Positions 1 to 64,000 of a stretch of 64,000 nt of DNA are shown piece by piece. The notes below the pieces were generated by a model. That model saw only the letters and a list, made by a program, of their open reading frames with translations. It was not told the DNA's origin and searched no databases. Both the position numbers and the translations under genes were made by a program. Source of the DNA: Thioalkalivibrio sp. ALE31 (GTDB lineage: Bacteria; Pseudomonadota; Gammaproteobacteria; Ectothiorhodospirales; Ectothiorhodospiraceae); the NCBI RefSeq assembly GCF_000377405.1, contig NZ_KB905020.1, positions 1 through 64,000 of the forward strand, given 5' to 3'. Each line of letters begins with the position of its first letter. Within the stretch, counting starts at the first letter, position 1.

Positions 1-946
1 TGTGGAGTCTCACAAGGTTGTCCTCAGGTAGACCGAGGACGCTGATGGGTGGCTGCTTGTTCAGGCTACCGTGTGGGCGGTGCCAGTTGTAGTCGTGGAT
101 CCATCGGGGCAGATGGCGTTTGCGCTCCTCTGACGTGGCGTAGGTGAAGGCGTAGGCCCACTCGCGCAGGGCGGTCTGGATAAAGCGCTCGGCCTTGCCA
201 TTGGTTCGCGGCGTGTAGGGCCGGGTGCGGCGATGGCGGATGCCCAGTCGGCGGCAGGCCTGGCTGAACGCCCGGGCGTGGTAGCAGGGTCCGTTGTCGG
301 TCAGGACCCGTCGGATGGTGATCCCCAGGGTGGCGTAGTAGCGCACGGCCGCCTCCAGGTGCGCGATCGCATCCTGGGCCCGCTCGGCGGGATGGATCTC
401 GCTGTAGGCGATGCGCGAGCGGTCGTCGATGGCCACATGCACGTACTCGTAGCCCGCTCCGATGGAGTCCTTGGCGCGGACGCCGGTCACGCGGTGGCCC
501 GGGTGACGGAAGCGCGCCAGCTTCTTGATGTCGAGGTGGAGCAGATCGCCGGGGTGTTCGTGTTCGTAGCGCCGGGGTGGCTCGGCCGGCTCCAGTGCGC
601 TCAGGCGGTTCAGGCCCTCGCGCCGCAGGATGCGGCTGACGCTGGCCCTCGAGATCCTTGTGAAGGTCGCGATGCGATCCATGGTCCAGCGCTGGCGCCG
701 CAAGGCGACCACCTGCCGTTGGATCCGTCGGGGGGTTCGCCGCGGCTGGCTCCGCGGCCGGGACGAACGGTCCACAAGTCCGGAACGGCCGGCCTCCTGG
801 AACCGCTGGACCCAGCGCTGCACGGTCTTCGGATCCACGTCAAAGGCGCGGGCCGCTGCACGAAGGCTCAGGCCGTGATCCACGACCAGGCGAGCCATCC
901 GCTCTCGACCGCGGGGACCCATTAAGGCATTTTGATGAAGGTTCAC
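1..946 (-). CDS. IS481-family DDE transposase (runs off the window)
   Basis: Transposase of the insertion sequence, about 315 residues visible with no stop codon before base 1. The start is GTG at 946, chosen because AAGGAGG lies 7 bases upstream and the N-terminus (M/V-N-L-H-Q-N-A) matches the usual IS481 start. Residues 20-60 form a helix-turn-helix (LSLRAAARAF..KTVQRWV). A second HTH-like stretch spans about 87-112. The DDE catalytic core follows: D139 (LLHLDIKK), D217 (VLTDNG) and E253 (NGKAERF), with the canonical 35 residues between the second D and E. There are no frameshifts or internal stops, so it may be active. The last visible residues (VRLH) lie in the terminal repeat, so only a few C-terminal residues are missing. 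Confidence 0.9.
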   Translation of the reverse strand, partial: MNLHQNALMGPRGRERMARLVVDHGLSLRAAARAFDVDPKTVQRWVQRFQEAGRSGLVDRSSRPRSQPRRTPRRIQRQVVALRRQRWTMDRIATFTRISRASVSRILRREGLNRLSALEPAEPPRRYEHEHPGDLLHLDIKKLARFRHPGHRVTGVRAKDSIGAGYEYVHVAIDDRSRIAYSEIHPAERAQDAIAHLEAAVRYYATLGITIRRVLTDNGPCYHARAFSQACRRLGIRHRRTRPYTPRTNGKAERFIQTALREWAYAFTYATSEERKRHLPRWIHDYNWHRPHGSLNKQPPISVLGLPEDNLVRLH

Positions 947-1030
947 GGGGCGTCCTCCTTGGGAATGGCTCAGTCCGCAAACTCAGCATCCTTCGGAGTC
1001 GTCCCGTGGACAACCTATTGAGAGATCACA
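1..1030 (-). mobile_element. IS481-family insertion sequence
   Basis: The two ends form an imperfect inverted repeat. Bases 1-25 and the reverse complement of 1006-1030 both begin TGTG and share the block AGGTTGTCC. The interior is one transposase gene on the minus strand. The base-1 end coincides with the window edge, so the true left terminus may lie at or just outside it. Immediately right of the element is TCTAGG (1031-1036). That fits the NCTAGN six-base target known for Bordetella IS481, but the matching left duplication lies outside the window. Confidence 0.85.
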
Positions 1031-1036
1031 TCTAGG
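1031..1036. repeat. Putative IS481 target-site duplication (right copy)
   Basis: TCTAGG directly abuts the right inverted repeat of the insertion sequence and overlaps the first bases of the structured repeat element at 1034. It fits NCTAGN, the six-base target reported for IS481. The left copy would be just before base 1 and cannot be seen. Confidence 0.5.
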
Positions 1037-1303
1037 GCAACACTGATTAATGTGCACGCTCGCGCTCGAGTCGCTTTTGCGTGCGAACAAGGCGCGGTGA
1101 CTGCCGTGCAGTCATTCTGCACAAGGGAGCCGCAACGCCGTTCCCGCGCAAAAGCGGCCGAGCCCCTTCGGGGTTGGCACCCCAGGTTCCCCGATCCTGC
1201 GTTGCGCCACTTGCGGGTAGAACCACTACCCGCTGCGCGACGCGCCTTGTCTCGGAGAACCTGGGATGCCAACGCGAGCGTGCACATTAATCAGTGTTGC
1301 CCT
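1034..1303. repeat. Structured inverted-repeat element, copy 1
   Basis: A non-coding 270-bp element. Terminal inverted repeats of about 31 bp are perfect: left AGGGCAACACTGATTAATG, right end its reverse complement. CTAG lies across both outer boundaries. Inside are two long hairpins. The left arm, about 1066-1165, is closed by GCTTTTGCG / CGCAAAAGC and tipped by TGACTGC-CGT-GCAGTCA. The right arm, about 1175-1270, is closed by CCCAGGTTC / GAACCTGGG and tipped by GCGGGTAG / CTACCCGC. Together they predict a three-way junction. Homologous copies lie at 5613 and 55637 with compensatory base changes. I do not recognise a named family. It is most like a large non-autonomous palindromic element. 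Confidence 0.85.
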
Positions 1304-1305
1304 AG

Positions 1306-1869
1306 GTGCTGTCGGTGCCGTTGTGGATCGGCATCTGGTGGTCGGCTACGGGGTTCCGGTTGATGCGGCACAACCGGTTGCTGGCACTGCCCTTCCTGCT
1401 CAGTCTGGTGTATGTGGTCGGAAACGCCCTGCTGGTGGCCATGTTCGGCGGGCTCAGCGAAGCCACCTACGAGGAGGGTCGGTACGTGTTCATCACCGAC
1501 CGGGCCATGATCGCGGTTCAGGCGACGGCGAGTGTGCTGATCGTGGCCACCATTGTGTACGGCCTGAGCATACGGCGGGTACCGGTGCACTTCATCCGTT
1601 TCATGGTGTATGCATTCGTGGCGTTGCTGGGGGTGATGGCGCCGATCCTGTGGATTCCGGCGCAGGAGGCGGAGTTCTTCTTTGTGCTCCGCCATGTGCA
1701 GTCGATCGGACTGAACTTCGGGCTGTTCCTCTGCGTGGTCGGGATCGTGGTGCTGTTGCAGGACCTGCTGCGTCATGGCGACGCCGAGGTCACCCTGCTG
1801 GGCGGACTGCATGATGTGCCGCGCTCCGAGCGTCAAAGTGAAGCGGATACAAAAAACCGCGGGAGCTGA
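1306..1869 (+). CDS. Membrane protein, probably 5'-truncated
   Basis: An open frame of 187 codons, mostly hydrophobic, with about five predicted membrane helices (roughly residues 1-15, 25-45, 70-92, 100-122 and 133-152) and a short charged C-terminal tail. It starts at the first base pair after the structured repeat. The codon just before the only available GTG start (1306) is the TAG of the element's CTAG edge. No ribosome-binding site is visible because the element lies immediately upstream. The likeliest reading is a gene whose 5' part was cut off by the element or the neighbouring IS481. I do not recognise the family. The open frame suggests recent damage or continuing expression. Confidence 0.5.
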   Translation: MLSVPLWIGIWWSATGFRLMRHNRLLALPFLLSLVYVVGNALLVAMFGGLSEATYEEGRYVFITDRAMIAVQATASVLIVATIVYGLSIRRVPVHFIRFMVYAFVALLGVMAPILWIPAQEAEFFFVLRHVQSIGLNFGLFLCVVGIVVLLQDLLRHGDAEVTLLGGLHDVPRSERQSEADTKNRGS

Positions 1870-2153
1870 GGCGCTTACCGGGTGTGTTGTGAACGGGTAG
1901 GGAACCCAGCGACCCTCTGCATCGGGAACAAGAGGATTGGGTTCAGGAGCGCCTCGGTTCCGGGAGGGTGCCGCACGCGTGTGCGGCCCGATGGTGTGCG
2001 GCGCATGTGCCCCTGTATTCACTCACGTTTGGGGCTTGTACTCCAGGTTCCCCGACCCTGCATTGCGCCCCGAGGGTTTATAGAACGGGGGTGGAGGCGC
2101 TAACGGCTGTGTGACCCCTGCCTCGGGGGCTCGGGGTACCCACGCGAGCGTGT
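1870..2153. other. Intergenic stretch with palindrome and element relic
   Basis: This stretch has no convincing gene. It contains a short perfect palindrome at 1970-1987 and, from about 2030, the decayed right half of the structured repeat element. I see no terminator with a T-tract after the membrane protein gene. Confidence 0.6.
1970..1987. repeat. Perfect 18-bp palindrome
   Basis: GCCGCACGCGTGTGCGGC has 7-bp arms round GCGT. It sits between the truncated membrane protein and the element relic. No T-run follows on either strand, so it is a poor intrinsic terminator. It could be a protein site or a leftover element stem. Confidence 0.4.
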
Positions 2154-2173
2154 TCACCCATCAGCATTTCTCT
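2030..2173. repeat. Relic of the structured repeat element (right half, copy 4)
   Basis: The block CCAGGTTCCCCGA..CTGC.TTGCGCC near 2042-2070 and the terminal stretch CACGCGAGCGTG..CATCAGCATTTCTCT (about 2140-2173) align with the right arm and right terminal repeat of copies 1-3. The left half is not recognisable. The terminal repeat overlaps the 3' end of the response-regulator gene, whose last seven codons and stop lie inside it. Confidence 0.65.
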
Positions 2174-3365
2174 GGAGCGAGACCTGCTGAGCGGGTATGT
2201 CGCCTGTTGTGTCCTGGTCCGACAGACCAAGGCGCCCCAGTAGCTTCTGGCATTCGGCGGAGTCCGCCGCCCCATTGGTCAGCAAGAAGGCGGTGCGCAT
2301 GATGGGGAGATGAATGTGGCCGCTGCCCAGACCGAAGCCGTGGGCGGCCCCAATCATCTGCTTTAACGGGAGAGAAAGGCGCAGACGCGACTTCAGCGCT
2401 ACGGCCATTCGAGCGGGCCAGTCCCCCGCAAGCGCCGTATCCAGGGCGGCTGGGTCGAGGGTGCAGCCCTGAAGGACGCAGCGCTGTGCCGTGGCGATGA
2501 CCGCGAGCTCGCCCAGGCGATGCATCAGTCCGGCGGTAAAGCAAAGGCTGGCGTCCGCCCGCAGGCTGCGACCCAGGGCCGCGGCCTGGTGGGCCATGCG
2601 CTCGCTCTGTTCCTGGTAATGCCGGGCGCGGGTCTGGAGGTTGGGGTCCTGAAGTGTGGTGGTGAGATCGAGGGCCATGGCCATTGCCAGATTCAGGGCG
2701 GTGGGGATGCCCAGAACCTGCAGGGCGTCGCGTAGCGAGGTATTGGGGGTGTCGGTGCGCCTCAGAGCACTGCCGTTGGATGCATCGATCAGGCGCGTGA
2801 CCAGGGATGGAATGTCCTGCCAGGCCTTCTCCAGTTCGGACAGCGAGAGTGTGTCGGCCCGCGCCCTCAATTCCCGCAGTGCGTCAAGATCGATCGGTGT
2901 AGGCAGTCTCAGCTCACCGGATTCGGCCTGTTGCAGGGCGTTTTCCAGGGCGGGCGCCTCCGGCTCGCCCTCGGCTTCTTCGCGGGACTCGGCGGTAGTC
3001 GCTCTCGTAGCCAGTATCGCTTGCAGACGGTCATGCACCAGTTCCGCCTCGAAGGGCTTGGAGATAAAACCCCGGACGCCGTAGCGAGCGGCGCGCTGGA
3101 CGCTTTTACGGTCCGGGTCTGCGGTGATGATGACGATGGGCGTGACGCGGCCATCGATGGCCGCCCGTCGCAGGAAGTCCAGCCCGTTCCCGTCGGGCAG
3201 CGACAGGTCCGACAGCACGAGGTCGTGGTGTGTCTCGCGCCACCGTCGCAGGGCCTCGGTAATGGAGCGCGCGTGGAAGATGTCGGAATCGGGATAAAGG
3301 CCGCGAACGAGCGTCTTCAGGAGATCCGCCATGAGATCTTCGTCTTCCAGTATCAGGATCTTCAT
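2154..3365 (-). CDS. Response regulator with HDOD output domain
   Basis: A 403-residue two-domain signalling protein. Residues 1-120 are a CheY-like receiver with acidic pocket E7-D8, phospho-acceptor D53 (VLSDLSLPDGNG), T81 and K103 (GFISKPF). Residues about 165-365 are an HDOD domain, an HD-related fold common in chemotaxis and regulatory proteins. It lacks a clear HD phosphohydrolase pair, so signalling by protein contact is more likely than catalysis. The start at 3365 (MKILILEDE) was chosen over an upstream extension because it begins the first beta strand of the receiver. No cognate kinase is adjacent. The gene lies 128 bp downstream of ppk in the same direction. Its last residues (QRNADG) are encoded by the relic terminal repeat, so the native C-terminus may have been replaced. 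Confidence 0.85.
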   Translation of the reverse strand: MKILILEDEDLMADLLKTLVRGLYPDSDIFHARSITEALRRWRETHHDLVLSDLSLPDGNGLDFLRRAAIDGRVTPIVIITADPDRKSVQRAARYGVRGFISKPFEAELVHDRLQAILATRATTAESREEAEGEPEAPALENALQQAESGELRLPTPIDLDALRELRARADTLSLSELEKAWQDIPSLVTRLIDASNGSALRRTDTPNTSLRDALQVLGIPTALNLAMAMALDLTTTLQDPNLQTRARHYQEQSERMAHQAAALGRSLRADASLCFTAGLMHRLGELAVIATAQRCVLQGCTLDPAALDTALAGDWPARMAVALKSRLRLSLPLKQMIGAAHGFGLGSGHIHLPIMRTAFLLTNGAADSAECQKLLGRLGLSDQDTTGDIPAQQVSLQRNADG

Positions 3366-3493
3366 AGGGGGTCCGGATGCTCGCGCCCACAGGGAGGTTG
3401 TGACCTTCAGGTTCGGTTGTCCGAAGGATGGGGTCAAGCGGGGACCGGCGAAGTCCCACGACCGGGTGCCCCGCGCCGGCCATGGGTGTCGCG

Positions 3494-5578
3494 TCAGCCG
3501 GCGGTAGACCCCGCCAGCCGGGCCGCCAGGACCTCCTGTGCGGAGTAGGGGGCCTGGTCGTCGGCGGGCCGAATGCGGGTGTAGCTGCCGTCCGGTTGCA
3601 GGGACCAGGCGGTGGCGGTGTCGCGCAGGTAGTTGAACAGGGATTCCTCGGCCACGCGGTCGCGCAGCTCCGGGTCGCGCACCGGGAAAGCCACCTCGAC
3701 GCGGCGGAAGAAGTTGCGCGGCATCCAGTCGGCGCTGGAAAGGAACACATCGGGGTTGCCGGCGTTCTCGAAGTAGAACACCCGCGAGTGTTCGAGGAAG
3801 CGGCCCAGTACCGAGCGCACCTCGATGGTTTCCGATATGCCGGGGACCCCGGGGCGCAGGCTGCAGATGCCGCGCACGATCAGCTGGATGGGCACACCGG
3901 CCTGCGAGGCCTGGTACAGGGCCTGGATGATGGTGGCCTCGTTCAGGGAGTTCATGCGCGCGACGATGCGCGCCGGTTTGCCGGCCCGGTGGTTCTCGAT
4001 CTCGCGCTCGATCTTCTCCTGCATCGCGTCGTGCAGGCGGAAGGGGGCCTGGATGAGCTGGCGCAGCCGGGTCACCTTGCCGAGCCCGGTCAGCTGGAGA
4101 AACACACGGTGGACGTCCTCGGTCAGCACGGGGTCGGCCGTCAGCAGGCCGAAATCGGTGTAGGCCTTGGCAGTGCCGGAGTGATAGTTGCCGGTGCCGA
4201 GGTGGGCGTAGCGGGTAATCTGGTCGCCATCCCGGCGCACCACCAGGGCAAGCTTGGCGTGGGTCTTGTAGCCGACCACGCCGTAGGTCACATGCACCCC
4301 GGCATCCTGCATGCGGTTGGCCAGCTCGATGTTGTCGGCCTCGTCGAAGCGCGCCCGCAGCTCGATCACGACAGTGACCTCCTTGCCGGCCTGCGCCGCC
4401 TCGATCAGGGTCTCGACCAGGGGCGAGCGGGTGCCCGTGCGGTACAGGGTCTGCTTGATGGCCAGTACCCGCGGGTCGGCCGCGGCCTGGCGCAGGAAAT
4501 CCACCACCGGCATGAACGACTGGTACGGATGATGCAGCAATAGCTCCTGCTCGCGGATGCAGGCGAAGATGCCGCTGCCGCTGGCGTCCACGCGAGGCAG
4601 GGCCGGGACCAGGGGCGGGAACTTGAGGTCCGGGCGGTCGACCAGTTCGTGCACCGCCATCAGCCGGTTCAGGTTCACGAGGCCGGTGACCTGATACAGG
4701 TCGTCGGGGTCCAGATGGAACTGCTGCAGGAGGAAATCGGCGACCTCCTGCGGGCAGTTGTCCGCGACCTCCAGCCGCACGCCGGCGCCGTAGTTGCGCT
4801 GGGGCAGTTCGCCCTCCAGGGCGTTCAGGAGGTCGTCGATCTCCTCTTCCTGCACGAACAGGTCGGAGTTGCGGGTCAGCCGGAACTGGTAGCAGCCGGT
4901 CACCTTCATCCCGCGGAACAGCTCGTCAACATGGGCGTGCAGGATGGACGACAGCAGGACGAAATCGTTGTCGCCGCTGGCGACCTCCCTCGGGAGGCGC
5001 ACCAGACGCGGGAGAGAACGCGGTGCCTGTACCACGGCGCGGCCGGACTCGCGGCCGAAGGCGTCCTTGCCCTTGAGCGTGACGATGAAGTTCAGGCTCT
5101 TGTTCAGGATGCGCGGAAAGGGATGCGCCGGGTCCAGGCCGATCGGGGTCAGGACCGGCTGCAGCTGTTCGCGGAAATACTGCAGCACCCATTCCTGCTG
5201 CGCGGAGCTCCAGTGGGTGCGACGCACGAAGTGGATGCCCTCGGCCGCCAGTGCCGGGATCAGTTCATCGTTCAGGGTGCGGTACTGCTCCTCGACCAGG
5301 TCGTGCGCGCGCGGGGCGATCTGGCGAAGCTGCTCGGCGGCGGAAAGGCCGTCCGGACCGGGGGCCTGCACGTTCAGCTCGACCTGCTGGCGCAGCGAGC
5401 CCAAGCGGACCTCGAAGAACTCGTCCAGGTTGGTGGAGGAGATACTCAGATAGCGCAGGCGTTCGAGTAGCGGGAAGGCGGGGTCCTGGGCGATCGCGAG
5501 CACCCGACGGTTGAATTCCAGCAGGGACAGCTCGCGATTGAGGAACAGATCGGTCTGGGTCACGTCGGCATCCGGCAT
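3494..5578 (-). CDS. ppk: Polyphosphate kinase 1
   Basis: Reversible polymerisation of ATP gamma-phosphate into polyphosphate, usually membrane-associated. The protein has 694 residues, normal for the family. An N-terminal helical domain (about 5-110, TNLDEFFEVR) and head domain (to about 320) precede two phospholipase-D-like C-terminal domains. The autophosphorylated histidine is H440 in GYKTHAK, followed by the nucleotide-binding block HLGTGNYHSGTAK. The start is ATG 5578 (MPDADVTQTDLF). The frame stays open further upstream, but that part lies in the repeat element and is not conserved sequence. The region just upstream holds a strong hairpin (5583-5611) and copy 2 of the structured element, which therefore occupies the expected promoter region. 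Confidence 0.95.
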   Translation of the reverse strand: MPDADVTQTDLFLNRELSLLEFNRRVLAIAQDPAFPLLERLRYLSISSTNLDEFFEVRLGSLRQQVELNVQAPGPDGLSAAEQLRQIAPRAHDLVEEQYRTLNDELIPALAAEGIHFVRRTHWSSAQQEWVLQYFREQLQPVLTPIGLDPAHPFPRILNKSLNFIVTLKGKDAFGRESGRAVVQAPRSLPRLVRLPREVASGDNDFVLLSSILHAHVDELFRGMKVTGCYQFRLTRNSDLFVQEEEIDDLLNALEGELPQRNYGAGVRLEVADNCPQEVADFLLQQFHLDPDDLYQVTGLVNLNRLMAVHELVDRPDLKFPPLVPALPRVDASGSGIFACIREQELLLHHPYQSFMPVVDFLRQAAADPRVLAIKQTLYRTGTRSPLVETLIEAAQAGKEVTVVIELRARFDEADNIELANRMQDAGVHVTYGVVGYKTHAKLALVVRRDGDQITRYAHLGTGNYHSGTAKAYTDFGLLTADPVLTEDVHRVFLQLTGLGKVTRLRQLIQAPFRLHDAMQEKIEREIENHRAGKPARIVARMNSLNEATIIQALYQASQAGVPIQLIVRGICSLRPGVPGISETIEVRSVLGRFLEHSRVFYFENAGNPDVFLSSADWMPRNFFRRVEVAFPVRDPELRDRVAEESLFNYLRDTATAWSLQPDGSYTRIRPADDQAPYSAQEVLAARLAGSTAG

Positions 5579-5582
5579 GCAC

Positions 5583-5611
5583 GACTCGCGGCAGAAGTGG
5601 ACCCGCGAGTC
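5583..5611 (-). promoter_or_regulatory. Hairpin just upstream of the ppk start
   Basis: GACTCGCGG (5583-5591) and CCGCGAGTC (5603-5611) form a perfect 9-bp GC-rich stem with an 11-base loop. It begins 4 bases before the ppk ATG and ends one base before the repeat element. In the mRNA it would cover the ribosome-binding region, where no good Shine-Dalgarno is visible. A translational effect is plausible but inferred. Confidence 0.5.
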
Positions 5612-5612
5612 T

Positions 5613-5896
5613 AGGGGAACACTGGTTAATCTACACGTTCGCGCTCGAGTCGATTTTGCGTGCGAACAAGGCGCGGTGACTGCCGTGCAGTCATTCTGCA
5701 CAAGGGAACCGCAACGCCGTGCGCGCGCAAAATCGGCCGAGCCCCTGCGTTCAATAGTTTGTGGGGTTGGTGCCCCATGTTCCCCGATGCAGCGTTGCGG
5801 CGCTTACCGGTAGCCCCACTACCGGCTGCGCACCGCGCCTTGTCTCGGGAAACATGGGGCACCAACGCGAATGTGTAGATTAACCAGTGTTCCCCT
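5613..5896. repeat. Structured inverted-repeat element, copy 2
   Basis: A 284-bp copy. The terminal repeat is AGGGGAACACTGGTTAATC.. on the left with its complement on the right (one internal mismatch). Relative to copy 1 the repeat has several substitutions, each mirrored in the opposite arm. The left arm changes GCTTTTGCG/CGCAAAAGC to GATTTTGCG/CGCAAAATC. The right arm changes CCAGGTT/AACCTGG to CCATGTT/AACATGG and CGGGTAG/CTACCCG to CCGGTAG/CTACCGG. All of these are paired changes. It separates the divergent ppk and 6044 genes. Confidence 0.85.
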
Positions 5897-5987
5897 CCGA
5901 CATTATGTCAGTTCCGTGAATGGGGGGCAGGCGTGGCCGAAGCCCCCGGGCTGCGTGCCTGAACTGCGGCGGGTGGGCACAGGCGAC

Positions 5988-5993
5988 TATAAT
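5988..5993 (+). promoter_or_regulatory. Candidate -10 box upstream of the 6044 gene
   Basis: A consensus TATAAT lies 51 bases before the TTG start at 6044. No good -35 hexamer is present 16-18 bases upstream, so only the -10 element is supported. Confidence 0.35.
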
Positions 5994-6043
5994 CCGGGCC
6001 TTGATCATGCAGCGCGAGTGGCGCTGCCGTAAGGAGAACTCCC

Positions 6044-6661
6044 TTGGCCGAATTTACCCTGACACTGCATGCGCGCGACGAATCGCAGCCCGAGCTGCGC
6101 AAGGTCTCGCTGGCCGTCGAGGGCGAGCTGCCCGAATACGGCCAGGTCTGGGTGTGGGATATCGTCTACGCCCAGCAGTTGTTCGCCCTGGGCGAGGTGC
6201 AGGCGGCCCAGGACCTCAAGGAGACCATGGAACTCTGGGCGGTCAACATGTCCAGCAAGGTGTTCCAGCCGCATGGGCATATCCTGTCCAAGGGGTACCT
6301 GGACCTGTCGGAGAACCTGCAGCTGGTGAACGGAGATTCCGTGCCGGCCGCGGCCGACGGGGATCGCCAGGTGGTCGTATCGGTCGACGGCCAGGCCGGG
6401 CAGCTCCCGGATGTCCGGGTGTCCCCGGAGAGCCTGACGGCCGACGAGCGCCAGGATCTGGTGCTGGGGCTGGGCCAGTACTTCAACTTCGAAAACCCGA
6501 TGTTCGCGCGCGAGCTGCCGATTCATGTCCTGGCCATGCGCAAGTACCACGCGGACATCAACCTGCCGCACACCCGTACCGCGCTCGAGGAAGCCCCGTT
6601 CTTCGCAATCCAGAAGGCGATGGAATACTTCCAGGCGGCCAATCAGGGCACTGTGCAGTAG
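6044..6661 (+). CDS. Conserved-looking protein of unknown function
   Basis: A 205-residue soluble, acidic protein with no signal peptide or membrane helix. I do not recognise the family. The TTG start at 6044 is supported by AAGGAG seven bases upstream. The N-terminal half is beta-rich (AEFTLTLHARDE..., WVWDIVYAQQLFALGE), the middle is Asp/Gly/Val-rich, and the C-terminal part looks helical. It is followed after 48 bp by the small zinc-ribbon gene on the same strand, so the two may be co-transcribed. There are no catalytic motifs to name. Confidence 0.65.
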   Translation: MAEFTLTLHARDESQPELRKVSLAVEGELPEYGQVWVWDIVYAQQLFALGEVQAAQDLKETMELWAVNMSSKVFQPHGHILSKGYLDLSENLQLVNGDSVPAAADGDRQVVVSVDGQAGQLPDVRVSPESLTADERQDLVLGLGQYFNFENPMFARELPIHVLAMRKYHADINLPHTRTALEEAPFFAIQKAMEYFQAANQGTVQ

Positions 6662-6709
6662 GGGTAGGCCCGCTGCGTCGGATTTGCCGCGCGTGCTACG
6701 GTCGCGGCC

Positions 6710-7030
6710 ATGAGGACTGTCTATTCCGCCGCCGACCCCGTGATGGCCGGGTTCATCGAGGACCTGCTGAAAGAGGCCGGCATCCCGGCGTACGTGAACC
6801 AGGCCGGGCTCATGGGCGCGGCGGGGGAGGTCCCGCCAACCGAGACCTGGGCGCGCATCATGGTGGTGCACGAGGAGCAGGCCGAGGAGGCGCGAGCCCT
6901 GATCCTGGAGTACCTGGAGGGCGAGCCGGAACACGACGGCCGGGACTGGAAGTGCCCGCGCTGCGGCGAGGTGATCGAGCCGCAGTTCACCCAGTGCTGG
7001 AACTGCGGGCGCGACAAGCCCAAAGACTGA
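6710..7030 (+). CDS. DUF2007 signal-transducing-type protein with zinc ribbon
   Basis: A 106-residue protein. Residues 1-70 match the DUF2007 fold (a ferredoxin-like domain beginning MRTVYSAADPVMAGFIEDLLKE), usually involved in small-protein interactions. Residues 82-100 form a C4 zinc ribbon, CPRCGE...CWNCGR. The start ATG 6710 gives a complete DUF2007 domain. It converges on the transglycosylase gene with one base between the two stop codons. The precise role is unknown. Confidence 0.75.
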   Translation: MRTVYSAADPVMAGFIEDLLKEAGIPAYVNQAGLMGAAGEVPPTETWARIMVVHEEQAEEARALILEYLEGEPEHDGRDWKCPRCGEVIEPQFTQCWNCGRDKPKD

Positions 7031-7031
7031 T

Positions 7032-7832
7032 TCAGTTCGGTCGTCCGTTGCCGGTGTACTGCGAGCGGATGCGCTGGATGTAGGTCTGTGTCTCGCGGAA
7101 TGGCGGGACGCCGCCGTGGCGCTCCACCGCGCCGGGGCCGGCGTTGTAGGCGGCCAGGGCGAGATCCAGATTCCCCTCGAAGCGCTCGAGCATCGCGGCC
7201 AGATAGCGTGTGCCGCCGTTGATGTTCTGGGCCGGATCGAAACGGTCGGTGACCCCGAGATCGGCCGCGGTCGCGGGCATCAGCTGCATCAGGCCGTGGG
7301 CGCCCACCCGCGAGACCGCCTGCGGATCGAAGCAGGATTCCACGTGAATGACCGACTGGACCAGCGCAGGGTCGAGGCCCTTGCGGGTGGCGGCCGTACG
7401 AATCAGGTCCGCGAACTCGCCACCGCCGGTGGCCAGCGCCTGGCGGGCGCGCTCGCCGCAGCGGGCGCGCGCGGTGGGGCGGCCGTAGGTGGCGACCAGT
7501 TCCATGCCGCTGTCCTGGCGATGCTGGTTGGTGACCAGGCGTTCACCGCCCGGGCCCTCGAACACGAAGATCTGGCTGGGAGACCAGTCGCCGCCCGTGG
7601 ACGGGGTCCCCGTGCCCGTGCTCGCGGGCGAGCGGATAGTTTCGTACGGGATACCCTGGGGCCGTTCGTCGGTCAGGACGCGGGCACCGGAGGCATCGCG
7701 GTAGCTGTACAGCTCGGCCGCGCTGGTTCCGCCCGCGACCAGCCCTGCCACCAGTACCAGCAGTAGCAGCGCCGTCCGGGCGGAATGCTTACCATGGTGC
7801 CTGGCTTTGCTCTGCGTATCCCTGGTATCCAA
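7032..7832 (-). CDS. Periplasmic lytic transglycosylase (DUF4124 plus SLT)
   Basis: A peptidoglycan lytic transglycosylase that cleaves the MurNAc-GlcNAc bond. The 266-residue protein has a signal peptide (a run of Leu/Val ending GTSAAELYS), a DUF4124-like N-terminal segment (YSYRDASGARVLTDERP) and a C-terminal SLT domain. The catalytic Glu lies in HVESCFDP. The family motifs GLMQLMP and AYNAGPGAV follow. The start is TTG 7832, since no ATG is in frame before the signal peptide, with AGGGGA just upstream. It is divergent from birA with only 29 bp between starts, so each promoter must overlap the other's leader or coding sequence. Confidence 0.85.
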   Translation of the reverse strand: MDTRDTQSKARHHGKHSARTALLLLVLVAGLVAGGTSAAELYSYRDASGARVLTDERPQGIPYETIRSPASTGTGTPSTGGDWSPSQIFVFEGPGGERLVTNQHRQDSGMELVATYGRPTARARCGERARQALATGGGEFADLIRTAATRKGLDPALVQSVIHVESCFDPQAVSRVGAHGLMQLMPATAADLGVTDRFDPAQNINGGTRYLAAMLERFEGNLDLALAAYNAGPGAVERHGGVPPFRETQTYIQRIRSQYTGNGRPN

Positions 7833-7861
7833 CCCTGTCCCCTGGCCGAGTACCGATCCCG

Positions 7862-8698
7862 ATGACCGAGACTTCGTTCACAGTCTGCATTATGGCGCCG
7901 GAAAGTGCATGGCTGAAAGAGCGCGTCGATGGCCTGCTGGCGGGCAGCGACGTCGCCGCACCTTGGGTCGAGGTCCTGGAATCGGTCGATTCGACCAACC
8001 GCTATCTCCTGGAGGCGGCTGCCACGGACGATGAGCGACCGCTTGTCTGCGTGGCACGCAGCCAGACCGCGGGTCGCGGCCGGCGGGGTCGGGCCTGGCA
8101 GTCGCGGCCCGGCGCCAGCCTCGCCCTGTCGCTGGCGTGGCCCATCGCGCGGGGACCGGTGCCGCCCGCCTATCCGGTGGGTGCGGGGATCGGGGTAATC
8201 CAGGCCCTGGAGGGGCTGGGTCTGGAGTCCGTGCGGCTCAAGTGGCCCAATGACCTGATGATCCAGGGCGCCAAGCTCGGCGGAATCCTGATGGAGCAGC
8301 GGGCACCCCGTCGGGAGCGGCCGGGCCGGCTGGTGGCCGGGATCGGGATTAATCGCGAGGCCGCGGATACACTGGAACTGGACCGCGCGGTTACCGATCT
8401 CGCCAGTCATTGTCCGGGCGGCGCACCGGACGGCCTGGAACTGGCCGCGCGGGTGGTCGACCGGCTTTGCCGCCTGCATCCCGTCCTGGTGCGCGAGGGC
8501 GTGGCCTCGCTGGAGTCCGAGCTGGAGCGGCTCGATCTGTTGCGCGGGCAGGCCATCGAGCTTCTGGACGATGGAGCGCAGGCCCGGGCGCTGGGGATCG
8601 ACCCGGCCAGCGGCTGTCTGGTGGCGGCATTCGCGGACGGATCGGTGCGTCATCTGCACTCGGGCGAGGTTTCGGTACGGAGTCTTGAACATGTCTGA
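7862..8698 (+). CDS. birA: Biotin--protein ligase, catalytic type only
   Basis: Activates biotin to biotinyl-AMP and transfers it to the acetyl-CoA carboxylase carrier lysine. The 278-residue protein carries GRGRRGRAW (biotinyl-AMP loop), KWPNDLM and the C-terminal SH3-like domain. It lacks the N-terminal winged helix found in E. coli BirA, so it should not repress biotin genes. The first residues before VEVLESVDSTNRYL are variable. ATG 7892 is an alternative start. Its stop overlaps the coaX start by 8 bases (ATGTCTGA). Confidence 0.9.
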   Translation: MTETSFTVCIMAPESAWLKERVDGLLAGSDVAAPWVEVLESVDSTNRYLLEAAATDDERPLVCVARSQTAGRGRRGRAWQSRPGASLALSLAWPIARGPVPPAYPVGAGIGVIQALEGLGLESVRLKWPNDLMIQGAKLGGILMEQRAPRRERPGRLVAGIGINREAADTLELDRAVTDLASHCPGGAPDGLELAARVVDRLCRLHPVLVREGVASLESELERLDLLRGQAIELLDDGAQARALGIDPASGCLVAAFADGSVRHLHSGEVSVRSLEHV

Positions 8699-9470
8699 CA
8701 TCGCGCTGGTGGATATCGGCAGTAGCCGGGTGAAATGGCAGGTGCGCAGTCGGGATGGCGATGTGCTGGGCTCCGGCGCGGCCCCGGAGCCCGCGGGCTG
8801 CGCCCGCGCCCTCGCATCCATGGCGCAGGACTCGACCATCGACGCCGTATGGGTCTCGCGGGTGGCGGGTGATCGCGGGGCGGCGTTCGCCGAGGAATTG
8901 GACAGCGCCGGGCTGGCGGCCTCGGTCCACGCGGTCCGGGTCGCGGCTGCCGGGCCGAACGGCCTGCGGACCGACTACGCAGCCGGCCAGCTGGGGGTGG
9001 ATCGGTACTGCGCGCTGGTCGCGGCGCGGGCCGTTGGCGACATGCCGGTCATCCTGGTGGATGCCGGAACCGCGGTCACCGTCGACGTGTTGCAGGCGGA
9101 CGGGTGTCATGCAGGCGGCTACATACTGCCGGGGCGCCAGCTCGGCTGGGAGGCGCTGCAGCCCCGTCTGGCCGATCGTATCGCGCCGCGCGAGGCGACG
9201 CAGTGGCCCGAGGACCTCGACCCGTCGCCCGGGCTGAACAGTGCGGATGCGCTGGAGCGTGGCTGGGGCCTGGGGCTGGCCGGGGCGCTGGACGGGCTGA
9301 TCGCGCGCTCCCGCGACGTGCTGGGCGAGGAGGCCCCCTGCTGGCTGACCGGCGGGGATGCCTACTGGCTGGCGCCGCTGTTGCGCGAGGAATCGCGGAT
9401 CATCCCCAACCTGGTGCTGGACGGGCTGTGGGCACTGTCGCGCGAGGAGGATGGCGGATGCGCTGGCTGA
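8691..9470 (+). CDS. coaX: Type III pantothenate kinase
   Basis: First step of coenzyme A synthesis: phosphorylates pantothenate. The 259-residue protein has the ASKHA-fold motifs of type III kinases: DIGSSRVKW (phosphate 1), GPNGLRTDYAAGQLGVDRY (pantothenate side) and VDAGTAVTVD (phosphate 2). The start ATG 8691 is the first codon giving the conserved DIG strand. It overlaps the end of birA, a common neighbour. It overlaps the next small gene by 13 bp. Confidence 0.93.
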   Translation: MSDIALVDIGSSRVKWQVRSRDGDVLGSGAAPEPAGCARALASMAQDSTIDAVWVSRVAGDRGAAFAEELDSAGLAASVHAVRVAAAGPNGLRTDYAAGQLGVDRYCALVAARAVGDMPVILVDAGTAVTVDVLQADGCHAGGYILPGRQLGWEALQPRLADRIAPREATQWPEDLDPSPGLNSADALERGWGLGLAGALDGLIARSRDVLGEEAPCWLTGGDAYWLAPLLREESRIIPNLVLDGLWALSREEDGGCAG

Positions 9471-9670
9471 TCCTGGCGGTCGCGCTGCTGAACCTGGGGT
9501 ACTTCGTGTGGGTGTGGCACGACGGCCGGCTGGATCCGGACCCCTACGCCGACGTACCGCCCCTGGAGCGCGACCGGGGCACGGTGGAGTTGCTGGATGT
9601 CCGGCTGGAATGGCCGGAACCCAGTGGCGCGCCGGCAGGGGAAGGGGGCGTGGAGGACGCGGCTGATTGA
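9458..9670 (+). CDS. Small membrane-anchored protein after coaX
   Basis: A 70-residue protein with one N-terminal membrane helix (LILAVALLNLGYFVWVW) and an acidic tail. ATG 9458 overlaps the end of coaX. In many gammaproteobacteria coaX is followed by a membrane-anchored SPOR-domain protein whose N-terminus looks like this. Here the SPOR domain is absent and the frame stops after about 50 periplasmic residues. It may be a truncated descendant or a small protein in its own right. Confidence 0.55.
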   Translation: MRWLILAVALLNLGYFVWVWHDGRLDPDPYADVPPLERDRGTVELLDVRLEWPEPSGAPAGEGGVEDAAD

Positions 9671-9689
9671 TGCGGCCGATTGATGCGGC

Positions 9690-10217
9690 TCAGGGGCCGC
9701 GGCGCCGAGACCGCTCGGCACGTCTCCGGTCCCGGTGGCGCTGCCAGGCGGCGGACAGTTGATGGGAGATCCAGTAGCCGGCCATGGCGGTGGGGGTGGC
9801 GGTCAGCAGGCTGCCCAGTAGCGTGAAGGTAATCTCGTCGCCGATCCCCTGCAGGTACCAGGCGTCCGGGTCGTGGGTGAGCAGGGGCATGTAGCGAAAG
9901 ACTGCCTCGCCCAGCGAGTGGTAGCCCCAGTACAGGGGGGCCGTGGTCAGGGGGTTGCTGACGAACGAGGCCACGAAGGCCGTCGGGAAATTCCCGGCCA
10001 GCGCGATGCAGAGGACGATCATCAGCACGGTCTGAAAGCCCACCGTCGGGGTCAGACCGATGAAGAGCCCGATGGCGACCCCGCGGGCCATCGCCTCCGG
10101 GCCGCTCTTCATGCTCCCGGCGGCATGCAGGCCGGTGTGCAGGCGGGGATGACGGGCCAGCCAGTGGTGGGCGCGCCAGCGCAACGCCCGCCAGCGAATA
10201 CCGGCCCGCCTCAGCAT
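9690..10217 (-). CDS. DUF2062 inner-membrane protein
   Basis: A 175-residue protein. The DUF2062 core contains the characteristic run GVAIGLFIGLTPTVGFQT and then FVSNPLTTAPLYWGYHSLGE, with three or four membrane segments and a basic Arg-rich C-terminus. The function of the family is unknown. The start is placed at ATG 10217 so that it does not overlap the upstream reductase gene. A longer start at 10274 is open but would overlap it by 44 bp. Probably the last gene of the dapD-linked minus-strand run. Confidence 0.75.
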   Translation of the reverse strand: MLRRAGIRWRALRWRAHHWLARHPRLHTGLHAAGSMKSGPEAMARGVAIGLFIGLTPTVGFQTVLMIVLCIALAGNFPTAFVASFVSNPLTTAPLYWGYHSLGEAVFRYMPLLTHDPDAWYLQGIGDEITFTLLGSLLTATPTAMAGYWISHQLSAAWQRHRDRRRAERSRRRGP

Positions 10218-10230
10218 GCCGCCGAGGGCC

Positions 10231-10576
10231 TCAGGCAGCCCCCCAGCGGACCGCGATGTCGGGGGTCCAGCCAACCGTGATCGCGTCCCCCTGTTCGATC
10301 ACCGGCCGCTTGATCAGGGCTGGGTGTTCGAGCATCAGGGCGATCGCGCGTTCGCGGTCCAGCCCGTCGCGCTGTTCGGCGGGAAGCTGGCGCCAGGTCG
10401 TGCCGCGCCGGTTGACCAGGGCCTCCCAGCCAAGCGCCTCGACCCAGTTGCGCAGCCGGGCCTCCTCCAGCCCGTCCTTGCGAACGTCGACGAAGCGAAC
10501 ATCCACGCCGGCCGCATCCAGCGCCCGGCGGGCCTTGCGGACGGTATCGCAGTTGGCGATCCCGAAGAGCGCGATC

Positions 10577-10584
<8 letters not shown>
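10231..10584 (-). CDS. ArsC/Spx-family reductase (YffB type)
   Basis: A 117-residue thioredoxin-fold protein of the ArsC/Spx/YffB group. A single cysteine in [15 protein letters not shown] matches the YffB active-site pattern. KRPVIEQ (about residue 92) is the family Arg motif region. It is probably a glutathione-dependent thiol reductase rather than an arsenate reductase. YffB-type genes sit beside the dap genes in many bacteria. The start overlaps the end of dapD by 8 bases (ATGTCTGA), implying translational coupling. Confidence 0.85.
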
Positions 10585-11398
<814 letters not shown>

Positions 11399-11418
11399 CA
11401 GGTTTTCCTTGCAAGGTA

Positions 11419-12624
11419 TTAATAGGTAATGGATTCATACAGGCCGGTGATGCGCTCGGCGGCCTCGACACAGGCGGCCGGCTCGGCGACCAGGGCCATG
11501 CGGACGTGCCCGGCACCGGGGTTGTGCCCGGAGGTCGGGTCGCTGCGCGAGAGGTAGCGCCCGGGCAGCACCGTCACCCCGGCCTCGGCGTACAGGCGGC
11601 GGGCAAAGGCCTCGTCGTCGCCATCGGGAACCCGTGGCCAGAGGTAAAAGCCGGCGGCCGGTGTGGTGACGTCGAGTATGGCCTGCAGCCGCGGGACGAC
11701 CGCCGCGAACTTCTCCGCGTACAGGGCCCGATTGTGCGCGACATGGGCCTCGTCTGCCCAGGCCACGCGACTGACGGCCTGGGTGGGCGGCGGCAGTGTG
11801 CAGCCGTGGTAGGTGCGGTACAGCGCGAAGCGGTCCAGCAGCTCGGCATCGCCCGCTACGAACCCGGATCGCAGCCCCGGGAGGTTGGAGCGCTTGGACA
11901 GGCTGTGGAACACGATGCAGCGCTCGAACCCGGTATTGCCCATGCGCGCCGCGGCACCCAGCAGGCCGGCGGGTGGGGTGGCCTCCGGGTGATAGATCTC
12001 GGAGTAGCACTCGTCGGCCGCAATCACGAAGTCATGGCGTTCGGCCAGACGGATCAGGTCCTGCATCGCCGCCTCGGACATGCAGGCGCCGGCCGGGTTG
12101 CCCGGGTTGCAGATGTAGACGAGCTGCACCGCATCCCAGGTGGCGACGTCGATCGTGGAGAAGTCGGGTAGATAGCCGTTCTCCGGCGCCAGGTCGTAGA
12201 AGGCCGGTTCTGCCCCGGCCAGCAGGGCCGCACCCTCGTAGATCTGGTAGAAGGGATTCGGCATCAGCACGCGCGCCCCGGGCTTCTCCGCGACGACGGC
12301 CTGGGCGATCGCGAACAGGGCCTCGCGGGTACCGCTGACCGGCAGCACCTGGCGCTCGGGCTTCACGGTATCCAAGTCGAACCGGCGTTGCAGCCAGGCG
12401 GCGATCGTCTCGCGCAGGGCCGGTTCGCCGCGCGTGGTGGGGTAGTGGTTGTAACCCTGTACGGCGTCGCGCAGGGCGGGTTCGACGAAACCCGGAAGCG
12501 CATGGCGTGGTTCGCCGATCGACAGCGCGATGGGCTCCAGCCCTTCCGGCTGGCGCAGGTCCGCGAACAGGGCCCGCAGGCGTTCGAACGGGTAAGGCTG
12601 GAGCCGGTCGAGGCGGGGATTCAT
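11419..12624 (-). CDS. dapC: Succinyldiaminopimelate transaminase
   Basis: PLP aminotransferase (fold type I) acting just after DapD. The 401-residue protein shows [13 protein letters not shown] (binding-pocket Asn), [12 protein letters not shown], the PLP lysine in [17 protein letters not shown] and a C-terminal Arg in [10 protein letters not shown] 12624 ([16 protein letters not shown]) is the conserved start. Adjacency to dapD assigns it to DapC rather than another aminotransferase. Confidence 0.92.
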
Positions 12625-12708
12625 GGCGTCCGGGGGTTCCTCTGCAGGGCGCGAACCGAAAGACCGCGCAGTATACCGAACCCGACGGGGCGACGGCACC
12701 GCGATCGT

Positions 12709-13443
12709 TCAGTCGCGACTGCCCGGACGGGTATACCAGAACCAGCTGAGGCGGCGGGAGCGCAGGCTCCAGGGGAACAGCAGGACCTGCAACACGACCA
12801 GGAGGTGGCGCGCGGGGTTGAACCAGTCCGCCTTGCGCCCGGAGGTCAGGACCGGCGTGTCCAGGATTTCCACGCGCTGGCCGTGTGCCCGGCCCCAGCG
12901 GCGCAGGGCGCGGGACAGGAACACCTCTTCCCCGGCGTACACGCGCTCGCTGAACGCGCCCACCGCCGTGAACGCCTCGCGGGTGGAGAAGACGTAGCAG
13001 CCCGCGGCCAGCCCCAGGCGCGCGGAGAGCGTATTCCATGTACGCGCGCCCCAGCGGTAGATGCGGTGATTCAGGTGGTCGAACGCCACCCGGGCACCGC
13101 CGCCGCAGACGCGGCCGCTGTCCAGTGCTTTCAGGGTAGCCTGCAGCAGGGCGCCATCCGGCCAGGTGTCGGCGTCCACGAACAGCAGGTAGTCCCCGCT
13201 GGCGGCCTCCGCGCCGGCATTGCGGGCGCGGCTGATCCTGCGTTCCGGCTCGAAGACGACGCGACAGCCGGCGCGCTGCGCGATCTGCGGGGTCGCGTCC
13301 GTGGAGGCGTTGTCCACCACGATGATCTCGCTGGGGCGATCAAGGCCCGACAGGGCCTCCTGGACGGCCGTCAGGGTTCGTGGCAGCCACTCGGCCTCGT
13401 TCCAGGCCGGGATGATGACCGACAGGGTGGGTGCGCGTCTCAC
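12709..13443 (-). CDS. Family 2 glycosyltransferase
   Basis: A 244-residue GT-A glycosyltransferase. LSVIIPAWNEAEWLPRTL begins the nucleotide-binding fold, VVDNASTDAT follows, the metal-binding DXD is VDADTWPD, and an acceptor-side YAGEEVFLSRALRRWG lies near the end. There is no clear membrane helix except a weak hydrophobic stretch near residue 220. The start is uncertain. GTG 13443 just precedes the first strand and avoids overlap with the rhodanese gene, but no Shine-Dalgarno is evident. The acceptor is unknown. Confidence 0.78.
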   Translation of the reverse strand: MRRAPTLSVIIPAWNEAEWLPRTLTAVQEALSGLDRPSEIIVVDNASTDATPQIAQRAGCRVVFEPERRISRARNAGAEAASGDYLLFVDADTWPDGALLQATLKALDSGRVCGGGARVAFDHLNHRIYRWGARTWNTLSARLGLAAGCYVFSTREAFTAVGAFSERVYAGEEVFLSRALRRWGRAHGQRVEILDTPVLTSGRKADWFNPARHLLVVLQVLLFPWSLRSRRLSWFWYTRPGSRD

Positions 13444-13465
13444 GCAGCGGCCAGGGGAGCTCTGA

Positions 13466-13786
13466 TCAATAGGTCGCCATGTGGGGATCGACCTCGCGTG
13501 CCCAGGCATCAATGCCGCCGGACAGGTTGATCACGTTGTTGAACCCGACCCGCTGCAGAAAGCCGCAGACTTGCTGGCTGCGGACGCCGTGGTGACAGAT
13601 CACCACGATCTCGTCCTCCGGATTCAGGTCCTGATACGCCGTCGGGATCTGGCCCATCGGGAGCAGTTGCGAGCCCTCGATGTGGCAGTGCCGGAATTCC
13701 CAGGGCTCGCGCACATCCAGCAGCTTCGGCGGGCTCTTTGCCTGCGAGAGATAGTCGTGCAATTCCCGGGGGGACATCTGGCGCAT
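13466..13786 (-). CDS. Single-domain rhodanese
   Basis: A sulfurtransferase-fold protein of 106 residues. The active-site loop is CHHGVRS with the catalytic cysteine. LLDVREPWEFRHCHIEGS is the CH2A motif. It is cytoplasmic, without a signal peptide. It probably transfers sulfane sulfur between thiols, a useful activity in a sulfur oxidiser. It precedes the glycosyltransferase by 22 bp, so the two may be co-transcribed without functional linkage. Confidence 0.88.
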   Translation of the reverse strand: MRQMSPRELHDYLSQAKSPPKLLDVREPWEFRHCHIEGSQLLPMGQIPTAYQDLNPEDEIVVICHHGVRSQQVCGFLQRVGFNNVINLSGGIDAWAREVDPHMATY

Positions 13787-13951
13787 GGTGGTGAACCGTG
13801 ACTGGGGAGTGACTCAGGCTGGCCTCGGGAGTGGCGCATTGCAAGAGGCGGGATGCACGCCAGGGATTGGCATGTTGCCTGTGAACCGGCCAAGCCCGGC
13901 TGTCGAATAGCAGGTGTTCCCGGGAGCGCCGCAGCCGCCCGGGGGTGGATT

Positions 13952-14278
13952 TCAGCCCTTGAATTTCACCAGACGACTGACCTGGATGTCGGAGATGAAG
14001 ATCACGCCACTGTGCTGGTTGAAGAAGGGGGTGAAGCCCTCGAGGATCGGCTCGACCAGTTCCTCGGGTACGGCGGCGATGATCATGATCAGCACGTCGT
14101 CCTCGTTGAACATCAGATGGCCTTCGTGGAAGCCCTGGCTGCCCTTTCCCGAGAGGTTGCCCATGATGGTGTAGCCCTTGACGCCGGCCCGGTCGAGCAG
14201 ATCGGTGGCAAAGGCCTGGTGTTCGCCCTCGAGAATGATCTCCAGCTTCTTGAGGGGATTCAGGTTCACGTCGTTCAT
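13952..14278 (-). CDS. PII-like protein of the DAB operon
   Basis: A 108-residue small protein with the PII ferredoxin-like pattern: KLEIILEGEHQAFATDLLDRAG, then GYTIMGNLSGKGSQG in place of the first T-loop flank, and IIAAVPEELVEPILEGFTPFF. It lacks the canonical uridylylation Tyr loop of GlnB, so it belongs with the divergent carbon- or bicarbonate-associated PII proteins. The start overlaps the dabA stop by 4 bases (ATGA), so it is translationally coupled to the pump. Inferred role: nucleotide- or bicarbonate-responsive control of DabAB. Confidence 0.8.
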   Translation of the reverse strand: MNDVNLNPLKKLEIILEGEHQAFATDLLDRAGVKGYTIMGNLSGKGSQGFHEGHLMFNEDDVLIMIIAAVPEELVEPILEGFTPFFNQHSGVIFISDIQVSRLVKFKG

Positions 14279-17200
14279 GCGCGGGTCTCCTCCGCAGCCG
14301 TTGGATCGGTTTGCCCATGAGCGGCCCCGGGCAGCGGCTCTTCCAGCCACTGGCCGTCCGCGAAGCGATGGATCCGGTGGGTCTCGGGGTCGAGGATCAC
14401 TACCAGGATCCATCCGTTGGTGACCAGGCTCCGGACCTTGGCGACGCCGTCGATCGCCGCCTGGGCGTGTTCAAAGGGCGCCTCGATGACCGCCAACAGG
14501 CGGATCGGGTCATGGTAGGGCCGGCCGTCGCGCAGTACGGTCTGGGCGGGGAGGCCGGTTCGCAGGTCACTGAGGTTGCCGGTGATGACACCGAGGCGGC
14601 ACGCCACGTTGTGGTAGACCTTGCTGCCGCTGCCATAGTGTTCGTTGTCGACCGTGGAGAAGTAGTGCTCCATGTTGATCCACTGGGCGACCACCAGCGG
14701 GCCGGTCAGGATATTCGCGAGCAGACGCCCGCGCGGGTCGAGGCGATAGTCGTAGGAGTGCAGGAAGGTACGGCCCTCGAGGTCGCTGCCCTCGGTCAGG
14801 TGGCGGCGCCCGATGATGAAGCCCGCGTTGCGCGCCAGGCCCCATTCGGGCCGCACCTGGGCCCAGTCCACCGTGTTGCGCTGGGCCATCCGCGCGGCCT
14901 GGATGGGCTCGAGTTCCGGCCCGCCCTCCGGCGGCAGGGTCTGCAGCCGCTCCGCGGCGGTGCGGCGCCGCGCTGCCTGCAACCCGTTGCGCAGGCGCTC
15001 GAGGTAGACGAGATGACTGGCCGGGAGCAGATCCAGGTCGTGCAACTCGATCGCGTCGCTGGTCGTGTTGTGGAATGCCGGCAGGAACCAGGCATCGTCC
15101 GGGATGTGGATGCCCTCGCGCCGCAGGCGCCGGCGAACCTCCGGCTTGTTGCCCATATGCGCCAGGACGCGGGCACTGACGAGGCCGTGACTCCCGCCGC
15201 AGGCACCGCAGTCGAGGGCGGACTCGTAGGGATTGTTGTGCGACTGGCTGCCGTGCCCGGTCAGGATGATGAAGCGGGAGAACTGTTCAGTGAGCCCGAT
15301 GGAGCGCAGCGCCTGGGCGACGAAGTAGGTCTGCTCGTCGAGGGAGAAGCCGATGCGCCCGAGGCGTTCGAGCTGCATCTGCGCATACGAGCGATTGATG
15401 CGGTAGCGCTGTTGCAGGGTCTGGATAAAATCCGCCTCGGCGCGTTTGCCAAGGGCGAACGCCTGCGCGAAGTGGGTCTGCCCCGTGTGGCGCCCCAGGG
15501 CCGCCTCGCGCAGTTCGCGGATGATCGCATCGGTGATCGATTCGCGCTCGATGCCGAACTCCTTGTGAATCGCCTCCACGATGATGACCCGCTGCAGCGC
15601 GCGAACGACCGAGTCCGCCTGTTCTCGGGTGAGCTTGTCGACCAGCAAACGGGTGGACGGCTTGTCCGATTCGATGCGGTGGCGCCAGCGATTGTAGAGC
15701 CGCGGCGCGAGGGTCTTGCCGACCATGTCGAAACCGAAGAGCAGGCCAATGGCCTCGACCGTGAAGTAGGGCGACAGGACCGAATGCTTCAGGTCGTGCA
15801 GCAGGTGTTCCGCCGAGGAATACAGATCCGTCTCCAGTTTCTCGGCGCCGGTCGTCACCTCGAGGACCAGGTTCTTCGGGGTCAGCAGTACGGGACACAG
15901 GTGATCCTCGCTGCCCTTGCCCAGCGCGATGAAGCTGACCGGGACACCGAAGAATCCGGCGATCCCGTAGGTCTGGTAGTCGCCAAGCGTCTCGAGCTGG
16001 CGGCGAATGCGTTCCGAGCGCACATCGATACAAAACAGCATCTGCGCAAAGGGGCGCTTTTCGCGGGGTGGCGCGGGAGTCGGGTGAAGGCGTGACAGCA
16101 GCGCGCGGCGGTAGGTTGTCTCCATGGCCTCCAGCCAGATCATGCCCTCGCGCCGTTCGAATGCCTCCAGTTCCGTCAGCACCTCGGCCAGGCATCCCGG
16201 CGAGAGCTCGCGGAAGGCATTCGGTGTGCCGGCGCGCTGTGCCAGTTCTTCGAGGGCGCGTGACTGGGTCCCGGCTTCAGCCTGGCGCTTTTCGGGGATG
16301 TAAGCCCCGATGAGCCGGGCGATTTCGGCCGGCCGACCGCGCGCCACTGCGTCCTCGACGGACTCGGCCCGAGTGGGCAGCACGGCGCCGGTGAACAGTT
16401 CGTGGCGCAGGAAGGATTCCGCCGGGCGCTCGGTAATCCGGGCCTCGAGTTCGAACCGGTTGCGTGGCATCCGACGGCGCCGCACGTGTTCGCGGACCAG
16501 GGACAGTGCCAGCACCAGGCGAATCGCCAGGAAGTCGACCAGGTCCGCTGGATATTCGCGGGCCCAGTGATAGCGAGGCGCCCGTTCGCGCCAGCGGATA
16601 AAGCCGGCCCAGCCGTGCAGATGGGTGAGTTCGCGCACGATCAGCCCGGGCCAGGACGACTCGGGGATGCCGAGTTCGTCGAGGACGAAGGCGATGATGC
16701 CCTCCGGGGTGTCGCTCTGATCCAGGATTTTCTTGATGTGCAGGCCGCGCAGGAACAGCCGCAGGTTGCGCTGTGCAAGCTGGCTCCAGGCGGCGAACAG
16801 GCCCTGTTCGCGCCCGGGCATGGGCCAGGCCGACTGGCCTTCGTCGAAGAAGTCGAGGCAGGTCTTGATCAGGAGCTCGTCCAGGGTCTCGCCGATGCGG
16901 GTGTCGTAGAGGTGGTCCAGCGCCTCGTAGAGTGGCCGCTCCGGCGGGAATGCCCGTCGCAGGATGTCCTCGATGCGTTCCACATCCACGCCGTCCCCCG
17001 CGGATGGAACACCGCCGGCGAGGATGGCCGCCACGTCCTCCGCCGCGGCCAGCACGCACGGTCGACGGGCCGGTTCGCGACAGCGCGTGAGCAGGGTATG
17101 GATCAGCGCGTGGCCACCGGTGGCCTGCAGGGCTGGATAGCCACCAAGCGCCCGGTCGATCGCTGTGTCCAGCGCATCCGGGTCGATGCGGCCATCGGCG

Positions 17201-17412
17201 AGCAGCCACTGGTAGTCGGCGCGGGCCAGGAAGCCGCGCCCGTGGAACAGGGCCCGGCCACGCTCGATCGCCTCGGGGAAGGGGTGGTCCTCCAGCCCGT
17301 GCAACGGGTTGTGGTGGATGAAGGTGCGCATGGGCCAGAAGTTGGGGATCGGCTCGGCGGCCATGTGCACCATGGAGCGGATCTTCAGCTGGCGGCCGAG
17401 GGAAAGGGTCAC
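14275..17412 (-). CDS. dabA: DabA inorganic-carbon pump catalytic subunit (DUF2309/UPF0753)
   Basis: The soluble, zinc-containing, carbonic-anhydrase-like subunit of the DAB energy-coupled inorganic carbon accumulator. It has 1045 residues, in the long DabA subgroup. Zinc ligands match those of Halothiobacillus DabA: C461 and D463 (FCIDVRSE), H720 (LTGHGSQSHNN) and C735 (DCGACGG), with the same C-D and H-C spacings as the characterised protein. The GTG start at 17412 overlaps the stop of the upstream membrane gene (GTGA). ATG codons 14 and 17 residues in are alternatives. The protein should dock on the cytoplasmic face of DabB and hydrate CO2 vectorially for the Calvin cycle. Confidence 0.94.
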   Translation of the reverse strand: MTLSLGRQLKIRSMVHMAAEPIPNFWPMRTFIHHNPLHGLEDHPFPEAIERGRALFHGRGFLARADYQWLLADGRIDPDALDTAIDRALGGYPALQATGGHALIHTLLTRCREPARRPCVLAAAEDVAAILAGGVPSAGDGVDVERIEDILRRAFPPERPLYEALDHLYDTRIGETLDELLIKTCLDFFDEGQSAWPMPGREQGLFAAWSQLAQRNLRLFLRGLHIKKILDQSDTPEGIIAFVLDELGIPESSWPGLIVRELTHLHGWAGFIRWRERAPRYHWAREYPADLVDFLAIRLVLALSLVREHVRRRRMPRNRFELEARITERPAESFLRHELFTGAVLPTRAESVEDAVARGRPAEIARLIGAYIPEKRQAEAGTQSRALEELAQRAGTPNAFRELSPGCLAEVLTELEAFERREGMIWLEAMETTYRRALLSRLHPTPAPPREKRPFAQMLFCIDVRSERIRRQLETLGDYQTYGIAGFFGVPVSFIALGKGSEDHLCPVLLTPKNLVLEVTTGAEKLETDLYSSAEHLLHDLKHSVLSPYFTVEAIGLLFGFDMVGKTLAPRLYNRWRHRIESDKPSTRLLVDKLTREQADSVVRALQRVIIVEAIHKEFGIERESITDAIIRELREAALGRHTGQTHFAQAFALGKRAEADFIQTLQQRYRINRSYAQMQLERLGRIGFSLDEQTYFVAQALRSIGLTEQFSRFIILTGHGSQSHNNPYESALDCGACGGSHGLVSARVLAHMGNKPEVRRRLRREGIHIPDDAWFLPAFHNTTSDAIELHDLDLLPASHLVYLERLRNGLQAARRRTAAERLQTLPPEGGPELEPIQAARMAQRNTVDWAQVRPEWGLARNAGFIIGRRHLTEGSDLEGRTFLHSYDYRLDPRGRLLANILTGPLVVAQWINMEHYFSTVDNEHYGSGSKVYHNVACRLGVITGNLSDLRTGLPAQTVLRDGRPYHDPIRLLAVIEAPFEHAQAAIDGVAKVRSLVTNGWILVVILDPETHRIHRFADGQWLEEPLPGAAHGQTDPTAAEETRA

Positions 17413-18158
17413 AGCGCACCTCCGGTCCAGATGAGCCCGGCGCCTGTCAGGGCCACGACGAGACCGGCGAAGCCCCATGCGCGGGGGGCCGTCAGATCGG
17501 CAGCCACGGGTCCGCTGCGCGGACCGAATACCGTGCCCTGCAGCAGACGGGCCCCCGCCCAGCTCCATAGCAGCCAGATCAGCAGGATGCCAATGGCGAA
17601 GCCGACGGGCGCACTGCCCAGCAGGGTCAGCAGGGCGAAGAAGCCGGGGAACAAGGGCAGGGCCATTGCCGCGAGCGTTGCCACCACAATGATCCCCGAG
17701 AGGCGCGGCAGATCGCGTGCCAGACCGCCGTGGAGCCCCGTGTAGGCGGCTCCCAGGCGTCCGACGAGGACTTCGCGCACCACCAGCATCAGGACAGGGG
17801 CGGTGGTCAGTGCCAGCGTCACGGCGACGAGATCAACCGGCGCGGGTGTTTGCAGGGCGTAGAGCCAGACCAGGGGCCAGGCGGATACGGCCAGCATGGC
17901 GTTCCAGCGCCCGACCTCGCGCACGGTCAGCATCCGGAAGGCGTAGAACAGCGCACTCATCACGGCCCAGGTCGCGAGAATCGGACCTGGCTCCAGTTCG
18001 CCCCAGAGGATCAGAACGACCCCGATCTGGGGCCAGAAGACGACGAGTGCGAGCCGTACCGGCAGAGGCTGGGTGCTGACGGCGAGCCGCGTGAACAGCA
18101 TCGTGGCCGGGAAGAGCGGCAGGAAGAACGCGGCGAGTATCAATAGAAACACCGACAT
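17409..18158 (-). CDS. Accessory membrane subunit between dabB and dabA
   Basis: A 249-residue, very hydrophobic protein with about seven membrane helices. The segment from about residue 150 (LPRLSGIIVVATLAAMALPLFPGFFALLTLL) resembles the end of NuoM/MrpD-type proton-channel subunits, so it may be a partial antiporter-like subunit. It starts one base after the dabB stop and overlaps the dabA start, so it belongs to the operon. The best-known DAB operons have only dabA and dabB; longer ones with a middle membrane gene occur in sulfur oxidisers. Function inferred, not shown. Confidence 0.8.
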   Translation of the reverse strand: MSVFLLILAAFFLPLFPATMLFTRLAVSTQPLPVRLALVVFWPQIGVVLILWGELEPGPILATWAVMSALFYAFRMLTVREVGRWNAMLAVSAWPLVWLYALQTPAPVDLVAVTLALTTAPVLMLVVREVLVGRLGAAYTGLHGGLARDLPRLSGIIVVATLAAMALPLFPGFFALLTLLGSAPVGFAIGILLIWLLWSWAGARLLQGTVFGPRSGPVAADLTAPRAWGFAGLVVALTGAGLIWTGGAL

Positions 18159-18159
18159 G

Positions 18160-19842
18160 TCAGCGCCACCTCAGCCAGATATTGAGGCGTCTGGACAGGG
18201 CCAGCAGCCGGTCCGTGACACGTTCGTGGACGTCGGCTACATAAAGCTCGCGCGACAGAAGCGAGTACAGCATCAGCCGTGCGCCGGCCGGCAGCTTGTC
18301 CATCGGGCGCTGGCGCGTCCGGCTCAGGTAGGCCCCGATCCAGCCGAGGACGAACACCACGGCCAGCAGGACGACCAGGACATCGAAGGTGAGCTTGTCG
18401 ATACCCGCCGACGAGTAGAGTGCGTCACGGAATGCGGCATCCGGGTAGAGGAAGGCCTCGAAGCTGTGGCCCACGAGCACGTAGCCGATCACGATCACGG
18501 CGAAGGACAGGATGATCAGGGCCATCATGCGCAGCGGATTCTCGGTATCGAGCCGCTGGGCGGTGAAGAGCACCTGGACCCCGGTGATCCAGCCGAAGAA
18601 CAGCAGCACGATCGCGCCCTGTTGCTGGAAGAAGCGCTCCGCAACCCAGGCATGTGCGCCGACCAGGATCACCAGAGGCACGATCAGCGTGACCGCCCCG
18701 ATGATGAACCAGGGCACGCGTGCGGGGGCTGATTTGCGCTCCACGAGGAAGTCGTAGAGGGGCTCATTGGGAACCCCGTCATGGCGACGCGCGGCCCCGA
18801 TCACGTTGCCGGCTCCGAGGAACAGGGTGCCCTTGAACAGGCCGTGGGCGATCAGATGAAAGATCGACAGCGCGAAGGCGCCGGCACCGGTTTCCATCAC
18901 CATGAAGCCCATCTGCCCCATGGTGGAGTAGCCCAGCGACTTCTTGATGTCGTTCTGCGAAAGCATCATCAGCGAGCCGATCACGGCGGTCAGCAGGCCC
19001 ACGATGAAGAGCAGATGGAGGACCTCGCTACTGTGGACGAACACCGGGGCGAAGCGGTTGATGATGATGCCGCCGGCGTTGACGATCCCCGCATGCATCA
19101 GGGCCGACACGGGCGTGGGCCCCTCCATGGTGTAGGGCAGCCAGGTGTGCAGCGGGAACTGGGCCGACTTCGCGAAGGCGGCCAGCGCTACCAGGAAGGC
19201 CACCGTCCCGGTGACGGGCAGCCCCATGACGGTGCGGGCATCGGGGCTTTCGGCGATACGGTCGAAGAGGGTGGGGAGGTCGAGTACGCCGTAGGCCTGG
19301 AACAGGATCACGGTGGCCAGCACCAGCGGCAGGTCCCCCAGACGGTAGGTGATGAACGTCCAGAAGGCGTAGCGCTGCGCGCGCGGCGGTTCGGTGTTGT
19401 GCGTAAGCAGGAAGTAGAGGACTACCCCGATCAGGTGCCAGCCGATCAGGAGGGTGATCAGGTCGCCGGCCATCACCATCAGGAGGATGGATCCGGTCAT
19501 CAGGTCCAGCAGCATGAAGAAGCGGGCGTACCCGGGCTCCTCGAACATGTAGCGGATCGAGTAGACGTGCACCACCAGGCTGATCCCGGCCACGACCAGC
19601 GCCATGATGGCGCTGAGCGGGTCCAGCTGCAGGCTGCCCCAGCCGTTGGCCAGGCCCATCCACTGCGGCCCGGTGTCGCCGGTGATGTAGAGCGCCAGCT
19701 GGAACGCGGCGATCCCTACGACGATGACGTTGATCCCCACGCTCAGGTGCGCGACCCGGTGGCCCAGCCGGCCCGCAAGGAGGTGCACCAGCAGTGCTGC
19801 CAGAAAGGGCAGCAGGGCGATCAGCCACTGCAGTTCCATCAT
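18160..19842 (-). CDS. dabB: DabB proton-channel subunit of the inorganic-carbon pump
   Basis: Membrane partner of DabA, homologous to NuoL/MrpA. It has 560 residues with about 14 helices. The antiporter core is visible: E in IRYMFEEPGYARFF, the lysine region KSAQFPLHTWLPYTMEGPTPVSALMHAG and SQNDIKKSLGYSTMGQMG. It is expected to couple cation (H+ or Na+) entry to DabA. ATG 19842 is immediately followed by a second ATG (19839); either may be used. It is the first gene of a four-gene minus-strand operon. The 5' region is the 600-bp intergenic stretch towards tRNA-Arg. Confidence 0.93.
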   Translation of the reverse strand: MMELQWLIALLPFLAALLVHLLAGRLGHRVAHLSVGINVIVVGIAAFQLALYITGDTGPQWMGLANGWGSLQLDPLSAIMALVVAGISLVVHVYSIRYMFEEPGYARFFMLLDLMTGSILLMVMAGDLITLLIGWHLIGVVLYFLLTHNTEPPRAQRYAFWTFITYRLGDLPLVLATVILFQAYGVLDLPTLFDRIAESPDARTVMGLPVTGTVAFLVALAAFAKSAQFPLHTWLPYTMEGPTPVSALMHAGIVNAGGIIINRFAPVFVHSSEVLHLLFIVGLLTAVIGSLMMLSQNDIKKSLGYSTMGQMGFMVMETGAGAFALSIFHLIAHGLFKGTLFLGAGNVIGAARRHDGVPNEPLYDFLVERKSAPARVPWFIIGAVTLIVPLVILVGAHAWVAERFFQQQGAIVLLFFGWITGVQVLFTAQRLDTENPLRMMALIILSFAVIVIGYVLVGHSFEAFLYPDAAFRDALYSSAGIDKLTFDVLVVLLAVVFVLGWIGAYLSRTRQRPMDKLPAGARLMLYSLLSRELYVADVHERVTDRLLALSRRLNIWLRWR

Positions 19843-20233
19843 CGTCCCACCCCGCTCTTTCGGGTAACGCCCCGCGTGTTGCGGGTCGTCCACCTCCGAT
19901 CGCGTCCTGCCCGAGGCCTGCACGGCGCCCAGCTTGGGAAAACGCCGGGAGCACTACCGAGGCGTCATCGAAACCCGGTTGCTACGCTAAAAGTACGGGT
20001 CGGGGGCATGATTGCGCAAACGGCGCATTCCCGGGAGCTGGCCCGTGGAAAATATAGAAGGAGATGCGTTGCGCCGCACCTGAGGGCTGGCTGTAGGGGC
20101 ACGATCGAAGGCGTTCCTACGAACACAAGGAACGGAATGACTCGCGAAGCCAGGTACTAATCGGGCACGAGGAGCCCAATTGGCGTAATTCGGGTTTGTC
20201 ACAGGAGTGGCACGAGCCCTGAGCCAGAACGAA

Positions 20234-20268
20234 AAAGGGACCAGCGACTGTAAGTCAGGGATCCCTTT
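20234..20268 (-). terminator. Intrinsic-type terminator, distal copy
   Basis: AAAGGGA (20234-20240) pairs with TCCCTTT (20262-20268), with an inner GACT/AGTC pairing. A run of A at 20232-20236 gives the T-tract for minus-strand transcription. Flanking sequence resembles that of the terminator at 20422, suggesting duplication. Confidence 0.6.
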
Positions 20269-20275
20269 CTCCGAA

Positions 20276-20296
20276 ATGTGGCGCGCCCGAAAGGAT
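20276..20296 (-). pseudogene. 3'-end fragment of a decayed tRNA-Arg copy
   Basis: This stretch nearly repeats 20457-20477, the CCA end and acceptor strand of the intact tRNA-Arg. The shared core is GGCGCGCCCG.AAGGAT. Together with the adjoining terminator it looks like the remains of a second tRNA unit. A separate T-arm-like piece, GGAAGTTCGAATCCTT, lies at 20388-20403 in the opposite orientation to the surviving gene's T-arm, so the region has also been rearranged. Confidence 0.55.
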
Positions 20297-20421
20297 GGCG
20301 GCGACGCGGTACGTGTTGACCTCCCGGCTGCCGGCTGTGGGCTGACACGTTCCTCGCTGCGCTCGGGATCGAACCGTATTGTTGAACGGAAGTTCGAATC
20401 CTTTGTGCTGGCCCAAACGAA

Positions 20422-20449
20422 AAAAGGCACCCGGCTGTGGGTGCCTTTT
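20422..20449 (-). terminator. Terminator of tRNA-Arg
   Basis: AAAAGGCACCC (20422-20432) pairs with GGGTGCCTTTT (20439-20449). On the minus strand the hairpin is followed by TTTTTT. It lies 11 bases after the tRNA 3' end. Confidence 0.85.
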
Positions 20450-20459
20450 CTCTGGAATA

Positions 20460-20536
20460 TGGCGCGCCCGGAAGGATTCGAACCTCCGACCACCTGGTTC
20501 GTAGCCAGGTACTCTATCCAGCTGAGCTACGGGCGC
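20460..20536 (-). tRNA. tRNA-Arg (anticodon ACG)
   Basis: A 77-nt cloverleaf. The acceptor stem GCGCCCG/CGGGCGC is followed by discriminator G and encoded CCA. The D-arm is AGCTCAGCTGGATAGAGT, the anticodon arm CCTGG-CTACGAA-CCAGG (ACG, decoded as ICG), and the T-arm contains GGTTCGAATCC. Confidence 0.97.
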
Positions 20537-20617
20537 ATCGTCTGAAGGCGCGCATTATCGCGATTGGTCCCGGGGGATGCAAGCCATCGGGACGGATTCT
20601 TTGTTTTTCGGCCCGTC

Positions 20618-21325
20618 TCAGCTCCGGGGGATGGGGTGGTAGGGCGTGCTGCGTACGCGGTCGTGCTCGACCATGCGGTAGTGGACGAAGTCGTCCTTGT
20701 CGTGGAAGTGCAGGAAGGGGTTGCCGGCGTCCTGTTCTTCCAGTGTGGATTCGGCTTTGTCGGCGTAGTTGTGGCCCGGGTGGATGCAGGTATGCGCCGG
20801 CAGGCCTTCACGCAGCCCGTTCAGGGTATGGAACATCTGTTCCGGGTCGCCGCCGGCCAGGTCGCAGCGACCGCAGCCGAAGACGAACAGGGTGTCCCCG
20901 GTGATGAGGTCGTCGCCCGCGGGCATGTGAAAGCAGGCAGAGCCGGGCGTGTGGCCGGGCGTATGCAGGAAGCGGATCTCGGTATCGCCCAGGCGCATCG
21001 CATCGCCGCCGTGGTGCAGCTCCGGGCGTTCCAGTTGCTTGCCCCAGAATTCGGCCTCCGGCTTGAGCAGGTGCAGCCGGGCATTCGGGTATTGCTCCAG
21101 GATGGCCTCGACGCCGTTGATGTGATCGTGATGGCTGTGAGTCAGCAGGATGTCGGAGATCTCGACGTCGTTCTCCCGTGCCTGACGGATGATCGCCTCG
21201 GGCTCCCAGGCGGGGTCGACCACGGCGCCGCGGTGACTGGCGCGATCCTCGATCAGGTAGACGAAGTTCTCCATGGGGCCGAGTTCCTGGCGGTGGATGC
21301 GGTAGGGCAGTTGGTTCCGGTCCAT
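20618..21325 (-). CDS. Metallo-beta-lactamase-fold hydrolase, glyoxalase II type
   Basis: A 235-residue MBL-fold protein with the binuclear metal motif THSHHDH, later ligands in HTPGHTPGS, GDTLF (bridging Asp) and HPGHNY. FGCGRCDLAGGDPEQM is typical of hydroxyacylglutathione hydrolases. It likely hydrolyses glutathione thioesters. Persulfide dioxygenases of this fold have a different metal set, so thiol ester hydrolysis is favoured. It is divergent from the methyltransferase gene. Confidence 0.85.
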   Translation of the reverse strand: MDRNQLPYRIHRQELGPMENFVYLIEDRASHRGAVVDPAWEPEAIIRQARENDVEISDILLTHSHHDHINGVEAILEQYPNARLHLLKPEAEFWGKQLERPELHHGGDAMRLGDTEIRFLHTPGHTPGSACFHMPAGDDLITGDTLFVFGCGRCDLAGGDPEQMFHTLNGLREGLPAHTCIHPGHNYADKAESTLEEQDAGNPFLHFHDKDDFVHYRMVEHDRVRSTPYHPIPRS

Positions 21326-21397
21326 CGGGATCTCCGTGAGTCGTTGGCGCTTTGGTATGGTCTATCGGGTTCCTATCCTGTGCCGAGAAGGAGTCCG

Positions 21398-22018
21398 ATG
21401 CCAAATTCCGAAAGTTCCCCTGCCGATTCCGCTTCCGTCGATGCGGAGGCGGACTGGGAGGCCCGCTATCAGGCGGGCTCGACCCGCTGGGATCGCGGTG
21501 GGCCCAGCCCCTCGCTGGAGCAATGGTTGCAACGCACCGCCCTGAAGCCGGGGGCCCGTATCGTGGTGCCCGGCTGCGGGTTTGGCCACGAAGTCCCGAC
21601 CCTGGCGGCACGGGGCTTTCGCGTGATTGGACTGGACGTGGCGCCAACGCCCGTCGAACAGCTGCGGAGCGATCTGGACCATGCCGGCCTGGAAGCCGAT
21701 GTGGTTCAGGCCGATATGCTGTCCTGGCGGCCGGAGGCACCGGTAGACGGGGTTTACGAGCAAACCTCCCTGTGTGCCCTGCCGCCCGCTCAGTGGCCGG
21801 CCTATGAACGCCAGCTGCACGCCTGGTTGCGCCCGGGCGGTGAGCTGTTTGCGTGTTTCATGCAGACCGGCCGGGAGGGTGGGCCGCCCTTCCATTGCGC
21901 GCTGCCGGCCATGCGGGAACTGTTTCCGGCGGATCGCTGGGACTGGCGTGACGAGGCGGGTCGCACCGATCACACCAACGGCAAGTACGAGCTTCTGCAC
22001 CGCCTGATCCGGCGTTAG
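21398..22018 (+). CDS. TPMT-family SAM-dependent methyltransferase
   Basis: A 206-residue class I methyltransferase. SAM motif I is VPGCGFGHE and the family marker DRGGPSPSLEQWL lies near the N-terminus. The acidic strand end is VIGLDVAPTPVEQL, and YEQTSLCALPP is motif IV. The C-terminal HTNGKYELLHRL fits thiopurine/thiol S-methyltransferases, some of which methylate tellurite, selenium or sulfide. The start ATG 21398 follows GAGAAGGAG. The substrate is not determinable here. Confidence 0.85.
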   Translation: MPNSESSPADSASVDAEADWEARYQAGSTRWDRGGPSPSLEQWLQRTALKPGARIVVPGCGFGHEVPTLAARGFRVIGLDVAPTPVEQLRSDLDHAGLEADVVQADMLSWRPEAPVDGVYEQTSLCALPPAQWPAYERQLHAWLRPGGELFACFMQTGREGGPPFHCALPAMRELFPADRWDWRDEAGRTDHTNGKYELLHRLIRR

Positions 22019-22176
22019 TGCAGGGGGGCAGATTGCTTTGATCGCGGGGTATCTCCCGTCGTCCAGTGCGGGAGAGCGGGTGAAGCGCGCCAGCATGATC
22101 TAGATTTCGGTAAGGAAGGATTCACATGCCGCCCCGGCCGGCGAACCCTTCCGTCCACCCGAATCAGGAGAGCGCG

Positions 22177-22695
22177 ATGAAAGTCTGGATGCTGGTGTTG
22201 CTGTTGATGCTGCTGCCGTTGCCTCTGGCTGCGTCGGATTCCACCGATGTGGAGGAGCTGGATCGCGAGACCCTGCAGCAGATGGTTCGACACAGCGTGG
22301 AGCTGGTGCGCATCGAGGATGGCGTAAGCATTGATGACGCTATCGAGTCGATGAAGCTGCGGGCCAACCTGCGCAATTTCCAGGAGGTCGCGGATCTGCC
22401 GCTGTCCGAGCAGGTGCGGGCGATGGGGGGCGAGGGCAACTACATGCGCATCCTGGCCTTCTGTGATGCGCTGATTGCCAATCAGATGGTGCAGCACGAC
22501 ATCATCTTCGCCAGCTTTCTGCCTTGCCGGATCGCCGTGGTGGAGGACGACGAGGGGCAGGGCTGGATCGTGACCACCAACATGGACATGATGCTGCACG
22601 CGACGGACCTGCCCGAGGACCTCGAGGCGACCGCGCGCGAGGTCCGCGACACGATCTACAGCATTGTCGAGGCGGGCCGTACCGGCGATTTCTGA
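22177..22695 (+). CDS. Exported DUF302 protein
   Basis: A 172-residue protein with a signal peptide (MKVWMLVLLLMLLPLPLAAS) followed by a DUF302-like domain: MRILAFCDALIANQMVQHD, FLPCRIAVVEDD, WIVTTNMDMML. The start ATG 22177 follows CAGGAG. DUF302 proteins are periplasmic and of unknown function, often near sulfur or metal genes. A second family member lies at 43742. It ends in a bidirectional terminator facing the helicase gene. Confidence 0.78.
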   Translation: MKVWMLVLLLMLLPLPLAASDSTDVEELDRETLQQMVRHSVELVRIEDGVSIDDAIESMKLRANLRNFQEVADLPLSEQVRAMGGEGNYMRILAFCDALIANQMVQHDIIFASFLPCRIAVVEDDEGQGWIVTTNMDMMLHATDLPEDLEATAREVRDTIYSIVEAGRTGDF

Positions 22696-22710
22696 CGCTG
22701 TAAACGAAAA

Positions 22711-22740
22711 AGCCCGCGACACCCAGAGGTGTCGCGGGCT
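22711..22740. terminator. Bidirectional terminator
   Basis: AGCCCGCGACACC and GGTGTCGCGGGCT form a 13-bp perfect stem with a 4-base loop between the convergent DUF302 and helicase genes. T-rich sequence follows the stem on both strands. Confidence 0.9.
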
Positions 22741-22781
22741 TCTGGCCTGAGCCAGCCGTCGTCTTCGCGGGTTGGGGCGGG

Positions 22782-24737
22782 TTAGCCGTTCGCGACCTTG
22801 CGCTTGATCATCAGCGTGCCGTCCGCGCGTGGACCGGAGGCCTTCGGGGACCCCGTGCCCTTGCCGGCGGGGCGTTTGCCCGGCGCCGCATAGGCCGGGC
22901 GCTTGCGGTTGGCCGGGGCCGGGCCGCGCTTGGCGGGTGCCGGCTTGCCCATGGGCCGCGACTTCCGGGCCGCCGGCTCGGACCGCTCATTGCGGGATTT
23001 GCCGGGCTTGCGCGCGGGGGCGGGCCGTGCGTCGTCCTGGTGGGCCGACTGGCCGGGGCGGGGCGCCTGGCGGGTCAGCTCCAGCTTGCGATTCGCGACG
23101 TGGATGTTGCCCAGGCGGCGAATGGCAGCCTCGTCCAGCGAGGCCGGTAGATCGACATGGCTGTGGTCGTCGCGCAGCCCGATGCGGCCGATGTCGCGGC
23201 CGTTCAGCCCGCCCTCATTGGCGAGTGCGCCGACGATGGCGCCCGGTGCCACACCGTTGTTGCGGCCCACGGGCATGTAGTAGCGCACCATATCCGCTTC
23301 CGGCTCGCGATCCTTGCCGCGTGAGGGGCGCTCGCCCCGGGGCTTCGCGTCGCGACGACTGTTGCCGCGGTCGGCATGGGGCGCGCGGGCGGCGGCCAGC
23401 AGCGGGTCGGTACCCTGACGGGCGTTGGCATCCAGCGGGCTGTCGGCGGTGGCAAGGGCGACCAGGGCCAGGGCCAGGTCGCGTTCGGATACCGTGCCGT
23501 CGGCCAGCAGGCGCTCGACCAGGGCGTCGTGCGCGCTGGCCTGTTCACTGCCCAGCAGGGCCTGGACTTGTTCCGCGAAACGCGCCTCGCGACGGGCCTG
23601 GACGGCCTGGCGATCGGGAAGCGGCTGCTCGCGGACCGGCTTGCCGGTCAGGCGTTCGATGTCCTTGAGCATGCGGCGCTTGCGCGGCTCCAGGAACAGG
23701 ATCGCGCGGCCCTTGCGCCCGGCACGGCCGGTACGGCCAATGCGGTGCACATAGACCTCGGCATCGCCGGGGGCATCGAAGTTGAAGACGTGGCTGATGC
23801 GCGGCACATCGATGCCGCGGGCGGCGACATCGGTCGCAACGATCACGTCCAGGCGGCCGTCGCGCAGGTCGCTGACGACGCGCTCCCGTTCGCCCTGTTC
23901 CATGTCGCCGTTCAGGGCCGAGGCCTTGATGCCGGCGAGGCCGAGGGCGTCGGCGATCTCCACCGTGGAGGCCTTGGTGCGGGCGAAGACCACCGCGCCA
24001 TCCAGGTCTTCTTCGGTTTCCATCAGCCGGGTCAGGGCCTCCAGCTTGTGGCGGGCGTCGACCAGGCAGTAGCTCTGGTCGATATCGGTGCCGGCCTCGT
24101 TGCCGGCACCAATCTTGATCTCTTCCGGCTCGCGCATCTGGCGATGCGCGATACGACGAATCGGGCCCGGCATGGTGGCCGAGAACAGGGTCGTCTGACG
24201 CGCTTCCGGGGTCTGCTCCAGGATCCACTCGATCTCTTCGACAAAGCCCATGCGCAGCATCTCGTCGGCCTCGTCCAGCACCACGACCCGCAGGGCCTCC
24301 AGGCTCAGCGTGCCCCGCTTGATGTGGTCCACCACGCGGCCAGGGGTGCCGACCACGATCTGCGGGCCCTTGCGCAGGGCGCGCAGCTGCTCGCCCATCG
24401 GCTGACCGCCGTAGACGGGCAGCACGTCGATGCCATCGAACCCGGCGGCGAATTCGGTCAGTGCGCCCGCGACCTGATTGGCCAGTTCGCGGGTCGGGGC
24501 CAGCACCAGTGCCTGGGGCACGCGCTCGCCGGCATCGATCAGGTCGATCAGCGGCAGGCCGAAGGCGCCGGTCTTGCCGGTGCCGGTCTGGGCTTCGCCC
24601 AGGACGTCGCGGCCTTCCAGCAATGCAGGGATACAGGCGGCCTGAACCGGGGTCGGGGTGGTGAAGCCCATATTCGACAGGGCACGAACCAGCGACTCGG
24701 AAAGCCCGAGCTGGGAGAAGGAGGGGGAATCGGACAT
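22782..24737 (-). CDS. deaD: DEAD-box RNA helicase, CsdA/DeaD type
   Basis: ATP-dependent RNA helicase for cold-shock RNA remodelling and 50S assembly. The 651-residue protein has all motifs in order: Q motif region, AQTGTGKT (I), PTRELANQ (Ia), GTPGRVVDH (Ib), DEAD (II), SATMPG (III), FARTKAS (IV), TDVAARGIDV (V) and HRIGRTGRAGR (VI). A DbpA-like RNA-binding domain follows at about 480-560 (YYMPVGRNNGVAPGAIVGALANEGG), then a basic Arg/Lys/Pro tail. A candidate sigma-70 promoter lies 67 bases upstream. Confidence 0.93.
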   Translation of the reverse strand: MSDSPSFSQLGLSESLVRALSNMGFTTPTPVQAACIPALLEGRDVLGEAQTGTGKTGAFGLPLIDLIDAGERVPQALVLAPTRELANQVAGALTEFAAGFDGIDVLPVYGGQPMGEQLRALRKGPQIVVGTPGRVVDHIKRGTLSLEALRVVVLDEADEMLRMGFVEEIEWILEQTPEARQTTLFSATMPGPIRRIAHRQMREPEEIKIGAGNEAGTDIDQSYCLVDARHKLEALTRLMETEEDLDGAVVFARTKASTVEIADALGLAGIKASALNGDMEQGERERVVSDLRDGRLDVIVATDVAARGIDVPRISHVFNFDAPGDAEVYVHRIGRTGRAGRKGRAILFLEPRKRRMLKDIERLTGKPVREQPLPDRQAVQARREARFAEQVQALLGSEQASAHDALVERLLADGTVSERDLALALVALATADSPLDANARQGTDPLLAAARAPHADRGNSRRDAKPRGERPSRGKDREPEADMVRYYMPVGRNNGVAPGAIVGALANEGGLNGRDIGRIGLRDDHSHVDLPASLDEAAIRRLGNIHVANRKLELTRQAPRPGQSAHQDDARPAPARKPGKSRNERSEPAARKSRPMGKPAPAKRGPAPANRKRPAYAAPGKRPAGKGTGSPKASGPRADGTLMIKRKVANG

Positions 24738-24803
24738 TGGGGGTACTCACACAGGCCGGAAACAAAGGCCCGGCGAAAATCGGATGGCAACTGCCAACCC
24801 GGC

Positions 24804-24830
24804 ATCATACACGAATCGGAGCCCTAACAA
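24804..24830 (-). promoter_or_regulatory. Candidate promoter of deaD
   Basis: On the minus strand TTGTTA (24825-24830) and TATGAT (24804-24809) are separated by 15 bases. The -10 is good but the spacer is short. It is placed 67-93 bases before the deaD start. Confidence 0.45.
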
Positions 24831-24956
24831 GCGAAAACTTCGGGGTTTTTTGTGCCAGACCAGCGAAGAATTAGAGGCATTCAATATAAATATTCGGTAA
24901 TAACCTTGTTGTAAAACCGGAGTTTTTCTCTATCTTCGCCCGCTGTTTGGCCAATA

Positions 24957-24978
24957 GTTCCTGAACAAATACAGGAAC
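24957..24978. promoter_or_regulatory. Inverted repeat in the copper-oxidase upstream region
   Basis: GTTCCTG and CAGGAAC are perfect 7-bp arms around the AT-rich spacer AACAAATA. It lies about 190 bp before the first cupredoxin gene. No T-run follows, so an operator is more likely than a terminator. The cognate regulator is unknown. Confidence 0.4.
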
Positions 24979-25166
24979 GCCAGACGTAGACGCAGAAGGG
25001 GGCGGGGAGGTTCCCGTGCCATGTCGGTTCGGTAGCCGCCACACCGAGGTTGGTACATGCGGCCCGGTGACTGCCTTTCGTGATCGGCGGGAGTCGCGAC
25101 GTCACGGGAACGCGATCACGGAAGACTTCTGCGCACTCCCTTGTTCAACACGGAGGTAGCACGCGC

Positions 25167-26207
25167 ATGCATCGAAGAAATTTCTTGAAGGGCGGGATGG
25201 CGCTGTCCGCCGGGTTCGCGATTCCGGGCACGATGGGCCTGCTGGCCTGGGCGCCCCGGGCGCACGCCGAGGAGCTCAGCATTGATCTGACGGCACGGCG
25301 AGGCGACGTGACCATGATCGATGGTACGTCGGCGCGGATTTTCGGCTTTTCTGCCACGGGGGCGATGTCCTGGCCGGGTCCGACCCTGGTGTGCCAGGAG
25401 GGCGACACCATCACGGTCAATCTGCAGAACACGCTGCATACGCCGGTGGTGTTCCATGTCGGGGCCACCAATATTCGTTATCAGGCCAGTGCGCAGAACA
25501 ACATCTCGTTCTCGTTCTCGGCGCCGCCGGCGGGTACGTACCTGTACTACGACGACCAGAACAATGGCGTCAACCGGATCATGGGCCTGCACGGGGCACT
25601 GGTGGTGATGCCCGCGGGGATCAAGGATCGGCCGTTCATTGGCGGACCGCAGTTCGTGCGCCAGTACAAGTGGCTGTTCAGCAATGTGGATCCGGCGTGG
25701 GGCGAACAGGTCCGCAACCTGGGGGATTACCAGGTCAGCTCCATCGACCCGGACAGCTTCGATCCGCGCTATTTCACGATCAACGGGCATGCGTACGAGA
25801 ACACGCACGAGTACAACACCGAGTTGATGGGCCACTACGACGAGGCGGCCTATGTGCGAATGCTGAACGCTGGCGGGATCGTCCATGCCCCGCACTTCCA
25901 CGGGAACCACGTGGAAATGGTGACGATCAACTACGAGCGCTTCAGTGCCCCGTTCAAGAACAAGGATGCTGTTTCCATGTTCCCGCTGGACGTGCGCGAC
26001 GTGATCTATCCGTTCAAGGCTCCGCCGGATGCCTATCCGCCGGTCTCCGCCAATCAGATCCAGCACTTCCCGATGCACTGCCATTCCGAGATGTCGCAGA
26101 CCGCGGGCGGGGGCTCTTATCCCCACGGCGCACATGCGCCGATCGTGATGGGGGCGGCGCCGTCGATGGAATCGGATCTGACCCAGAAAGTGGATGACCT
26201 GTCCTGA
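25167..26207 (+). CDS. Tat-exported multicopper-oxidase-like subunit A
   Basis: A 346-residue cupredoxin protein. A twin-arginine signal (HRRNFLKGG..., to about residue 34) predicts folded export. The N-terminal cupredoxin domain (about 37-160) has lost the usual HxHG and HxH copper ligands (FHVGATNIRYQ and YLYYDDQNN stand in their places). The C-terminal domain keeps H240-x-x-H243-x-H245-G and H304-C-H306, but the loop after HCH (SEMSQTAGGGSYPHG) is not the usual HxxxM type 1 site. The start ATG 25167 is preceded by GGAGG. Subunit B follows after 44 bp. Taken alone the ligand set is half of a multicopper oxidase. Substrate unknown. Confidence 0.8.
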   Translation: MHRRNFLKGGMALSAGFAIPGTMGLLAWAPRAHAEELSIDLTARRGDVTMIDGTSARIFGFSATGAMSWPGPTLVCQEGDTITVNLQNTLHTPVVFHVGATNIRYQASAQNNISFSFSAPPAGTYLYYDDQNNGVNRIMGLHGALVVMPAGIKDRPFIGGPQFVRQYKWLFSNVDPAWGEQVRNLGDYQVSSIDPDSFDPRYFTINGHAYENTHEYNTELMGHYDEAAYVRMLNAGGIVHAPHFHGNHVEMVTINYERFSAPFKNKDAVSMFPLDVRDVIYPFKAPPDAYPPVSANQIQHFPMHCHSEMSQTAGGGSYPHGAHAPIVMGAAPSMESDLTQKVDDLS

Positions 26208-26251
26208 TACAAGTTCGGCGCAACCAACGGATTGAAACGGAGCACAAGATC

Positions 26252-27310
26252 ATGAGCAGAAATCGAGACGGCGGTGGCATGGGTGGCGGCGGTATGGGCG
26301 GTGGCTGCGATGCCGGTATCACCGGCAATTGCGGCCTGCATATCGACGCCCCGAATACCCCGAACCGCGTCACGCCCGATGTGGAATTCTTCCTGAACAC
26401 CTTCATGCAGGGCAGCCAGATCATCAATGGTGTCGAGGTCCCTATCTGGGGCTTCAACATGGATGGTGGTATGGGTGGTGGCGGCATGGGCGGTGGTGGT
26501 GGCGGCATGGGCGGTGCCATGCCGTCCCCGCCGATGCGCGTGCGCCAGGGGCAGATCGTGCACACCCACCTCAATGCGATGGCGATGATGGCGCCGCACA
26601 CGGTCCACCACCATGGCATCGAGCCCGATACCTTCAACGACGGGGTCGGTCACTACTCGTTCGATGTACTCGGGGAGTACACCTACCAGTGGCGGGCGTC
26701 GCAGGCGGGTACCTACTTCTACCACTGTCATACCAACACCGTTCTGCATGCCGAGATGGGGATGTACGGTGCCCTGATCATCGACCCCCCGAGCGGTCCC
26801 GGCACCGTGTACGAGGGTGGACCAAGCTACACGGTGGAGGCGATCTGGGCCGTGGACGACATCGACATGAACTGGCACTGCCTGCCCTGGGATTCCGCTC
26901 TCTGCGGGGGCGACGCGGGGTTGAATGACTTCAACCCGGAGATCTTCTGCATCAACGGGATTGGTGCGGATCTCAGCGAGACCGATCCCTCTGTGGTGGT
27001 CAACGCAAGTCGCGTGGACCGGGTCCTGCTGCGCTACATCATGGCGGGCTATGTCCCGCAGCGAGTGCGTTTTCCGGCCGAACTGGGCCCGATCCAGGTG
27101 GTCGCGGAGGATGGCCGGCCGCTGCCGCAGATCGAGACCATCCCGGCGGGCGGGGAGATCCTCATGACCTCCGCGGAACGTTACGACCTGATCTTCGAGC
27201 CGCAACAGGCGGGCTCGTTCCCGGTCGATATCGATTTCTTCGACTATCGGGCCGCGAACGGCATGCTGAAGCCGATCGGGTCGATCCGCACGCGGTTCAA
27301 TATTTCCTGA
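26252..27310 (+). CDS. Multicopper-oxidase-like subunit B with Gly-Met repeats
   Basis: A 352-residue cupredoxin protein with no signal peptide. Two Gly/Met-rich segments (about residues 8-18 and 70-90, GGMGGGG-type) resemble the Met-rich copper(I) loops of CueO and PcoA. The first cupredoxin domain has H119-x-H121-G and H158-C159-H160 followed by H166 and M169/M171, which can supply both trinuclear and type 1 ligands. The second domain (about 190-350, AELGPIQVVAEDGRPL..., RYDLIFEP) resembles the copper-free middle domain of laccases. With subunit A it would complete four HxH motifs. Export is probably by riding with the Tat-signalled A subunit. Confidence 0.8.
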   Translation: MSRNRDGGGMGGGGMGGGCDAGITGNCGLHIDAPNTPNRVTPDVEFFLNTFMQGSQIINGVEVPIWGFNMDGGMGGGGMGGGGGGMGGAMPSPPMRVRQGQIVHTHLNAMAMMAPHTVHHHGIEPDTFNDGVGHYSFDVLGEYTYQWRASQAGTYFYHCHTNTVLHAEMGMYGALIIDPPSGPGTVYEGGPSYTVEAIWAVDDIDMNWHCLPWDSALCGGDAGLNDFNPEIFCINGIGADLSETDPSVVVNASRVDRVLLRYIMAGYVPQRVRFPAELGPIQVVAEDGRPLPQIETIPAGGEILMTSAERYDLIFEPQQAGSFPVDIDFFDYRAANGMLKPIGSIRTRFNIS

Positions 27311-27318
27311 TGGAGGGA

Positions 27319-27379
27319 CCCACGAAACGTGGGCCTCGGGTTGGTAATACCGCCCCCGGCGATCGAGGGATCGCCGGGG
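27319..27379 (+). terminator. Two hairpins after the oxidase genes
   Basis: CCCACG-AAA-CGTGGG (27319-27333) is followed by a perfect 11-bp stem CCCCGGCGATC / GATCGCCGGGG (27354-27379) and then CATTTTCT. The second resembles a weak intrinsic terminator or attenuator. The ankyrin gene starts only 18 bases later, so partial read-through would set its expression. Confidence 0.55.
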
Positions 27380-27396
27380 CATTTTCTGGAGAAGCC

Positions 27397-28182
27397 ATGC
27401 GACAGTTTTACAAATGCCTGGTCATGGCGGTCTGCCTTTCGGGTATGGCGGGCCCCGGCCTTGCCGATGACAGCGACAAGCGAGCGGAAGCCCTGTACCA
27501 GGCGGTGGCCAGCGGTGACACGGAACGGGTGCGTGATCTGATTGACGGCGGCGCCGATGTGAATCGCGCCCAGCGGCCCTGGGAACTGACCCCATTGCTC
27601 GTGGCGGTCGGCCTCGATGCGGAGCTGACGGACCTGCTGATCCGTGCGGGGGCGGACGTGAACGCGCGCGAGCGCGAGGGGGTAACAGTCCTGATGAAGG
27701 CCGTGCACGGCGGTGATGCAGCCGTGGTCCGGCGGCTCCTGAAGGAGCCGGCTCTGGACGTGGATGCAAGGGGCCCGAGGGGTAATACCGCGCTGACTTA
27801 CGCCGTCCTGTATGGATATGCGGACATGGTGGCGGCACTGGTGGAGCAAGGGGCGGATGTGGATGTCGTGCGCGCCGATGGCACTACGCCGAAAGGGATT
27901 GCGCGGCACATGTACGCGCTGGCCGAGGCCATGCCCGGAGAAGAGGGGGAGGATGCGTCTCCAGGCGGTGCCCACGCCCATCATGGGCGCGGGACGCATG
28001 AGGTCCGCCATGATCCGCCGCATGAGGGTCCCCATGATCATCACCGGAGCCGCGCCGAGGCGGTGTCTTCCCATGGGCGCGTGCTCGGGATTCTGGTCGA
28101 GGCGGGGGCCTCGGTCGAGGGGGAGAAGGACACGCCGGCCGAGAGCCGAGGCGCTGGGGGGCATGGCCATCACCATCATTGA
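27397..28182 (+). CDS. Exported ankyrin-repeat protein with His-rich segments
   Basis: A 261-residue protein with a signal peptide (MRQFYKCLVMAVCLSGMAGPGLAD). Ankyrin repeats run from about residue 30 to 170 (AVASGDTERVRDLIDGGADVN, LLVAVGLDAELTDLLIRAGADVN, ALTYAVLYGYADMVAALVEQGADVD). A His-rich insert at about 190-225 (HAHHG...HDPPHEGPHDHH) and a C-terminal GHGHHHH end follow. Metal binding is strongly suggested. The start ATG 27397 is preceded by GGAGAAG. It probably acts in the periplasm beside the oxidase as a metal-binding scaffold or chaperone. Confidence 0.8.
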   Translation: MRQFYKCLVMAVCLSGMAGPGLADDSDKRAEALYQAVASGDTERVRDLIDGGADVNRAQRPWELTPLLVAVGLDAELTDLLIRAGADVNAREREGVTVLMKAVHGGDAAVVRRLLKEPALDVDARGPRGNTALTYAVLYGYADMVAALVEQGADVDVVRADGTTPKGIARHMYALAEAMPGEEGEDASPGGAHAHHGRGTHEVRHDPPHEGPHDHHRSRAEAVSSHGRVLGILVEAGASVEGEKDTPAESRGAGGHGHHHH

Positions 28183-28361
28183 ATGCGGCAGGGCTTTCGT
28201 TCCGTGCGGGAATGATGCCAAGCGAAGGGACGTCTGCTCTGAACCCCCGCCCGCGTGGCGTTGCCCCTAGCCTGCGTCTTTGAGTTGCTGGAAACGAGGG
28301 CTTCTTGTCGCGATCGCGGGCCCGGTATACGGTTCGCAAAAGGAATTTAGCTGGATTCGAT

Positions 28362-28715
28362 ATGTCGCTTAAACCAACGGATTTGTTCAACCTGCTGGCG
28401 GACGAGACACGGCTGCGTTCGCTGTTGCTGATGCAGGCGGAAGGGGAGCTTTGTGTGTGCGAGCTGACGCATTCTCTGGAGATGTCCCAGCCGAAGGTGT
28501 CGCGTCACCTGGCGGCCTTGCGTCAGCACAAGGTGGTGCGGACGCGGCGGGAGAGCAACTGGATCTATTACCGGATTGCGTCCGATTTGCCGGAGTGGGC
28601 GGGCGCGACCCTGCAGGCTGCCGAACGCGCGGCGGCGGGAGCGGAGCCCTATGCGGGGGACCGGGCGCGGCTGGCTACCGCGCCCAGCCGTGCCGAGTTC
28701 CTCGACTCGGCTTGA
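28362..28715 (+). CDS. ArsR-family metal-responsive repressor
   Basis: A 117-residue winged-helix repressor. ELCVCELTHSLEMSQPKVSRHL carries the alpha-3 Cys-Val-Cys pair of arsenite-type ArsR proteins; the third Cys of E. coli ArsR (position +3) is Thr here. The wing is RTRRESNWIYYRI. ATG 28362 (MSLKPTDLFNLLADETR) is the family start. No ars genes are adjacent. It ends 96 bp before the convergent lipoate ligase with a terminator between. It may control the metal module upstream or a distant target. Confidence 0.85.
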   Translation: MSLKPTDLFNLLADETRLRSLLLMQAEGELCVCELTHSLEMSQPKVSRHLAALRQHKVVRTRRESNWIYYRIASDLPEWAGATLQAAERAAAGAEPYAGDRARLATAPSRAEFLDSA

Positions 28716-28745
28716 TCAGCGCACCACCGGGATACGCGGCATGAC

Positions 28746-28782
28746 AAAACGGCCGGCGCCCCTTGCAGGACGCCGGCGTTTT
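28746..28782. terminator. Bidirectional terminator after arsR-like gene
   Basis: GCCGGCG and CGCCGGC form the core stem, extended by AAAAC/GTTTT with one bulge. T-rich sequence follows on both strands (GTTTTCGTTT on plus). It lies between convergent genes. Confidence 0.85.
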
Positions 28783-28811
28783 CGTTTGCACCTCCGGTGG
28801 AGCGGAGGTGA

Positions 28812-29891
28812 TCAGTGCGGTTCGCGGTGGACGCAGGCCAGGATCGCGGTGGCGATGTCGCCGGGTTCGATACCCGGGGCATCCAGGCCGATCTCCTGCA
28901 TGCAGGCGGTCGCGGCGGTTTGCAGGGCCTCCTGGTCCAGCGGCTGGCCGTGCAGGGCGTCGGCGATGCGGTCCATGCCGTCTTCCGGGAAGACCGTGAA
29001 ATCGCCGGACAGCAGGAGATCCGCGATGTGATCGTCCTTCTCCATGAGCTGGGCCCGGATCAGGCCGCCGGCGGCCTTGTGGGCCCCCTCGGTCAGGTGG
29101 GTGCCCGCGGCGATCTTGACGCCCATCTCCACGAATTTGCGGCCCTTGCGGTAGGTCCATTCAGGGTCCGTGAGGTCGGCCATCTGTTCCTCGATGGCGG
29201 CGGTTTCCTCGGCGGTGGGCTCGCTCAGCTCGACCTCGACGTCGAGATCGCTGGCCACCCGTTTCAGGAAGGCGTCGCGCACAGTCTCGCGTTCCGGCAT
29301 CTCCCCGAGTTCGCGGGACAGCGTGGTGATGTAGTCCTCCATGCCGGCGCGCAGCTTGTCGCGGAACTTCTCCGAAGGGACCTTGAGGCAACGCGCCATG
29401 GTCGCGGTGTCGAAGTCGAACATGAAGCTGCCGACCATCACGGTGGCGTTGCCAATACTGGCGGCACCCGTGCCACCGATCTTGCGTCCGTCCACGTGGA
29501 TGTCGTTCACCGGGCGGAAGGTCGCGTTCACGCCCAGGTCCTGATAGGTGTTGATCACCGGGTCGATGAACTTCTTGTAGATGTCGGAGACGATCCGCGG
29601 CGCCTTCGACGACGGGTAGATGAAGTGGAAGAACATCTGGTTGTGATCCAGATATACCGCACCGCCGCCGACGTGGCGGCGGATGATCGGCAGGTTCTGT
29701 TCCTTGCAGAAGTCTTCGTCGGCCTCCAGGGCAATCTCCTGATGCAACCCGACGCAGACATAGGGGTCGTCGGGGTTGACCAGGGTGAGCACAGGATCGT
29801 CGTCCTTGCCCATGGCCTCGGCGATGCCGTGGTAGACCGCCTGGGACCGCACGGCCGGCTGCTGGCCGAAATCGATTACGCGTAAACGCAT
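28812..29891 (-). CDS. Lipoate--protein ligase family protein
   Basis: A 359-residue member of the biotin/lipoate ligase A family. RRHVGGGAVYLDHNQMFFHF is the lipoyl-AMP binding motif and DGRKIGGTGAAS contains the catalytic lysine. The long C-terminal part (about 240-359) resembles an accessory domain. It could attach lipoate to dehydrogenase E2 or GcvH, or to the lipoate-binding protein of the sHdr sulfur-oxidation pathway, common in this lineage; none of these partners is in the window. It is 44 bp downstream of the TonB receptor gene on the same strand. Confidence 0.85.
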   Translation of the reverse strand: MRLRVIDFGQQPAVRSQAVYHGIAEAMGKDDDPVLTLVNPDDPYVCVGLHQEIALEADEDFCKEQNLPIIRRHVGGGAVYLDHNQMFFHFIYPSSKAPRIVSDIYKKFIDPVINTYQDLGVNATFRPVNDIHVDGRKIGGTGAASIGNATVMVGSFMFDFDTATMARCLKVPSEKFRDKLRAGMEDYITTLSRELGEMPERETVRDAFLKRVASDLDVEVELSEPTAEETAAIEEQMADLTDPEWTYRKGRKFVEMGVKIAAGTHLTEGAHKAAGGLIRAQLMEKDDHIADLLLSGDFTVFPEDGMDRIADALHGQPLDQEALQTAATACMQEIGLDAPGIEPGDIATAILACVHREPH

Positions 29892-29935
29892 GGTGTTGTC
29901 CTTGTCTTGTCTTGGGGGCGATGTCCGCGGCCGGT

Positions 29936-32047
29936 CTAGAACTCGGCGTTCCAGGTGAGCCCGAAGCTGCGACCGGGGGCCCAGATGTCCTGTACGCCAT
30001 TGGCCGGGTCCAGACGTGCCTCCGTCATCTCGTTGACGTGCTCGCGGTAGGTCTTGTTCGCGATGTTGGTCACGCTAAAGGTGATCTCGTTGGAGCGAAA
30101 GCCGGCGCTGGGCCCGAAGCGGTAGCCGACAGCGAGGTCGGCGGTGGCGAAACCGGAGGTGTTGCGCTCGGTACCGTCCGGGAAATCCTCATTGGCGGTG
30201 AACCGGTCCGCGGTGCGGCTCTGACTGGCGACTGCCCGGATGCGGGCATCCCACTGCCAGCCTTTTGCAGTCGACTGGGTCAGGCCAATCGTGGCCTCCG
30301 GCGGGGGCATCTGGGTCAGCGGCTCGTCAAAGCGGCGGTCGCGGTTCTCGCCGCGGATCCACGTGCCACTCGCATAGCCGGTGATCGCGTCGGTGAAGGC
30401 GTGCTCCACCAGGGCCTCGATGCCGTGGATGCGGGCCTCGTCCAGATTGATGGTGTCCTTCTCGTCGCTGCTAATCGTTACGCCACCGATGTAATTGCGG
30501 ATGCGGCTTTCATAGGCGGATACGGTGTAGGAGGTCGCGCCGATTTGGCCGCGGGCACCCACTTCGAACGTGCGGTTCCGTTCCGGATCCAGTTGCGGGT
30601 CGCTGTTCCATGTGTACCCATCGCTGTAGGGATAGGTCAGGTAGCGTTCCAGCAGGCTGGCGGAGCGGTAGCCCTCGGACAGGCTGAAGTAGGGGTTGAA
30701 GGCCTCGTGCAGGTGCCAGGTGAGCCCGGCCGACCAGCTGAGGTTACGATCAGTGTTGTCCAGCGGCCCGGTAACGCCCATGGCGGCGTCAGCACTCCCG
30801 CGTACCTCGTCATAGCGGGCCCCTATATTGACGGTGGCCCAGTCGAGGTAGGTCTCGTGCTGAACGAACACGCCGGCAGACTCGATCTTCCCGTTCTCTA
30901 CGAGCGGCATGCGAATCACCGGTTCGTAAGAAGTGCTCTCCAGCCCGATAAAGGACACCGGGCTGGCGCGCAGCCGCCAGGCCTCGGCCCCGAGCAGCAG
31001 GATCTGGTCATCGGTGGGGACCAGCTCGGTCTGCACGCGGAGCCCGTCGGTGGTGAAGTCGGTGTCGGAGGTCCGGTAGTCCTTTTGCAGGCGGTCGCTC
31101 CAGTCGTAATTCCCGCGAGAGAGGTCCTGTCGATAGATGGAGGCCTCCACCCGTGGCGCCCAGGCCCCGTTCAACTCGCCTTCATAGCTCAACTCGACGA
31201 GATCACGTGTCTGGCGCGGTGTGTAGTGCGTATTCACACCTGCCGGGCGCTGCCCGTCGTTCGGCGTAAAGGTGCGCGAGGCGAGATACCAGACGTCCTT
31301 GCGTTCGTCGCGCTGGGCGCGGAACTGGACCTCGTGGCCGGGCGCCAGCTTGCCGCGATAGCGCAGGTGGTAGGCGTTTTGTTCGGTCCCGGAGTCGCGC
31401 AGGCGGTCGCCGTTGCCGTTCTTGTAGTCGTCGGTGTTCAGATACGCGGTGGACAGGTCCAGCACGTTGCGGTCGTTGGAGACGGTTACGCCGACCGCGC
31501 CGCGGATGCCGTCATCCACCGAGGTGACACCGAGGCGCGAGAAACCACGGGTCTCGGGCTCCTCGGTGAAGTCGCCGCCGCGGGTGATGATGTTGATCAC
31601 GCCGCCCATGGCGCCGGCGCCATAGAGTACGGAGCCCGGACCGCGCACGATCTCGATGCGTTCGATCAGGTCCACGTTCACGTAGGACGCCAGCGAGCCA
31701 CGCGCCGGCGGCTGCATGGCGTTGATGCGTACGCCGTCCACCAGCACCAGGACCTGGTCGCGCTTGAGGCCGCGGATGATCGGATCGGAGCCCACCGATC
31801 CGTCCACCGCGGTGGCGATGCCCGGCTGGCCCCGCAGCAGATCGCCCAGGGTGCGCGCCTCGCGGTTGCGGATCTCGCTGGACTCGATCACGGTGACCGA
31901 GGCGGGGGTCTCGTCGATCAGCGTCTCGTAGCCCGTCGCCGTGACCGACACGGTGCCCAGAGTGTGCGCGGCGTCCTGGGCGTGGGAAAGGGCGGGTGAC
32001 GCAAGCAGACTGGCCAGCGTCAGCTGACCGACAACACGACGTTTCAT
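29936..32047 (-). CDS. TonB-dependent outer-membrane receptor
   Basis: A 703-residue receptor. Signal peptide (to about residue 23, SPALSHAQ), TonB box-like region (LGTVSVTATG), plug domain (about 45-155: RTLGDLLRGQPGI, VLVLVDGVRIN, IERIEIVRGPGSVLYGAGAMGGVINIIT) and a 22-strand barrel ending in the expected aromatic (WNAEF). It is closest in style to vitamin B12/siderophore/haem receptors (CirA/BtuB class). The ligand cannot be assigned. ATG 32047 begins the signal peptide. The lipoate ligase gene follows. Confidence 0.9.
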   Translation of the reverse strand: MKRRVVGQLTLASLLASPALSHAQDAAHTLGTVSVTATGYETLIDETPASVTVIESSEIRNREARTLGDLLRGQPGIATAVDGSVGSDPIIRGLKRDQVLVLVDGVRINAMQPPARGSLASYVNVDLIERIEIVRGPGSVLYGAGAMGGVINIITRGGDFTEEPETRGFSRLGVTSVDDGIRGAVGVTVSNDRNVLDLSTAYLNTDDYKNGNGDRLRDSGTEQNAYHLRYRGKLAPGHEVQFRAQRDERKDVWYLASRTFTPNDGQRPAGVNTHYTPRQTRDLVELSYEGELNGAWAPRVEASIYRQDLSRGNYDWSDRLQKDYRTSDTDFTTDGLRVQTELVPTDDQILLLGAEAWRLRASPVSFIGLESTSYEPVIRMPLVENGKIESAGVFVQHETYLDWATVNIGARYDEVRGSADAAMGVTGPLDNTDRNLSWSAGLTWHLHEAFNPYFSLSEGYRSASLLERYLTYPYSDGYTWNSDPQLDPERNRTFEVGARGQIGATSYTVSAYESRIRNYIGGVTISSDEKDTINLDEARIHGIEALVEHAFTDAITGYASGTWIRGENRDRRFDEPLTQMPPPEATIGLTQSTAKGWQWDARIRAVASQSRTADRFTANEDFPDGTERNTSGFATADLAVGYRFGPSAGFRSNEITFSVTNIANKTYREHVNEMTEARLDPANGVQDIWAPGRSFGLTWNAEF

Positions 32048-32191
32048 GGCTGGATGGCTCCCCAATCGGTATTTCAGAGCGCGCTAAAGTAGGTTCGTGA
32101 AACACGAAGGGCAACTTACACCTCGAAGTGTCGGGCTCATTCAGGTTTGTGCCATGCCCCCCGGAAGGGGCCGCGAGAGGAGGGATCCGCC

Positions 32192-32824
32192 ATGCTGGAA
32201 CTGGGAATCGTCGCACTGACCACGTTCTTCGTGACCATCGGGCCGGTGGATGTGGCGGTGGTGTTCGCCGTGCTCAGTCAGGGCATGAGCCCGGCCCAGC
32301 GGCGAGCTATGGCGATTCGCGGGGCGCTGGTGGCCGGCGGTATTCTCCTGCTGTTCGCGCTGGTCGGAGAGGCGCTGCTTTCGATTCTGGGCATTTCGCT
32401 GGCGGCGCTGTATACCGCAGGCGGCATCCTGCTGCTGCTGATCGGGATCGATATGGTGTTCGCCCGCAGTTCCGGCGGCGTATCGGCGACGGCGGCGGAG
32501 ACGCAGGAGGCCCGGACGCGCAAGGACCTGTCGATCTTCCCGCTGGCGACGCCGTTGCTGGCCGGCCCCGGCGCGATGGGAGCCGCCATTCTGATGATGA
32601 GCCGGGCCGAGGGCGATCCCGCCGCTCAGGCGGTGGTGCTGGGCGCGCTGGTCGCCGTGATGGTCCTCGCGTTGGTGTGCCTTCTGGTGGCCTCGCGGCT
32701 GCAGCACTGGCTGGGCGTGACCGGGGCGCATGTGCTGACGCGCATCCTGGGGGTCCTGCTGAGCGCGCTGGCCATGCAGTTTATCTTTGACGGGCTGCAG
32801 CGCAGCGGTTTGCTGGGGGCATGA
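32192..32824 (+). CDS. MarC-family integral membrane protein
   Basis: A 210-residue protein with six membrane helices, matching the MarC/UPF0056 family: an N-terminal TFFVTIGPVDVAVVFAVLS, a middle loop rich in charge, and FPLATPLLAGPGAMGAAILMM, the family's signature PLATPLLAGPG. The function of the family is unclear (small-solute transport suggested). ATG 32192 follows GAGAGGAGG. It is divergent from the TonB receptor. Confidence 0.88.
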   Translation: MLELGIVALTTFFVTIGPVDVAVVFAVLSQGMSPAQRRAMAIRGALVAGGILLLFALVGEALLSILGISLAALYTAGGILLLLIGIDMVFARSSGGVSATAAETQEARTRKDLSIFPLATPLLAGPGAMGAAILMMSRAEGDPAAQAVVLGALVAVMVLALVCLLVASRLQHWLGVTGAHVLTRILGVLLSALAMQFIFDGLQRSGLLGA

Positions 32825-32844
32825 AGGGACCGAGGGGATCCCGA

Positions 32845-32880
32845 GCGGGGGCCTGTCGCCTGTGGCGGCAAGGCCCCCGC
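32845..32880. terminator. GC-rich hairpin between convergent genes
   Basis: GCGGGGGCCT (32845-32854) pairs with AGGCCCCCGC (32871-32880) with an inner GTCGCC/GGCGGC pairing. No U-tract on either strand, so termination may need Rho or be weak. Confidence 0.5.
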
Positions 32881-32890
32881 GTCGCGTAGA

Positions 32891-33391
32891 TCAGAGCAGG
32901 TCGTCGGCGATCGCGTCCATGCCGGCGGCCGCGCATTCATCGTCGATCTGACCGCTGGGCGCGCCGGAGATGCCGATGCCGCCGATAATGCGGCCCCCGG
33001 CCATGATCTGCTTGCCCCCGCCCAGGATGCTGACCCGGGGCAGATGCTGGATCCCGTAACCGGCCGCGCCGGGATCGGTCATTTCGCGCAGTTCCAGGGT
33101 GTCGGTGCGGAAGCTGACGGCCGTCCAGGCCTTGCTGATAGCGGTGTCCACGGTATGTGGCCCGGCGAAGCGATCACGCTTGAGCGCCTGGGGCGTCCCG
33201 TGGCGGTCGACCACCGCCGCGGTCACCTGGGTGTCGCGATCACGGCAGGCCTGTACCGCCGCCTCGGCGGCCTTGACCGCGAGTTCGGGGATCAGGGTGG
33301 GGGTATCGAACGTCCCCTCGCTGGCATGCAGTGGCGCGGCAGCCAGTACGAGGGCGATGGGGGCGGCAAGAGCGTAGCGCAGAGTCTTCAT
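32891..33391 (-). CDS. Exported GlcG/HbpS-type haem-associated protein
   Basis: A 166-residue DUF336 protein with a signal peptide (MKTLRYALAAPIALVLAAAPLHA). Domain motifs: AVVDRHGTPQALKRD, AISKAWTAVSF and a C-terminal GGRIIGGIGISGAPSGQIDDECA. Family members bind haem or small ligands and occur with haem uptake or redox stress genes. It sits near the TonB receptor, which fits but does not prove a haem link. Confidence 0.85.
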   Translation of the reverse strand: MKTLRYALAAPIALVLAAAPLHASEGTFDTPTLIPELAVKAAEAAVQACRDRDTQVTAAVVDRHGTPQALKRDRFAGPHTVDTAISKAWTAVSFRTDTLELREMTDPGAAGYGIQHLPRVSILGGGKQIMAGGRIIGGIGISGAPSGQIDDECAAAGMDAIADDLL

Positions 33392-33585
33392 TACGGGCCT
33401 CCAGGGAGCCGGGGTTTCGCACCCTGATCACTAGATCGCCCGGTCGTGCCCTTCAAGCGGTCCACGATGCGCGCGGACCGGCTGCTCAGCCTGCTTGAAG
33501 AAACGATCCGTTTCGCCGGTAAGTTACTGTGTTTTCTTTATAAAACGCATCAAATAACGCTGGCGCGAGTGGTCGTCGAGCTGGC

Positions 33586-34356
33586 TCAGGCCGCGCCGCT
33601 GGCGACTTCGCGATCACGGCGGGCGAGGTCGCGCAGGGCATGGCGCAGGGCGGGCCGAAGCGGGGTATTCAGATGGGCGCGGGCGCGTCCCGGCGGTATC
33701 CCCTGATCGCGGCAGAACAGACCCAGGGCATAGGCAAGATCATCGCGGGACAGCGCGGCTTCACGTTCGGCAGACGGGCCCTTGCAGGCACCGCACTGAT
33801 TCACGCGGACCTGAAAGGCGGTATTGGTCAGCATTACGCCGAAGCCCATGCGGGTGGCCAGAAGCTCCGCGATGTGCGCCTCGTTGCCTTCCAGGGCCGG
33901 TGGGGTCTGGCGCGCCGTGGCGAGCAGACGCAGGGCGATCTCGCGTGCGAAGTGGGCGATCAGGGCCTGGGAATGGGGGACCAGTTCCGGATCGTAGGGG
34001 ATACCCACTCCCGCGCTCTGGGCTGTCGCTTCGTTCGAGGCGGCGCGGGCCGTGCCCATGGTGTCCCAAGGGACCGGGGTGTCCATCAGGTTGCCGGGAT
34101 GCGAGAGCCGAAACGGGCCGTCGGCGAGCCCGGCATGCTCCAGAACGCGATCGAAGACCAGCTGTGCCATCGCCTGCCGGGTGTCCGCCTGGCCGGGGAA
34201 GTGCTCGGCCGTGGGCAATACCAGGTGTGCCTTGCGCAGAAGCGGGCCCAGGTGGGGTTCGTTCCCGGCCCAGTCGAAGACCGCGTGAATCCAGGCACGG
34301 CTTTCCGGGTCGAGGGCGGGCGCGCGTTGAAACAGGCGGGGGATGAGCGAGATCAC
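33586..34356 (-). CDS. Conserved hypothetical protein
   Basis: A 256-residue soluble protein that I do not recognise. It begins MISLIPRLFQRAPALDPESRAW and has a central region with GNEAHIAELLATRMGFG and NQCGACKGPSAEREAALSRDDLAYALGLFC. The CGAC pair could bind metal or form a disulfide. The C-terminal part is helical and Arg-rich. There is no signal peptide, so it is presumably cytoplasmic. It stands alone, divergent from the dehydrogenase gene. Confidence 0.65.
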   Translation of the reverse strand: MISLIPRLFQRAPALDPESRAWIHAVFDWAGNEPHLGPLLRKAHLVLPTAEHFPGQADTRQAMAQLVFDRVLEHAGLADGPFRLSHPGNLMDTPVPWDTMGTARAASNEATAQSAGVGIPYDPELVPHSQALIAHFAREIALRLLATARQTPPALEGNEAHIAELLATRMGFGVMLTNTAFQVRVNQCGACKGPSAEREAALSRDDLAYALGLFCRDQGIPPGRARAHLNTPLRPALRHALRDLARRDREVASGAA

Positions 34357-34520
34357 ATGCGATCCTGAACGGCGGATGTAGCCTTATTGTACGGCAGGCG
34401 ATCGTCGGGTCGCGATCGCAAGGCTCGGTCCAAGTGACCAGGCGGACGGCCTGCTATGTTCGATAAACAGGTTGCGCATGAAGCCATATGCAACAACCGG
34501 CCAAACCCCAGGAGGCCAGC

Positions 34521-35576
34521 ATGAGTACGATGAAGGCGGCGGTTTTCGTCGAGCCGGGTCGGATCGAGATTCAGGATCGGCCCATCCCGGAGATCGGGCC
34601 GACGGATGCCCTGCTGCGGGTGACGACCACCACGATCTGCGGGACCGATATTCATATCCTCAAGGGCGAGTATCCCGTGGAGGCCGGGCGCATCGTCGGG
34701 CACGAACCCGTCGGGGTGATCGAACAGCTGGGGAGCGCGGTGACCGGCTACGAGGTGGGCCAGCGTGTGATCGCGGGGGCGATTACGCCCTGCGGGCAGT
34801 GCCATTCCTGTCAGGAAGGCATCTCCAGTCAGTGCGGTGGCAAGGCCATGGGGGGCTGGCAGCTGGGGAACACGATCGATGGCTGCCAGGCGGAGTACGT
34901 GCGCATTCCCAACGCCCAGGCCAACCTGACCCCGGTGCCGGACGGGCTCAGTGACGAGCAGGTCCTGATGTGCCCCGACATCATGAGCACCGGTTTCGGC
35001 GGTGCGGAGAGCGGGCACATCCATATCGGCGACACGGTGGCGGTGTTCGCGCAGGGCCCGATCGGCCTGTGTGCCACGGCGGGCGCCAAGCTGATGGGCG
35101 CGACCCGGATCATCGTGGTCGATGGTGTGCCGGAACGCCTGGAGACCGCCCGCAAGCTGGGCGCGGATGTGGCGATCAACTTCCACGAACAGGACCCGGT
35201 CGAAGCGATCATGGACCTGACCGGGGGCCGCGGGGTGGATGTGTCCATCGAGGCCCTGGGGCAGCAGGAAACCTTCGAGGCCTGCCTGCGGATCCTGAAA
35301 CCGGGCGGGACGCTATCCAGTCTCGGGGTGTACTCGGGCAAGCTCTCGATGCCGCTGGATGCAATCGCGGCCGGCCTGGGGGACCACACCATCGTGACGA
35401 CGCTGTGCCCGGGCGGGAAGGAGCGCATGCGGCGGCTGATGGAGGTGGTCGCTTCGGGGCGCGTGGACCTGACGCCGATGGTGACGCACCGCTACAAGCT
35501 GGCCGATATCGAGGCCGCCTACGACCTGTTTTCGCATCAGCGCGACGGCGTGCTGAAGGTGGCAATTACTCCGTAG
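34521..35576 (+). CDS. Zinc-dependent alcohol dehydrogenase (MDR family)
   Basis: A 351-residue medium-chain dehydrogenase. Catalytic zinc ligands C40 (TICGTDIH) and the GHE motif (VGHEPVG). The structural-zinc region is atypical: CGQCHSCQEG..SQC is present. The NAD(P)-binding fold is VFAQGPIGLCATAGAKLMGA. It resembles isopropanol/butanediol or threonine dehydrogenase-like enzymes. The start ATG 34521 follows CAGGAGG. The 3' end overlaps the convergent hydrolase gene by 11 bp. The physiological substrate is unknown. Confidence 0.88.
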   Translation: MSTMKAAVFVEPGRIEIQDRPIPEIGPTDALLRVTTTTICGTDIHILKGEYPVEAGRIVGHEPVGVIEQLGSAVTGYEVGQRVIAGAITPCGQCHSCQEGISSQCGGKAMGGWQLGNTIDGCQAEYVRIPNAQANLTPVPDGLSDEQVLMCPDIMSTGFGGAESGHIHIGDTVAVFAQGPIGLCATAGAKLMGATRIIVVDGVPERLETARKLGADVAINFHEQDPVEAIMDLTGGRGVDVSIEALGQQETFEACLRILKPGGTLSSLGVYSGKLSMPLDAIAAGLGDHTIVTTLCPGGKERMRRLMEVVASGRVDLTPMVTHRYKLADIEAAYDLFSHQRDGVLKVAITP

Positions 35577-36213
35577 GGAGCCACTGACGGAACCAGGCCG
35601 CCGCGAGTTCCGCCGCCTGTTCCAGCGTGCCGGGTTCCTCGAACAGGTGCGTGGCGCCGGGGATGATCTCCAGATCGCAACGGGCGGGCATCAGCGCCTG
35701 CGCCTGGCGGTTGAGCTGGATGACGGTGGTGTCGAGGCCGCCCACGATCAGCAGCGTGGGGCTTTGCACCCGTTCCAGGGCGTTACCCGCCAGGTCCGGA
35801 CGTCCGCCGCGCGAGACGACCGCCCGGATCGCTTGTGGCGCGGCCGCGGCGGCCCGCAACGCTGCGGCCGCGCCGGTGCTGGCGCCGAACAGTCCCTGCG
35901 GCAGAGCCGCCAGGGACGGCTGGGCCGTGGCCCATTGGCAGGCCTGCACCAGCCGCCGGCCGAGCAGCTCGATGTCGAAGCGGTTGGCGTAGGTCCGGTC
36001 CTCCTCCTCGGTCAGGAGGTCGAACATCAGCGTAGCCAGGCCGCTGTCCTGCAGGGTGCCGGCGACCTGGTGATTGCGGGGGCTCAGGCGGCTGCTGCCG
36101 CTGCCATGCGCGAAAATGACCAGCCCAATGGGCGACCCGGGCAGGTCGAGGATGCCCTGGTGGGGATCGCCATCCAAGACGAGGCTTACGTTACGGTCCT
36201 CAGCGGGAGACAT
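35566..36213 (-). CDS. Dienelactone-hydrolase-like alpha/beta hydrolase
   Basis: A 215-residue alpha/beta hydrolase. The nucleophile elbow is GLFGASTGAAAALR, with Ser in GxSxG form (GASTG). The acid is probably in GGLDTTV and the histidine in GATHLFEEPG. In other bacteria this domain is often fused to a phosphoribosyltransferase; here the two are separate genes overlapping by 14 bp with the transferase upstream. The substrate is unknown. Confidence 0.85.
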   Translation of the reverse strand: MSPAEDRNVSLVLDGDPHQGILDLPGSPIGLVIFAHGSGSSRLSPRNHQVAGTLQDSGLATLMFDLLTEEEDRTYANRFDIELLGRRLVQACQWATAQPSLAALPQGLFGASTGAAAALRAAAAAPQAIRAVVSRGGRPDLAGNALERVQSPTLLIVGGLDTTVIQLNRQAQALMPARCDLEIIPGATHLFEEPGTLEQAAELAAAWFRQWLPTE

Positions 36214-36853
36214 CGGGGCGTTGCGACTGGTGGACCGAGGCGAGCAAGGCGATCACTTCGTCATCCGAGGTCTGCTCGAAGTCTTCGTAATAAGCTCCGA
36301 CCGACCCGCGGAAATACTCTGGGATATCCAGGGTGACCAGTTCGTCTGCCTCGGTTTCTAGCAGCGCGGCGGTCTCCGCCGGCGCGACGGGGATGGCCAC
36401 GACGAGCTGGCGGGGCCGGCGCTGGCGGGCGTCGCGGATCGCGGCCCGCATGGTCAGGCCAGTCGCGATCCCGTCATCGACGATGATGGCCATTTTGCCG
36501 GTCACCTCCGGCGCGGGTGCCGTGCAGTACAACTCGCGCCGGCGCCGGGCCTCCGAGCGCTCGCGCGCCTCGGCCTGCTCCAGCCAGTCGGGATCCACGC
36601 GCTCCGCCTCGCGCGGATTGCAGACCCGTTCGCCGTGTTCCGGTACGGCACAGATGGCGTACTCGGGGTGGAACGGGTGACCGATCTTGCGCGGGATCAA
36701 AAGGTCCAGCGGCATGCCCAGGTGCCGGGCGACCACAGCGCCCAGCGGCACCCCGCCTCGTGGCAACGCATAGACGACCCCGGGCTGACCTCGATAACGG
36801 TCCAGGGCGCGGGCGAGCCGCTCACCGGCTTCATTGCGGTCTCGGAAGCGCAT
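36200..36853 (-). CDS. Type I phosphoribosyltransferase-domain protein
   Basis: A 217-residue PRTase-fold protein. The PRPP-binding motif is MAIIVDDGIATGLTM, and the flanking ALPRGGVPLGAVVARHLGMPLDLLIPRKIG is typical of the PRTase/hydrolase group. A biosynthetic role is unlikely; these proteins are usually of unknown function. Translation is coupled to the overlapping hydrolase. Confidence 0.87.
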   Translation of the reverse strand: MRFRDRNEAGERLARALDRYRGQPGVVYALPRGGVPLGAVVARHLGMPLDLLIPRKIGHPFHPEYAICAVPEHGERVCNPREAERVDPDWLEQAEARERSEARRRRELYCTAPAPEVTGKMAIIVDDGIATGLTMRAAIRDARQRRPRQLVVAIPVAPAETAALLETEADELVTLDIPEYFRGSVGAYYEDFEQTSDDEVIALLASVHQSQRPDVSR

Positions 36854-36928
36854 GCGGGCACCTCGCGCAGGGGGTTATTCCCGTGAGTGTAGGCCACCGT
36901 ATCGCGCACCGGGGAACGCCAAAAGAAA

Positions 36929-36956
36929 AGGCCCGGGGCCAATGGCGCCCGGGCCT
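36929..36956 (-). terminator. Terminator after the first DUF2892 gene
   Basis: AGGCCCGGG and CCCGGGCCT form the stem. On the minus strand it is followed by TTTTCTTTT. It lies 27 bp past the end of the gene at 36984. Confidence 0.8.
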
Positions 36957-36983
36957 CGCGAGGAGATGGTCTGGTCGAGGGGC

Positions 36984-37187
36984 TTAGTTGAAGGCTTCCC
37001 CGGGCTTCACGCCCATGGCCTTCAGGATCATCGCCAGCGGGCAGAAGCCGGTGAAGGCGGACTGCAGCAGGTTGAAGCCAACGAACAGGGTCAGGATCAG
37101 CCACATCGGGGTGAAGAGCCAGGCGAGGATGGCGCTGATGATCACGACGGTGCCGGCAAAGGCGAGGACGATGCGGTCAATGCTCAT
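36984..37187 (-). CDS. DUF2892 small inner-membrane protein (distal)
   Basis: A 67-residue protein with two membrane helices and a GFCPLAMILKAMG motif carrying the conserved cysteine of the family. Homologues (YgaP C-terminal domain) accompany rhodaneses and sulfide-handling genes. It is 62-70% like its neighbour at 37311 by eye, so the two are tandem paralogues. A good hairpin terminator follows. A short palindrome precedes it (37210). Confidence 0.85.
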   Translation of the reverse strand: MSIDRIVLAFAGTVVIISAILAWLFTPMWLILTLFVGFNLLQSAFTGFCPLAMILKAMGVKPGEAFN

Positions 37188-37209
37188 GGATGATGCCTCC
37201 GGGTTTCGT

Positions 37210-37225
37210 ATTAGTAATCGCTAAT
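37210..37225 (-). promoter_or_regulatory. Palindromic operator-like site
   Basis: ATTAG-TAATCG-CTAAT is a perfect 5-bp-arm palindrome with a 6-base spacer, 23 bases before the start of the 36984 gene. The AT-rich core stands out from the GC-rich surroundings and suits an ArsR-type (sulfide/persulfide sensing) repressor. No regulator is adjacent. Confidence 0.45.
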
Positions 37226-37310
37226 ATGTAGTCTGTCGCCCGTGATTACAAGGGGTGCGGGGCGGTCGCACCCTACGGGGAACGTTGAGCCCAAAGTGGC
37301 CTGTAGGGAC

Positions 37311-37514
37311 TCAGCGGAAGATCTCGCCAGGCTTCAGCCCCATCGACTTCAGGATCATGATCAGGGGGCAGAAGCCGGTAAACGCGGCCTGAATCAGGTG
37401 GACGCCGATAAAGGCCGCGAGCAGCAGCCACCAGGGGCTGACCAGCCAGGCGAGCAGGGCACTGACCAGCACGACGATCCCTGCGAACAACATGAAAAAG
37501 CGGTCTGTGGACAT
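37311..37514 (-). CDS. DUF2892 small inner-membrane protein (proximal)
   Basis: A 67-residue paralogue of the downstream gene: MSTDRFFMLFAGIVVLVSAL, two membrane helices, GFCPLIMILKSMG. The start ATG 37514 is set by AAGGAGG nine bases upstream. It is probably the first of the tandem pair, though the 123-bp gap with a palindrome suggests that the second also has its own promoter. Confidence 0.85.
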   Translation of the reverse strand: MSTDRFFMLFAGIVVLVSALLAWLVSPWWLLLAAFIGVHLIQAAFTGFCPLIMILKSMGLKPGEIFR

Positions 37515-37713
37515 GATGACGCCTCCTTGGGGCAGAGCCCGAGGGGGTTGTCTGCGGGGCGCAGCCCGGGGGAAAGCCGGGCCTGCTGACTCGGCTTCCC
37601 TGTGGGGCGCCTCTGGACAACCTCGTATTTCCGAGATTACACCCCGCGGGGCGATCGTCAAGGTAGGGATGTGCGTCAGGAGAGAACACCACTGGCTGTG
37701 GGAGCCCGAAAAA

Positions 37714-37789
37714 TGGAGCCGGCGACAGGAGTCGAACCTGCGACCCTCTGATTACAAATCAGATGCTCTACCAACTGAGCTACACCGGC
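37714..37789 (-). tRNA. tRNA-Thr (anticodon TGT)
   Basis: A 76-nt cloverleaf. Acceptor GCCGGTG/CGCCGGC, anticodon arm TCTGA-TTTGTAA-TCAGA (TGT), T-arm with GGTTCGACTCC and encoded CCA. Confidence 0.97.
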
Positions 37790-37847
37790 CTGGTGTCGGG
37801 GAGTCGTGCGCCCCGGGCGGGCCCTGGCGGAGGGCCCGAGAAAATGA

Positions 37848-37934
37848 TGGTGCCGGGAGCGAGAATCGAACTCGCACTCTGTTGCCAGAACCGGATTTTG
37901 AGTCCGGCGCGTCTACCAGTTCCGCCATCCCGGC
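37848..37934 (-). tRNA. tRNA-Leu (anticodon CAA)
   Basis: An 87-nt class II tRNA. Acceptor GCCGGGA/TCCCGGC, anticodon arm CCGGA-CTCAAAA-TCCGG (CAA), long variable arm TTCTGGCAACAGA, T-arm with GTTCGATTC and encoded CCA. Confidence 0.96.
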
Positions 37935-38060
37935 TTGTGGGGTGCCGGAGAGATGCCGATGGGTCGGCGTCTCCCCGCGGCACACGGATGTGCCGTCGGA
38001 ATCGCCCTCAACGGGGGTGGATTCCAAAGCAGGCTGCAAAACGCGTTTGCAGCGCTGCGC

Positions 38061-38094
38061 GCGCTGAAAAAGCCAGGTCGACTTTGTTCAGCGC
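38061..38094. repeat. Inverted repeat before queA
   Basis: GCGCTGAA (38061-38068) and TTCAGCGC (38087-38094) flank an 18-base spacer. It lies between tRNA-Leu and queA. It may be part of the tRNA promoter region or a queA leader stem. Confidence 0.35.
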
Positions 38095-38192
38095 GACCGT
38101 AGTGTAGCGCAGGTTTCCCGCGGCAGAAACGGGCTTCGCGGGCCGGGGCATGCCGCGCCGCGCTGGCGTGGCGCGTGGTAGCATCGCGCGCC

Positions 38193-40374
<2,182 letters not shown>

Positions 40375-40458
40375 TCCGCGCGTTATTTTTTGCGCCGTCC
40401 GGCTGCGCTTTTCGCGGCGGGGCGGGGCTCGACCCGAACCGACAGACGGAGTGTTTCG

Positions 40459-40788
40459 ATGGACTTTCTGATTTCTGCAGCGCATGCCCAGGAAGGCGGA
40501 GCCGCCGGCGGCGGCATGATCGAGTTCCTGATCATGATCGTCATTTTCTTCGCGATCATGTACTTCCTGATCATCCGCCCGCAGAGTAAGCGCGCCAAGG
40601 AACATCGCAACATGGTCGAGGCGCTCTCCAAGGGCGACGAGATCGTCACCAACGGCGGTGTGGCCGGCAAGATCACCGAGGTCAGCGACGACTTCATCAA
40701 GGTTGATATCGCCGATGGCGTAAACGTGGCCGTGCAGAAGCAGTCGGTCGCCTCCGTGATGCCCAAGGGCACGCTCAAAGACCTTTAA
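40459..40788 (+). CDS. yajC: Preprotein translocase subunit YajC
   Basis: A 109-residue single-pass protein that associates with SecDF. N-terminal short leader-like stretch (MDFLISAAHAQ), one helix (FLIMIVIFFAIMYFLIIRPQ) and the family RPQSKRAKEHRNMV...GDEIVTNGGVAGKI. ATG 40459 is chosen because the frame upstream is not conserved. 25 bp before secD. Confidence 0.95.
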   Translation: MDFLISAAHAQEGGAAGGGMIEFLIMIVIFFAIMYFLIIRPQSKRAKEHRNMVEALSKGDEIVTNGGVAGKITEVSDDFIKVDIADGVNVAVQKQSVASVMPKGTLKDL

Positions 40789-40813
40789 ACCCCGCCCTTC
40801 AGGGTCTCCGAAT

Positions 40814-42682
40814 ATGCGCAATTCCTATCCGGCGTGGCTGTACGCCCTGATCGTCGTGGTCGTTCTGGGTGCGGGGCTGTACGCCGCGCCCAACCTGTTT
40901 CCGGAGGACCCCTCGGTCCAGATCGGGAATCCGATGACCGGCGAGATCGACGAGAACATCCGGGACCTCATGGGCACCATCCTGGGTGCCCAGGGCGTGA
41001 CGCCGAAGCAGGTCGAGGAGCAGGACGACGGCCAGATATTGCTGCGCTTCGAGACCACCGACGAGCAGTCGGCCGCCGCCGAGATTCTGCGCAACGCCCT
41101 GGACGACAACCATACGGTGGCCCTGAACCTGGCCCCGGCCACGCCGAACTGGCTGCGGGCGATCAATGGCCAGCCGATGGCTCTGGGCCTCGACCTGCGC
41201 GGCGGGGTGCACTTCCTGATGGAGGTGGATCTGGAGGCGGTGATCGGCACGGCGATGGAGCGCTACGCGAACGAGTTGCGCGGGCGCATGCGCGACGAGC
41301 GTCTGTCCTTTGACACGATCGAACGCAGCTCCAGCGACCTCACCGTGATGTTCGGCAACGAGGCGAACTATGAAGCGGCCGAAAGCTGGCTGACCCGCGA
41401 GTACCGCGGCGAACTGGAGTGGGACGTCCGCGGCTCCGGCGACTCCATCCGCATGGTGGCCACTCTGGACGACGACCATCTGACCGAACTGCGGCGGCAG
41501 GCCCTGCAGCAGAATATCTCGACCCTGCGTTCGCGCGTCGATGAACTGGGCGTGGCCGAGCCGATCATTGCCCAGCAGGGCGAGAACCGCATCGTCGTGC
41601 AGCTGCCGGGCGTGCAGGACACCGCCCGGGCCAAGGAGGTGCTGGGTGCGACGGCGACGTTGGAATTCCGTCTGGTCTCGGAATCCGGGGATCCGATGGA
41701 GGCGGCGGAGTCCGGCCGGGCCCCGTCGGGCACGCGTCTGTATCGCGAGCGTGACGGGACGCCGGTGCTGCTGCAGCGCCAGGTCATGCTGACCGGTGAC
41801 TACATCACCGACGCCTCTTCCGGTATTGCGCAAGACACCGGCGGGCCGGCCGTGTTCATTAACCTGGATGGCCAGGGGGCGCGAATCTTCTCGCGGGTGA
41901 CGTCGGACAACGTGGGGCGCCTGATGGCCTCGGTGTTCATCGAGACGACCACCGAGACGGTGGAGGAAGACGGTGAGCAGGTCCTGCGGACCTCGCGCAG
42001 CGAAGAGGTGATCAACGTTGCGCGCATCAACGAGCCGCTGGGTCGGCGCTTCCAGATCTCGGGGCTGGACAGCACCCGCGAGGCACGCAACCTCGCGCTG
42101 CTGCTGCGTGCCGGGGCGCTGGCCGCGCCGATGTCCATCGTGGAAGAACGCACGGTCGGGCCAAGCCTGGGGCAGGAAAACATCGACCGCGGCATGCAGT
42201 CGGTGGTGATCGGTTTTATCGCGGTGATGATCTTCATGATCCTCTATTACCGCGTGTTCGGCCTGATCGCGAACGTGGCACTGGCCCTGAACCTGATCTT
42301 CATCGTGTCGGTGCTCTCGATGCTGCAGGCGACCCTTACCTTGCCGGGGATCGCGGGGATCGTGCTGACGGTCGGTATGGCGGTGGACGCCAACGTGCTG
42401 ATCTTCGAGCGCATACGCGAGGAGATCCGCAACGGGTTGTCGCCACAGGCGGCGATCTCCTCCGGCTATGATCGGGCCTTCACGACCATCGCGGACGCCA
42501 ACGTGACGACGCTGATTGCGGCCCTGGTGCTGTTCCTGTTCGGGACCGGTCCGATCAAGGGCTTCGCGATCACGCTGTCGATCGGGATCATCGCGTCGAT
42601 GTTTACCGCGATCATCGTGACCCGCGCCATCGTCAATCTGACCTACGGGCGCCAGCGCCGGCTGACGCGCCTGGCCATCTGA
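40814..42682 (+). CDS. secD: Protein translocase subunit SecD
   Basis: Proton-motive-force-driven partner of SecYEG that helps late export. The 622-residue protein has one N-terminal helix, the large P1 periplasmic domain with the LGLDLRGGVHFLMEV motif, and five C-terminal helices containing GMAVDANVLIFERIREE. Standard length. 16 bp before secF. Confidence 0.97.
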   Translation: MRNSYPAWLYALIVVVVLGAGLYAAPNLFPEDPSVQIGNPMTGEIDENIRDLMGTILGAQGVTPKQVEEQDDGQILLRFETTDEQSAAAEILRNALDDNHTVALNLAPATPNWLRAINGQPMALGLDLRGGVHFLMEVDLEAVIGTAMERYANELRGRMRDERLSFDTIERSSSDLTVMFGNEANYEAAESWLTREYRGELEWDVRGSGDSIRMVATLDDDHLTELRRQALQQNISTLRSRVDELGVAEPIIAQQGENRIVVQLPGVQDTARAKEVLGATATLEFRLVSESGDPMEAAESGRAPSGTRLYRERDGTPVLLQRQVMLTGDYITDASSGIAQDTGGPAVFINLDGQGARIFSRVTSDNVGRLMASVFIETTTETVEEDGEQVLRTSRSEEVINVARINEPLGRRFQISGLDSTREARNLALLLRAGALAAPMSIVEERTVGPSLGQENIDRGMQSVVIGFIAVMIFMILYYRVFGLIANVALALNLIFIVSVLSMLQATLTLPGIAGIVLTVGMAVDANVLIFERIREEIRNGLSPQAAISSGYDRAFTTIADANVTTLIAALVLFLFGTGPIKGFAITLSIGIIASMFTAIIVTRAIVNLTYGRQRRLTRLAI

Positions 42683-42698
42683 GCGCCGGGAGACCCGC

Positions 42699-43646
42699 AT
42701 GCTTCCGCATCTGAATTTCGCCGAATCGAACATCGATTTCCTGGGCAAGCGCAAGATCACGATCGCCATCTCGCTGATCCTGATCCTCGCTTCCATCGCC
42801 ATGCTCGCAACCCGCGGCTTGAACTTCGGGATCGACTTTACCGGGGGCACCCTGGTGGAGGTCGGCTATCCCGAGGCGGTCGAGCTGGATCCGATCCGTG
42901 AGACCCTCGCGGCCGGGGGCTTTGCCGGGGCCCAGGTGCAGACCTTCGGGACCTCGCGCGATGTGCTGATCCGTCTGCCGCCAAGCGAGGATGACGACGA
43001 TCCTGCCATGCTGTCCAACCGCGTGCTCAATGCACTGCAGGATGGCGGACCGCAGGACCCGGACCTGCGTCGGGTGGAGTTTGTCGGCCCGGCGGTCGGG
43101 GAGGAGCTGCGCGAGCAGGGCGGCCTGGCGATGATTTATGCCCTGGCGGGCATCCTGATCTACGTGGCGGTTCGCTTCGAGTGGCGGTTTTCCATCGGTT
43201 CGGTTCTGGCCCTGGTACACGACGTCCTGATCACTCTGGGGATCTTTTCGTTGCTGCAGCTGGAGTTCGACCTGGGCGTGCTGGCGGCGGTACTGGCGGT
43301 GATTGGCTACTCGCTGAATGACACCATCGTCGTGTATGACCGAATACGCGAGAACTTCCGGGTCCTGCGCAAGCAGGGGACGGAGCAGGTGATGAACAAT
43401 GCCGTCAACAAGACCCTGGCGCGTACCATTGTGACGAGTGCCACGACCCTGCTGGTACTGTTCTCGCTCGCGTTCCTCGGGGGGGCTGCATTGCAGAACT
43501 TCTCGATCGCCCTGATCATCGGGGTCATTGTCGGGACCTACTCGTCCATCTTCATCGCGGCGACGGCGGCCTTGATGCTGGGCGTGGATCGACAGGTCCT
43601 GCTTCCAGTTAAGAAGGAAGGGGCAGAGGAAGATCAGACGCCCTGA
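42699..43646 (+). CDS. secF: Protein translocase subunit SecF
   Basis: SecD partner; 315 residues with six helices. FGIDFTGGTLVEV is the D1 motif, and GYSLNDTIVVYDRIRENF is the D4 motif. The C-terminal tail is acidic (KKEGAEEDQTP). Ends the queA-secF operon with a strong terminator 39 bp on. Confidence 0.96.
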   Translation: MLPHLNFAESNIDFLGKRKITIAISLILILASIAMLATRGLNFGIDFTGGTLVEVGYPEAVELDPIRETLAAGGFAGAQVQTFGTSRDVLIRLPPSEDDDDPAMLSNRVLNALQDGGPQDPDLRRVEFVGPAVGEELREQGGLAMIYALAGILIYVAVRFEWRFSIGSVLALVHDVLITLGIFSLLQLEFDLGVLAAVLAVIGYSLNDTIVVYDRIRENFRVLRKQGTEQVMNNAVNKTLARTIVTSATTLLVLFSLAFLGGAALQNFSIALIIGVIVGTYSSIFIAATAALMLGVDRQVLLPVKKEGAEEDQTP

Positions 43647-43685
43647 GGGGGGCGTCACACCGGGTTGCACGTTGCGGCCCGGAAA

Positions 43686-43720
43686 GAAAAAGCCCGGAGC
43701 CGCAAGGCCCGGGCTTTTTC
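43686..43720. terminator. Terminator of the queA-secF operon
   Basis: GAAAAAGCCCGG and CCGGGCTTTTTC form a 12-bp stem. T-runs exist on both strands, so it also serves the convergent DUF302 gene. Confidence 0.93.
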
Positions 43721-43741
43721 GTGTCGGACGGGCCGCCTGGT

Positions 43742-44269
43742 TCAGAAGGACAGGGCGTTCTGCACGATGCGGTCGACCAGTTTGTTGACGTCGCGCAGGG
43801 CCTCCGCGGAGGGCTCGTCGCCGATCTCCGGGACGCGCTGGTAGCCCACGTAGATGGTACCGGGCTCGTCGGAGAGTTCGTAGATTGCGATCACGTAGGG
43901 GCAGAAGGTGATGTTGTGAGGGTCCGCATCCATGGTCGCGCGCGAGTAGGTGGCGCTGCAGAAATCGACGGACATGCCGTTCAGGTACAGGCCTTCGCCA
44001 CTTTCCTGGTCGGCGGTGCGGTCCAGCATGTCGGCAATGTAGCCGCGATTGTTGATCACCAGTCCCTCGGCGGCGATGGCGTCCTCGATCATCTCGTAGT
44101 AGAAGTCGAACTCGCCCTCGACGCTGTACACCACGCGTTCCTGGGTCTCGATCACGGTCTCGGGGCCGAATGCGTGCGCGGTGCTGGTGGCGAAGCCGAC
44201 GCCAAGCCCGAGGGTGATGGCGAGGGCCGAGGTCCGCAATGCGCGTGTTACGGGGTTGGTCGTTTTCAT
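43742..44269 (-). CDS. Exported DUF302 protein, second copy
   Basis: A 175-residue protein with a signal peptide (TSALAITLGLGVGFATSTAHA) and a DUF302 domain: EGEFDFYYEMIEDAIAAEGL, YLNGMSVDFCSATYSR, TFCPYVIAIYELSDEPGTIYVGYQRVP. It differs from the copy at 22177 in sequence but has the same layout. Periplasmic, function unknown. Confidence 0.82.
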   Translation of the reverse strand: MKTTNPVTRALRTSALAITLGLGVGFATSTAHAFGPETVIETQERVVYSVEGEFDFYYEMIEDAIAAEGLVINNRGYIADMLDRTADQESGEGLYLNGMSVDFCSATYSRATMDADPHNITFCPYVIAIYELSDEPGTIYVGYQRVPEIGDEPSAEALRDVNKLVDRIVQNALSF

Positions 44270-44374
44270 GGTTCCTTCCTCAGGTAGCGGGTTCGAAGGC
44301 TGGATGAGCGAGGGCGGGTGTCGCCGCCAACGCCCCTCGGGGCGGCCGGCACCGCGTTTTCCGGGATGCCGGGT

Positions 44375-44929
44375 TCAGTCGAAGAAATGACCGGCAAACC
44401 GGGTTCGAGGGGCCCAGTAGGGGTTGTCCAGTTGCTCGATACGCACCTGGCCCCGGGAGCTGGGTGCATGTACGAAACGTCCGTCTCCCACGTAGACCCC
44501 GACGTGATCGATTTGACTCCCGTTGATCGCGAAGAACACGACGTCACCCGGCGCCGGGGCGCCGTCGCGCCGCGTGGCGGCCCGGGCCTGGTCGCGAGTG
44601 GTGCGCGGCACGCTGCGACCGGCCTCGCGGTAGGCGCGCTGCACCAGGGCGGAACAGTCGAGTCCGGAGGCGTCGGTTCCCCCGTAGCGATAGGGCGTGT
44701 CCAGGTGCCCCAGGGCCGTGAGGACGACCTCCGAGCGCTCCAGACCGGCCTCGGGTGCGGGACTCATCGGCCCCTGCGGCAGCGGCTGGGGGGTGGCGAT
44801 GGTGGTGGCGGTCTCCGTGCCGCGCGGCTCGGGGCCGGCGCTGCAGGCCGCGAGGAACAGCAGGCCGCTGCCCACCAGAGCGAGGGGCAGGAAGCGCGGG
44901 ACGGTGTTAGAAAAGATCGCGTTCGGCAT
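44375..44929 (-). CDS. NlpC/P60 cell-wall peptidase lipoprotein
   Basis: A 184-residue lipoprotein (lipobox LAAC at about 27-29) with an NlpC/P60 domain. Catalytic Cys in GLDCSALVQRAYREAG, His in DHVGVYVGDGRFVHAP. Cleaves D-iGlu-mDAP links in peptidoglycan (Spr/MepS-like). The start overlaps the upstream DUF4412-like gene by 23 bp. Confidence 0.9.
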   Translation of the reverse strand: MPNAIFSNTVPRFLPLALVGSGLLFLAACSAGPEPRGTETATTIATPQPLPQGPMSPAPEAGLERSEVVLTALGHLDTPYRYGGTDASGLDCSALVQRAYREAGRSVPRTTRDQARAATRRDGAPAPGDVVFFAINGSQIDHVGVYVGDGRFVHAPSSRGQVRIEQLDNPYWAPRTRFAGHFFD

Positions 44930-45707
44930 AGCGGTCGGGGACAGTGAAGAGCTCGGGACTCAGGTCGTCGGTGGAGATGCCCGCGAGGCGAGTGGTCACG
45001 CCGTCGTGTTCGCTGACCTCCAGGGGGATGCCATCCACGCGCGGCAGCAGGGACGCGCCCATCTGCGAGGCCATCGGGCCACCGGCCTCGAGGGCGCTGA
45101 GGGACAGCTCATACAGGCGATCCATCAGGGCGCCCAGGGTGGCGAAGTCGTGTTCCTCCAATCCCAGACGGGCCGGGTCCGACACGCAGACCGTACTCTG
45201 CACCTGACCATCGATCAGGACCTCGTGCTCGTCACAGACGAAATCGCCGATCTCGCGCTGCTCGCCGGTGGTCCGGGTGCTGATTTCGGCATCGAAGCCT
45301 TCCGCGCCGATGCCCAGTTGCGATTCCAGTTGCTGGCGCACCTCCGGCGGAAGCTGCTCCATCTGGCGACGCAGATCGCTGACCATATCGGTCATCGCGC
45401 GCATTTGCTGGTCCATAACCTCGCGGGTCAGCGGGGTGTAGGTCTGTTCGGTGTCGTCCACGACGGTCAGCTGGTCGTTGGTGGCGTCGAACAGCATATA
45501 GCCGGAGGTGCCGCTGATCGCCTCGTTCAGCTCCATGCGAACGATGTCACCGCGCACCAGGATCTGGCTCTCCAGCCCCTCGTCGTCCACATAGTGGAGC
45601 AGGGCATCGGCCTGGGCCGCAGAGCCCAGCGCCAGCAGCCCGCAGGCGGCGAGCGGTGCAAGGGCCTGGCGGAGGCGGTCGAACGGGCCAGTACGGCAAC
45701 GATGCAT
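44907..45707 (-). CDS. Exported protein, DUF4412-like
   Basis: A 266-residue protein with a signal peptide (LAPLAACGLLALGSAAQA) and a stretch like DUF4412 proteins: VRGDIVRMELNEAISGTSGYMLFDATNDQLTVVDDTEQTY. Two cysteines (DFVCDEHEV, STVCVSD) may form a disulfide. The family assignment is tentative. ATG 45707 begins the signal peptide. It overlaps and probably co-transcribes with the NlpC/P60 lipoprotein. Confidence 0.65.
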   Translation of the reverse strand: MHRCRTGPFDRLRQALAPLAACGLLALGSAAQADALLHYVDDEGLESQILVRGDIVRMELNEAISGTSGYMLFDATNDQLTVVDDTEQTYTPLTREVMDQQMRAMTDMVSDLRRQMEQLPPEVRQQLESQLGIGAEGFDAEISTRTTGEQREIGDFVCDEHEVLIDGQVQSTVCVSDPARLGLEEHDFATLGALMDRLYELSLSALEAGGPMASQMGASLLPRVDGIPLEVSEHDGVTTRLAGISTDDLSPELFTVPDRYAERDLF

Positions 45708-45768
45708 GGGGGTGTCTCCGGTTTCCGGGCGGACTGTGGTGCTCGTGGGCCTCATTGTAGCGCGTTGC

Positions 45769-47331
45769 TCAGGTTGCGACGGGCTGGAGCAGGCGGTGCG
45801 CGAGGGCATCGGGGTCGAGCGGTGCATCCGGGGCGACCTCGATGCAGCCTTCGGCATCGGTCGGCCATTCCTGTTGGGGCTGCTGCTGTTGCATGACCTC
45901 GATACCGGCATCCGAGGCGTCGGTGCCCGCGCGAGCGCGGCGCTCCAGGCGCTCGCGCAGAACGTCTTCGCGCGCCTGGCAGGCGACCACGGCGAACCCG
46001 GCCGCATGGCGTCGGGCCAGAGCCTGGAACGGAGCACGTTGCTCGCGGGTGAGGAAGGTGGCATCCACGACGACGGTGAGTCCGAGCGACAGCAGGCGTT
46101 CCGCGCGCTGCAACAGGTGTTCGTAGATCCGGGCGCGCCCGGCGGCGCTGTAGTCCACCGGCTCCTCCATCCGCTTGCGCTCGATGTCGGAGCGCAGCCG
46201 GATCGCCCCCAGGGCCTCCAGCACCTGGGTACTGACGACGGTCTTGCCACTGCCGGAGACGCCGTGCATCAGGACGAGGCGCGGCGAGCCAGCCTCGGTC
46301 AACCGGTCCGCGAGGGCGAGGTAGCGACTCATCTCCGCCCGGTGGGCCGCTTGTTCATCGGACGGCAGCTGGGGCTCGGCTCCGTGTATGCCCTGGACCT
46401 TGGCCCGGATCAGGGCACGGTAGACCTGGTACAGCGGCAGCAGGGCAAGGCCTTCGAAGTCTTCGCGCCCCTCGAGATAGGCATTCAGCAGCCGCCAGGC
46501 ATGGGCGCGGGAGCGGCGGGCCAGGAGATCCATGGTGGTGAAGGCGATCTCGGACATCACGTCGATCCAGCGCAGGGCGGGATCGAATTCGATGGCGTCG
46601 AAGGCGACCGGGACCTCGTCGCCATTCTCGTCCGTGACGTAGACCAGGTTCCCGAGGTGCAGGTCACCATGGCCGTGGCGCACGAACCCGGCATCATGAC
46701 GTTCCTGAAGAAAGGTCCACAGCCGATTGATTTCCGTTCGAGTCCATTGTTTCAGGCGCTCGAGGCGCGCCCGATCCGAGGCGCCGGTGACCGATTCGGA
46801 CAGGGCCGGGAAGTTGTCCAGCATGGGCTGGGTCGCGGCCTCGGCGGTCCCGTACTCGGATTGAGCATCGGTCCGCTCGGTGCGCTCATGGAAGGCCGCA
46901 ATGCAGTGACCGAGCGCATCCATGGCCGCCGTGGGGAGCCGGTCCCGGTCCAGCAGTCGGTCGAGCTGACGCTCGCGGTCGAAGCGACGCATGCGCACGG
47001 CGTAGTCGAGCACGGGTCCGTCGCCATTGATGACCGGATGCGCGTCGTCACCATTGAGGGTCACGACCTCCCGATAGAGCTGGGGCGCCAGGCGGCGGTT
47101 AATCTCCAGCTCGGTCTCGCAGTAATGGCGGCGGGCGTCCAGCGTGGTGAAGTCGAGAAAGCCGAGATCCAGCGGTTTCTTGAACTTGTAGGCCTCGTCG
47201 CCGGCGAGGATCACGGTGGAGATATGGGTCTCGATGGTCCGAACCGCTCTGGTGTCCGGCAGGGGCGTCGGGAAGCCGTTGCCCTGGACCAGTTGGCGCA
47301 GGCGTTTCTGGTGCTGTTCCAGTTCGGTCAT
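45769..47331 (-). CDS. APH-like kinase fused to AAA/zeta-type P-loop domain
   Basis: A 520-residue fusion. Residues 1-330 form an aminoglycoside-phosphotransferase-like fold with the Brenner motif HGDLHLGNLV and the metal Asp in FDAIEFD. Residues 335-520 are a P-loop kinase with Walker A HGVSGSGKTVVS and a later DATFLTREQR. This two-domain type (COG2187 plus COG0645) is widespread, with unknown substrate. No antibiotic resistance role should be assumed. It is divergent from mrcB. Confidence 0.85.
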   Translation of the reverse strand: MTELEQHQKRLRQLVQGNGFPTPLPDTRAVRTIETHISTVILAGDEAYKFKKPLDLGFLDFTTLDARRHYCETELEINRRLAPQLYREVVTLNGDDAHPVINGDGPVLDYAVRMRRFDRERQLDRLLDRDRLPTAAMDALGHCIAAFHERTERTDAQSEYGTAEAATQPMLDNFPALSESVTGASDRARLERLKQWTRTEINRLWTFLQERHDAGFVRHGHGDLHLGNLVYVTDENGDEVPVAFDAIEFDPALRWIDVMSEIAFTTMDLLARRSRAHAWRLLNAYLEGREDFEGLALLPLYQVYRALIRAKVQGIHGAEPQLPSDEQAAHRAEMSRYLALADRLTEAGSPRLVLMHGVSGSGKTVVSTQVLEALGAIRLRSDIERKRMEEPVDYSAAGRARIYEHLLQRAERLLSLGLTVVVDATFLTREQRAPFQALARRHAAGFAVVACQAREDVLRERLERRARAGTDASDAGIEVMQQQQPQQEWPTDAEGCIEVAPDAPLDPDALAHRLLQPVAT

Positions 47332-47471
47332 GGGGGCTCCGCTTGGAGGTTCAGGCGGGCGAGCGTCGGCGCCGGATGTTTTTCCCGGAATCGCCGGGCA
47401 TGCACCCGTTTTTGCTTGTCGGTCAGGTTACCATTGCAGCCGTTCCGGTCACGTCGCCCCCCAGCCAGTCC

Positions 47472-49826
47472 ATGCCACGAAAGAGCCGCCAGCGTCCCCG
47501 TCATCGAAACGCGCCCCGCAGGGGGCGGGTCCGGCGCCTGCTGGGCGCGGGGGGCTGGACCCTGGCCGGCCTGCTGCTGGCCGCCGTGGGGATCGGGGGG
47601 CTCTATGTCCATCATCTGGACCGCGAGATCCGCGAACGGTTCGAGGGCCAGCGCTGGGCATTGCCCGCCCGGGTGTATGCGCGGCCGCTGGAGCTGTATG
47701 CCGGCCGCCCGCTGACGGCGGATGCGCTGGAGATGGAGCTGCGCGCGCTGAACTACCGCGAGACGCCGGAGGGTTCGGGCCCGGGCGAGTTTCACGTCAG
47801 CGGCGGTACCGTGCGGCTGACCACCCGGCCGTTCACGTTTGGGGACGGACCGGAGCCGGCCCATTCGGTACGCGTGCGCCTGGCGAACGGCCGGGTGCAG
47901 TCGGTGGCGGAGCAGTCCGGGGGCCGCAATGTGGACCTGATGCGGGTGGAGCCGTTGCTGATTGGCAGCATCTATCCGACCCATGGTGAGGATCGCATCC
48001 TGGTCGATATCGACGAGGTACCGCGCGAGCTGATCGGGGCGCTGCTGGCGATCGAGGACCGGCGGTTCATGTCGCATCGCGGGATTGATCCGGTGGGCAT
48101 CGGGCGCGCGGCGGTCGCCAACCTGCGTGCCGGGCGCACGGTCCAGGGGGGCAGCACGCTGACCCAGCAGCTGGTCAAGAACTTCTACCTGACGCGCGAG
48201 CAGACGCTGAGCCGCAAGCTGAATGAAGCGGTGATGGCCCTGTTGCTGGAACACCGCTACGACAAGCGGGAGATCCTCGAGGCGTATCTGAACGAGGTGT
48301 TCCTCGGGCAGACCGGCGAGCGGGCGATCCATGGCTTTGGCCAGGCGGCCCAGTTCTACTATCAGCGTCCATTGAACGAACTGCGCCTGGATCAGCTGGC
48401 GTTGCTGGTCGGTCTGGCGCGGGGAGCGAGTTATTACGATCCGCGCCGCTTCCCGGAGCGGGCCACGCAGCGCCGCGACCGGGTCCTGGAGGCGATGGCG
48501 GAGACCGGTCTGGCGAGTCGCGAGCGCGTGGATCGGGCCCTGGCAACCGCACTTGATGTCTCCCCGGTAATGCCGGAGGGGCGCAGCCGTTTCCCGGCCT
48601 TTCTCGACCTGGTGCGGCGTGAGCTGCGGGCCGACTACGCGGACGAGGATCTGCGCAGCGAGGGCCTGCGGATCTTCACGACCATGGATCCGGTGGTGCA
48701 GATGCGGCTGGAGGATCGCCTGGTGCGGGGTGTGGACGAGCTGGTCCGGAGCCGCGGGGGCGGTTCCGACCTCGACAACCTGCAGGCCGCGGCGGTCGTG
48801 ACCGATCCGCAGGCGGGCGAAGTGCTGGGGGTGGTGGGGGATCGCAACCCGCGCTATCCCGGGTACAACCGGGCCGTGGAGGCCCAGCGCCAGGTGGGGT
48901 CGGTGATCAAGCCGTTCGTCTATCTCGCGGCCCTGACCAACCCGGATCGTTACACCCTGGCGACCCTCCTGGATGACAGCCCGCTGACCCTGCAGCTGCC
49001 GCACGGGGAGCCCTGGACACCGCGCAATTTCGATCGCGAGAACCGGGGGACGGTCACGGCCTGGGAGGCCCTGGTGCAATCCTACAACGTGGCGACCGTC
49101 CGCCTGGCGGAGGAGATCGGTATTTCCCAGGTGGTCAACCTGCTGCAGACGCTGGGGCTGCAGCGGACGCCGGCCCCGTTGCCTTCGCTGGCGCTGGGCG
49201 CGATCGAGCTGTCACCGCTGGAGGTGGCCGGGCTCTACCAGGCGCTGGCGAACGGCGGCTACGCGACGGGTACCCGGGTGATCCGGGATGTCCTGGATCA
49301 GAACGACGAGGTCCTGTCCCACTACGGCCTGTCGCTCCAGGGGGCGGTGTCGGATGGTTCCGTGCGCGTCCTGACCCATGCCCTGCACGACGTGACTCGC
49401 GAGGGGACCGGGCGGCGGATCGCGGCGCGGCTGAACGGTCAGGTGGTGGCTGGCAAAACCGGTACCACGAACAACTTTCGGGACAGCTGGTTCGCCGGCT
49501 TCGATGATCGGCATGTGGCGGTGGTCTGGCTGGGGATGGACGACAATCGCCCGACCGGACTCACCGGTGGCGTCTCCGCCGCGCCGGTCTGGGCGGAGAT
49601 CATGGCGGGGGTAGGCGTGCACTCTCTGCGGCTGGAAGGCCACCCCGGCGTGGGCTATCAGGAGGTGGACCTGGCCTCCGGCCTGCGGGTGGAAAACGAG
49701 GACCATGCCTGCGAGGCGGTGAAGACGCTGCCGTTCTGGCAGAATTCGGGGCCCGAAGGGCGCGCCGAGTGCGACCTGGGCAGTGATTCCGGCTCGCAGG
49801 GCTGGTTCGAGAGGTTATTTCGTTGA
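47472..49826 (+). CDS. mrcB: Penicillin-binding protein 1B
   Basis: Bifunctional peptidoglycan synthase of 784 residues. Short cytoplasmic tail rich in Arg, one membrane helix (AGLLLAAVGIGGLYVHHL), UB2H-like domain (about 60-150), GT51 domain with EDRRFMSHRGID and QGGSTLTQQLVKNFY, and transpeptidase with SVIK (in QVGSVIKPF), SYN and KTGTTNN. The start ATG 47472 precedes the basic tail. The stop overlaps the next gene's start. Confidence 0.93.
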   Translation: MPRKSRQRPRHRNAPRRGRVRRLLGAGGWTLAGLLLAAVGIGGLYVHHLDREIRERFEGQRWALPARVYARPLELYAGRPLTADALEMELRALNYRETPEGSGPGEFHVSGGTVRLTTRPFTFGDGPEPAHSVRVRLANGRVQSVAEQSGGRNVDLMRVEPLLIGSIYPTHGEDRILVDIDEVPRELIGALLAIEDRRFMSHRGIDPVGIGRAAVANLRAGRTVQGGSTLTQQLVKNFYLTREQTLSRKLNEAVMALLLEHRYDKREILEAYLNEVFLGQTGERAIHGFGQAAQFYYQRPLNELRLDQLALLVGLARGASYYDPRRFPERATQRRDRVLEAMAETGLASRERVDRALATALDVSPVMPEGRSRFPAFLDLVRRELRADYADEDLRSEGLRIFTTMDPVVQMRLEDRLVRGVDELVRSRGGGSDLDNLQAAAVVTDPQAGEVLGVVGDRNPRYPGYNRAVEAQRQVGSVIKPFVYLAALTNPDRYTLATLLDDSPLTLQLPHGEPWTPRNFDRENRGTVTAWEALVQSYNVATVRLAEEIGISQVVNLLQTLGLQRTPAPLPSLALGAIELSPLEVAGLYQALANGGYATGTRVIRDVLDQNDEVLSHYGLSLQGAVSDGSVRVLTHALHDVTREGTGRRIAARLNGQVVAGKTGTTNNFRDSWFAGFDDRHVAVVWLGMDDNRPTGLTGGVSAAPVWAEIMAGVGVHSLRLEGHPGVGYQEVDLASGLRVENEDHACEAVKTLPFWQNSGPEGRAECDLGSDSGSQGWFERLFR

Positions 49827-50392
49827 AGATGTTCCGTATTGCAGAGGACCGGTCCCGAGAGGCCTGGATGGCCGACGGCGGCTGGCGGGCCGTGCAGGGT
49901 GCGGGGGTCGTTGCGCTGGCGCTTGTGCTGGCGGCCTGCGCGACCCCGGCGCCCCGCGATGCCGGCGCGCCCGCGCCCGACGCGACCGAGAGGGCCGTTG
50001 ATGAGGATCCGGCGCAAGAGGAGCGTGATGCACCCGAGCCGGAACGCGAGCCAACCCCTGGCGCGGCCCTGCAGCTGGCCCAGCAGGCCGAGTCGGCGCG
50101 CCAGGCCGGAGATACCGCGCGCGCGGAACAACGCCTGGAACGGGCCTTGCGCATTGCGCCACGGGATGCGGGCCTGTGGCATCAGATGGCCGTGCTGCGC
50201 CTGGAACAGGGTCGCCACGAACAGGCCGAGCGCCTGGCGGAGCGTTCCCTGCGGCTGGCGGGTGGGACCGACCGCGAGCTCGGGCTGAAAAACTGGCGCG
50301 TGATCCTCGCGGCGCGCGAGGCCCTGGGCGATGCCGCCGGTGCCGAGGAGGCCCGCGAGGCGATCCGCCGTCTGGAAGCCGACGTTGTCTGA
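49823..50392 (+). CDS. TPR lipoprotein downstream of mrcB
   Basis: A 189-residue protein with a lipoprotein signal (ALALVLAACA) and TPR-like helices (SARQAGDTARAEQRLERALRIAPRDAGLWHQMAVLRLEQGRHEQAERLAERSLRL). TTG 49823 gives the best spacing to GAGAGG and overlaps the mrcB stop; ATG 49829 is possible. It is probably an outer-membrane lipoprotein working with PBP1B, as LpoB or LpoA do in enterics, but it is not homologous enough to name. It overlaps yoaA by 8 bases. Confidence 0.75.
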   Translation: MKMFRIAEDRSREAWMADGGWRAVQGAGVVALALVLAACATPAPRDAGAPAPDATERAVDEDPAQEERDAPEPEREPTPGAALQLAQQAESARQAGDTARAEQRLERALRIAPRDAGLWHQMAVLRLEQGRHEQAERLAERSLRLAGGTDRELGLKNWRVILAAREALGDAAGAEEAREAIRRLEADVV

Positions 50393-52361
50393 CGCGGCGG
50401 CGGGATCGGCGGCCGTTCACGCCCTGAGCCCGGGGGGCGACCTGGCGGAGGCCGTTGCCGGCTTTCGCCCGCGCGAGCCGCAGCAGCGCATGGCCGTGGC
50501 GGTTGAGGAGGCCCTGGCCACCGCACCCACCGCCCTGCTGGTCGAGGCGGCCACCGGGGTGGGCAAGACCTTCGCCTATCTGGTGCCGATCCTGCAGGCG
50601 CGCCGCCGCGCCCTGATCTCCACCGGTACCAAGACCCTGCAGGACCAGCTCTTCGAACGCGATCTCCCGGTGGTCTGTGAGGCGCTGGGCTATCGCCCGC
50701 GCGCAGCCCTGCTGAAGGGCCGGGCCAACTACCTTTGCCACTATCGCCTGGAACTGGCAGCGGCCGAGGCGGGCGGCGCGACCGGTGGCGGAGTACGCCG
50801 TGACCAGTTGCCGGTGATCGAGGCCCTGCAGCGGTTCGCGCGCACTAGTGACACCGGGGATCTGGGGCTGGCCGGGATCCTCGCGGAGGACTCGCGACTC
50901 TGGCCGCAGGTGACCTCGACCGTGGACAACTGCCTGGGCGGGGAATGCCCGAACTACAACGATTGCTTTGTGGTGCAGGCGCGCAAGCGTGCCCAGGAGG
51001 CGGACGTAGTGGTGGTCAACCACCACCTGCTGCTCGCGGACATGGCCCTGAAGGAGGAGGGCTTCGGAGAACTGCTGCCCGAGGTGGACGCGGTGATCGT
51101 CGACGAGGCGCACCAGTTGCCGGATATTGCCGGATCGTTCTTCGGGATTGCCGTCGGCACGCGCGCCCTGCGGGAGCTGGCGCGGGACACGCGGCGTGAA
51201 CAGGAACAGCATGCGCCGGAGATGCTGGACATTCGCCAGCGGGTCGCGGAACTGGAGGCGTGCGTCGCCGAGTTCCTCGAGGCGTCGCGGACCTGGGAGG
51301 GGCGTTCCAGCTGGGATACGGTCAACCCGGAGGGTGCCCTGGATCCGTTGCTGGACCGCCTTGACGCGACCCTGGGGTTTGTCGGGGACGCCCTGGAGGC
51401 CGCCGCGGCGCGGGCGCCGGGGCTGGAGCAGCTGCGCGGGCGCAGCGCCTTGTTGCTGGAGCGCCTGCGGGAATGGCGCGAGGAGACCCCGGATACCGTG
51501 GCCTGGGCCGAGCGCTTCAGCCAGAGCCTGACGCTGCATCGGACGCCGCTGGATGCGGCGCGTCCGCTCGCGCAGCGCCGGGCCGCGCGTCCGGCGGCAT
51601 GGATCTTTACCTCGGCCACGCTCGCCGTGGGAGAGGACTTCAGCCATGCGGCGCGACGGCTCGGACTCCCCGCGGACGTGGCCAGTGAACGCCTGGACAG
51701 TCCCTTCGATTTTCCCCGTCAGGCCTGCCTGGTGCATCCGCAGCCACCGCTGCCCAATCCCAACGATCCGGGATATACCCGGGCCTGCATTGCCTGGGCG
51801 TGGCCGCTGTTGCGGGACAACCCGGGCGGCGGGTTCTTCCTGTTTACCAGTCACCGGGCCTTGCAGGAGGCGGCCGCTATCCTGCGCGCCGAACTGCCCC
51901 GCGATCGCGAGCTGCTGGTCCAGGGCGAACAGCCGCGGGGCGATTTGCTGGCGCGGTTTCGCGAGTCGGGGACGGCCTGGCTGCTGGGGGCCCACAGCTT
52001 CTGGGAAGGGGTGGACATCCGCGGCGAGGCGCTGTCGATCGTGATCATCGATCGCCTGCCGTTCGCCGCGCCCAACGATCCCGTCCTGCAGGCGCGCGCG
52101 TCCGCGCTGGAGGCCGAAGGTCGCTCGCCGTTCATGGAGTTCACCCTGCCGCAGGCCGTGCTGGCCCTGAAGCAGGGCGCGGGGCGGTTGATCCGGGATG
52201 CTGATGATGCCGGCATCCTGGCCCTGTGCGATCCGCGCCTGACCGGAAAATCCTACGGTCGGCGTTTTCTCGCCAGCCTGCCGCCGTTCCATCGCACCCG
52301 GGAACCGGCGGCCGCGCTGCGCTTTCTGGAGCAGGCCCGGGAGACGAATACATGCGCCTGA
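50385..52361 (+). CDS. yoaA: YoaA/DinG-type DNA helicase
   Basis: A 658-residue XPD-like superfamily 2 helicase. Walker A EAATGVGKTFAY, four Fe-S cluster cysteines (YLCHYRL and CLGGECPNYNDC), DEAH in VIVDEAHQL, motif VI QGAGRLIRDADD. Its length and the adjoining tsaB fit YoaA. The TTG start at 50385 lies inside TTGTCTGA, overlapping the lipoprotein gene's stop. Works in replication fork repair. Confidence 0.88.
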   Translation: MSDAAAGSAAVHALSPGGDLAEAVAGFRPREPQQRMAVAVEEALATAPTALLVEAATGVGKTFAYLVPILQARRRALISTGTKTLQDQLFERDLPVVCEALGYRPRAALLKGRANYLCHYRLELAAAEAGGATGGGVRRDQLPVIEALQRFARTSDTGDLGLAGILAEDSRLWPQVTSTVDNCLGGECPNYNDCFVVQARKRAQEADVVVVNHHLLLADMALKEEGFGELLPEVDAVIVDEAHQLPDIAGSFFGIAVGTRALRELARDTRREQEQHAPEMLDIRQRVAELEACVAEFLEASRTWEGRSSWDTVNPEGALDPLLDRLDATLGFVGDALEAAAARAPGLEQLRGRSALLLERLREWREETPDTVAWAERFSQSLTLHRTPLDAARPLAQRRAARPAAWIFTSATLAVGEDFSHAARRLGLPADVASERLDSPFDFPRQACLVHPQPPLPNPNDPGYTRACIAWAWPLLRDNPGGGFFLFTSHRALQEAAAILRAELPRDRELLVQGEQPRGDLLARFRESGTAWLLGAHSFWEGVDIRGEALSIVIIDRLPFAAPNDPVLQARASALEAEGRSPFMEFTLPQAVLALKQGAGRLIRDADDAGILALCDPRLTGKSYGRRFLASLPPFHRTREPAAALRFLEQARETNTCA

Positions 52362-53035
52362 TTGCGCTCGAAACCGCAACTGAACAGTGTTCGGCCGCCC
52401 TGTATCTCGATGGCGAGATCCTTGGCGTTGCCGAGCGCGCGGCGCGGCGCCACGGGGAATTGATCCTGGGGCAGGTGGAACAGCTGCTGCGCGAGGCGGA
52501 TATCCCGCGCGCCAGCCTGGATGGCGTGGCGGTGGGCCGCGGCCCCGGGGCCTTCACGGGCGTCCGCCTCGGTCTGGGGGTGGCACAGGGGATGGCTTTC
52601 GCGCTGGATCGCCCCGTGGTGCCGGTCTCCACGCTGCAGGCCCTGGCGCAGCAGGCGCTGCGGGAGGGGCGACGGCCGGCAGCCGTACTGGCGGCACTGG
52701 ACGCGCGCATGGGCGAGATTTACTGGAGCCTTTGTCCGGTCCGGGGGGACCGCGTGGAGACGGCGGCGGAACAGGTCGGGGCGCCTGCCAGCCTGGTGCC
52801 TGCCTGGCCCGAGGGCGAGCGTTTCGGTCTGGGCTCCGCGTTTGCCGCCTACCCTGAACTGGCGGCCGCGCAGGGGCTGGCCATGGCCGCCGTGGATCCC
52901 GACGCGCTGCCGGATGCCCGCGAGATCGCCCTGCTGGGGGTGGACGCCTGGGAGCGCGGCGAGGCCGTGGCCCCCGAGTATGCGCAGCCGGAGTATATCC
53001 GCAACGATGTCGCCCGCCCGGCCACGCCGCGATGA
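52352..53035 (+). CDS. tsaB: tRNA threonylcarbamoyladenosine synthesis protein TsaB
   Basis: Partner of TsaD in t6A37 formation. The 227-residue ASKHA-fold protein has IALETATEQCSAAL, AVGRGPGAFTGVRLGLGVAQG and LAALDARMGEIYW. ATG 52352 overlaps yoaA by 10 bp. The 3' end overlaps truD by 4 bp (ATGA). Confidence 0.94.
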   Translation: MRLIALETATEQCSAALYLDGEILGVAERAARRHGELILGQVEQLLREADIPRASLDGVAVGRGPGAFTGVRLGLGVAQGMAFALDRPVVPVSTLQALAQQALREGRRPAAVLAALDARMGEIYWSLCPVRGDRVETAAEQVGAPASLVPAWPEGERFGLGSAFAAYPELAAAQGLAMAAVDPDALPDAREIALLGVDAWERGEAVAPEYAQPEYIRNDVARPATPR

Positions 53036-54108
53036 GCCGGGAAACCGAAAACGACGCCACTCCCTACCCGTGGTTGCCGCCGCTGGTCGCCACGATCAAG
53101 GCGGAGCCGGAGGACTTTCGGGTCGAGGAGGTACCCGCCACGACGCCCGAGGGGCAAGGCGAGCATGTCTGGCTGGAGATCGAGAAGCGCCTGCTGAACT
53201 CCGAGGACGTGGCCGTGTGGCTGGGACGCGAGTCAGGTGCGGGACGCGGCCGGGTGAGCTACGCCGGGCGCAAGGACCGTCAGGCCGTTACCCGCCAGTG
53301 GTTCAGCGTGCAGTGCCCGCCCGAGTCCGAGCCGGACTGGGCCGGCCGGGCCGAGGCCTGGAATATCGCACAGGAGGCCGAGGCGACGGGTAGCTGGATG
53401 CGGGTGCTGCGCATGGTGCGCCACGCGCGCAAGCTGCGCACCGGCCACCTGGCCGGCAACCGCTTCGAGATCCGGCTGGGTGCCGTGCAGGGTGACCGGG
53501 CGGCGGCGGAATCGATCCTGGCGGCGGTGCGGGATGGTGGCATCCCGAACTACTTCGGTGCGCAGCGTTTTGGTCGCGATAATCTGGAGCGGGCGCGCGT
53601 CTGGCTGGGTGGCGGGCGGGCGCCGCGCAGCCGCAATCAGCGCAGTCTCCTGCTCTCCGCCGCGCGCTCGGCGATCTTCAACGCGGTACTCGCGGCCCGC
53701 GTGCGCCGTGGCGACTGGGACCGGCTGTTGCCGGGGGACGTGGCCAATCTGGAAGGCTCCGGCAGCGTGTTCGCGGTACCGGAGGTGGATGCCGAGCTGG
53801 AGGCCCGTGCCGCCCGCCTGGACATCCACCCGACCGGGCCCCTGTGGGGCCGTGGCGCCATGCAGACGGCGGGCGAGGTGGCGGCGCTGGAGGCGGCCAT
53901 CGCTGCAGAAGAACCGGTATTGGCGGAAGGGCTGGAGCAGGAGGGTGTCCGGGCCGCCCGCCGATCACTGCGCATGGTGCCCCGGGCCCTTGCATGGCGC
54001 TGGGGGGGCGACGACCTGTGGTTGTCGCTGGAACTGGGGGCCGGGGAATATGCGACGGGGGTCCTGGACGCGATTGGCAACGCGCGGGACGCGGACCGGT
54101 CGGGCTGA
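53032..54108 (+). CDS. truD: tRNA pseudouridine(13) synthase
   Basis: A 358-residue TruD. The catalytic Asp is in YAGRKDRQAVTRQWFS. HARKLRTGHLAGNRFEI and NYFGAQRFGRDN are family motifs. In E. coli truD is directly followed by surE; here a 2.5-kb block (54.1-56.5 kb) lies between. Ends 11 bp from the convergent LOV gene. Confidence 0.95.
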   Translation: MSRETENDATPYPWLPPLVATIKAEPEDFRVEEVPATTPEGQGEHVWLEIEKRLLNSEDVAVWLGRESGAGRGRVSYAGRKDRQAVTRQWFSVQCPPESEPDWAGRAEAWNIAQEAEATGSWMRVLRMVRHARKLRTGHLAGNRFEIRLGAVQGDRAAAESILAAVRDGGIPNYFGAQRFGRDNLERARVWLGGGRAPRSRNQRSLLLSAARSAIFNAVLAARVRRGDWDRLLPGDVANLEGSGSVFAVPEVDAELEARAARLDIHPTGPLWGRGAMQTAGEVAALEAAIAAEEPVLAEGLEQEGVRAARRSLRMVPRALAWRWGGDDLWLSLELGAGEYATGVLDAIGNARDADRSG

Positions 54109-54119
54109 CCGGGGCGGGC

Positions 54120-54551
54120 TCAGGCGGAGTTCTTGAGCTTGCTTTCGGCGCGTTCGGCGCGCTGTTCGGCCTCCACGCGGTCGGTGATGTCCTTCTGGAT
54201 GCCGATGTAGTACGTGAGCCGGTCCTCGTCGTTGAATACCGGGGTCAGCGACAGTTCGTTCCAGAACAGGCTGCCGTCCTTGCGGTAATTGCGCAGGGTC
54301 ACGCGGCAGGGGCGGTTTTCCTCGATGGCCGAGCGGATCTCCTGGCGTACCTCCTGATCGGTGTCGGTGCCCTGGAGGAACCGGCAATCGCGGTAGAGGA
54401 TCTCTTCGGAGCGGTAGCCGGTGAGTTCTTCGAAGGCCCGATTCACATAGATCAGGATGTTGTCATCGCCCTCGCGCTCGGCGATGACGATGCCGTCATT
54501 GGAGGCATCCACGGCGAGGGCGAGGAGTTCGGCGTCTATCGTTCGGGTCAT
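54120..54551 (-). CDS. Short LOV (blue-light) domain protein
   Basis: A 143-residue LOV photoreceptor with no output domain. The photoactive Cys is C56 in YRDCRFLQGTDTDQE. FMN contacts are present: Q60, R57/R73 region, N88 (LRNYRKDGSLFWNEL), N98 and Q119 (GIQKD). The C-terminal helix (ITDRVEAEQRAERAESKL) forms the J-alpha dimerising extension found in short LOV proteins such as PpSB1. ATG 54551 starts the A'alpha cap. It has its own candidate promoter (54634-54662). The target in this organism is unknown. Confidence 0.9.
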   Translation of the reverse strand: MTRTIDAELLALAVDASNDGIVIAEREGDDNILIYVNRAFEELTGYRSEEILYRDCRFLQGTDTDQEVRQEIRSAIEENRPCRVTLRNYRKDGSLFWNELSLTPVFNDEDRLTYYIGIQKDITDRVEAEQRAERAESKLKNSA

Positions 54552-54633
54552 AAACGTGTAGCGATCTGGTCTGCGAGTCGAGCGCGCCAGGGCCCGGTAC
54601 CGGGCGCAACCCCCGCGCTTGTATGGCACGAAA

Positions 54634-54662
54634 ATAGCACGTTCCGGTGCCACTGTGTTCAA
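54634..54662 (-). promoter_or_regulatory. Sigma-70-like promoter of the LOV gene
   Basis: On the minus strand TTGAAC (54657-54662), 17-base spacer, TGCTAT (54634-54639) followed by TTT. It lies 83-111 bases before the LOV start and after the upstream gene's terminator, so the LOV gene can be expressed alone. Confidence 0.5.
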
Positions 54663-54708
54663 AAATCGGACACCAGCCGGGATGATTTCGCGTGGCGCAG
54701 ACACAAAA

Positions 54709-54730
54709 AAGGCCGCCCGGAGGCGGCCTT
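54709..54730 (-). terminator. Terminator after the DUF3365 gene
   Basis: AAGGCCGCC-CGGA-GGCGGCCTT is a 9-bp stem with a 4-base loop. On the minus strand it is followed by TTTTTTGTGT. Confidence 0.9.
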
Positions 54731-54772
54731 TCTGTATGGGGCCCGGGCGGTTCGCCGGGACCACACCAAGGT

Positions 54773-55381
54773 TCACATTTCCTGGGTCACGGTGAAGGCG
54801 CCGCGCACGTCACCCTCGCGGAAGCCAGTTGCCTGATCTTCGGGGTAAAGGCGTTCCAGCGCGTGCTTTACTTCGCCGCTGACCTCGGACCCGTGGCAGG
54901 TGAGGCAGGCCCCGCCGGTCGGGATGGCGGCCATGAAGCGGAACTTCGGCTCGCCGTCTTCTGCCTCGACCACGCCGAAGCGGGGCGGGAGATCCGCGGC
55001 CGGGGTGCCGGCCGCGTGCTGGGCCTCGAAACCCTGCAGGGTGAGGCGCTCCCAGCGGTCCGGGGCGTTGTTCTGGTTGCGCAGCTTCAGGCTGGTGCGA
55101 CCGATCTCGATGCCAGTCTCGGCCGAGATGTCACGTGCAATCTCGGGGGCGCGTTCGTTGCAGACCTGGATGGCCTCGGTCGGGCCGCCGGATTGCATGG
55201 CGGACATCAGCTCGCCCTGCAGGGTGCTGGCGAACTTCTGGATGGCGTCACGATTGGCGGCGATGCGTTCCTGCAGATCATCCTGGCTCAGCTGGGGCAT
55301 CGTGTCGGCACTGGCGTAGCCGCTGCCGGCGGTGAATGCGATCAGGCCGAGGGCCAGGGGGGCAAGCTTCCAGTTCTTCAT
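54773..55381 (-). CDS. Exported mono-haem DUF3365 (Tll0287-like) protein
   Basis: A 202-residue protein with a signal peptide (LAPLALGLIAFTAGSGYASA) and a DUF3365 domain. A single CxxCH haem c site, GGACLTCHGSE, near residue 162; RTSLKLRNQNNAPDRWE is typical of the family. Tll0287 folds like a PAS sensor with covalent haem, so redox or gas sensing is possible. It is encoded beside a LOV protein. ATG 55381 begins the signal peptide. Confidence 0.85.
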   Translation of the reverse strand: MKNWKLAPLALGLIAFTAGSGYASADTMPQLSQDDLQERIAANRDAIQKFASTLQGELMSAMQSGGPTEAIQVCNERAPEIARDISAETGIEIGRTSLKLRNQNNAPDRWERLTLQGFEAQHAAGTPAADLPPRFGVVEAEDGEPKFRFMAAIPTGGACLTCHGSEVSGEVKHALERLYPEDQATGFREGDVRGAFTVTQEM

Positions 55382-55636
55382 GGCAAATACCTCGCAGTGC
55401 AGAGTCCGTTGCGTCCTGTACCTATACAAGAGCTGTACAAAGCATGGACCGATCGTGGTTGGAATGCAAGGAAGGGCGTACGGAAAGGATAGCCCACCGG
55501 GTTTCCGGTTTCCGTAGCGCACCTCACAGGCCTCGACTCAGTCTAAGCGTGAATATCGCGAATTGCGAATATGGCAAGGGCCGTATGTGAGTGTGCCGTT
55601 GGTTGGGGCGGTCACGGCCCGTGCGCATGGGGTCTC

Positions 55637-55949
55637 AGGGAGACGCTGATTTAATCGTACGTCCGCGCTCGAGTCGCTTTTGCGTGCGAACAAGGCGCGG
55701 TGACTGCCGTGCAGTTATTCTGCACAAGGGAACCGCAACGCCGTTCCCGCGCAAAAGCGGCCGAGCCCCTGCTTTCAATGGCTTGTGGGGTTGGTGCCCC
55801 CCGATTCTGAATGAATATGGCCCGATCCTGCGTTGCGCCCCGAATCCATCAGAAACGGGCGGGTAGAACCACTAGCCGCTGCACGACGCGCCTTGTCTCG
55901 GAAAACAGGGGGCACCAACGCGGACGTGCGATTAAATCAGCGTCTCCCT
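55637..55949. repeat. Structured inverted-repeat element, copy 3
   Basis: A 313-bp copy. Terminal repeat AGGGAGACGCTGATTTAATCG.. with its complement on the right (one mismatch). It differs at several bases from copies 1 and 2 but the pairing is kept. The left arm is almost identical to that of copy 1. The right arm carries about 40 extra bases around 55801-55860. The last base of the element (55949) is also the last base of the smrA stop codon. Confidence 0.85.
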
Positions 55950-56506
55950 CAGCGAGCGGAATCCGGGTTGCGCGGACGTTTGAGCAGGACGTAGACCGCC
56001 CCGGTTCCACCGTCGGCCGGACGTGCGGAACAAAAGGCGAGTACATCGTCGCGCTGGCGCAGCCAGTGGTCGGTGAGACCCTTGAGGACCGGGCCTTGCT
56101 GGCGCGAGCGCAGTCCCTTGCCATGCACGATGCGAACGCACAGGGCTCCTTCCCGGCGGGCATCGTCGAGGAACAGGCCGATGGCGCGGCGCGCCTCGTC
56201 GGCGAACAGGCCATGCAGGTCGATCTCGTCCTGGATGCGGTAATGCCCGCCGCGCAGCTTGCGGAATACCCGCTGGCTGATCCCCGGGCGCGTGAAGCGG
56301 AGTTCATCGCCGGGCTGCAGGTCAGCGGCGTTGAGTGGATCGCTGAGCCAGTCGGCGTGGGCCTGGGCCTCGTCGGCGTCGCGCTGGCGGGCCCGGGCGG
56401 CGGGTCGCGGCGGCCGCACGTCGGCCTGATCGCTGTGGAGTCGACGAACGTTGCCAACCGCCTGCAGGAATTCGTCGAAATCGTTGGGATCATCCCCGGA
56501 GTTCAT
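55949..56506 (-). CDS. Smr-domain nuclease-like protein
   Basis: A 185-residue protein with an N-terminal region rich in charged residues and a C-terminal Smr domain: DEIDLHGLFADEARRAI (LDLHG motif), RIVHGKGLRSRQQGPVLKGL (HGKG motif). Bacterial SmrA/SmrB cleave RNA or nicked DNA; in E. coli SmrB cuts mRNA at collided ribosomes. The stop codon directly touches the structured repeat. Divergent from surE. Confidence 0.88.
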   Translation of the reverse strand: MNSGDDPNDFDEFLQAVGNVRRLHSDQADVRPPRPAARARQRDADEAQAHADWLSDPLNAADLQPGDELRFTRPGISQRVFRKLRGGHYRIQDEIDLHGLFADEARRAIGLFLDDARREGALCVRIVHGKGLRSRQQGPVLKGLTDHWLRQRDDVLAFCSARPADGGTGAVYVLLKRPRNPDSAR

Positions 56507-56615
56507 GGCAGGATACTCGCACTTTTCGGGGGGCGGGCGCGATCGTGTCGATCGACGGGCCCGGCCCGGACGGTTTCCAGTATATTAAGAGCCCTCTCAA
56601 CGGCCCCTTTCCTGC

Positions 56616-57386
56616 ATGCGCATTCTGGTTAGCAACGACGATGGAATTCACGCCCCGGGCATTCAGTGCCTGGCGACGCATCTGCGCCGGATTGCCGAGG
56701 TCCATGTGGTGGCGCCCGACCGCGATCGCAGTGGCGCCAGCAACAGTCTGACCCTGGTGCGGCCGCTGCGCACGCGTCACCTTCAGGGGGGCGACGTGCA
56801 GGTGGACGGGACGCCGACCGACTGTGTCCACCTGGCGATCACCGGCCTTTTGCAGCAGGAACCGGACGTGGTGATCTCCGGCATCAATGCCGGTGCCAAC
56901 ATGGGGGATGACGTGCTTTATTCGGGCACGGTCGCCGCCGCGATGGAGGGGCGCTTCCTGGGACTCCCGGCGATCGCGGTCTCGCTGGTGGGGCCGGACC
57001 TGCGCCATTACGACGCCGCCGCGAGCGTGGTGGTCGAGCTGCTGGACCGCATCAATCGCGTTCCGCTGCCGGCGGCCACGATCCTGAACGTGAATGTCCC
57101 CGACCTGCCGCGCGCCGAGATCCGCGGGGTCCAGGCCACGCGCCTGGGGCATCGCCACCGGGCCGAGCCGATGATCGCGGACGAGGACCCCCGCGGGCGT
57201 CCGATCTACTGGGTCGGGCCGGCCGGTTCGGAACAGGATGCCGGGCCCGGTACGGATTTCCATGCGGTGCGCGAGGGGTATGTCTCGGTCACGCCGATCC
57301 AGGTGGACCTGACCCGCTTTGACGCGATCGATACGGTAGGGCGCTGGCTGGACGATTCCCTGCCGGAGGCTGGGCATGGTTCCTGA
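56616..57386 (+). CDS. surE: 5'/3'-nucleotidase SurE
   Basis: Stationary-phase survival phosphatase acting on nucleotides and short polyphosphate. The 256-residue protein begins [15 protein letters not shown] (metal Asp pair), then [15 protein letters not shown] and [33 protein letters not shown] hexamer lies 30 bp upstream (56581-56586) as a possible -10. Overlaps pcm by 11 bp. Confidence 0.96.
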
Positions 57387-58041
57387 TGCCGCCGGCGCGG
57401 GCCTGACCTCGCAGCGGGCGCGCGATCGCCTGGTCCGGATCCTGGAGGGGCAGGGGATTCGCGATCCACGGGTCCTGGAGGCCGTGCGCAGCATCCCGCG
57501 CCACCTGTTCGTGGAAGAGGCTCTGGGGCACCGTGCCTACGAGAACACGGCCTTGCCGATCGGTCATCGCCAGACCATTTCCCAGCCCTTTATCGTTGCG
57601 CGGATGACCGAGGCCCTGCTGGAAGGTGATCGCCCGCGCACGGTCCTGGAGATCGGGACGGGCTCGGGCTATCAGGCCGCCGTGCTGGCCCAGATCGTGG
57701 ATCGGGTGTTTTCGGTGGAACGCATCCAGGCGCTGAGCCGCAACGCGCGCGAGCTTCTCAGTCGTCTGGGGATCAACAACGTGAACCTGCGCCATAGCGA
57801 CGGTGGGGAAGGGTGGCCGGAGAAGGGGCCGTTCGACGGCATCATCCTGACCGCGGCGCCCCGGGAGGTGCCGGAGGCGCTGCTTACCCAGCTGGCGCTG
57901 GGCGGCCGACTGGTCGCGCCGGTGGAGGGTCCGGACGGGCGCCAGCAACTGGTGCGCTACACCCGGACGGAGGAGGCCTACGTGCGCGACATCCTGGATG
58001 CCGTGATGTTCGTGCCCATGCTGCCGGGGGCCGAGCAGTGA
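57376..58041 (+). CDS. pcm: Protein-L-isoaspartate O-methyltransferase
   Basis: Repairs isoaspartyl residues using SAM. 221 residues: [21 protein letters not shown] motif [15 protein letters not shown] and [10 protein letters not shown]. Conserved neighbour of surE and nlpD. ATG 57376 overlaps surE. Confidence 0.95.
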
Positions 58042-58097
58042 CGCGGGTGGCGCCCCTTCCGGGTGGGTGTGACTGAGCCGATGGTGGTGTGGTGCCG

Positions 58098-58682
58098 ATG
58101 AAGCTCTTCGAGCCCCTATACGACCGGGTGATGGGATGGTCCCGTCACCCCCATGCGCCGCGCTATCTGGCCGGGCTTTCGTTCGCCGAATCCTCGTTCT
58201 TTCCGGTCCCGCCGGACGTGATGCTCGCGCCCATGGCGGCCGCTCGCCCGCGCTCGGCCTGGCGTCTGGCCGCGCTGACGACACTGTTTTCTGCCCTCGG
58301 CGGTCTGCTGGGTTACCTGATTGGCTGGCTGGCGTTCGAGTGGATCGGCCCCTGGTTGCAGCAGGTGGGGTATGGCGAGGAGTTGCGCCAGGCCGAGGCC
58401 TGGTTCGCGACCTGGGGGGTATGGGTGGTGCTGATTGCCGGTTTCTCGCCGATCCCCTACAAGCTGTTCACCGTCACCGCCGGGGCCTTGTCGATGGCCT
58501 TGCTGCCGTTCTTCATCGCCTCGCTGGTCGGGCGCGGGCTGCGCTTCTTTCTGGTGGCGCTGTTCATGGCCTGGGCCGGTCCGCGCGCGGAGCAGCACCT
58601 GCGCCCGTACATGGAACGCCTGGGCTGGGCCGCAGTGATCCTGCTGGTCGCGGTCATGGCGGTTTACCTGGTCATGGACTGA
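58098..58682 (+). CDS. DedA/YqaA-family inner-membrane protein
   Basis: A 194-residue membrane protein, with YLAGLSFAESSFFPVPPDVML and the GFSPIPYKLFTVTAGALSMALLPFF hairpin typical of the YqaA branch of the SNARE-associated/VTT family. Likely lipid or undecaprenyl-phosphate handling. ATG 58098 is favoured over an upstream GTG. Its insertion between pcm and nlpD is common in related genera. Confidence 0.85.
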   Translation: MKLFEPLYDRVMGWSRHPHAPRYLAGLSFAESSFFPVPPDVMLAPMAAARPRSAWRLAALTTLFSALGGLLGYLIGWLAFEWIGPWLQQVGYGEELRQAEAWFATWGVWVVLIAGFSPIPYKLFTVTAGALSMALLPFFIASLVGRGLRFFLVALFMAWAGPRAEQHLRPYMERLGWAAVILLVAVMAVYLVMD

Positions 58683-58685
58683 CCG

Positions 58686-59471
58686 ATGCGCCTGCACGCG
58701 GTTCAGGGGGTGCTGACGATCGTACTGCTGGCCCTGATCGTGGGCACGCTGGCCGGTTGCGCGGCGCGGGCCCCCAGCGGGAGCGGGGCCTCGATGCCGG
58801 ATACGCACGTCGTGCAGCGCAACGAGACGCTTTATCGAATTGCCCAGCGCTATGGGCTCGAATGGCGTGACCTCGCGCGGCGCAACGCGATCGATGCCCC
58901 CTATTTGATCCACCCGGGGCAGCGCCTGCGGCTGCGGGGCGCCGCCCGCTCGTCCCCGCCCAGCGCGCCTCAGGCATCGTCCGCGCCGAGTTCGCGATCG
59001 TCCTCGTCCGGCAGTTCCGGGAGTGGCAGCAGCTCCAGCAGTGGGGCGTCCAGCTCGACCTCCAGCAGTTCGAGTTCCAGTCCGAGTTCGGCGCCTGCCG
59101 ATCCGGGGGGCTGGCAATGGCCCGCGGACGGCCAGGTATTGCGCGGCTTCTCCAGTAGCGGCACGCGGCGAGGCCTGGCGATCGGCGGCGAACGTGGAGA
59201 TAACGTCCGCGCGACGCGGGCCGGCGAAGTGGTCTATGCAGGCGGCGGTCTCGTGGGGTATGGTCGATTGGTCATCCTCAAACACGATGCGCGGTTCCTC
59301 AGCGCCTACGGGCACAACGATGAACTGCTGGTTTCGGAGGGTGACCGGGTGCAGGCGGGTGACACGATCGCGCGTCTGGGCTCGTCGGGGGCCGAGCGCC
59401 CGATGCTGCATTTCGAGATCCGGGTGGATGGGACGCCGGTAGACCCGACGCGCTATCTCCCGGATCGCTGA
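58686..59471 (+). CDS. nlpD: NlpD-type LysM/M23 lipoprotein
   Basis: Lipoprotein amidase activator of 261 residues. Lipobox LAGC (about residue 22), a LysM domain ([21 protein letters not shown]...), a Ser-rich linker of about 50 residues (98-145), and a degenerate M23 domain. The metal-binding HxxxD position reads IGGERGD, lacking the His, though LHFEIR remains, so it should activate AmiC rather than cut wall itself. Immediately upstream of rpoS, as in E. coli, where nlpD carries the rpoS promoter. Confidence 0.93.
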
Positions 59472-59494
59472 AACGATCAAGAGCAGGACACTAC

Positions 59495-60583
59495 ATGGCC
59501 AAGACCCGGCAGCCGGTGGACCCGGAACTGGATGACGAACGCCTGACCGAAGGCCCGGCCGAGGACGAAGACGGGGAGGCGCTGCCCGAAGATCTGGCTC
59601 GGCCGGTCGAGTCCATGCAAGCCCCCGAAGATCCTGAAGATGCCGAGGACGACGCGGCGCAGGTGGCCCCCGAGGTCACGGTTGGCCTTGAGCCGGAAAC
59701 CGAGGCCCCCGTGCGGCCGAAGACCCTGCGTGATGCCCGGCCGGCCGAGCTGGATGCCATCCAGATCTACCTGCGCGATATCGAGTACCGCCCGCTGCTG
59801 ACCCCCGATGAAGAACGCAAGTACGCCCGGCTGGCACGTCAGGGCGATGACGCCGGTCGGCGCCGCATGATCGAGTGCAACCTGCGGCTGGTGGTAAAGA
59901 TTGCCAGGCGTTACCTCAACCGGGGGCTGCCACTGCTGGATCTGATCGAGGAAGGCAACCTCGGTCTGATGCACGCGGTCGAGAAGTTCGACCCGGAGCG
60001 GGGGTTCCGGTTTTCCACCTATGCGACCTGGTGGATCCGCCAGACCATCGAGCGGGCCCTGATGAATCAGGGGCGGACGATCCGCATTCCCGTGCATGTC
60101 AGCAAGGAACTGCGCATGCATGCGCGGATCGCGCGCAACCTGACCCAGGAACTCGGCCGCGACCCGAGCGAGGAGGAGCTGGCGCAGCGCCTCGGCAAGC
60201 CGGTGGCCGAGATCCAGAAGCTGCGCGCGATGTCCGAGCCCTCGACCTCGATGGACCTGCCGTCGGGCCCGGACGGGGACCGCTCGCTGACCGATATCCT
60301 GGCCGATGCGAATGCCCCGGAGCCCTCTACACTGCTGGAGGATCAGGACCTCCACCATCTGGTGGAGGCCTGGCTGGCGGAACTCGATCACAAGCAGCGC
60401 GAGGTGCTGGTGCGTCGGTTCGGGCTGCACGGTTTCGAACGCTCGACGCTGGAGCAGGTGGGGTCGGAGATCGGCGTGACCCGCGAACGCGTGCGGCAAA
60501 TTCAGATGGATGCCCTCAAGCGGCTGCGCAAGCTGCTCGAATCGCGCGGGATGAAGGGCGACGAGGTCCTGCCGAACTCCTGA
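59495..60583 (+). CDS. rpoS: RNA polymerase sigma factor RpoS
   Basis: Stationary-phase and general stress sigma factor, 362 residues. Acidic N-terminal extension (about 1-85, longer than in E. coli), region 1.2 ([21 protein letters not shown]), region 2 ([17 protein letters not shown]...[16 protein letters not shown]), region 3 and region 4 HTH ([28 protein letters not shown]). 23 bp after nlpD. Confidence 0.95.
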
Positions 60584-60609
60584 CCCGGGTTCCCCGGGCG
60601 GTGGTCCGA

Positions 60610-60984
60610 CTACCCCTCGATGATCAGAGCTGCGGCGACGTCGCGGCCCTCCGCCATGATCAGGTTGTAGGTGCGGCAGGCCGCCGCGGTATCCATGATC
60701 TCCACGCCCAGCCCCTGAGCGCGAAGGTGTCGCCAGACCGCACGGTCCGGAAACCGCTGCAGCTCGCCGGTGCCGATCAGCAGCACCTCGGGCGGGGTGT
60801 CCAGTACGGCTTGCAGGTGATCCACCCGCAGCTCGTCCGCCGCCTGCACCGGCCAGTCGGTTTGCAGCTGGTGCGGGCGGACAATCAGGCTGCGGCTGTG
60901 GGCCACCTGATTGATCCCGACGCGACCGGTCTCGTAGCCGGTCACGATGTAGGACTCTTCGCTGGTGACTTCGGAGAACAGCAT
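60610..60984 (-). CDS. Mth938-domain protein (DUF498)
   Basis: A 124-residue cytosolic protein with the Mth938/DUF498 fold: SYIVTGYETGRVGINQ, PEVLLIGTGELQRFP, GVEIMDTAAACRTYNLIMAEGRDVAAALI. Homologues include human AAMDC and bacterial YuaF-like proteins of unknown function. ATG 60984 is chosen by domain start. Convergent with rpoS. Confidence 0.85.
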   Translation of the reverse strand: MLFSEVTSEESYIVTGYETGRVGINQVAHSRSLIVRPHQLQTDWPVQAADELRVDHLQAVLDTPPEVLLIGTGELQRFPDRAVWRHLRAQGLGVEIMDTAAACRTYNLIMAEGRDVAAALIIEG

Positions 60985-61061
60985 GCTGCGTACGCTACTC
61001 CGGCGCCGTGAATGACTCAAGAATGCGCGCCCTCACCAAAGGGCGGCGGCGCCCCGATTCG

Positions 61062-61088
61062 TTGACAGGTCCGGGCCCGGGTTATACT
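61062..61088 (+). promoter_or_regulatory. Candidate sigma-70 promoter of alaC
   Basis: TTGACA (61062-61067) and TATACT (61083-61088), 15-base spacer. Both hexamers are near consensus but the spacer is short. It lies 86-112 bases before the alaC start. Confidence 0.55.
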
Positions 61089-61173
61089 TTGGCGCGCTTT
61101 CCGGTGCGGCATCCGGAGGGGCCTTCAGGGTCCCGGAAAACAACCGCCAAGGCCCCAACCAGGACCCAGACCC

Positions 61174-62397
61174 GTGACCGACGTCTTCCCCCGTATCGAG
61201 CGCCTCCCGCCCTACGTCTTCAACATCGTGAACCAGTTGAAGGCCGAGGCCCGCGCCCGTGGCGAGGACATTATCGACTTCGGGATGGGCAACCCCGACC
61301 AGCCGACGCCGCAGCACATCGTGGACAAGCTGTGCGAGGCGGCCCAGCGCGGCGATACCCATCGCTACTCCGTGTCCAAGGGCATCCCGCGCCTGCGTCG
61401 TGCGATCACACGCTGGTACAAGACCCAGTTCGACGTGGATCTGGACCCGGAGACCGAGGCCATCGTGACCATCGGTTCCAAGGAGGGCCTGGCGCACCTG
61501 GCACTGGCGACCCTGGGGCCGGGGGATGCCGTCCTGGTGCCGAACCCGGCGTATCCCATTCATCCGTATGGCTGCGTGATCGCCGGCGCCGACGTGCGCC
61601 ATGTGCCGCTGACGCCGGATGTCGACTTCTTCGCCGAGCTGGAGCGGGCGATCCAGGACTCCTGGCCGAAGCCGAAGATGCTGATCCTGAACTTTCCGGC
61701 GAACCCGACCACGCAATGCGTGGATCTCGAGTTCTTCGAGCGGGTGGTGGCGATCTGCAAGGAACACGGCATCTGGATCGTGCACGACCTGGCCTATGCG
61801 GAGATCAGCTTCGATGGCTACAAGGCGCCGTCGATCTTCGAGGTGCCGGGTGCCAAGGACATTGCGGTGGAGTTCTACACCCTGTCCAAAACCTACAACA
61901 TGCCCGGCTGGCGCGTGGGCTTCATGTGCGGCAATCCGACGCTGGTGGCCGCCCTCGCGCGCATCAAGTCCTACCTCGATTACGGGACCTTTACCCCGAT
62001 CCAGGTGGCCGCGATCGCGGCGCTGGAAGGTCCGCAGGACTGTGTCGAGGAGATCCGCGAGTTGTACCGCGTGCGCCGGGATGTACTCTGCGACGGCCTC
62101 AACAAGCTCGGCTGGCAGGTGGAAAAGCCGAAGGCGACCATGTTCGTCTGGGCCCCGATCCCGGAACCGTACCGCGAGATGGGATCGCTGGAGTTCGCGA
62201 AGAAGATGCTGCGTGACGCCAAGGTGGCCGTCTCGCCGGGCATCGGGTTCGGCAACTATGGCGATGACCACGTGCGCTTCAGCCTGATCGAGAACGAACA
62301 GCGCACCCGCCAGGCGCTGCGCGGGATCAAGGCGATGTTCCGGGCCGACTCGATCCTCGCCGACGCGGCCGAGGAAAGCTCGGGTTCGAACGCCTGA
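61174..62397 (+). CDS. alaC: Alanine transaminase AlaC
   Basis: PLP-dependent aminotransferase of 407 residues. [10 protein letters not shown], the PLP lysine in [16 protein letters not shown] and the N-terminal [19 protein letters not shown] match AlaC/YfdZ. GTG 61174 is the start; the following homoserine dehydrogenase suggests a role in amino-acid synthesis (alanine, possibly linked to the aspartate family). Confidence 0.9.
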
Positions 62398-62470
62398 GGC
62401 GCGCGGGCCGCGTTCGAATGCAATCAACACCGGGCGCCGGACGGCGCCTGACGTCAAGGACAGCAAGGCT

Positions 62471-63784
62471 ATGACGCCGGTAAAGATCGGAATTCTTGGA
62501 CTGGGTACGGTGGGCTGCGGCACGGTGAACGTGCTCGCGCGCAACGGCACCGAGATCGCCCGCCGCGCGGGTCGCGATATCCAGGTCGTGGCGGCCGCCG
62601 CGCGCGATGTCAACCGCGAGCGGGAATGTGACTGTTCGCAGATTCGGCTGACCACCGATCCGGCGGCGGTCGTGAATGACCCCGAGGTCGAGGTCGTCGT
62701 CGAACTGATGGGCGGGACCGACCCGGCCCTGAACCTGGTGCTGGCCGCGATCGACGCCGGCAAGCACGTGGTCACCGCGAACAAGGCCCTGATCGCTTTG
62801 CACGGCAACACGATCTTCGAGCGCGCCCAGCAAAAGGGCGTGATGGTCGCCTTCGAGGCCGCGGTGGCCGGTGGCATCCCGATTATCAAGGCGATTCGCG
62901 AGGGCCTGGCCGGCAACCAGATCGAATGGCTGGCCGGCATCATCAACGGCACCGGCAACTTCATCCTGACCGAGATGCGCGACAAGGGTCGCGATTTCGA
63001 GGACGTGCTGGCCGAGGCCCAGGCACTGGGCTATGCCGAGGCCGACCCGACCTTTGACGTGGAAGGCATCGACGCGGCCCACAAGCTCGCGATCCTGGCC
63101 TCCATTGCCTTTGGCATTCCGCTGCAGTTCGACCGGGTCGCGGTGGAAGGCATCAGCAACATCACCCGCGAGGATGTCGGTTTCGCCGCCGAGCTGGGCT
63201 ACCGCATCAAGCACCTGGGTATCGCCCGGCGCACGCCCAAGGGCTACGAGCTGCGGGTACACCCCACGCTGATCCCGGAACGCCGGTTGATCGCCAACGT
63301 GGACGGCGTGATGAACGCGGTGCTGGTCAACGCCGACGCCGTGGGCCCGACGCTGTACTACGGTGCGGGTGCGGGCGCGGAGGCCACCGCCTCGGCCGTG
63401 GTGGCCGATCTGGTCGACGTGGTGCGTGCCCTGACCACCGATCCCGAGAATCGCGTGCCGCATCTGGCCTTCCAGCCGGATGCCTTGTCGGACAAGCCGG
63501 TGCTGGATCTCGCGGACGTCGAGACGTCTTTCTACCTGCGTCTGCGCACGCAGGACCGTCCGGGCGTGCTGGCCGACATCACCCGCATCCTCGGCGAGCA
63601 TGGCATCAGCATCGAGGCGATCCTGCAGCGTGAACCGGATCCGGAGCGCGGCGAGGCGACGATCATCATGCTGACGCACAAGGTCCGCGAGGGTGCGATG
63701 AACGAGGCGATCGCGGCGCTGGAAGCGCTGGATCACCTGCTGACCCCGATTACCCGTATCCGCATGGAAGGGCTGGCGCGCTGA
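62471..63784 (+). CDS. hom: Homoserine dehydrogenase
   Basis: Reduces aspartate semialdehyde to homoserine. 437 residues: Rossmann ILGLGTVGCGTVNVL, catalytic-domain GIINGTGNFILTEM and FDVEGIDAAHKLAILA, and a C-terminal ACT domain (FYLRLRTQDRPGVLADI) for threonine feedback. Followed by thrC after 40 bp. Confidence 0.96.
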   Translation: MTPVKIGILGLGTVGCGTVNVLARNGTEIARRAGRDIQVVAAAARDVNRERECDCSQIRLTTDPAAVVNDPEVEVVVELMGGTDPALNLVLAAIDAGKHVVTANKALIALHGNTIFERAQQKGVMVAFEAAVAGGIPIIKAIREGLAGNQIEWLAGIINGTGNFILTEMRDKGRDFEDVLAEAQALGYAEADPTFDVEGIDAAHKLAILASIAFGIPLQFDRVAVEGISNITREDVGFAAELGYRIKHLGIARRTPKGYELRVHPTLIPERRLIANVDGVMNAVLVNADAVGPTLYYGAGAGAEATASAVVADLVDVVRALTTDPENRVPHLAFQPDALSDKPVLDLADVETSFYLRLRTQDRPGVLADITRILGEHGISIEAILQREPDPERGEATIIMLTHKVREGAMNEAIAALEALDHLLTPITRIRMEGLAR

Positions 63785-63824
63785 TCCCGGCGCCCGGACT
63801 GCAACCGCAACGACAGAGAACATC

Positions 63825-64000
63825 ATGGCCTTTGGACACCGCTATACCGGACTGATCGAACGCTACCGCGACCGCCTGCCGGTGCATGACGACACCCGCA
63901 TCATCTCGCTGGGCGAGGGCAACACGCCGCTGATCCGGCTGAACAACATCCCGCGTGATCTGGCGCGGGAGGTCGAGATCTACGTGAAGTTCGAGGGGCT
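63825..64000 (+). CDS. thrC: Threonine synthase (5' part)
   Basis: The first 58 residues of a PLP-dependent threonine synthase: RYTGLIERYRDRLPV, SLGEGNTPLIRL, then EIYVKFEG as the window ends. The SLGEGNTPL motif is diagnostic. Expected to complete the homoserine-to-threonine branch with hom and the kinase. Confidence 0.92.
   Translation, partial: MAFGHRYTGLIERYRDRLPVHDDTRIISLGEGNTPLIRLNNIPRDLAREVEIYVKFEG

Follow-up and report, generated by a model that had tools for sequence, protein, structure and literature searches.

In the textbook view of multicopper oxidases (MCOs), the four-copper site needs only one kind of chain, acting alone or as a homotrimer. CueO and PcoA (CopA) are three-domain single chains that are exported by the Tat pathway and carry Met-rich segments. 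Six-domain MCOs leave most of their cupredoxin interfaces without trinuclear copper, and in the Mnx complex, where other chains join MnxG, the copper sites are all held by MnxG itself. Copper nitrite reductases are two-domain cupredoxin trimers, with a single type 2 copper between chains and no eight-histidine set. Two different chains in one MCO occur in the fungal heterodimeric laccases of the POXA3 type, where copper ligands are not common to both chains. The nearest relatives of the genes described here are two-domain MCOs (2dMCOs) of the class that we take to be type C. According to the accessible part of one report, POXA3-type laccases gain stability and activity from their second chain, a small protein (PMC10741624). 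Published 2dMCOs are described, in the accessible parts of two papers, as homotrimers (PMC13151041, PMC3192119), with a trinuclear site to which one monomer contributes its domain 1 and the next its domain 2 (PMC13151041). A search of open-licence PMC papers for a heteromeric, heterodimeric, heterotrimeric or split MCO of the kind presented below found none; the accessible passages name a “pcoAB” of Thiobacillus denitrificans (PMC11963766), considered as a possible match to the present genes, and mention type C 2dMCOs of an archaeon, with nothing heteromeric in those passages (PMC11561398).

The window analysed here, a stretch of 64,000 nucleotides from Thioalkalivibrio sp. ALE31, contains two genes, A and B, that point to such an arrangement. 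They lie on the same strand, with 44 bases between the stop of A and the start of B, whose ATG is preceded by GGAG. The coding sequence of A runs from 25167 to 26204 plus the stop codon, taking the start of its Tat signal as the beginning of the protein (the list of open reading frames begins A at 25080 with GTG), and that of B from 26252 to 27307 plus the stop. The Pfam family Cu-oxidase_3 is detected in both proteins. The features of the locus are as follows.

25167..26207, + strand: gene A, 346 aa, two cupredoxin domains with the domain 2 half-site; no HxH in domain 1
25167..25268, + strand: Tat-type signal peptide of A (RRNFLK ... AHA, residues 1-34); RR motif in homologues
25893..25901, + strand: H243-x-H245 of A, conserved in 82/82
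26076..26084, + strand: H304-C305-H306 of A; no type 1 site
26252..27310, + strand: gene B, 352 aa, two cupredoxin domains with the type 1 copper and the domain 1 half-site
26270..26305, + strand: Gly-Met-rich N-terminus of B, residues 7-18
26465..26521, + strand: Gly-Met-rich loop of B, residues 72-90
26597..26614, + strand: H116 (type 1) and H119-x-H121 of B
26723..26731, + strand: H158-C159-H160 of B, trinuclear histidines flanking the type 1 cysteine
26747..26764, + strand: H166 to M171 of B, the remaining type 1 ligands
27397..28182, + strand: ankyrin-repeat protein downstream of B, with a signal-like N-terminus and a His-rich C-terminus

The original prediction held that each protein keeps two of the four HxH motifs of a laccase-type trinuclear site, and the residue numbers it gave are exact for both. 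HxH occurs in A solely at 243-245 and 304-306, both in domain 2; domain 1 has lost its ligands, the positions aligned to H119, H121, H158 and H160 of B being H, G, Y and D, with one lone histidine and no HxH. B carries the reciprocal set: its first domain has HxH at 119-121 and 158-160, with an extra H104-x-H106 upstream of them, together with the predicted type 1 ligands (H116, C159, H166 and M171), and the positions of its domain 2 that align to the four histidines of A are R, P, D and D, again without HxH. The observed motifs are confirmed, and the class is better named type C 2dMCO than laccase. Like the type C enzymes, the pair has two cupredoxin domains per chain, a type 1 copper set in domain 1 and the same HxH and HCH motifs, and single-gene relatives (L024, L028) show a similar domain 2 pattern, HxHGH and HDHxD; unlike them, it divides the four HxH motifs between two genes instead of holding them in one. 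A type 1 set in domain 1 with none in domain 2 is found in B and in the pair, not in A alone, and four HxH motifs in one polypeptide occur in neither A nor B, only in the fused forms described below. By alignment, then, the ligand set of A and B together is that of one type C 2dMCO. No NCBIfam cut-off is reached by either protein: against the copper resistance family copper_res_A (TIGR01480) A scores 28.9 and B 62.9 bits (cut-off 478.95), and against Cu_nitrite_red (TIGR02376) 25.8 and 36.7 bits (cut-off 296.3). Sequence matches of both to copper nitrite reductases are weak.

How widely does this partition hold? A pattern scan based on an alignment of ten A proteins, run on a collection with one genome per species, gave 79 loci from the best 80 of 238 relatives; three plasmid loci bring the set used for conservation to 82 A and 74 B proteins. 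Within this set H243, H245, H304 and H306 of A are each present in 82/82. H116, H121, H158, C159, H160 and H166 of B are found in 74/74, and H119 and M171 in 73/74 each, one B having Asn at H119. This bears out the half-site and type 1 set of B in all but isolated cases, and the partition goes beyond chance. In the ten-row alignment of A the invariant stretch PMHxHxE..QT..GG.Y..G (residues 302-321) extends beyond the copper ligands. A type 1 site in domain 2 of A, built on C305 and H240, was considered and rejected: in the same 82 proteins position 305 holds Leu 61 times and Cys 21 times, position 240 holds His 46 times and Gln 32 times, and the second type 1 histidine is absent. The adjacency of the two genes is likewise general. 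B lies directly downstream of A in 74 of the 79 loci drawn from the best 80 of 238 relatives (a few B are cut), the contig of the other five ending 49-189 bases past A, and the spacing across 73 pairs is -32 to 151 nt.

Because H304 and H306 are part of one of the two patterns behind most of these loci, the search was repeated with a pattern-free HMM. At E 1e-30 the distribution is patchy, with matches in 25 of 369 genomes drawn from the class; 30 of the 33 matches listed were examined, the window's own included, the others being one in G355 and two in G283 (110-118 bits). Both A motifs are present in 29/30 examined loci, the exception (L145) being a draft gene with a frameshift in which such a motif is present in another frame. 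A B-like gene stands beside A in 29/30, and both B motifs are found in 28 of these 29 B, the last being cut. The locus without a B-like neighbour (L008, in G082) has an A-like gene with no B within the 662 bases left on the contig. On another contig of the same genome, two B-like genes (L118, L119) lie side by side near the contig end. A table of 57 aligned rows shows the same division from both sides: the full domain 1 set is present in 24/24 B and both domain 2 motifs in 22/23 A (L145 again excepted), A never has more than one of the four trinuclear histidines of B, and B never more than one of the four of A (L126_B1 has one). Single-gene MCO homologues in the table carry both halves in eight of nine cases, the ninth (L121) being misaligned in one motif.

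Such retention bears on the possibility that A and B form a non-catalytic complex for copper storage or delivery, in the manner of inactive MCO-fold proteins. SufI illustrates that the MCO fold is able to lose its coppers, and the Gly-Met segments and copper chaperone neighbours of the pair would suit a storage role. Storage needs neither a type 1 nor a trinuclear site, and the ligands of both are kept nearly without exception in distant members, so that we regard this reading as very improbable.

Fused forms, which the original prediction had proposed to look for, do exist. In a draw of 396 genomes from the phylum to which G790 belongs (G790 carries the Acidimicrobiales MAG locus L108), one genome, G800, has two copies of an A-then-B fusion, L167 and L170, as open frames of 792 and 830 aa from stop to stop. 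All four HxH motifs are retained in each, at 311, 386, 517 and 566 in one and at 349, 424, 555 and 604 in the other. A third fusion lies on an Arthrobacter plasmid and has a frameshift within its B part.

Could each subunit nevertheless be an enzyme of its own? The two would then be adjacent only as co-regulated paralogues, each forming its own homotrimer, with B serving as a type 1 electron carrier and A being a copper protein with an odd ligand set. Their 2dMCO relatives are homotrimers in the accessible text of two reports (PMC13151041, PMC3192119), and A and B both match cupredoxin MCO sequences. Separate homotrimers leave unexplained why each protein strictly retains half a trinuclear site, and are further opposed by the fusions, by the absence of a signal in B and by the short spacing between the genes. 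A complete homotrimeric enzyme in either subunit, which the original prediction had named as an outcome that would overturn it, is contradicted by the ligand losses in both A and B, and we give this alternative very little credence. A working enzyme most likely exists only when A and B join. The whole explanation that we favour with considerable confidence is that A and B are the two obligate halves of a single multicopper oxidase, exported and descended from the type C 2dMCOs.

Structure prediction bears on this arrangement from another side. A and B were modelled as a single AlphaFold chain, at loci where B is in frame and with the stop codon of A read as Gly; single-chain AF2 yields no interface score. 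The model of L086 (96-row alignment) has a mean pLDDT of 90.9 and a pTM of 0.89, and that of the divergent homologue L106 (47 rows) 81.3 and 0.84; both show two cupredoxin domains in each of A and B. Both align over their entire length, with the domains in ceruloplasmin order, to residues 1-697 of human ceruloplasmin (4enz), which we take to be its domains 1-4: L086 over 512 residues at 4.2 A (Z 26.2, 16% identity) and L106 over 510 residues at 4.1 A (Z 23.4). Foldseek on rat ceruloplasmin (5n0k) gives a looser fit, with TM 0.63 at 7.4 A for L086 and TM 0.52 at 9.6 A for L106. The B half of the L086 model finds its best matches among 2dMCO structures, 3g5w (Z 26.9, 2.0 A, 259 residues) and 2zwn (Z 26.5). 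If residues 1-697 are indeed domains 1-4, the modelled contact between A domain 2 and B domain 1 would match that between domains 2 and 3 of ceruloplasmin, presumably the pseudo-equivalent of its trinuclear interface. The modelled domain order fits, only indirectly, the expectation that the motifs of the predicted complex meet at one interface, and the ceruloplasmin arrangement may attract any four-domain cupredoxin chain. Ceruloplasmin and other six-domain MCOs such as MnxG (9bxa) differ from the pair in having six domains in one chain, against four in two chains of 346 and 352 aa.

Under the favoured explanation, a type C 2dMCO would have been duplicated, after which A would have lost the half-site of domain 1 and B that of domain 2. 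The ligands, the fusions and the models suggest that the trinuclear site would be made solely by A domain 2 and B domain 1. By analogy with the family, electrons would enter at the type 1 copper of B (H116, C159, H166, M171) and cross the His-Cys-His bridge to three coppers held by H243, H245, H304 and H306 of A and H119, H121, H158 and H160 of B, where O2 would be reduced to water. A, carrying the Tat signal, would take B out as a passenger. The substrate could be periplasmic Cu(I), the likeliest candidate in view of the neighbours and the Gly-Met segments, which would make the enzyme a copper-detoxifying cuprous oxidase.

The HMM search places the window in one clade of a larger group, whose four parts we call clades I-IV, the window belonging to clade I. 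Clade II (L139, L149, L150, L151) has an A-like gene followed by B, with the same partition in other motif contexts, and so has clade III (L140-L142, L144, L145, L008), except that L008 lacks the following B. Clade IV (G054, L114; G122, L153; G147, L154) has the gene order B-A-C, its B and A showing the partition of the window pair. C has no HxH in its visible part, and is complete only in G054, being cut by the contig in G122 and G147. The three adjacent genes of G054 lie at 143-1606, 1504-2835 and 2856-4160 of L114, on the minus strand; its C is a two-domain cupredoxin-like protein, adjoining a 1730-aa repeat-rich protein. G887 likewise has the order B-A, up to the contig end.

In a tree of these 57 chosen rows, a branch (94/90) sets all 24 B rows apart from the rest, the A rows and C form one group (97/96), within which the 20 A rows of clades I-III have 100/98, and the nine single-gene MCOs form a third (99/97). 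With the ligand columns removed, the A and B groups of clades I-III hold (A 95; B 93, a value not starred), and A, B and C stay apart from the single-gene rows (95), the A and B rows of clade IV falling together. An AU test on the alignment without ligand columns does not reject A plus C (p 0.476) or B (p 0.529) as single groups, and on separate trees of domain 1 and of domain 2, A and B require two changes apiece. Since the A and B groups hold in clades I-III, the A/B split looks older than these clades and would afterwards have been inherited as a pair.

Alternation of A and B is impossible in a ring of three, so the enzyme of the two-gene form would have to be either a four-domain A-B arc or an uneven or larger assembly. 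A third chain would solve this alternation problem, and the B-A-C loci with their ligand-less C suggest a three-chain ring. These observations open a broader reading, tentative and in our estimate short of an even chance, of a widespread heteromeric MCO class in which the homotrimeric 2dMCO has given way to different chains, each retaining one useful interface. The B-A-C form would then be a six-domain ring with a single trinuclear site, in effect a disassembled ceruloplasmin, and the two-gene form would hold one trinuclear site per A-B pair.

In clade I the signals of the two proteins fit the division of labour proposed for export. That of A scores 20.3 bits against Pfam TAT_signal, below the cut-off of 22.7. 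By crude regex and hydropathy criteria, a twin-arginine motif is present in 80/82 A and a hydrophobic or RR start in 0/73 B (both counts from the best 80 of 238 relatives plus plasmid loci), and the proposal that only A has a Tat signal survives on these terms. The two A that miss the motif are L043, which is truncated, and L107, which has a hydrophobic N-terminus. The A proteins of L107 and L108, both from Acidimicrobiales, have long N-terminal extensions with hydrophobic stretches replacing the plain Tat start. For clade I the simplest reading of these sequences is that B travels as a passenger of A. Elsewhere, clade III A proteins have RR motifs, and three clade III B are without signal, others being of RR type (L144, L023). 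In clades II and IV, where starts are intact, A and B look Sec-type, but G887 carries an RR motif in its B. In the G800 fusions no signal peptide could be recognised in frame, which does not fit simple Tat export.

What does the pair oxidise? Neighbouring genes link A-B loci to copper, and the pair shares Tat-type export and Met-rich segments with CueO and PcoA. Of the 62 loci that extend at least 1.5 kb past B (from the best-80-of-238 set), 11 have a CusB-type adaptor directly downstream of B, on the same strand and no more than 130 nt away, and so does L059, with 1.3 kb past B. A CusA-type pump is the following gene in 10 of these 12 loci (Pfam assignments from one representative each). SCO1-type proteins account for two neighbour clusters, each of 3 loci, and PCuAC for another of the same size. 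The suggestion that the Gly-Met repeats of B feed copper(I) is weaker, since they are frequent and not universal, with a segment in the loop of 58/74 B and at the N-terminus of 50/75 (window included; best-80-of-238 set). These neighbours and segments favour Cu(I) oxidation, and we put the chance that Cu(I) is the substrate at about even.

We think it somewhat less probable that the split oxidase acts on another substrate, such as Fe(II), Mn(II), a phenol or an inorganic sulfur compound. CusB lies beside B in just those 11 of 62 loci, some members have no Gly-Met segment, and several of the named hosts are, as we understand their physiology, sulfur or iron oxidisers. At least four A-B loci (L109, L110, L112, L113) are present in Skermanella aerolata, which suggests diversification, a further point for other substrates. 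Against these substrates, the copper neighbours recur (CusB, CusA, SCO1, PCuAC), and 0 of 10 annotated neighbour families, which make up a minority of clusters, is an iron, manganese or sulfur gene. In the window itself the next four genes encode the ankyrin protein, an ArsR regulator, a lipoate ligase-type protein and a TonB receptor, with no copper efflux. The His-rich ankyrin protein adjoins A-B only among near relatives, at six loci in five of them (one genome has two), and is at most an accessory.

In the other draws matches are likewise patchy at the same threshold of E 1e-30: the phylum draw gave a match in 1 of 398 genomes, namely the window's own, and the phylum of G790 in 3 of 396. 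The best 80 of 238 relatives fall in records titled as several bacterial phyla. A plasmid of Paenarthrobacter aurescens TC1 (L032) has A and no B on the same plasmid record. A search of viral contigs for relatives of A found none.

If the split is as proposed, gene-by-gene searches for laccases and copper oxidases would take both halves for degenerate proteins and overlook the enzyme, and no activity would be expected on expressing only one of the two genes. The B-A-C form would be the stage expected between homotrimers and single-chain six-domain oxidases, and its ligand-less C makes that step testable. The A-B pair would then be a natural case of duplicates made mutually dependent through an active site at their interface.
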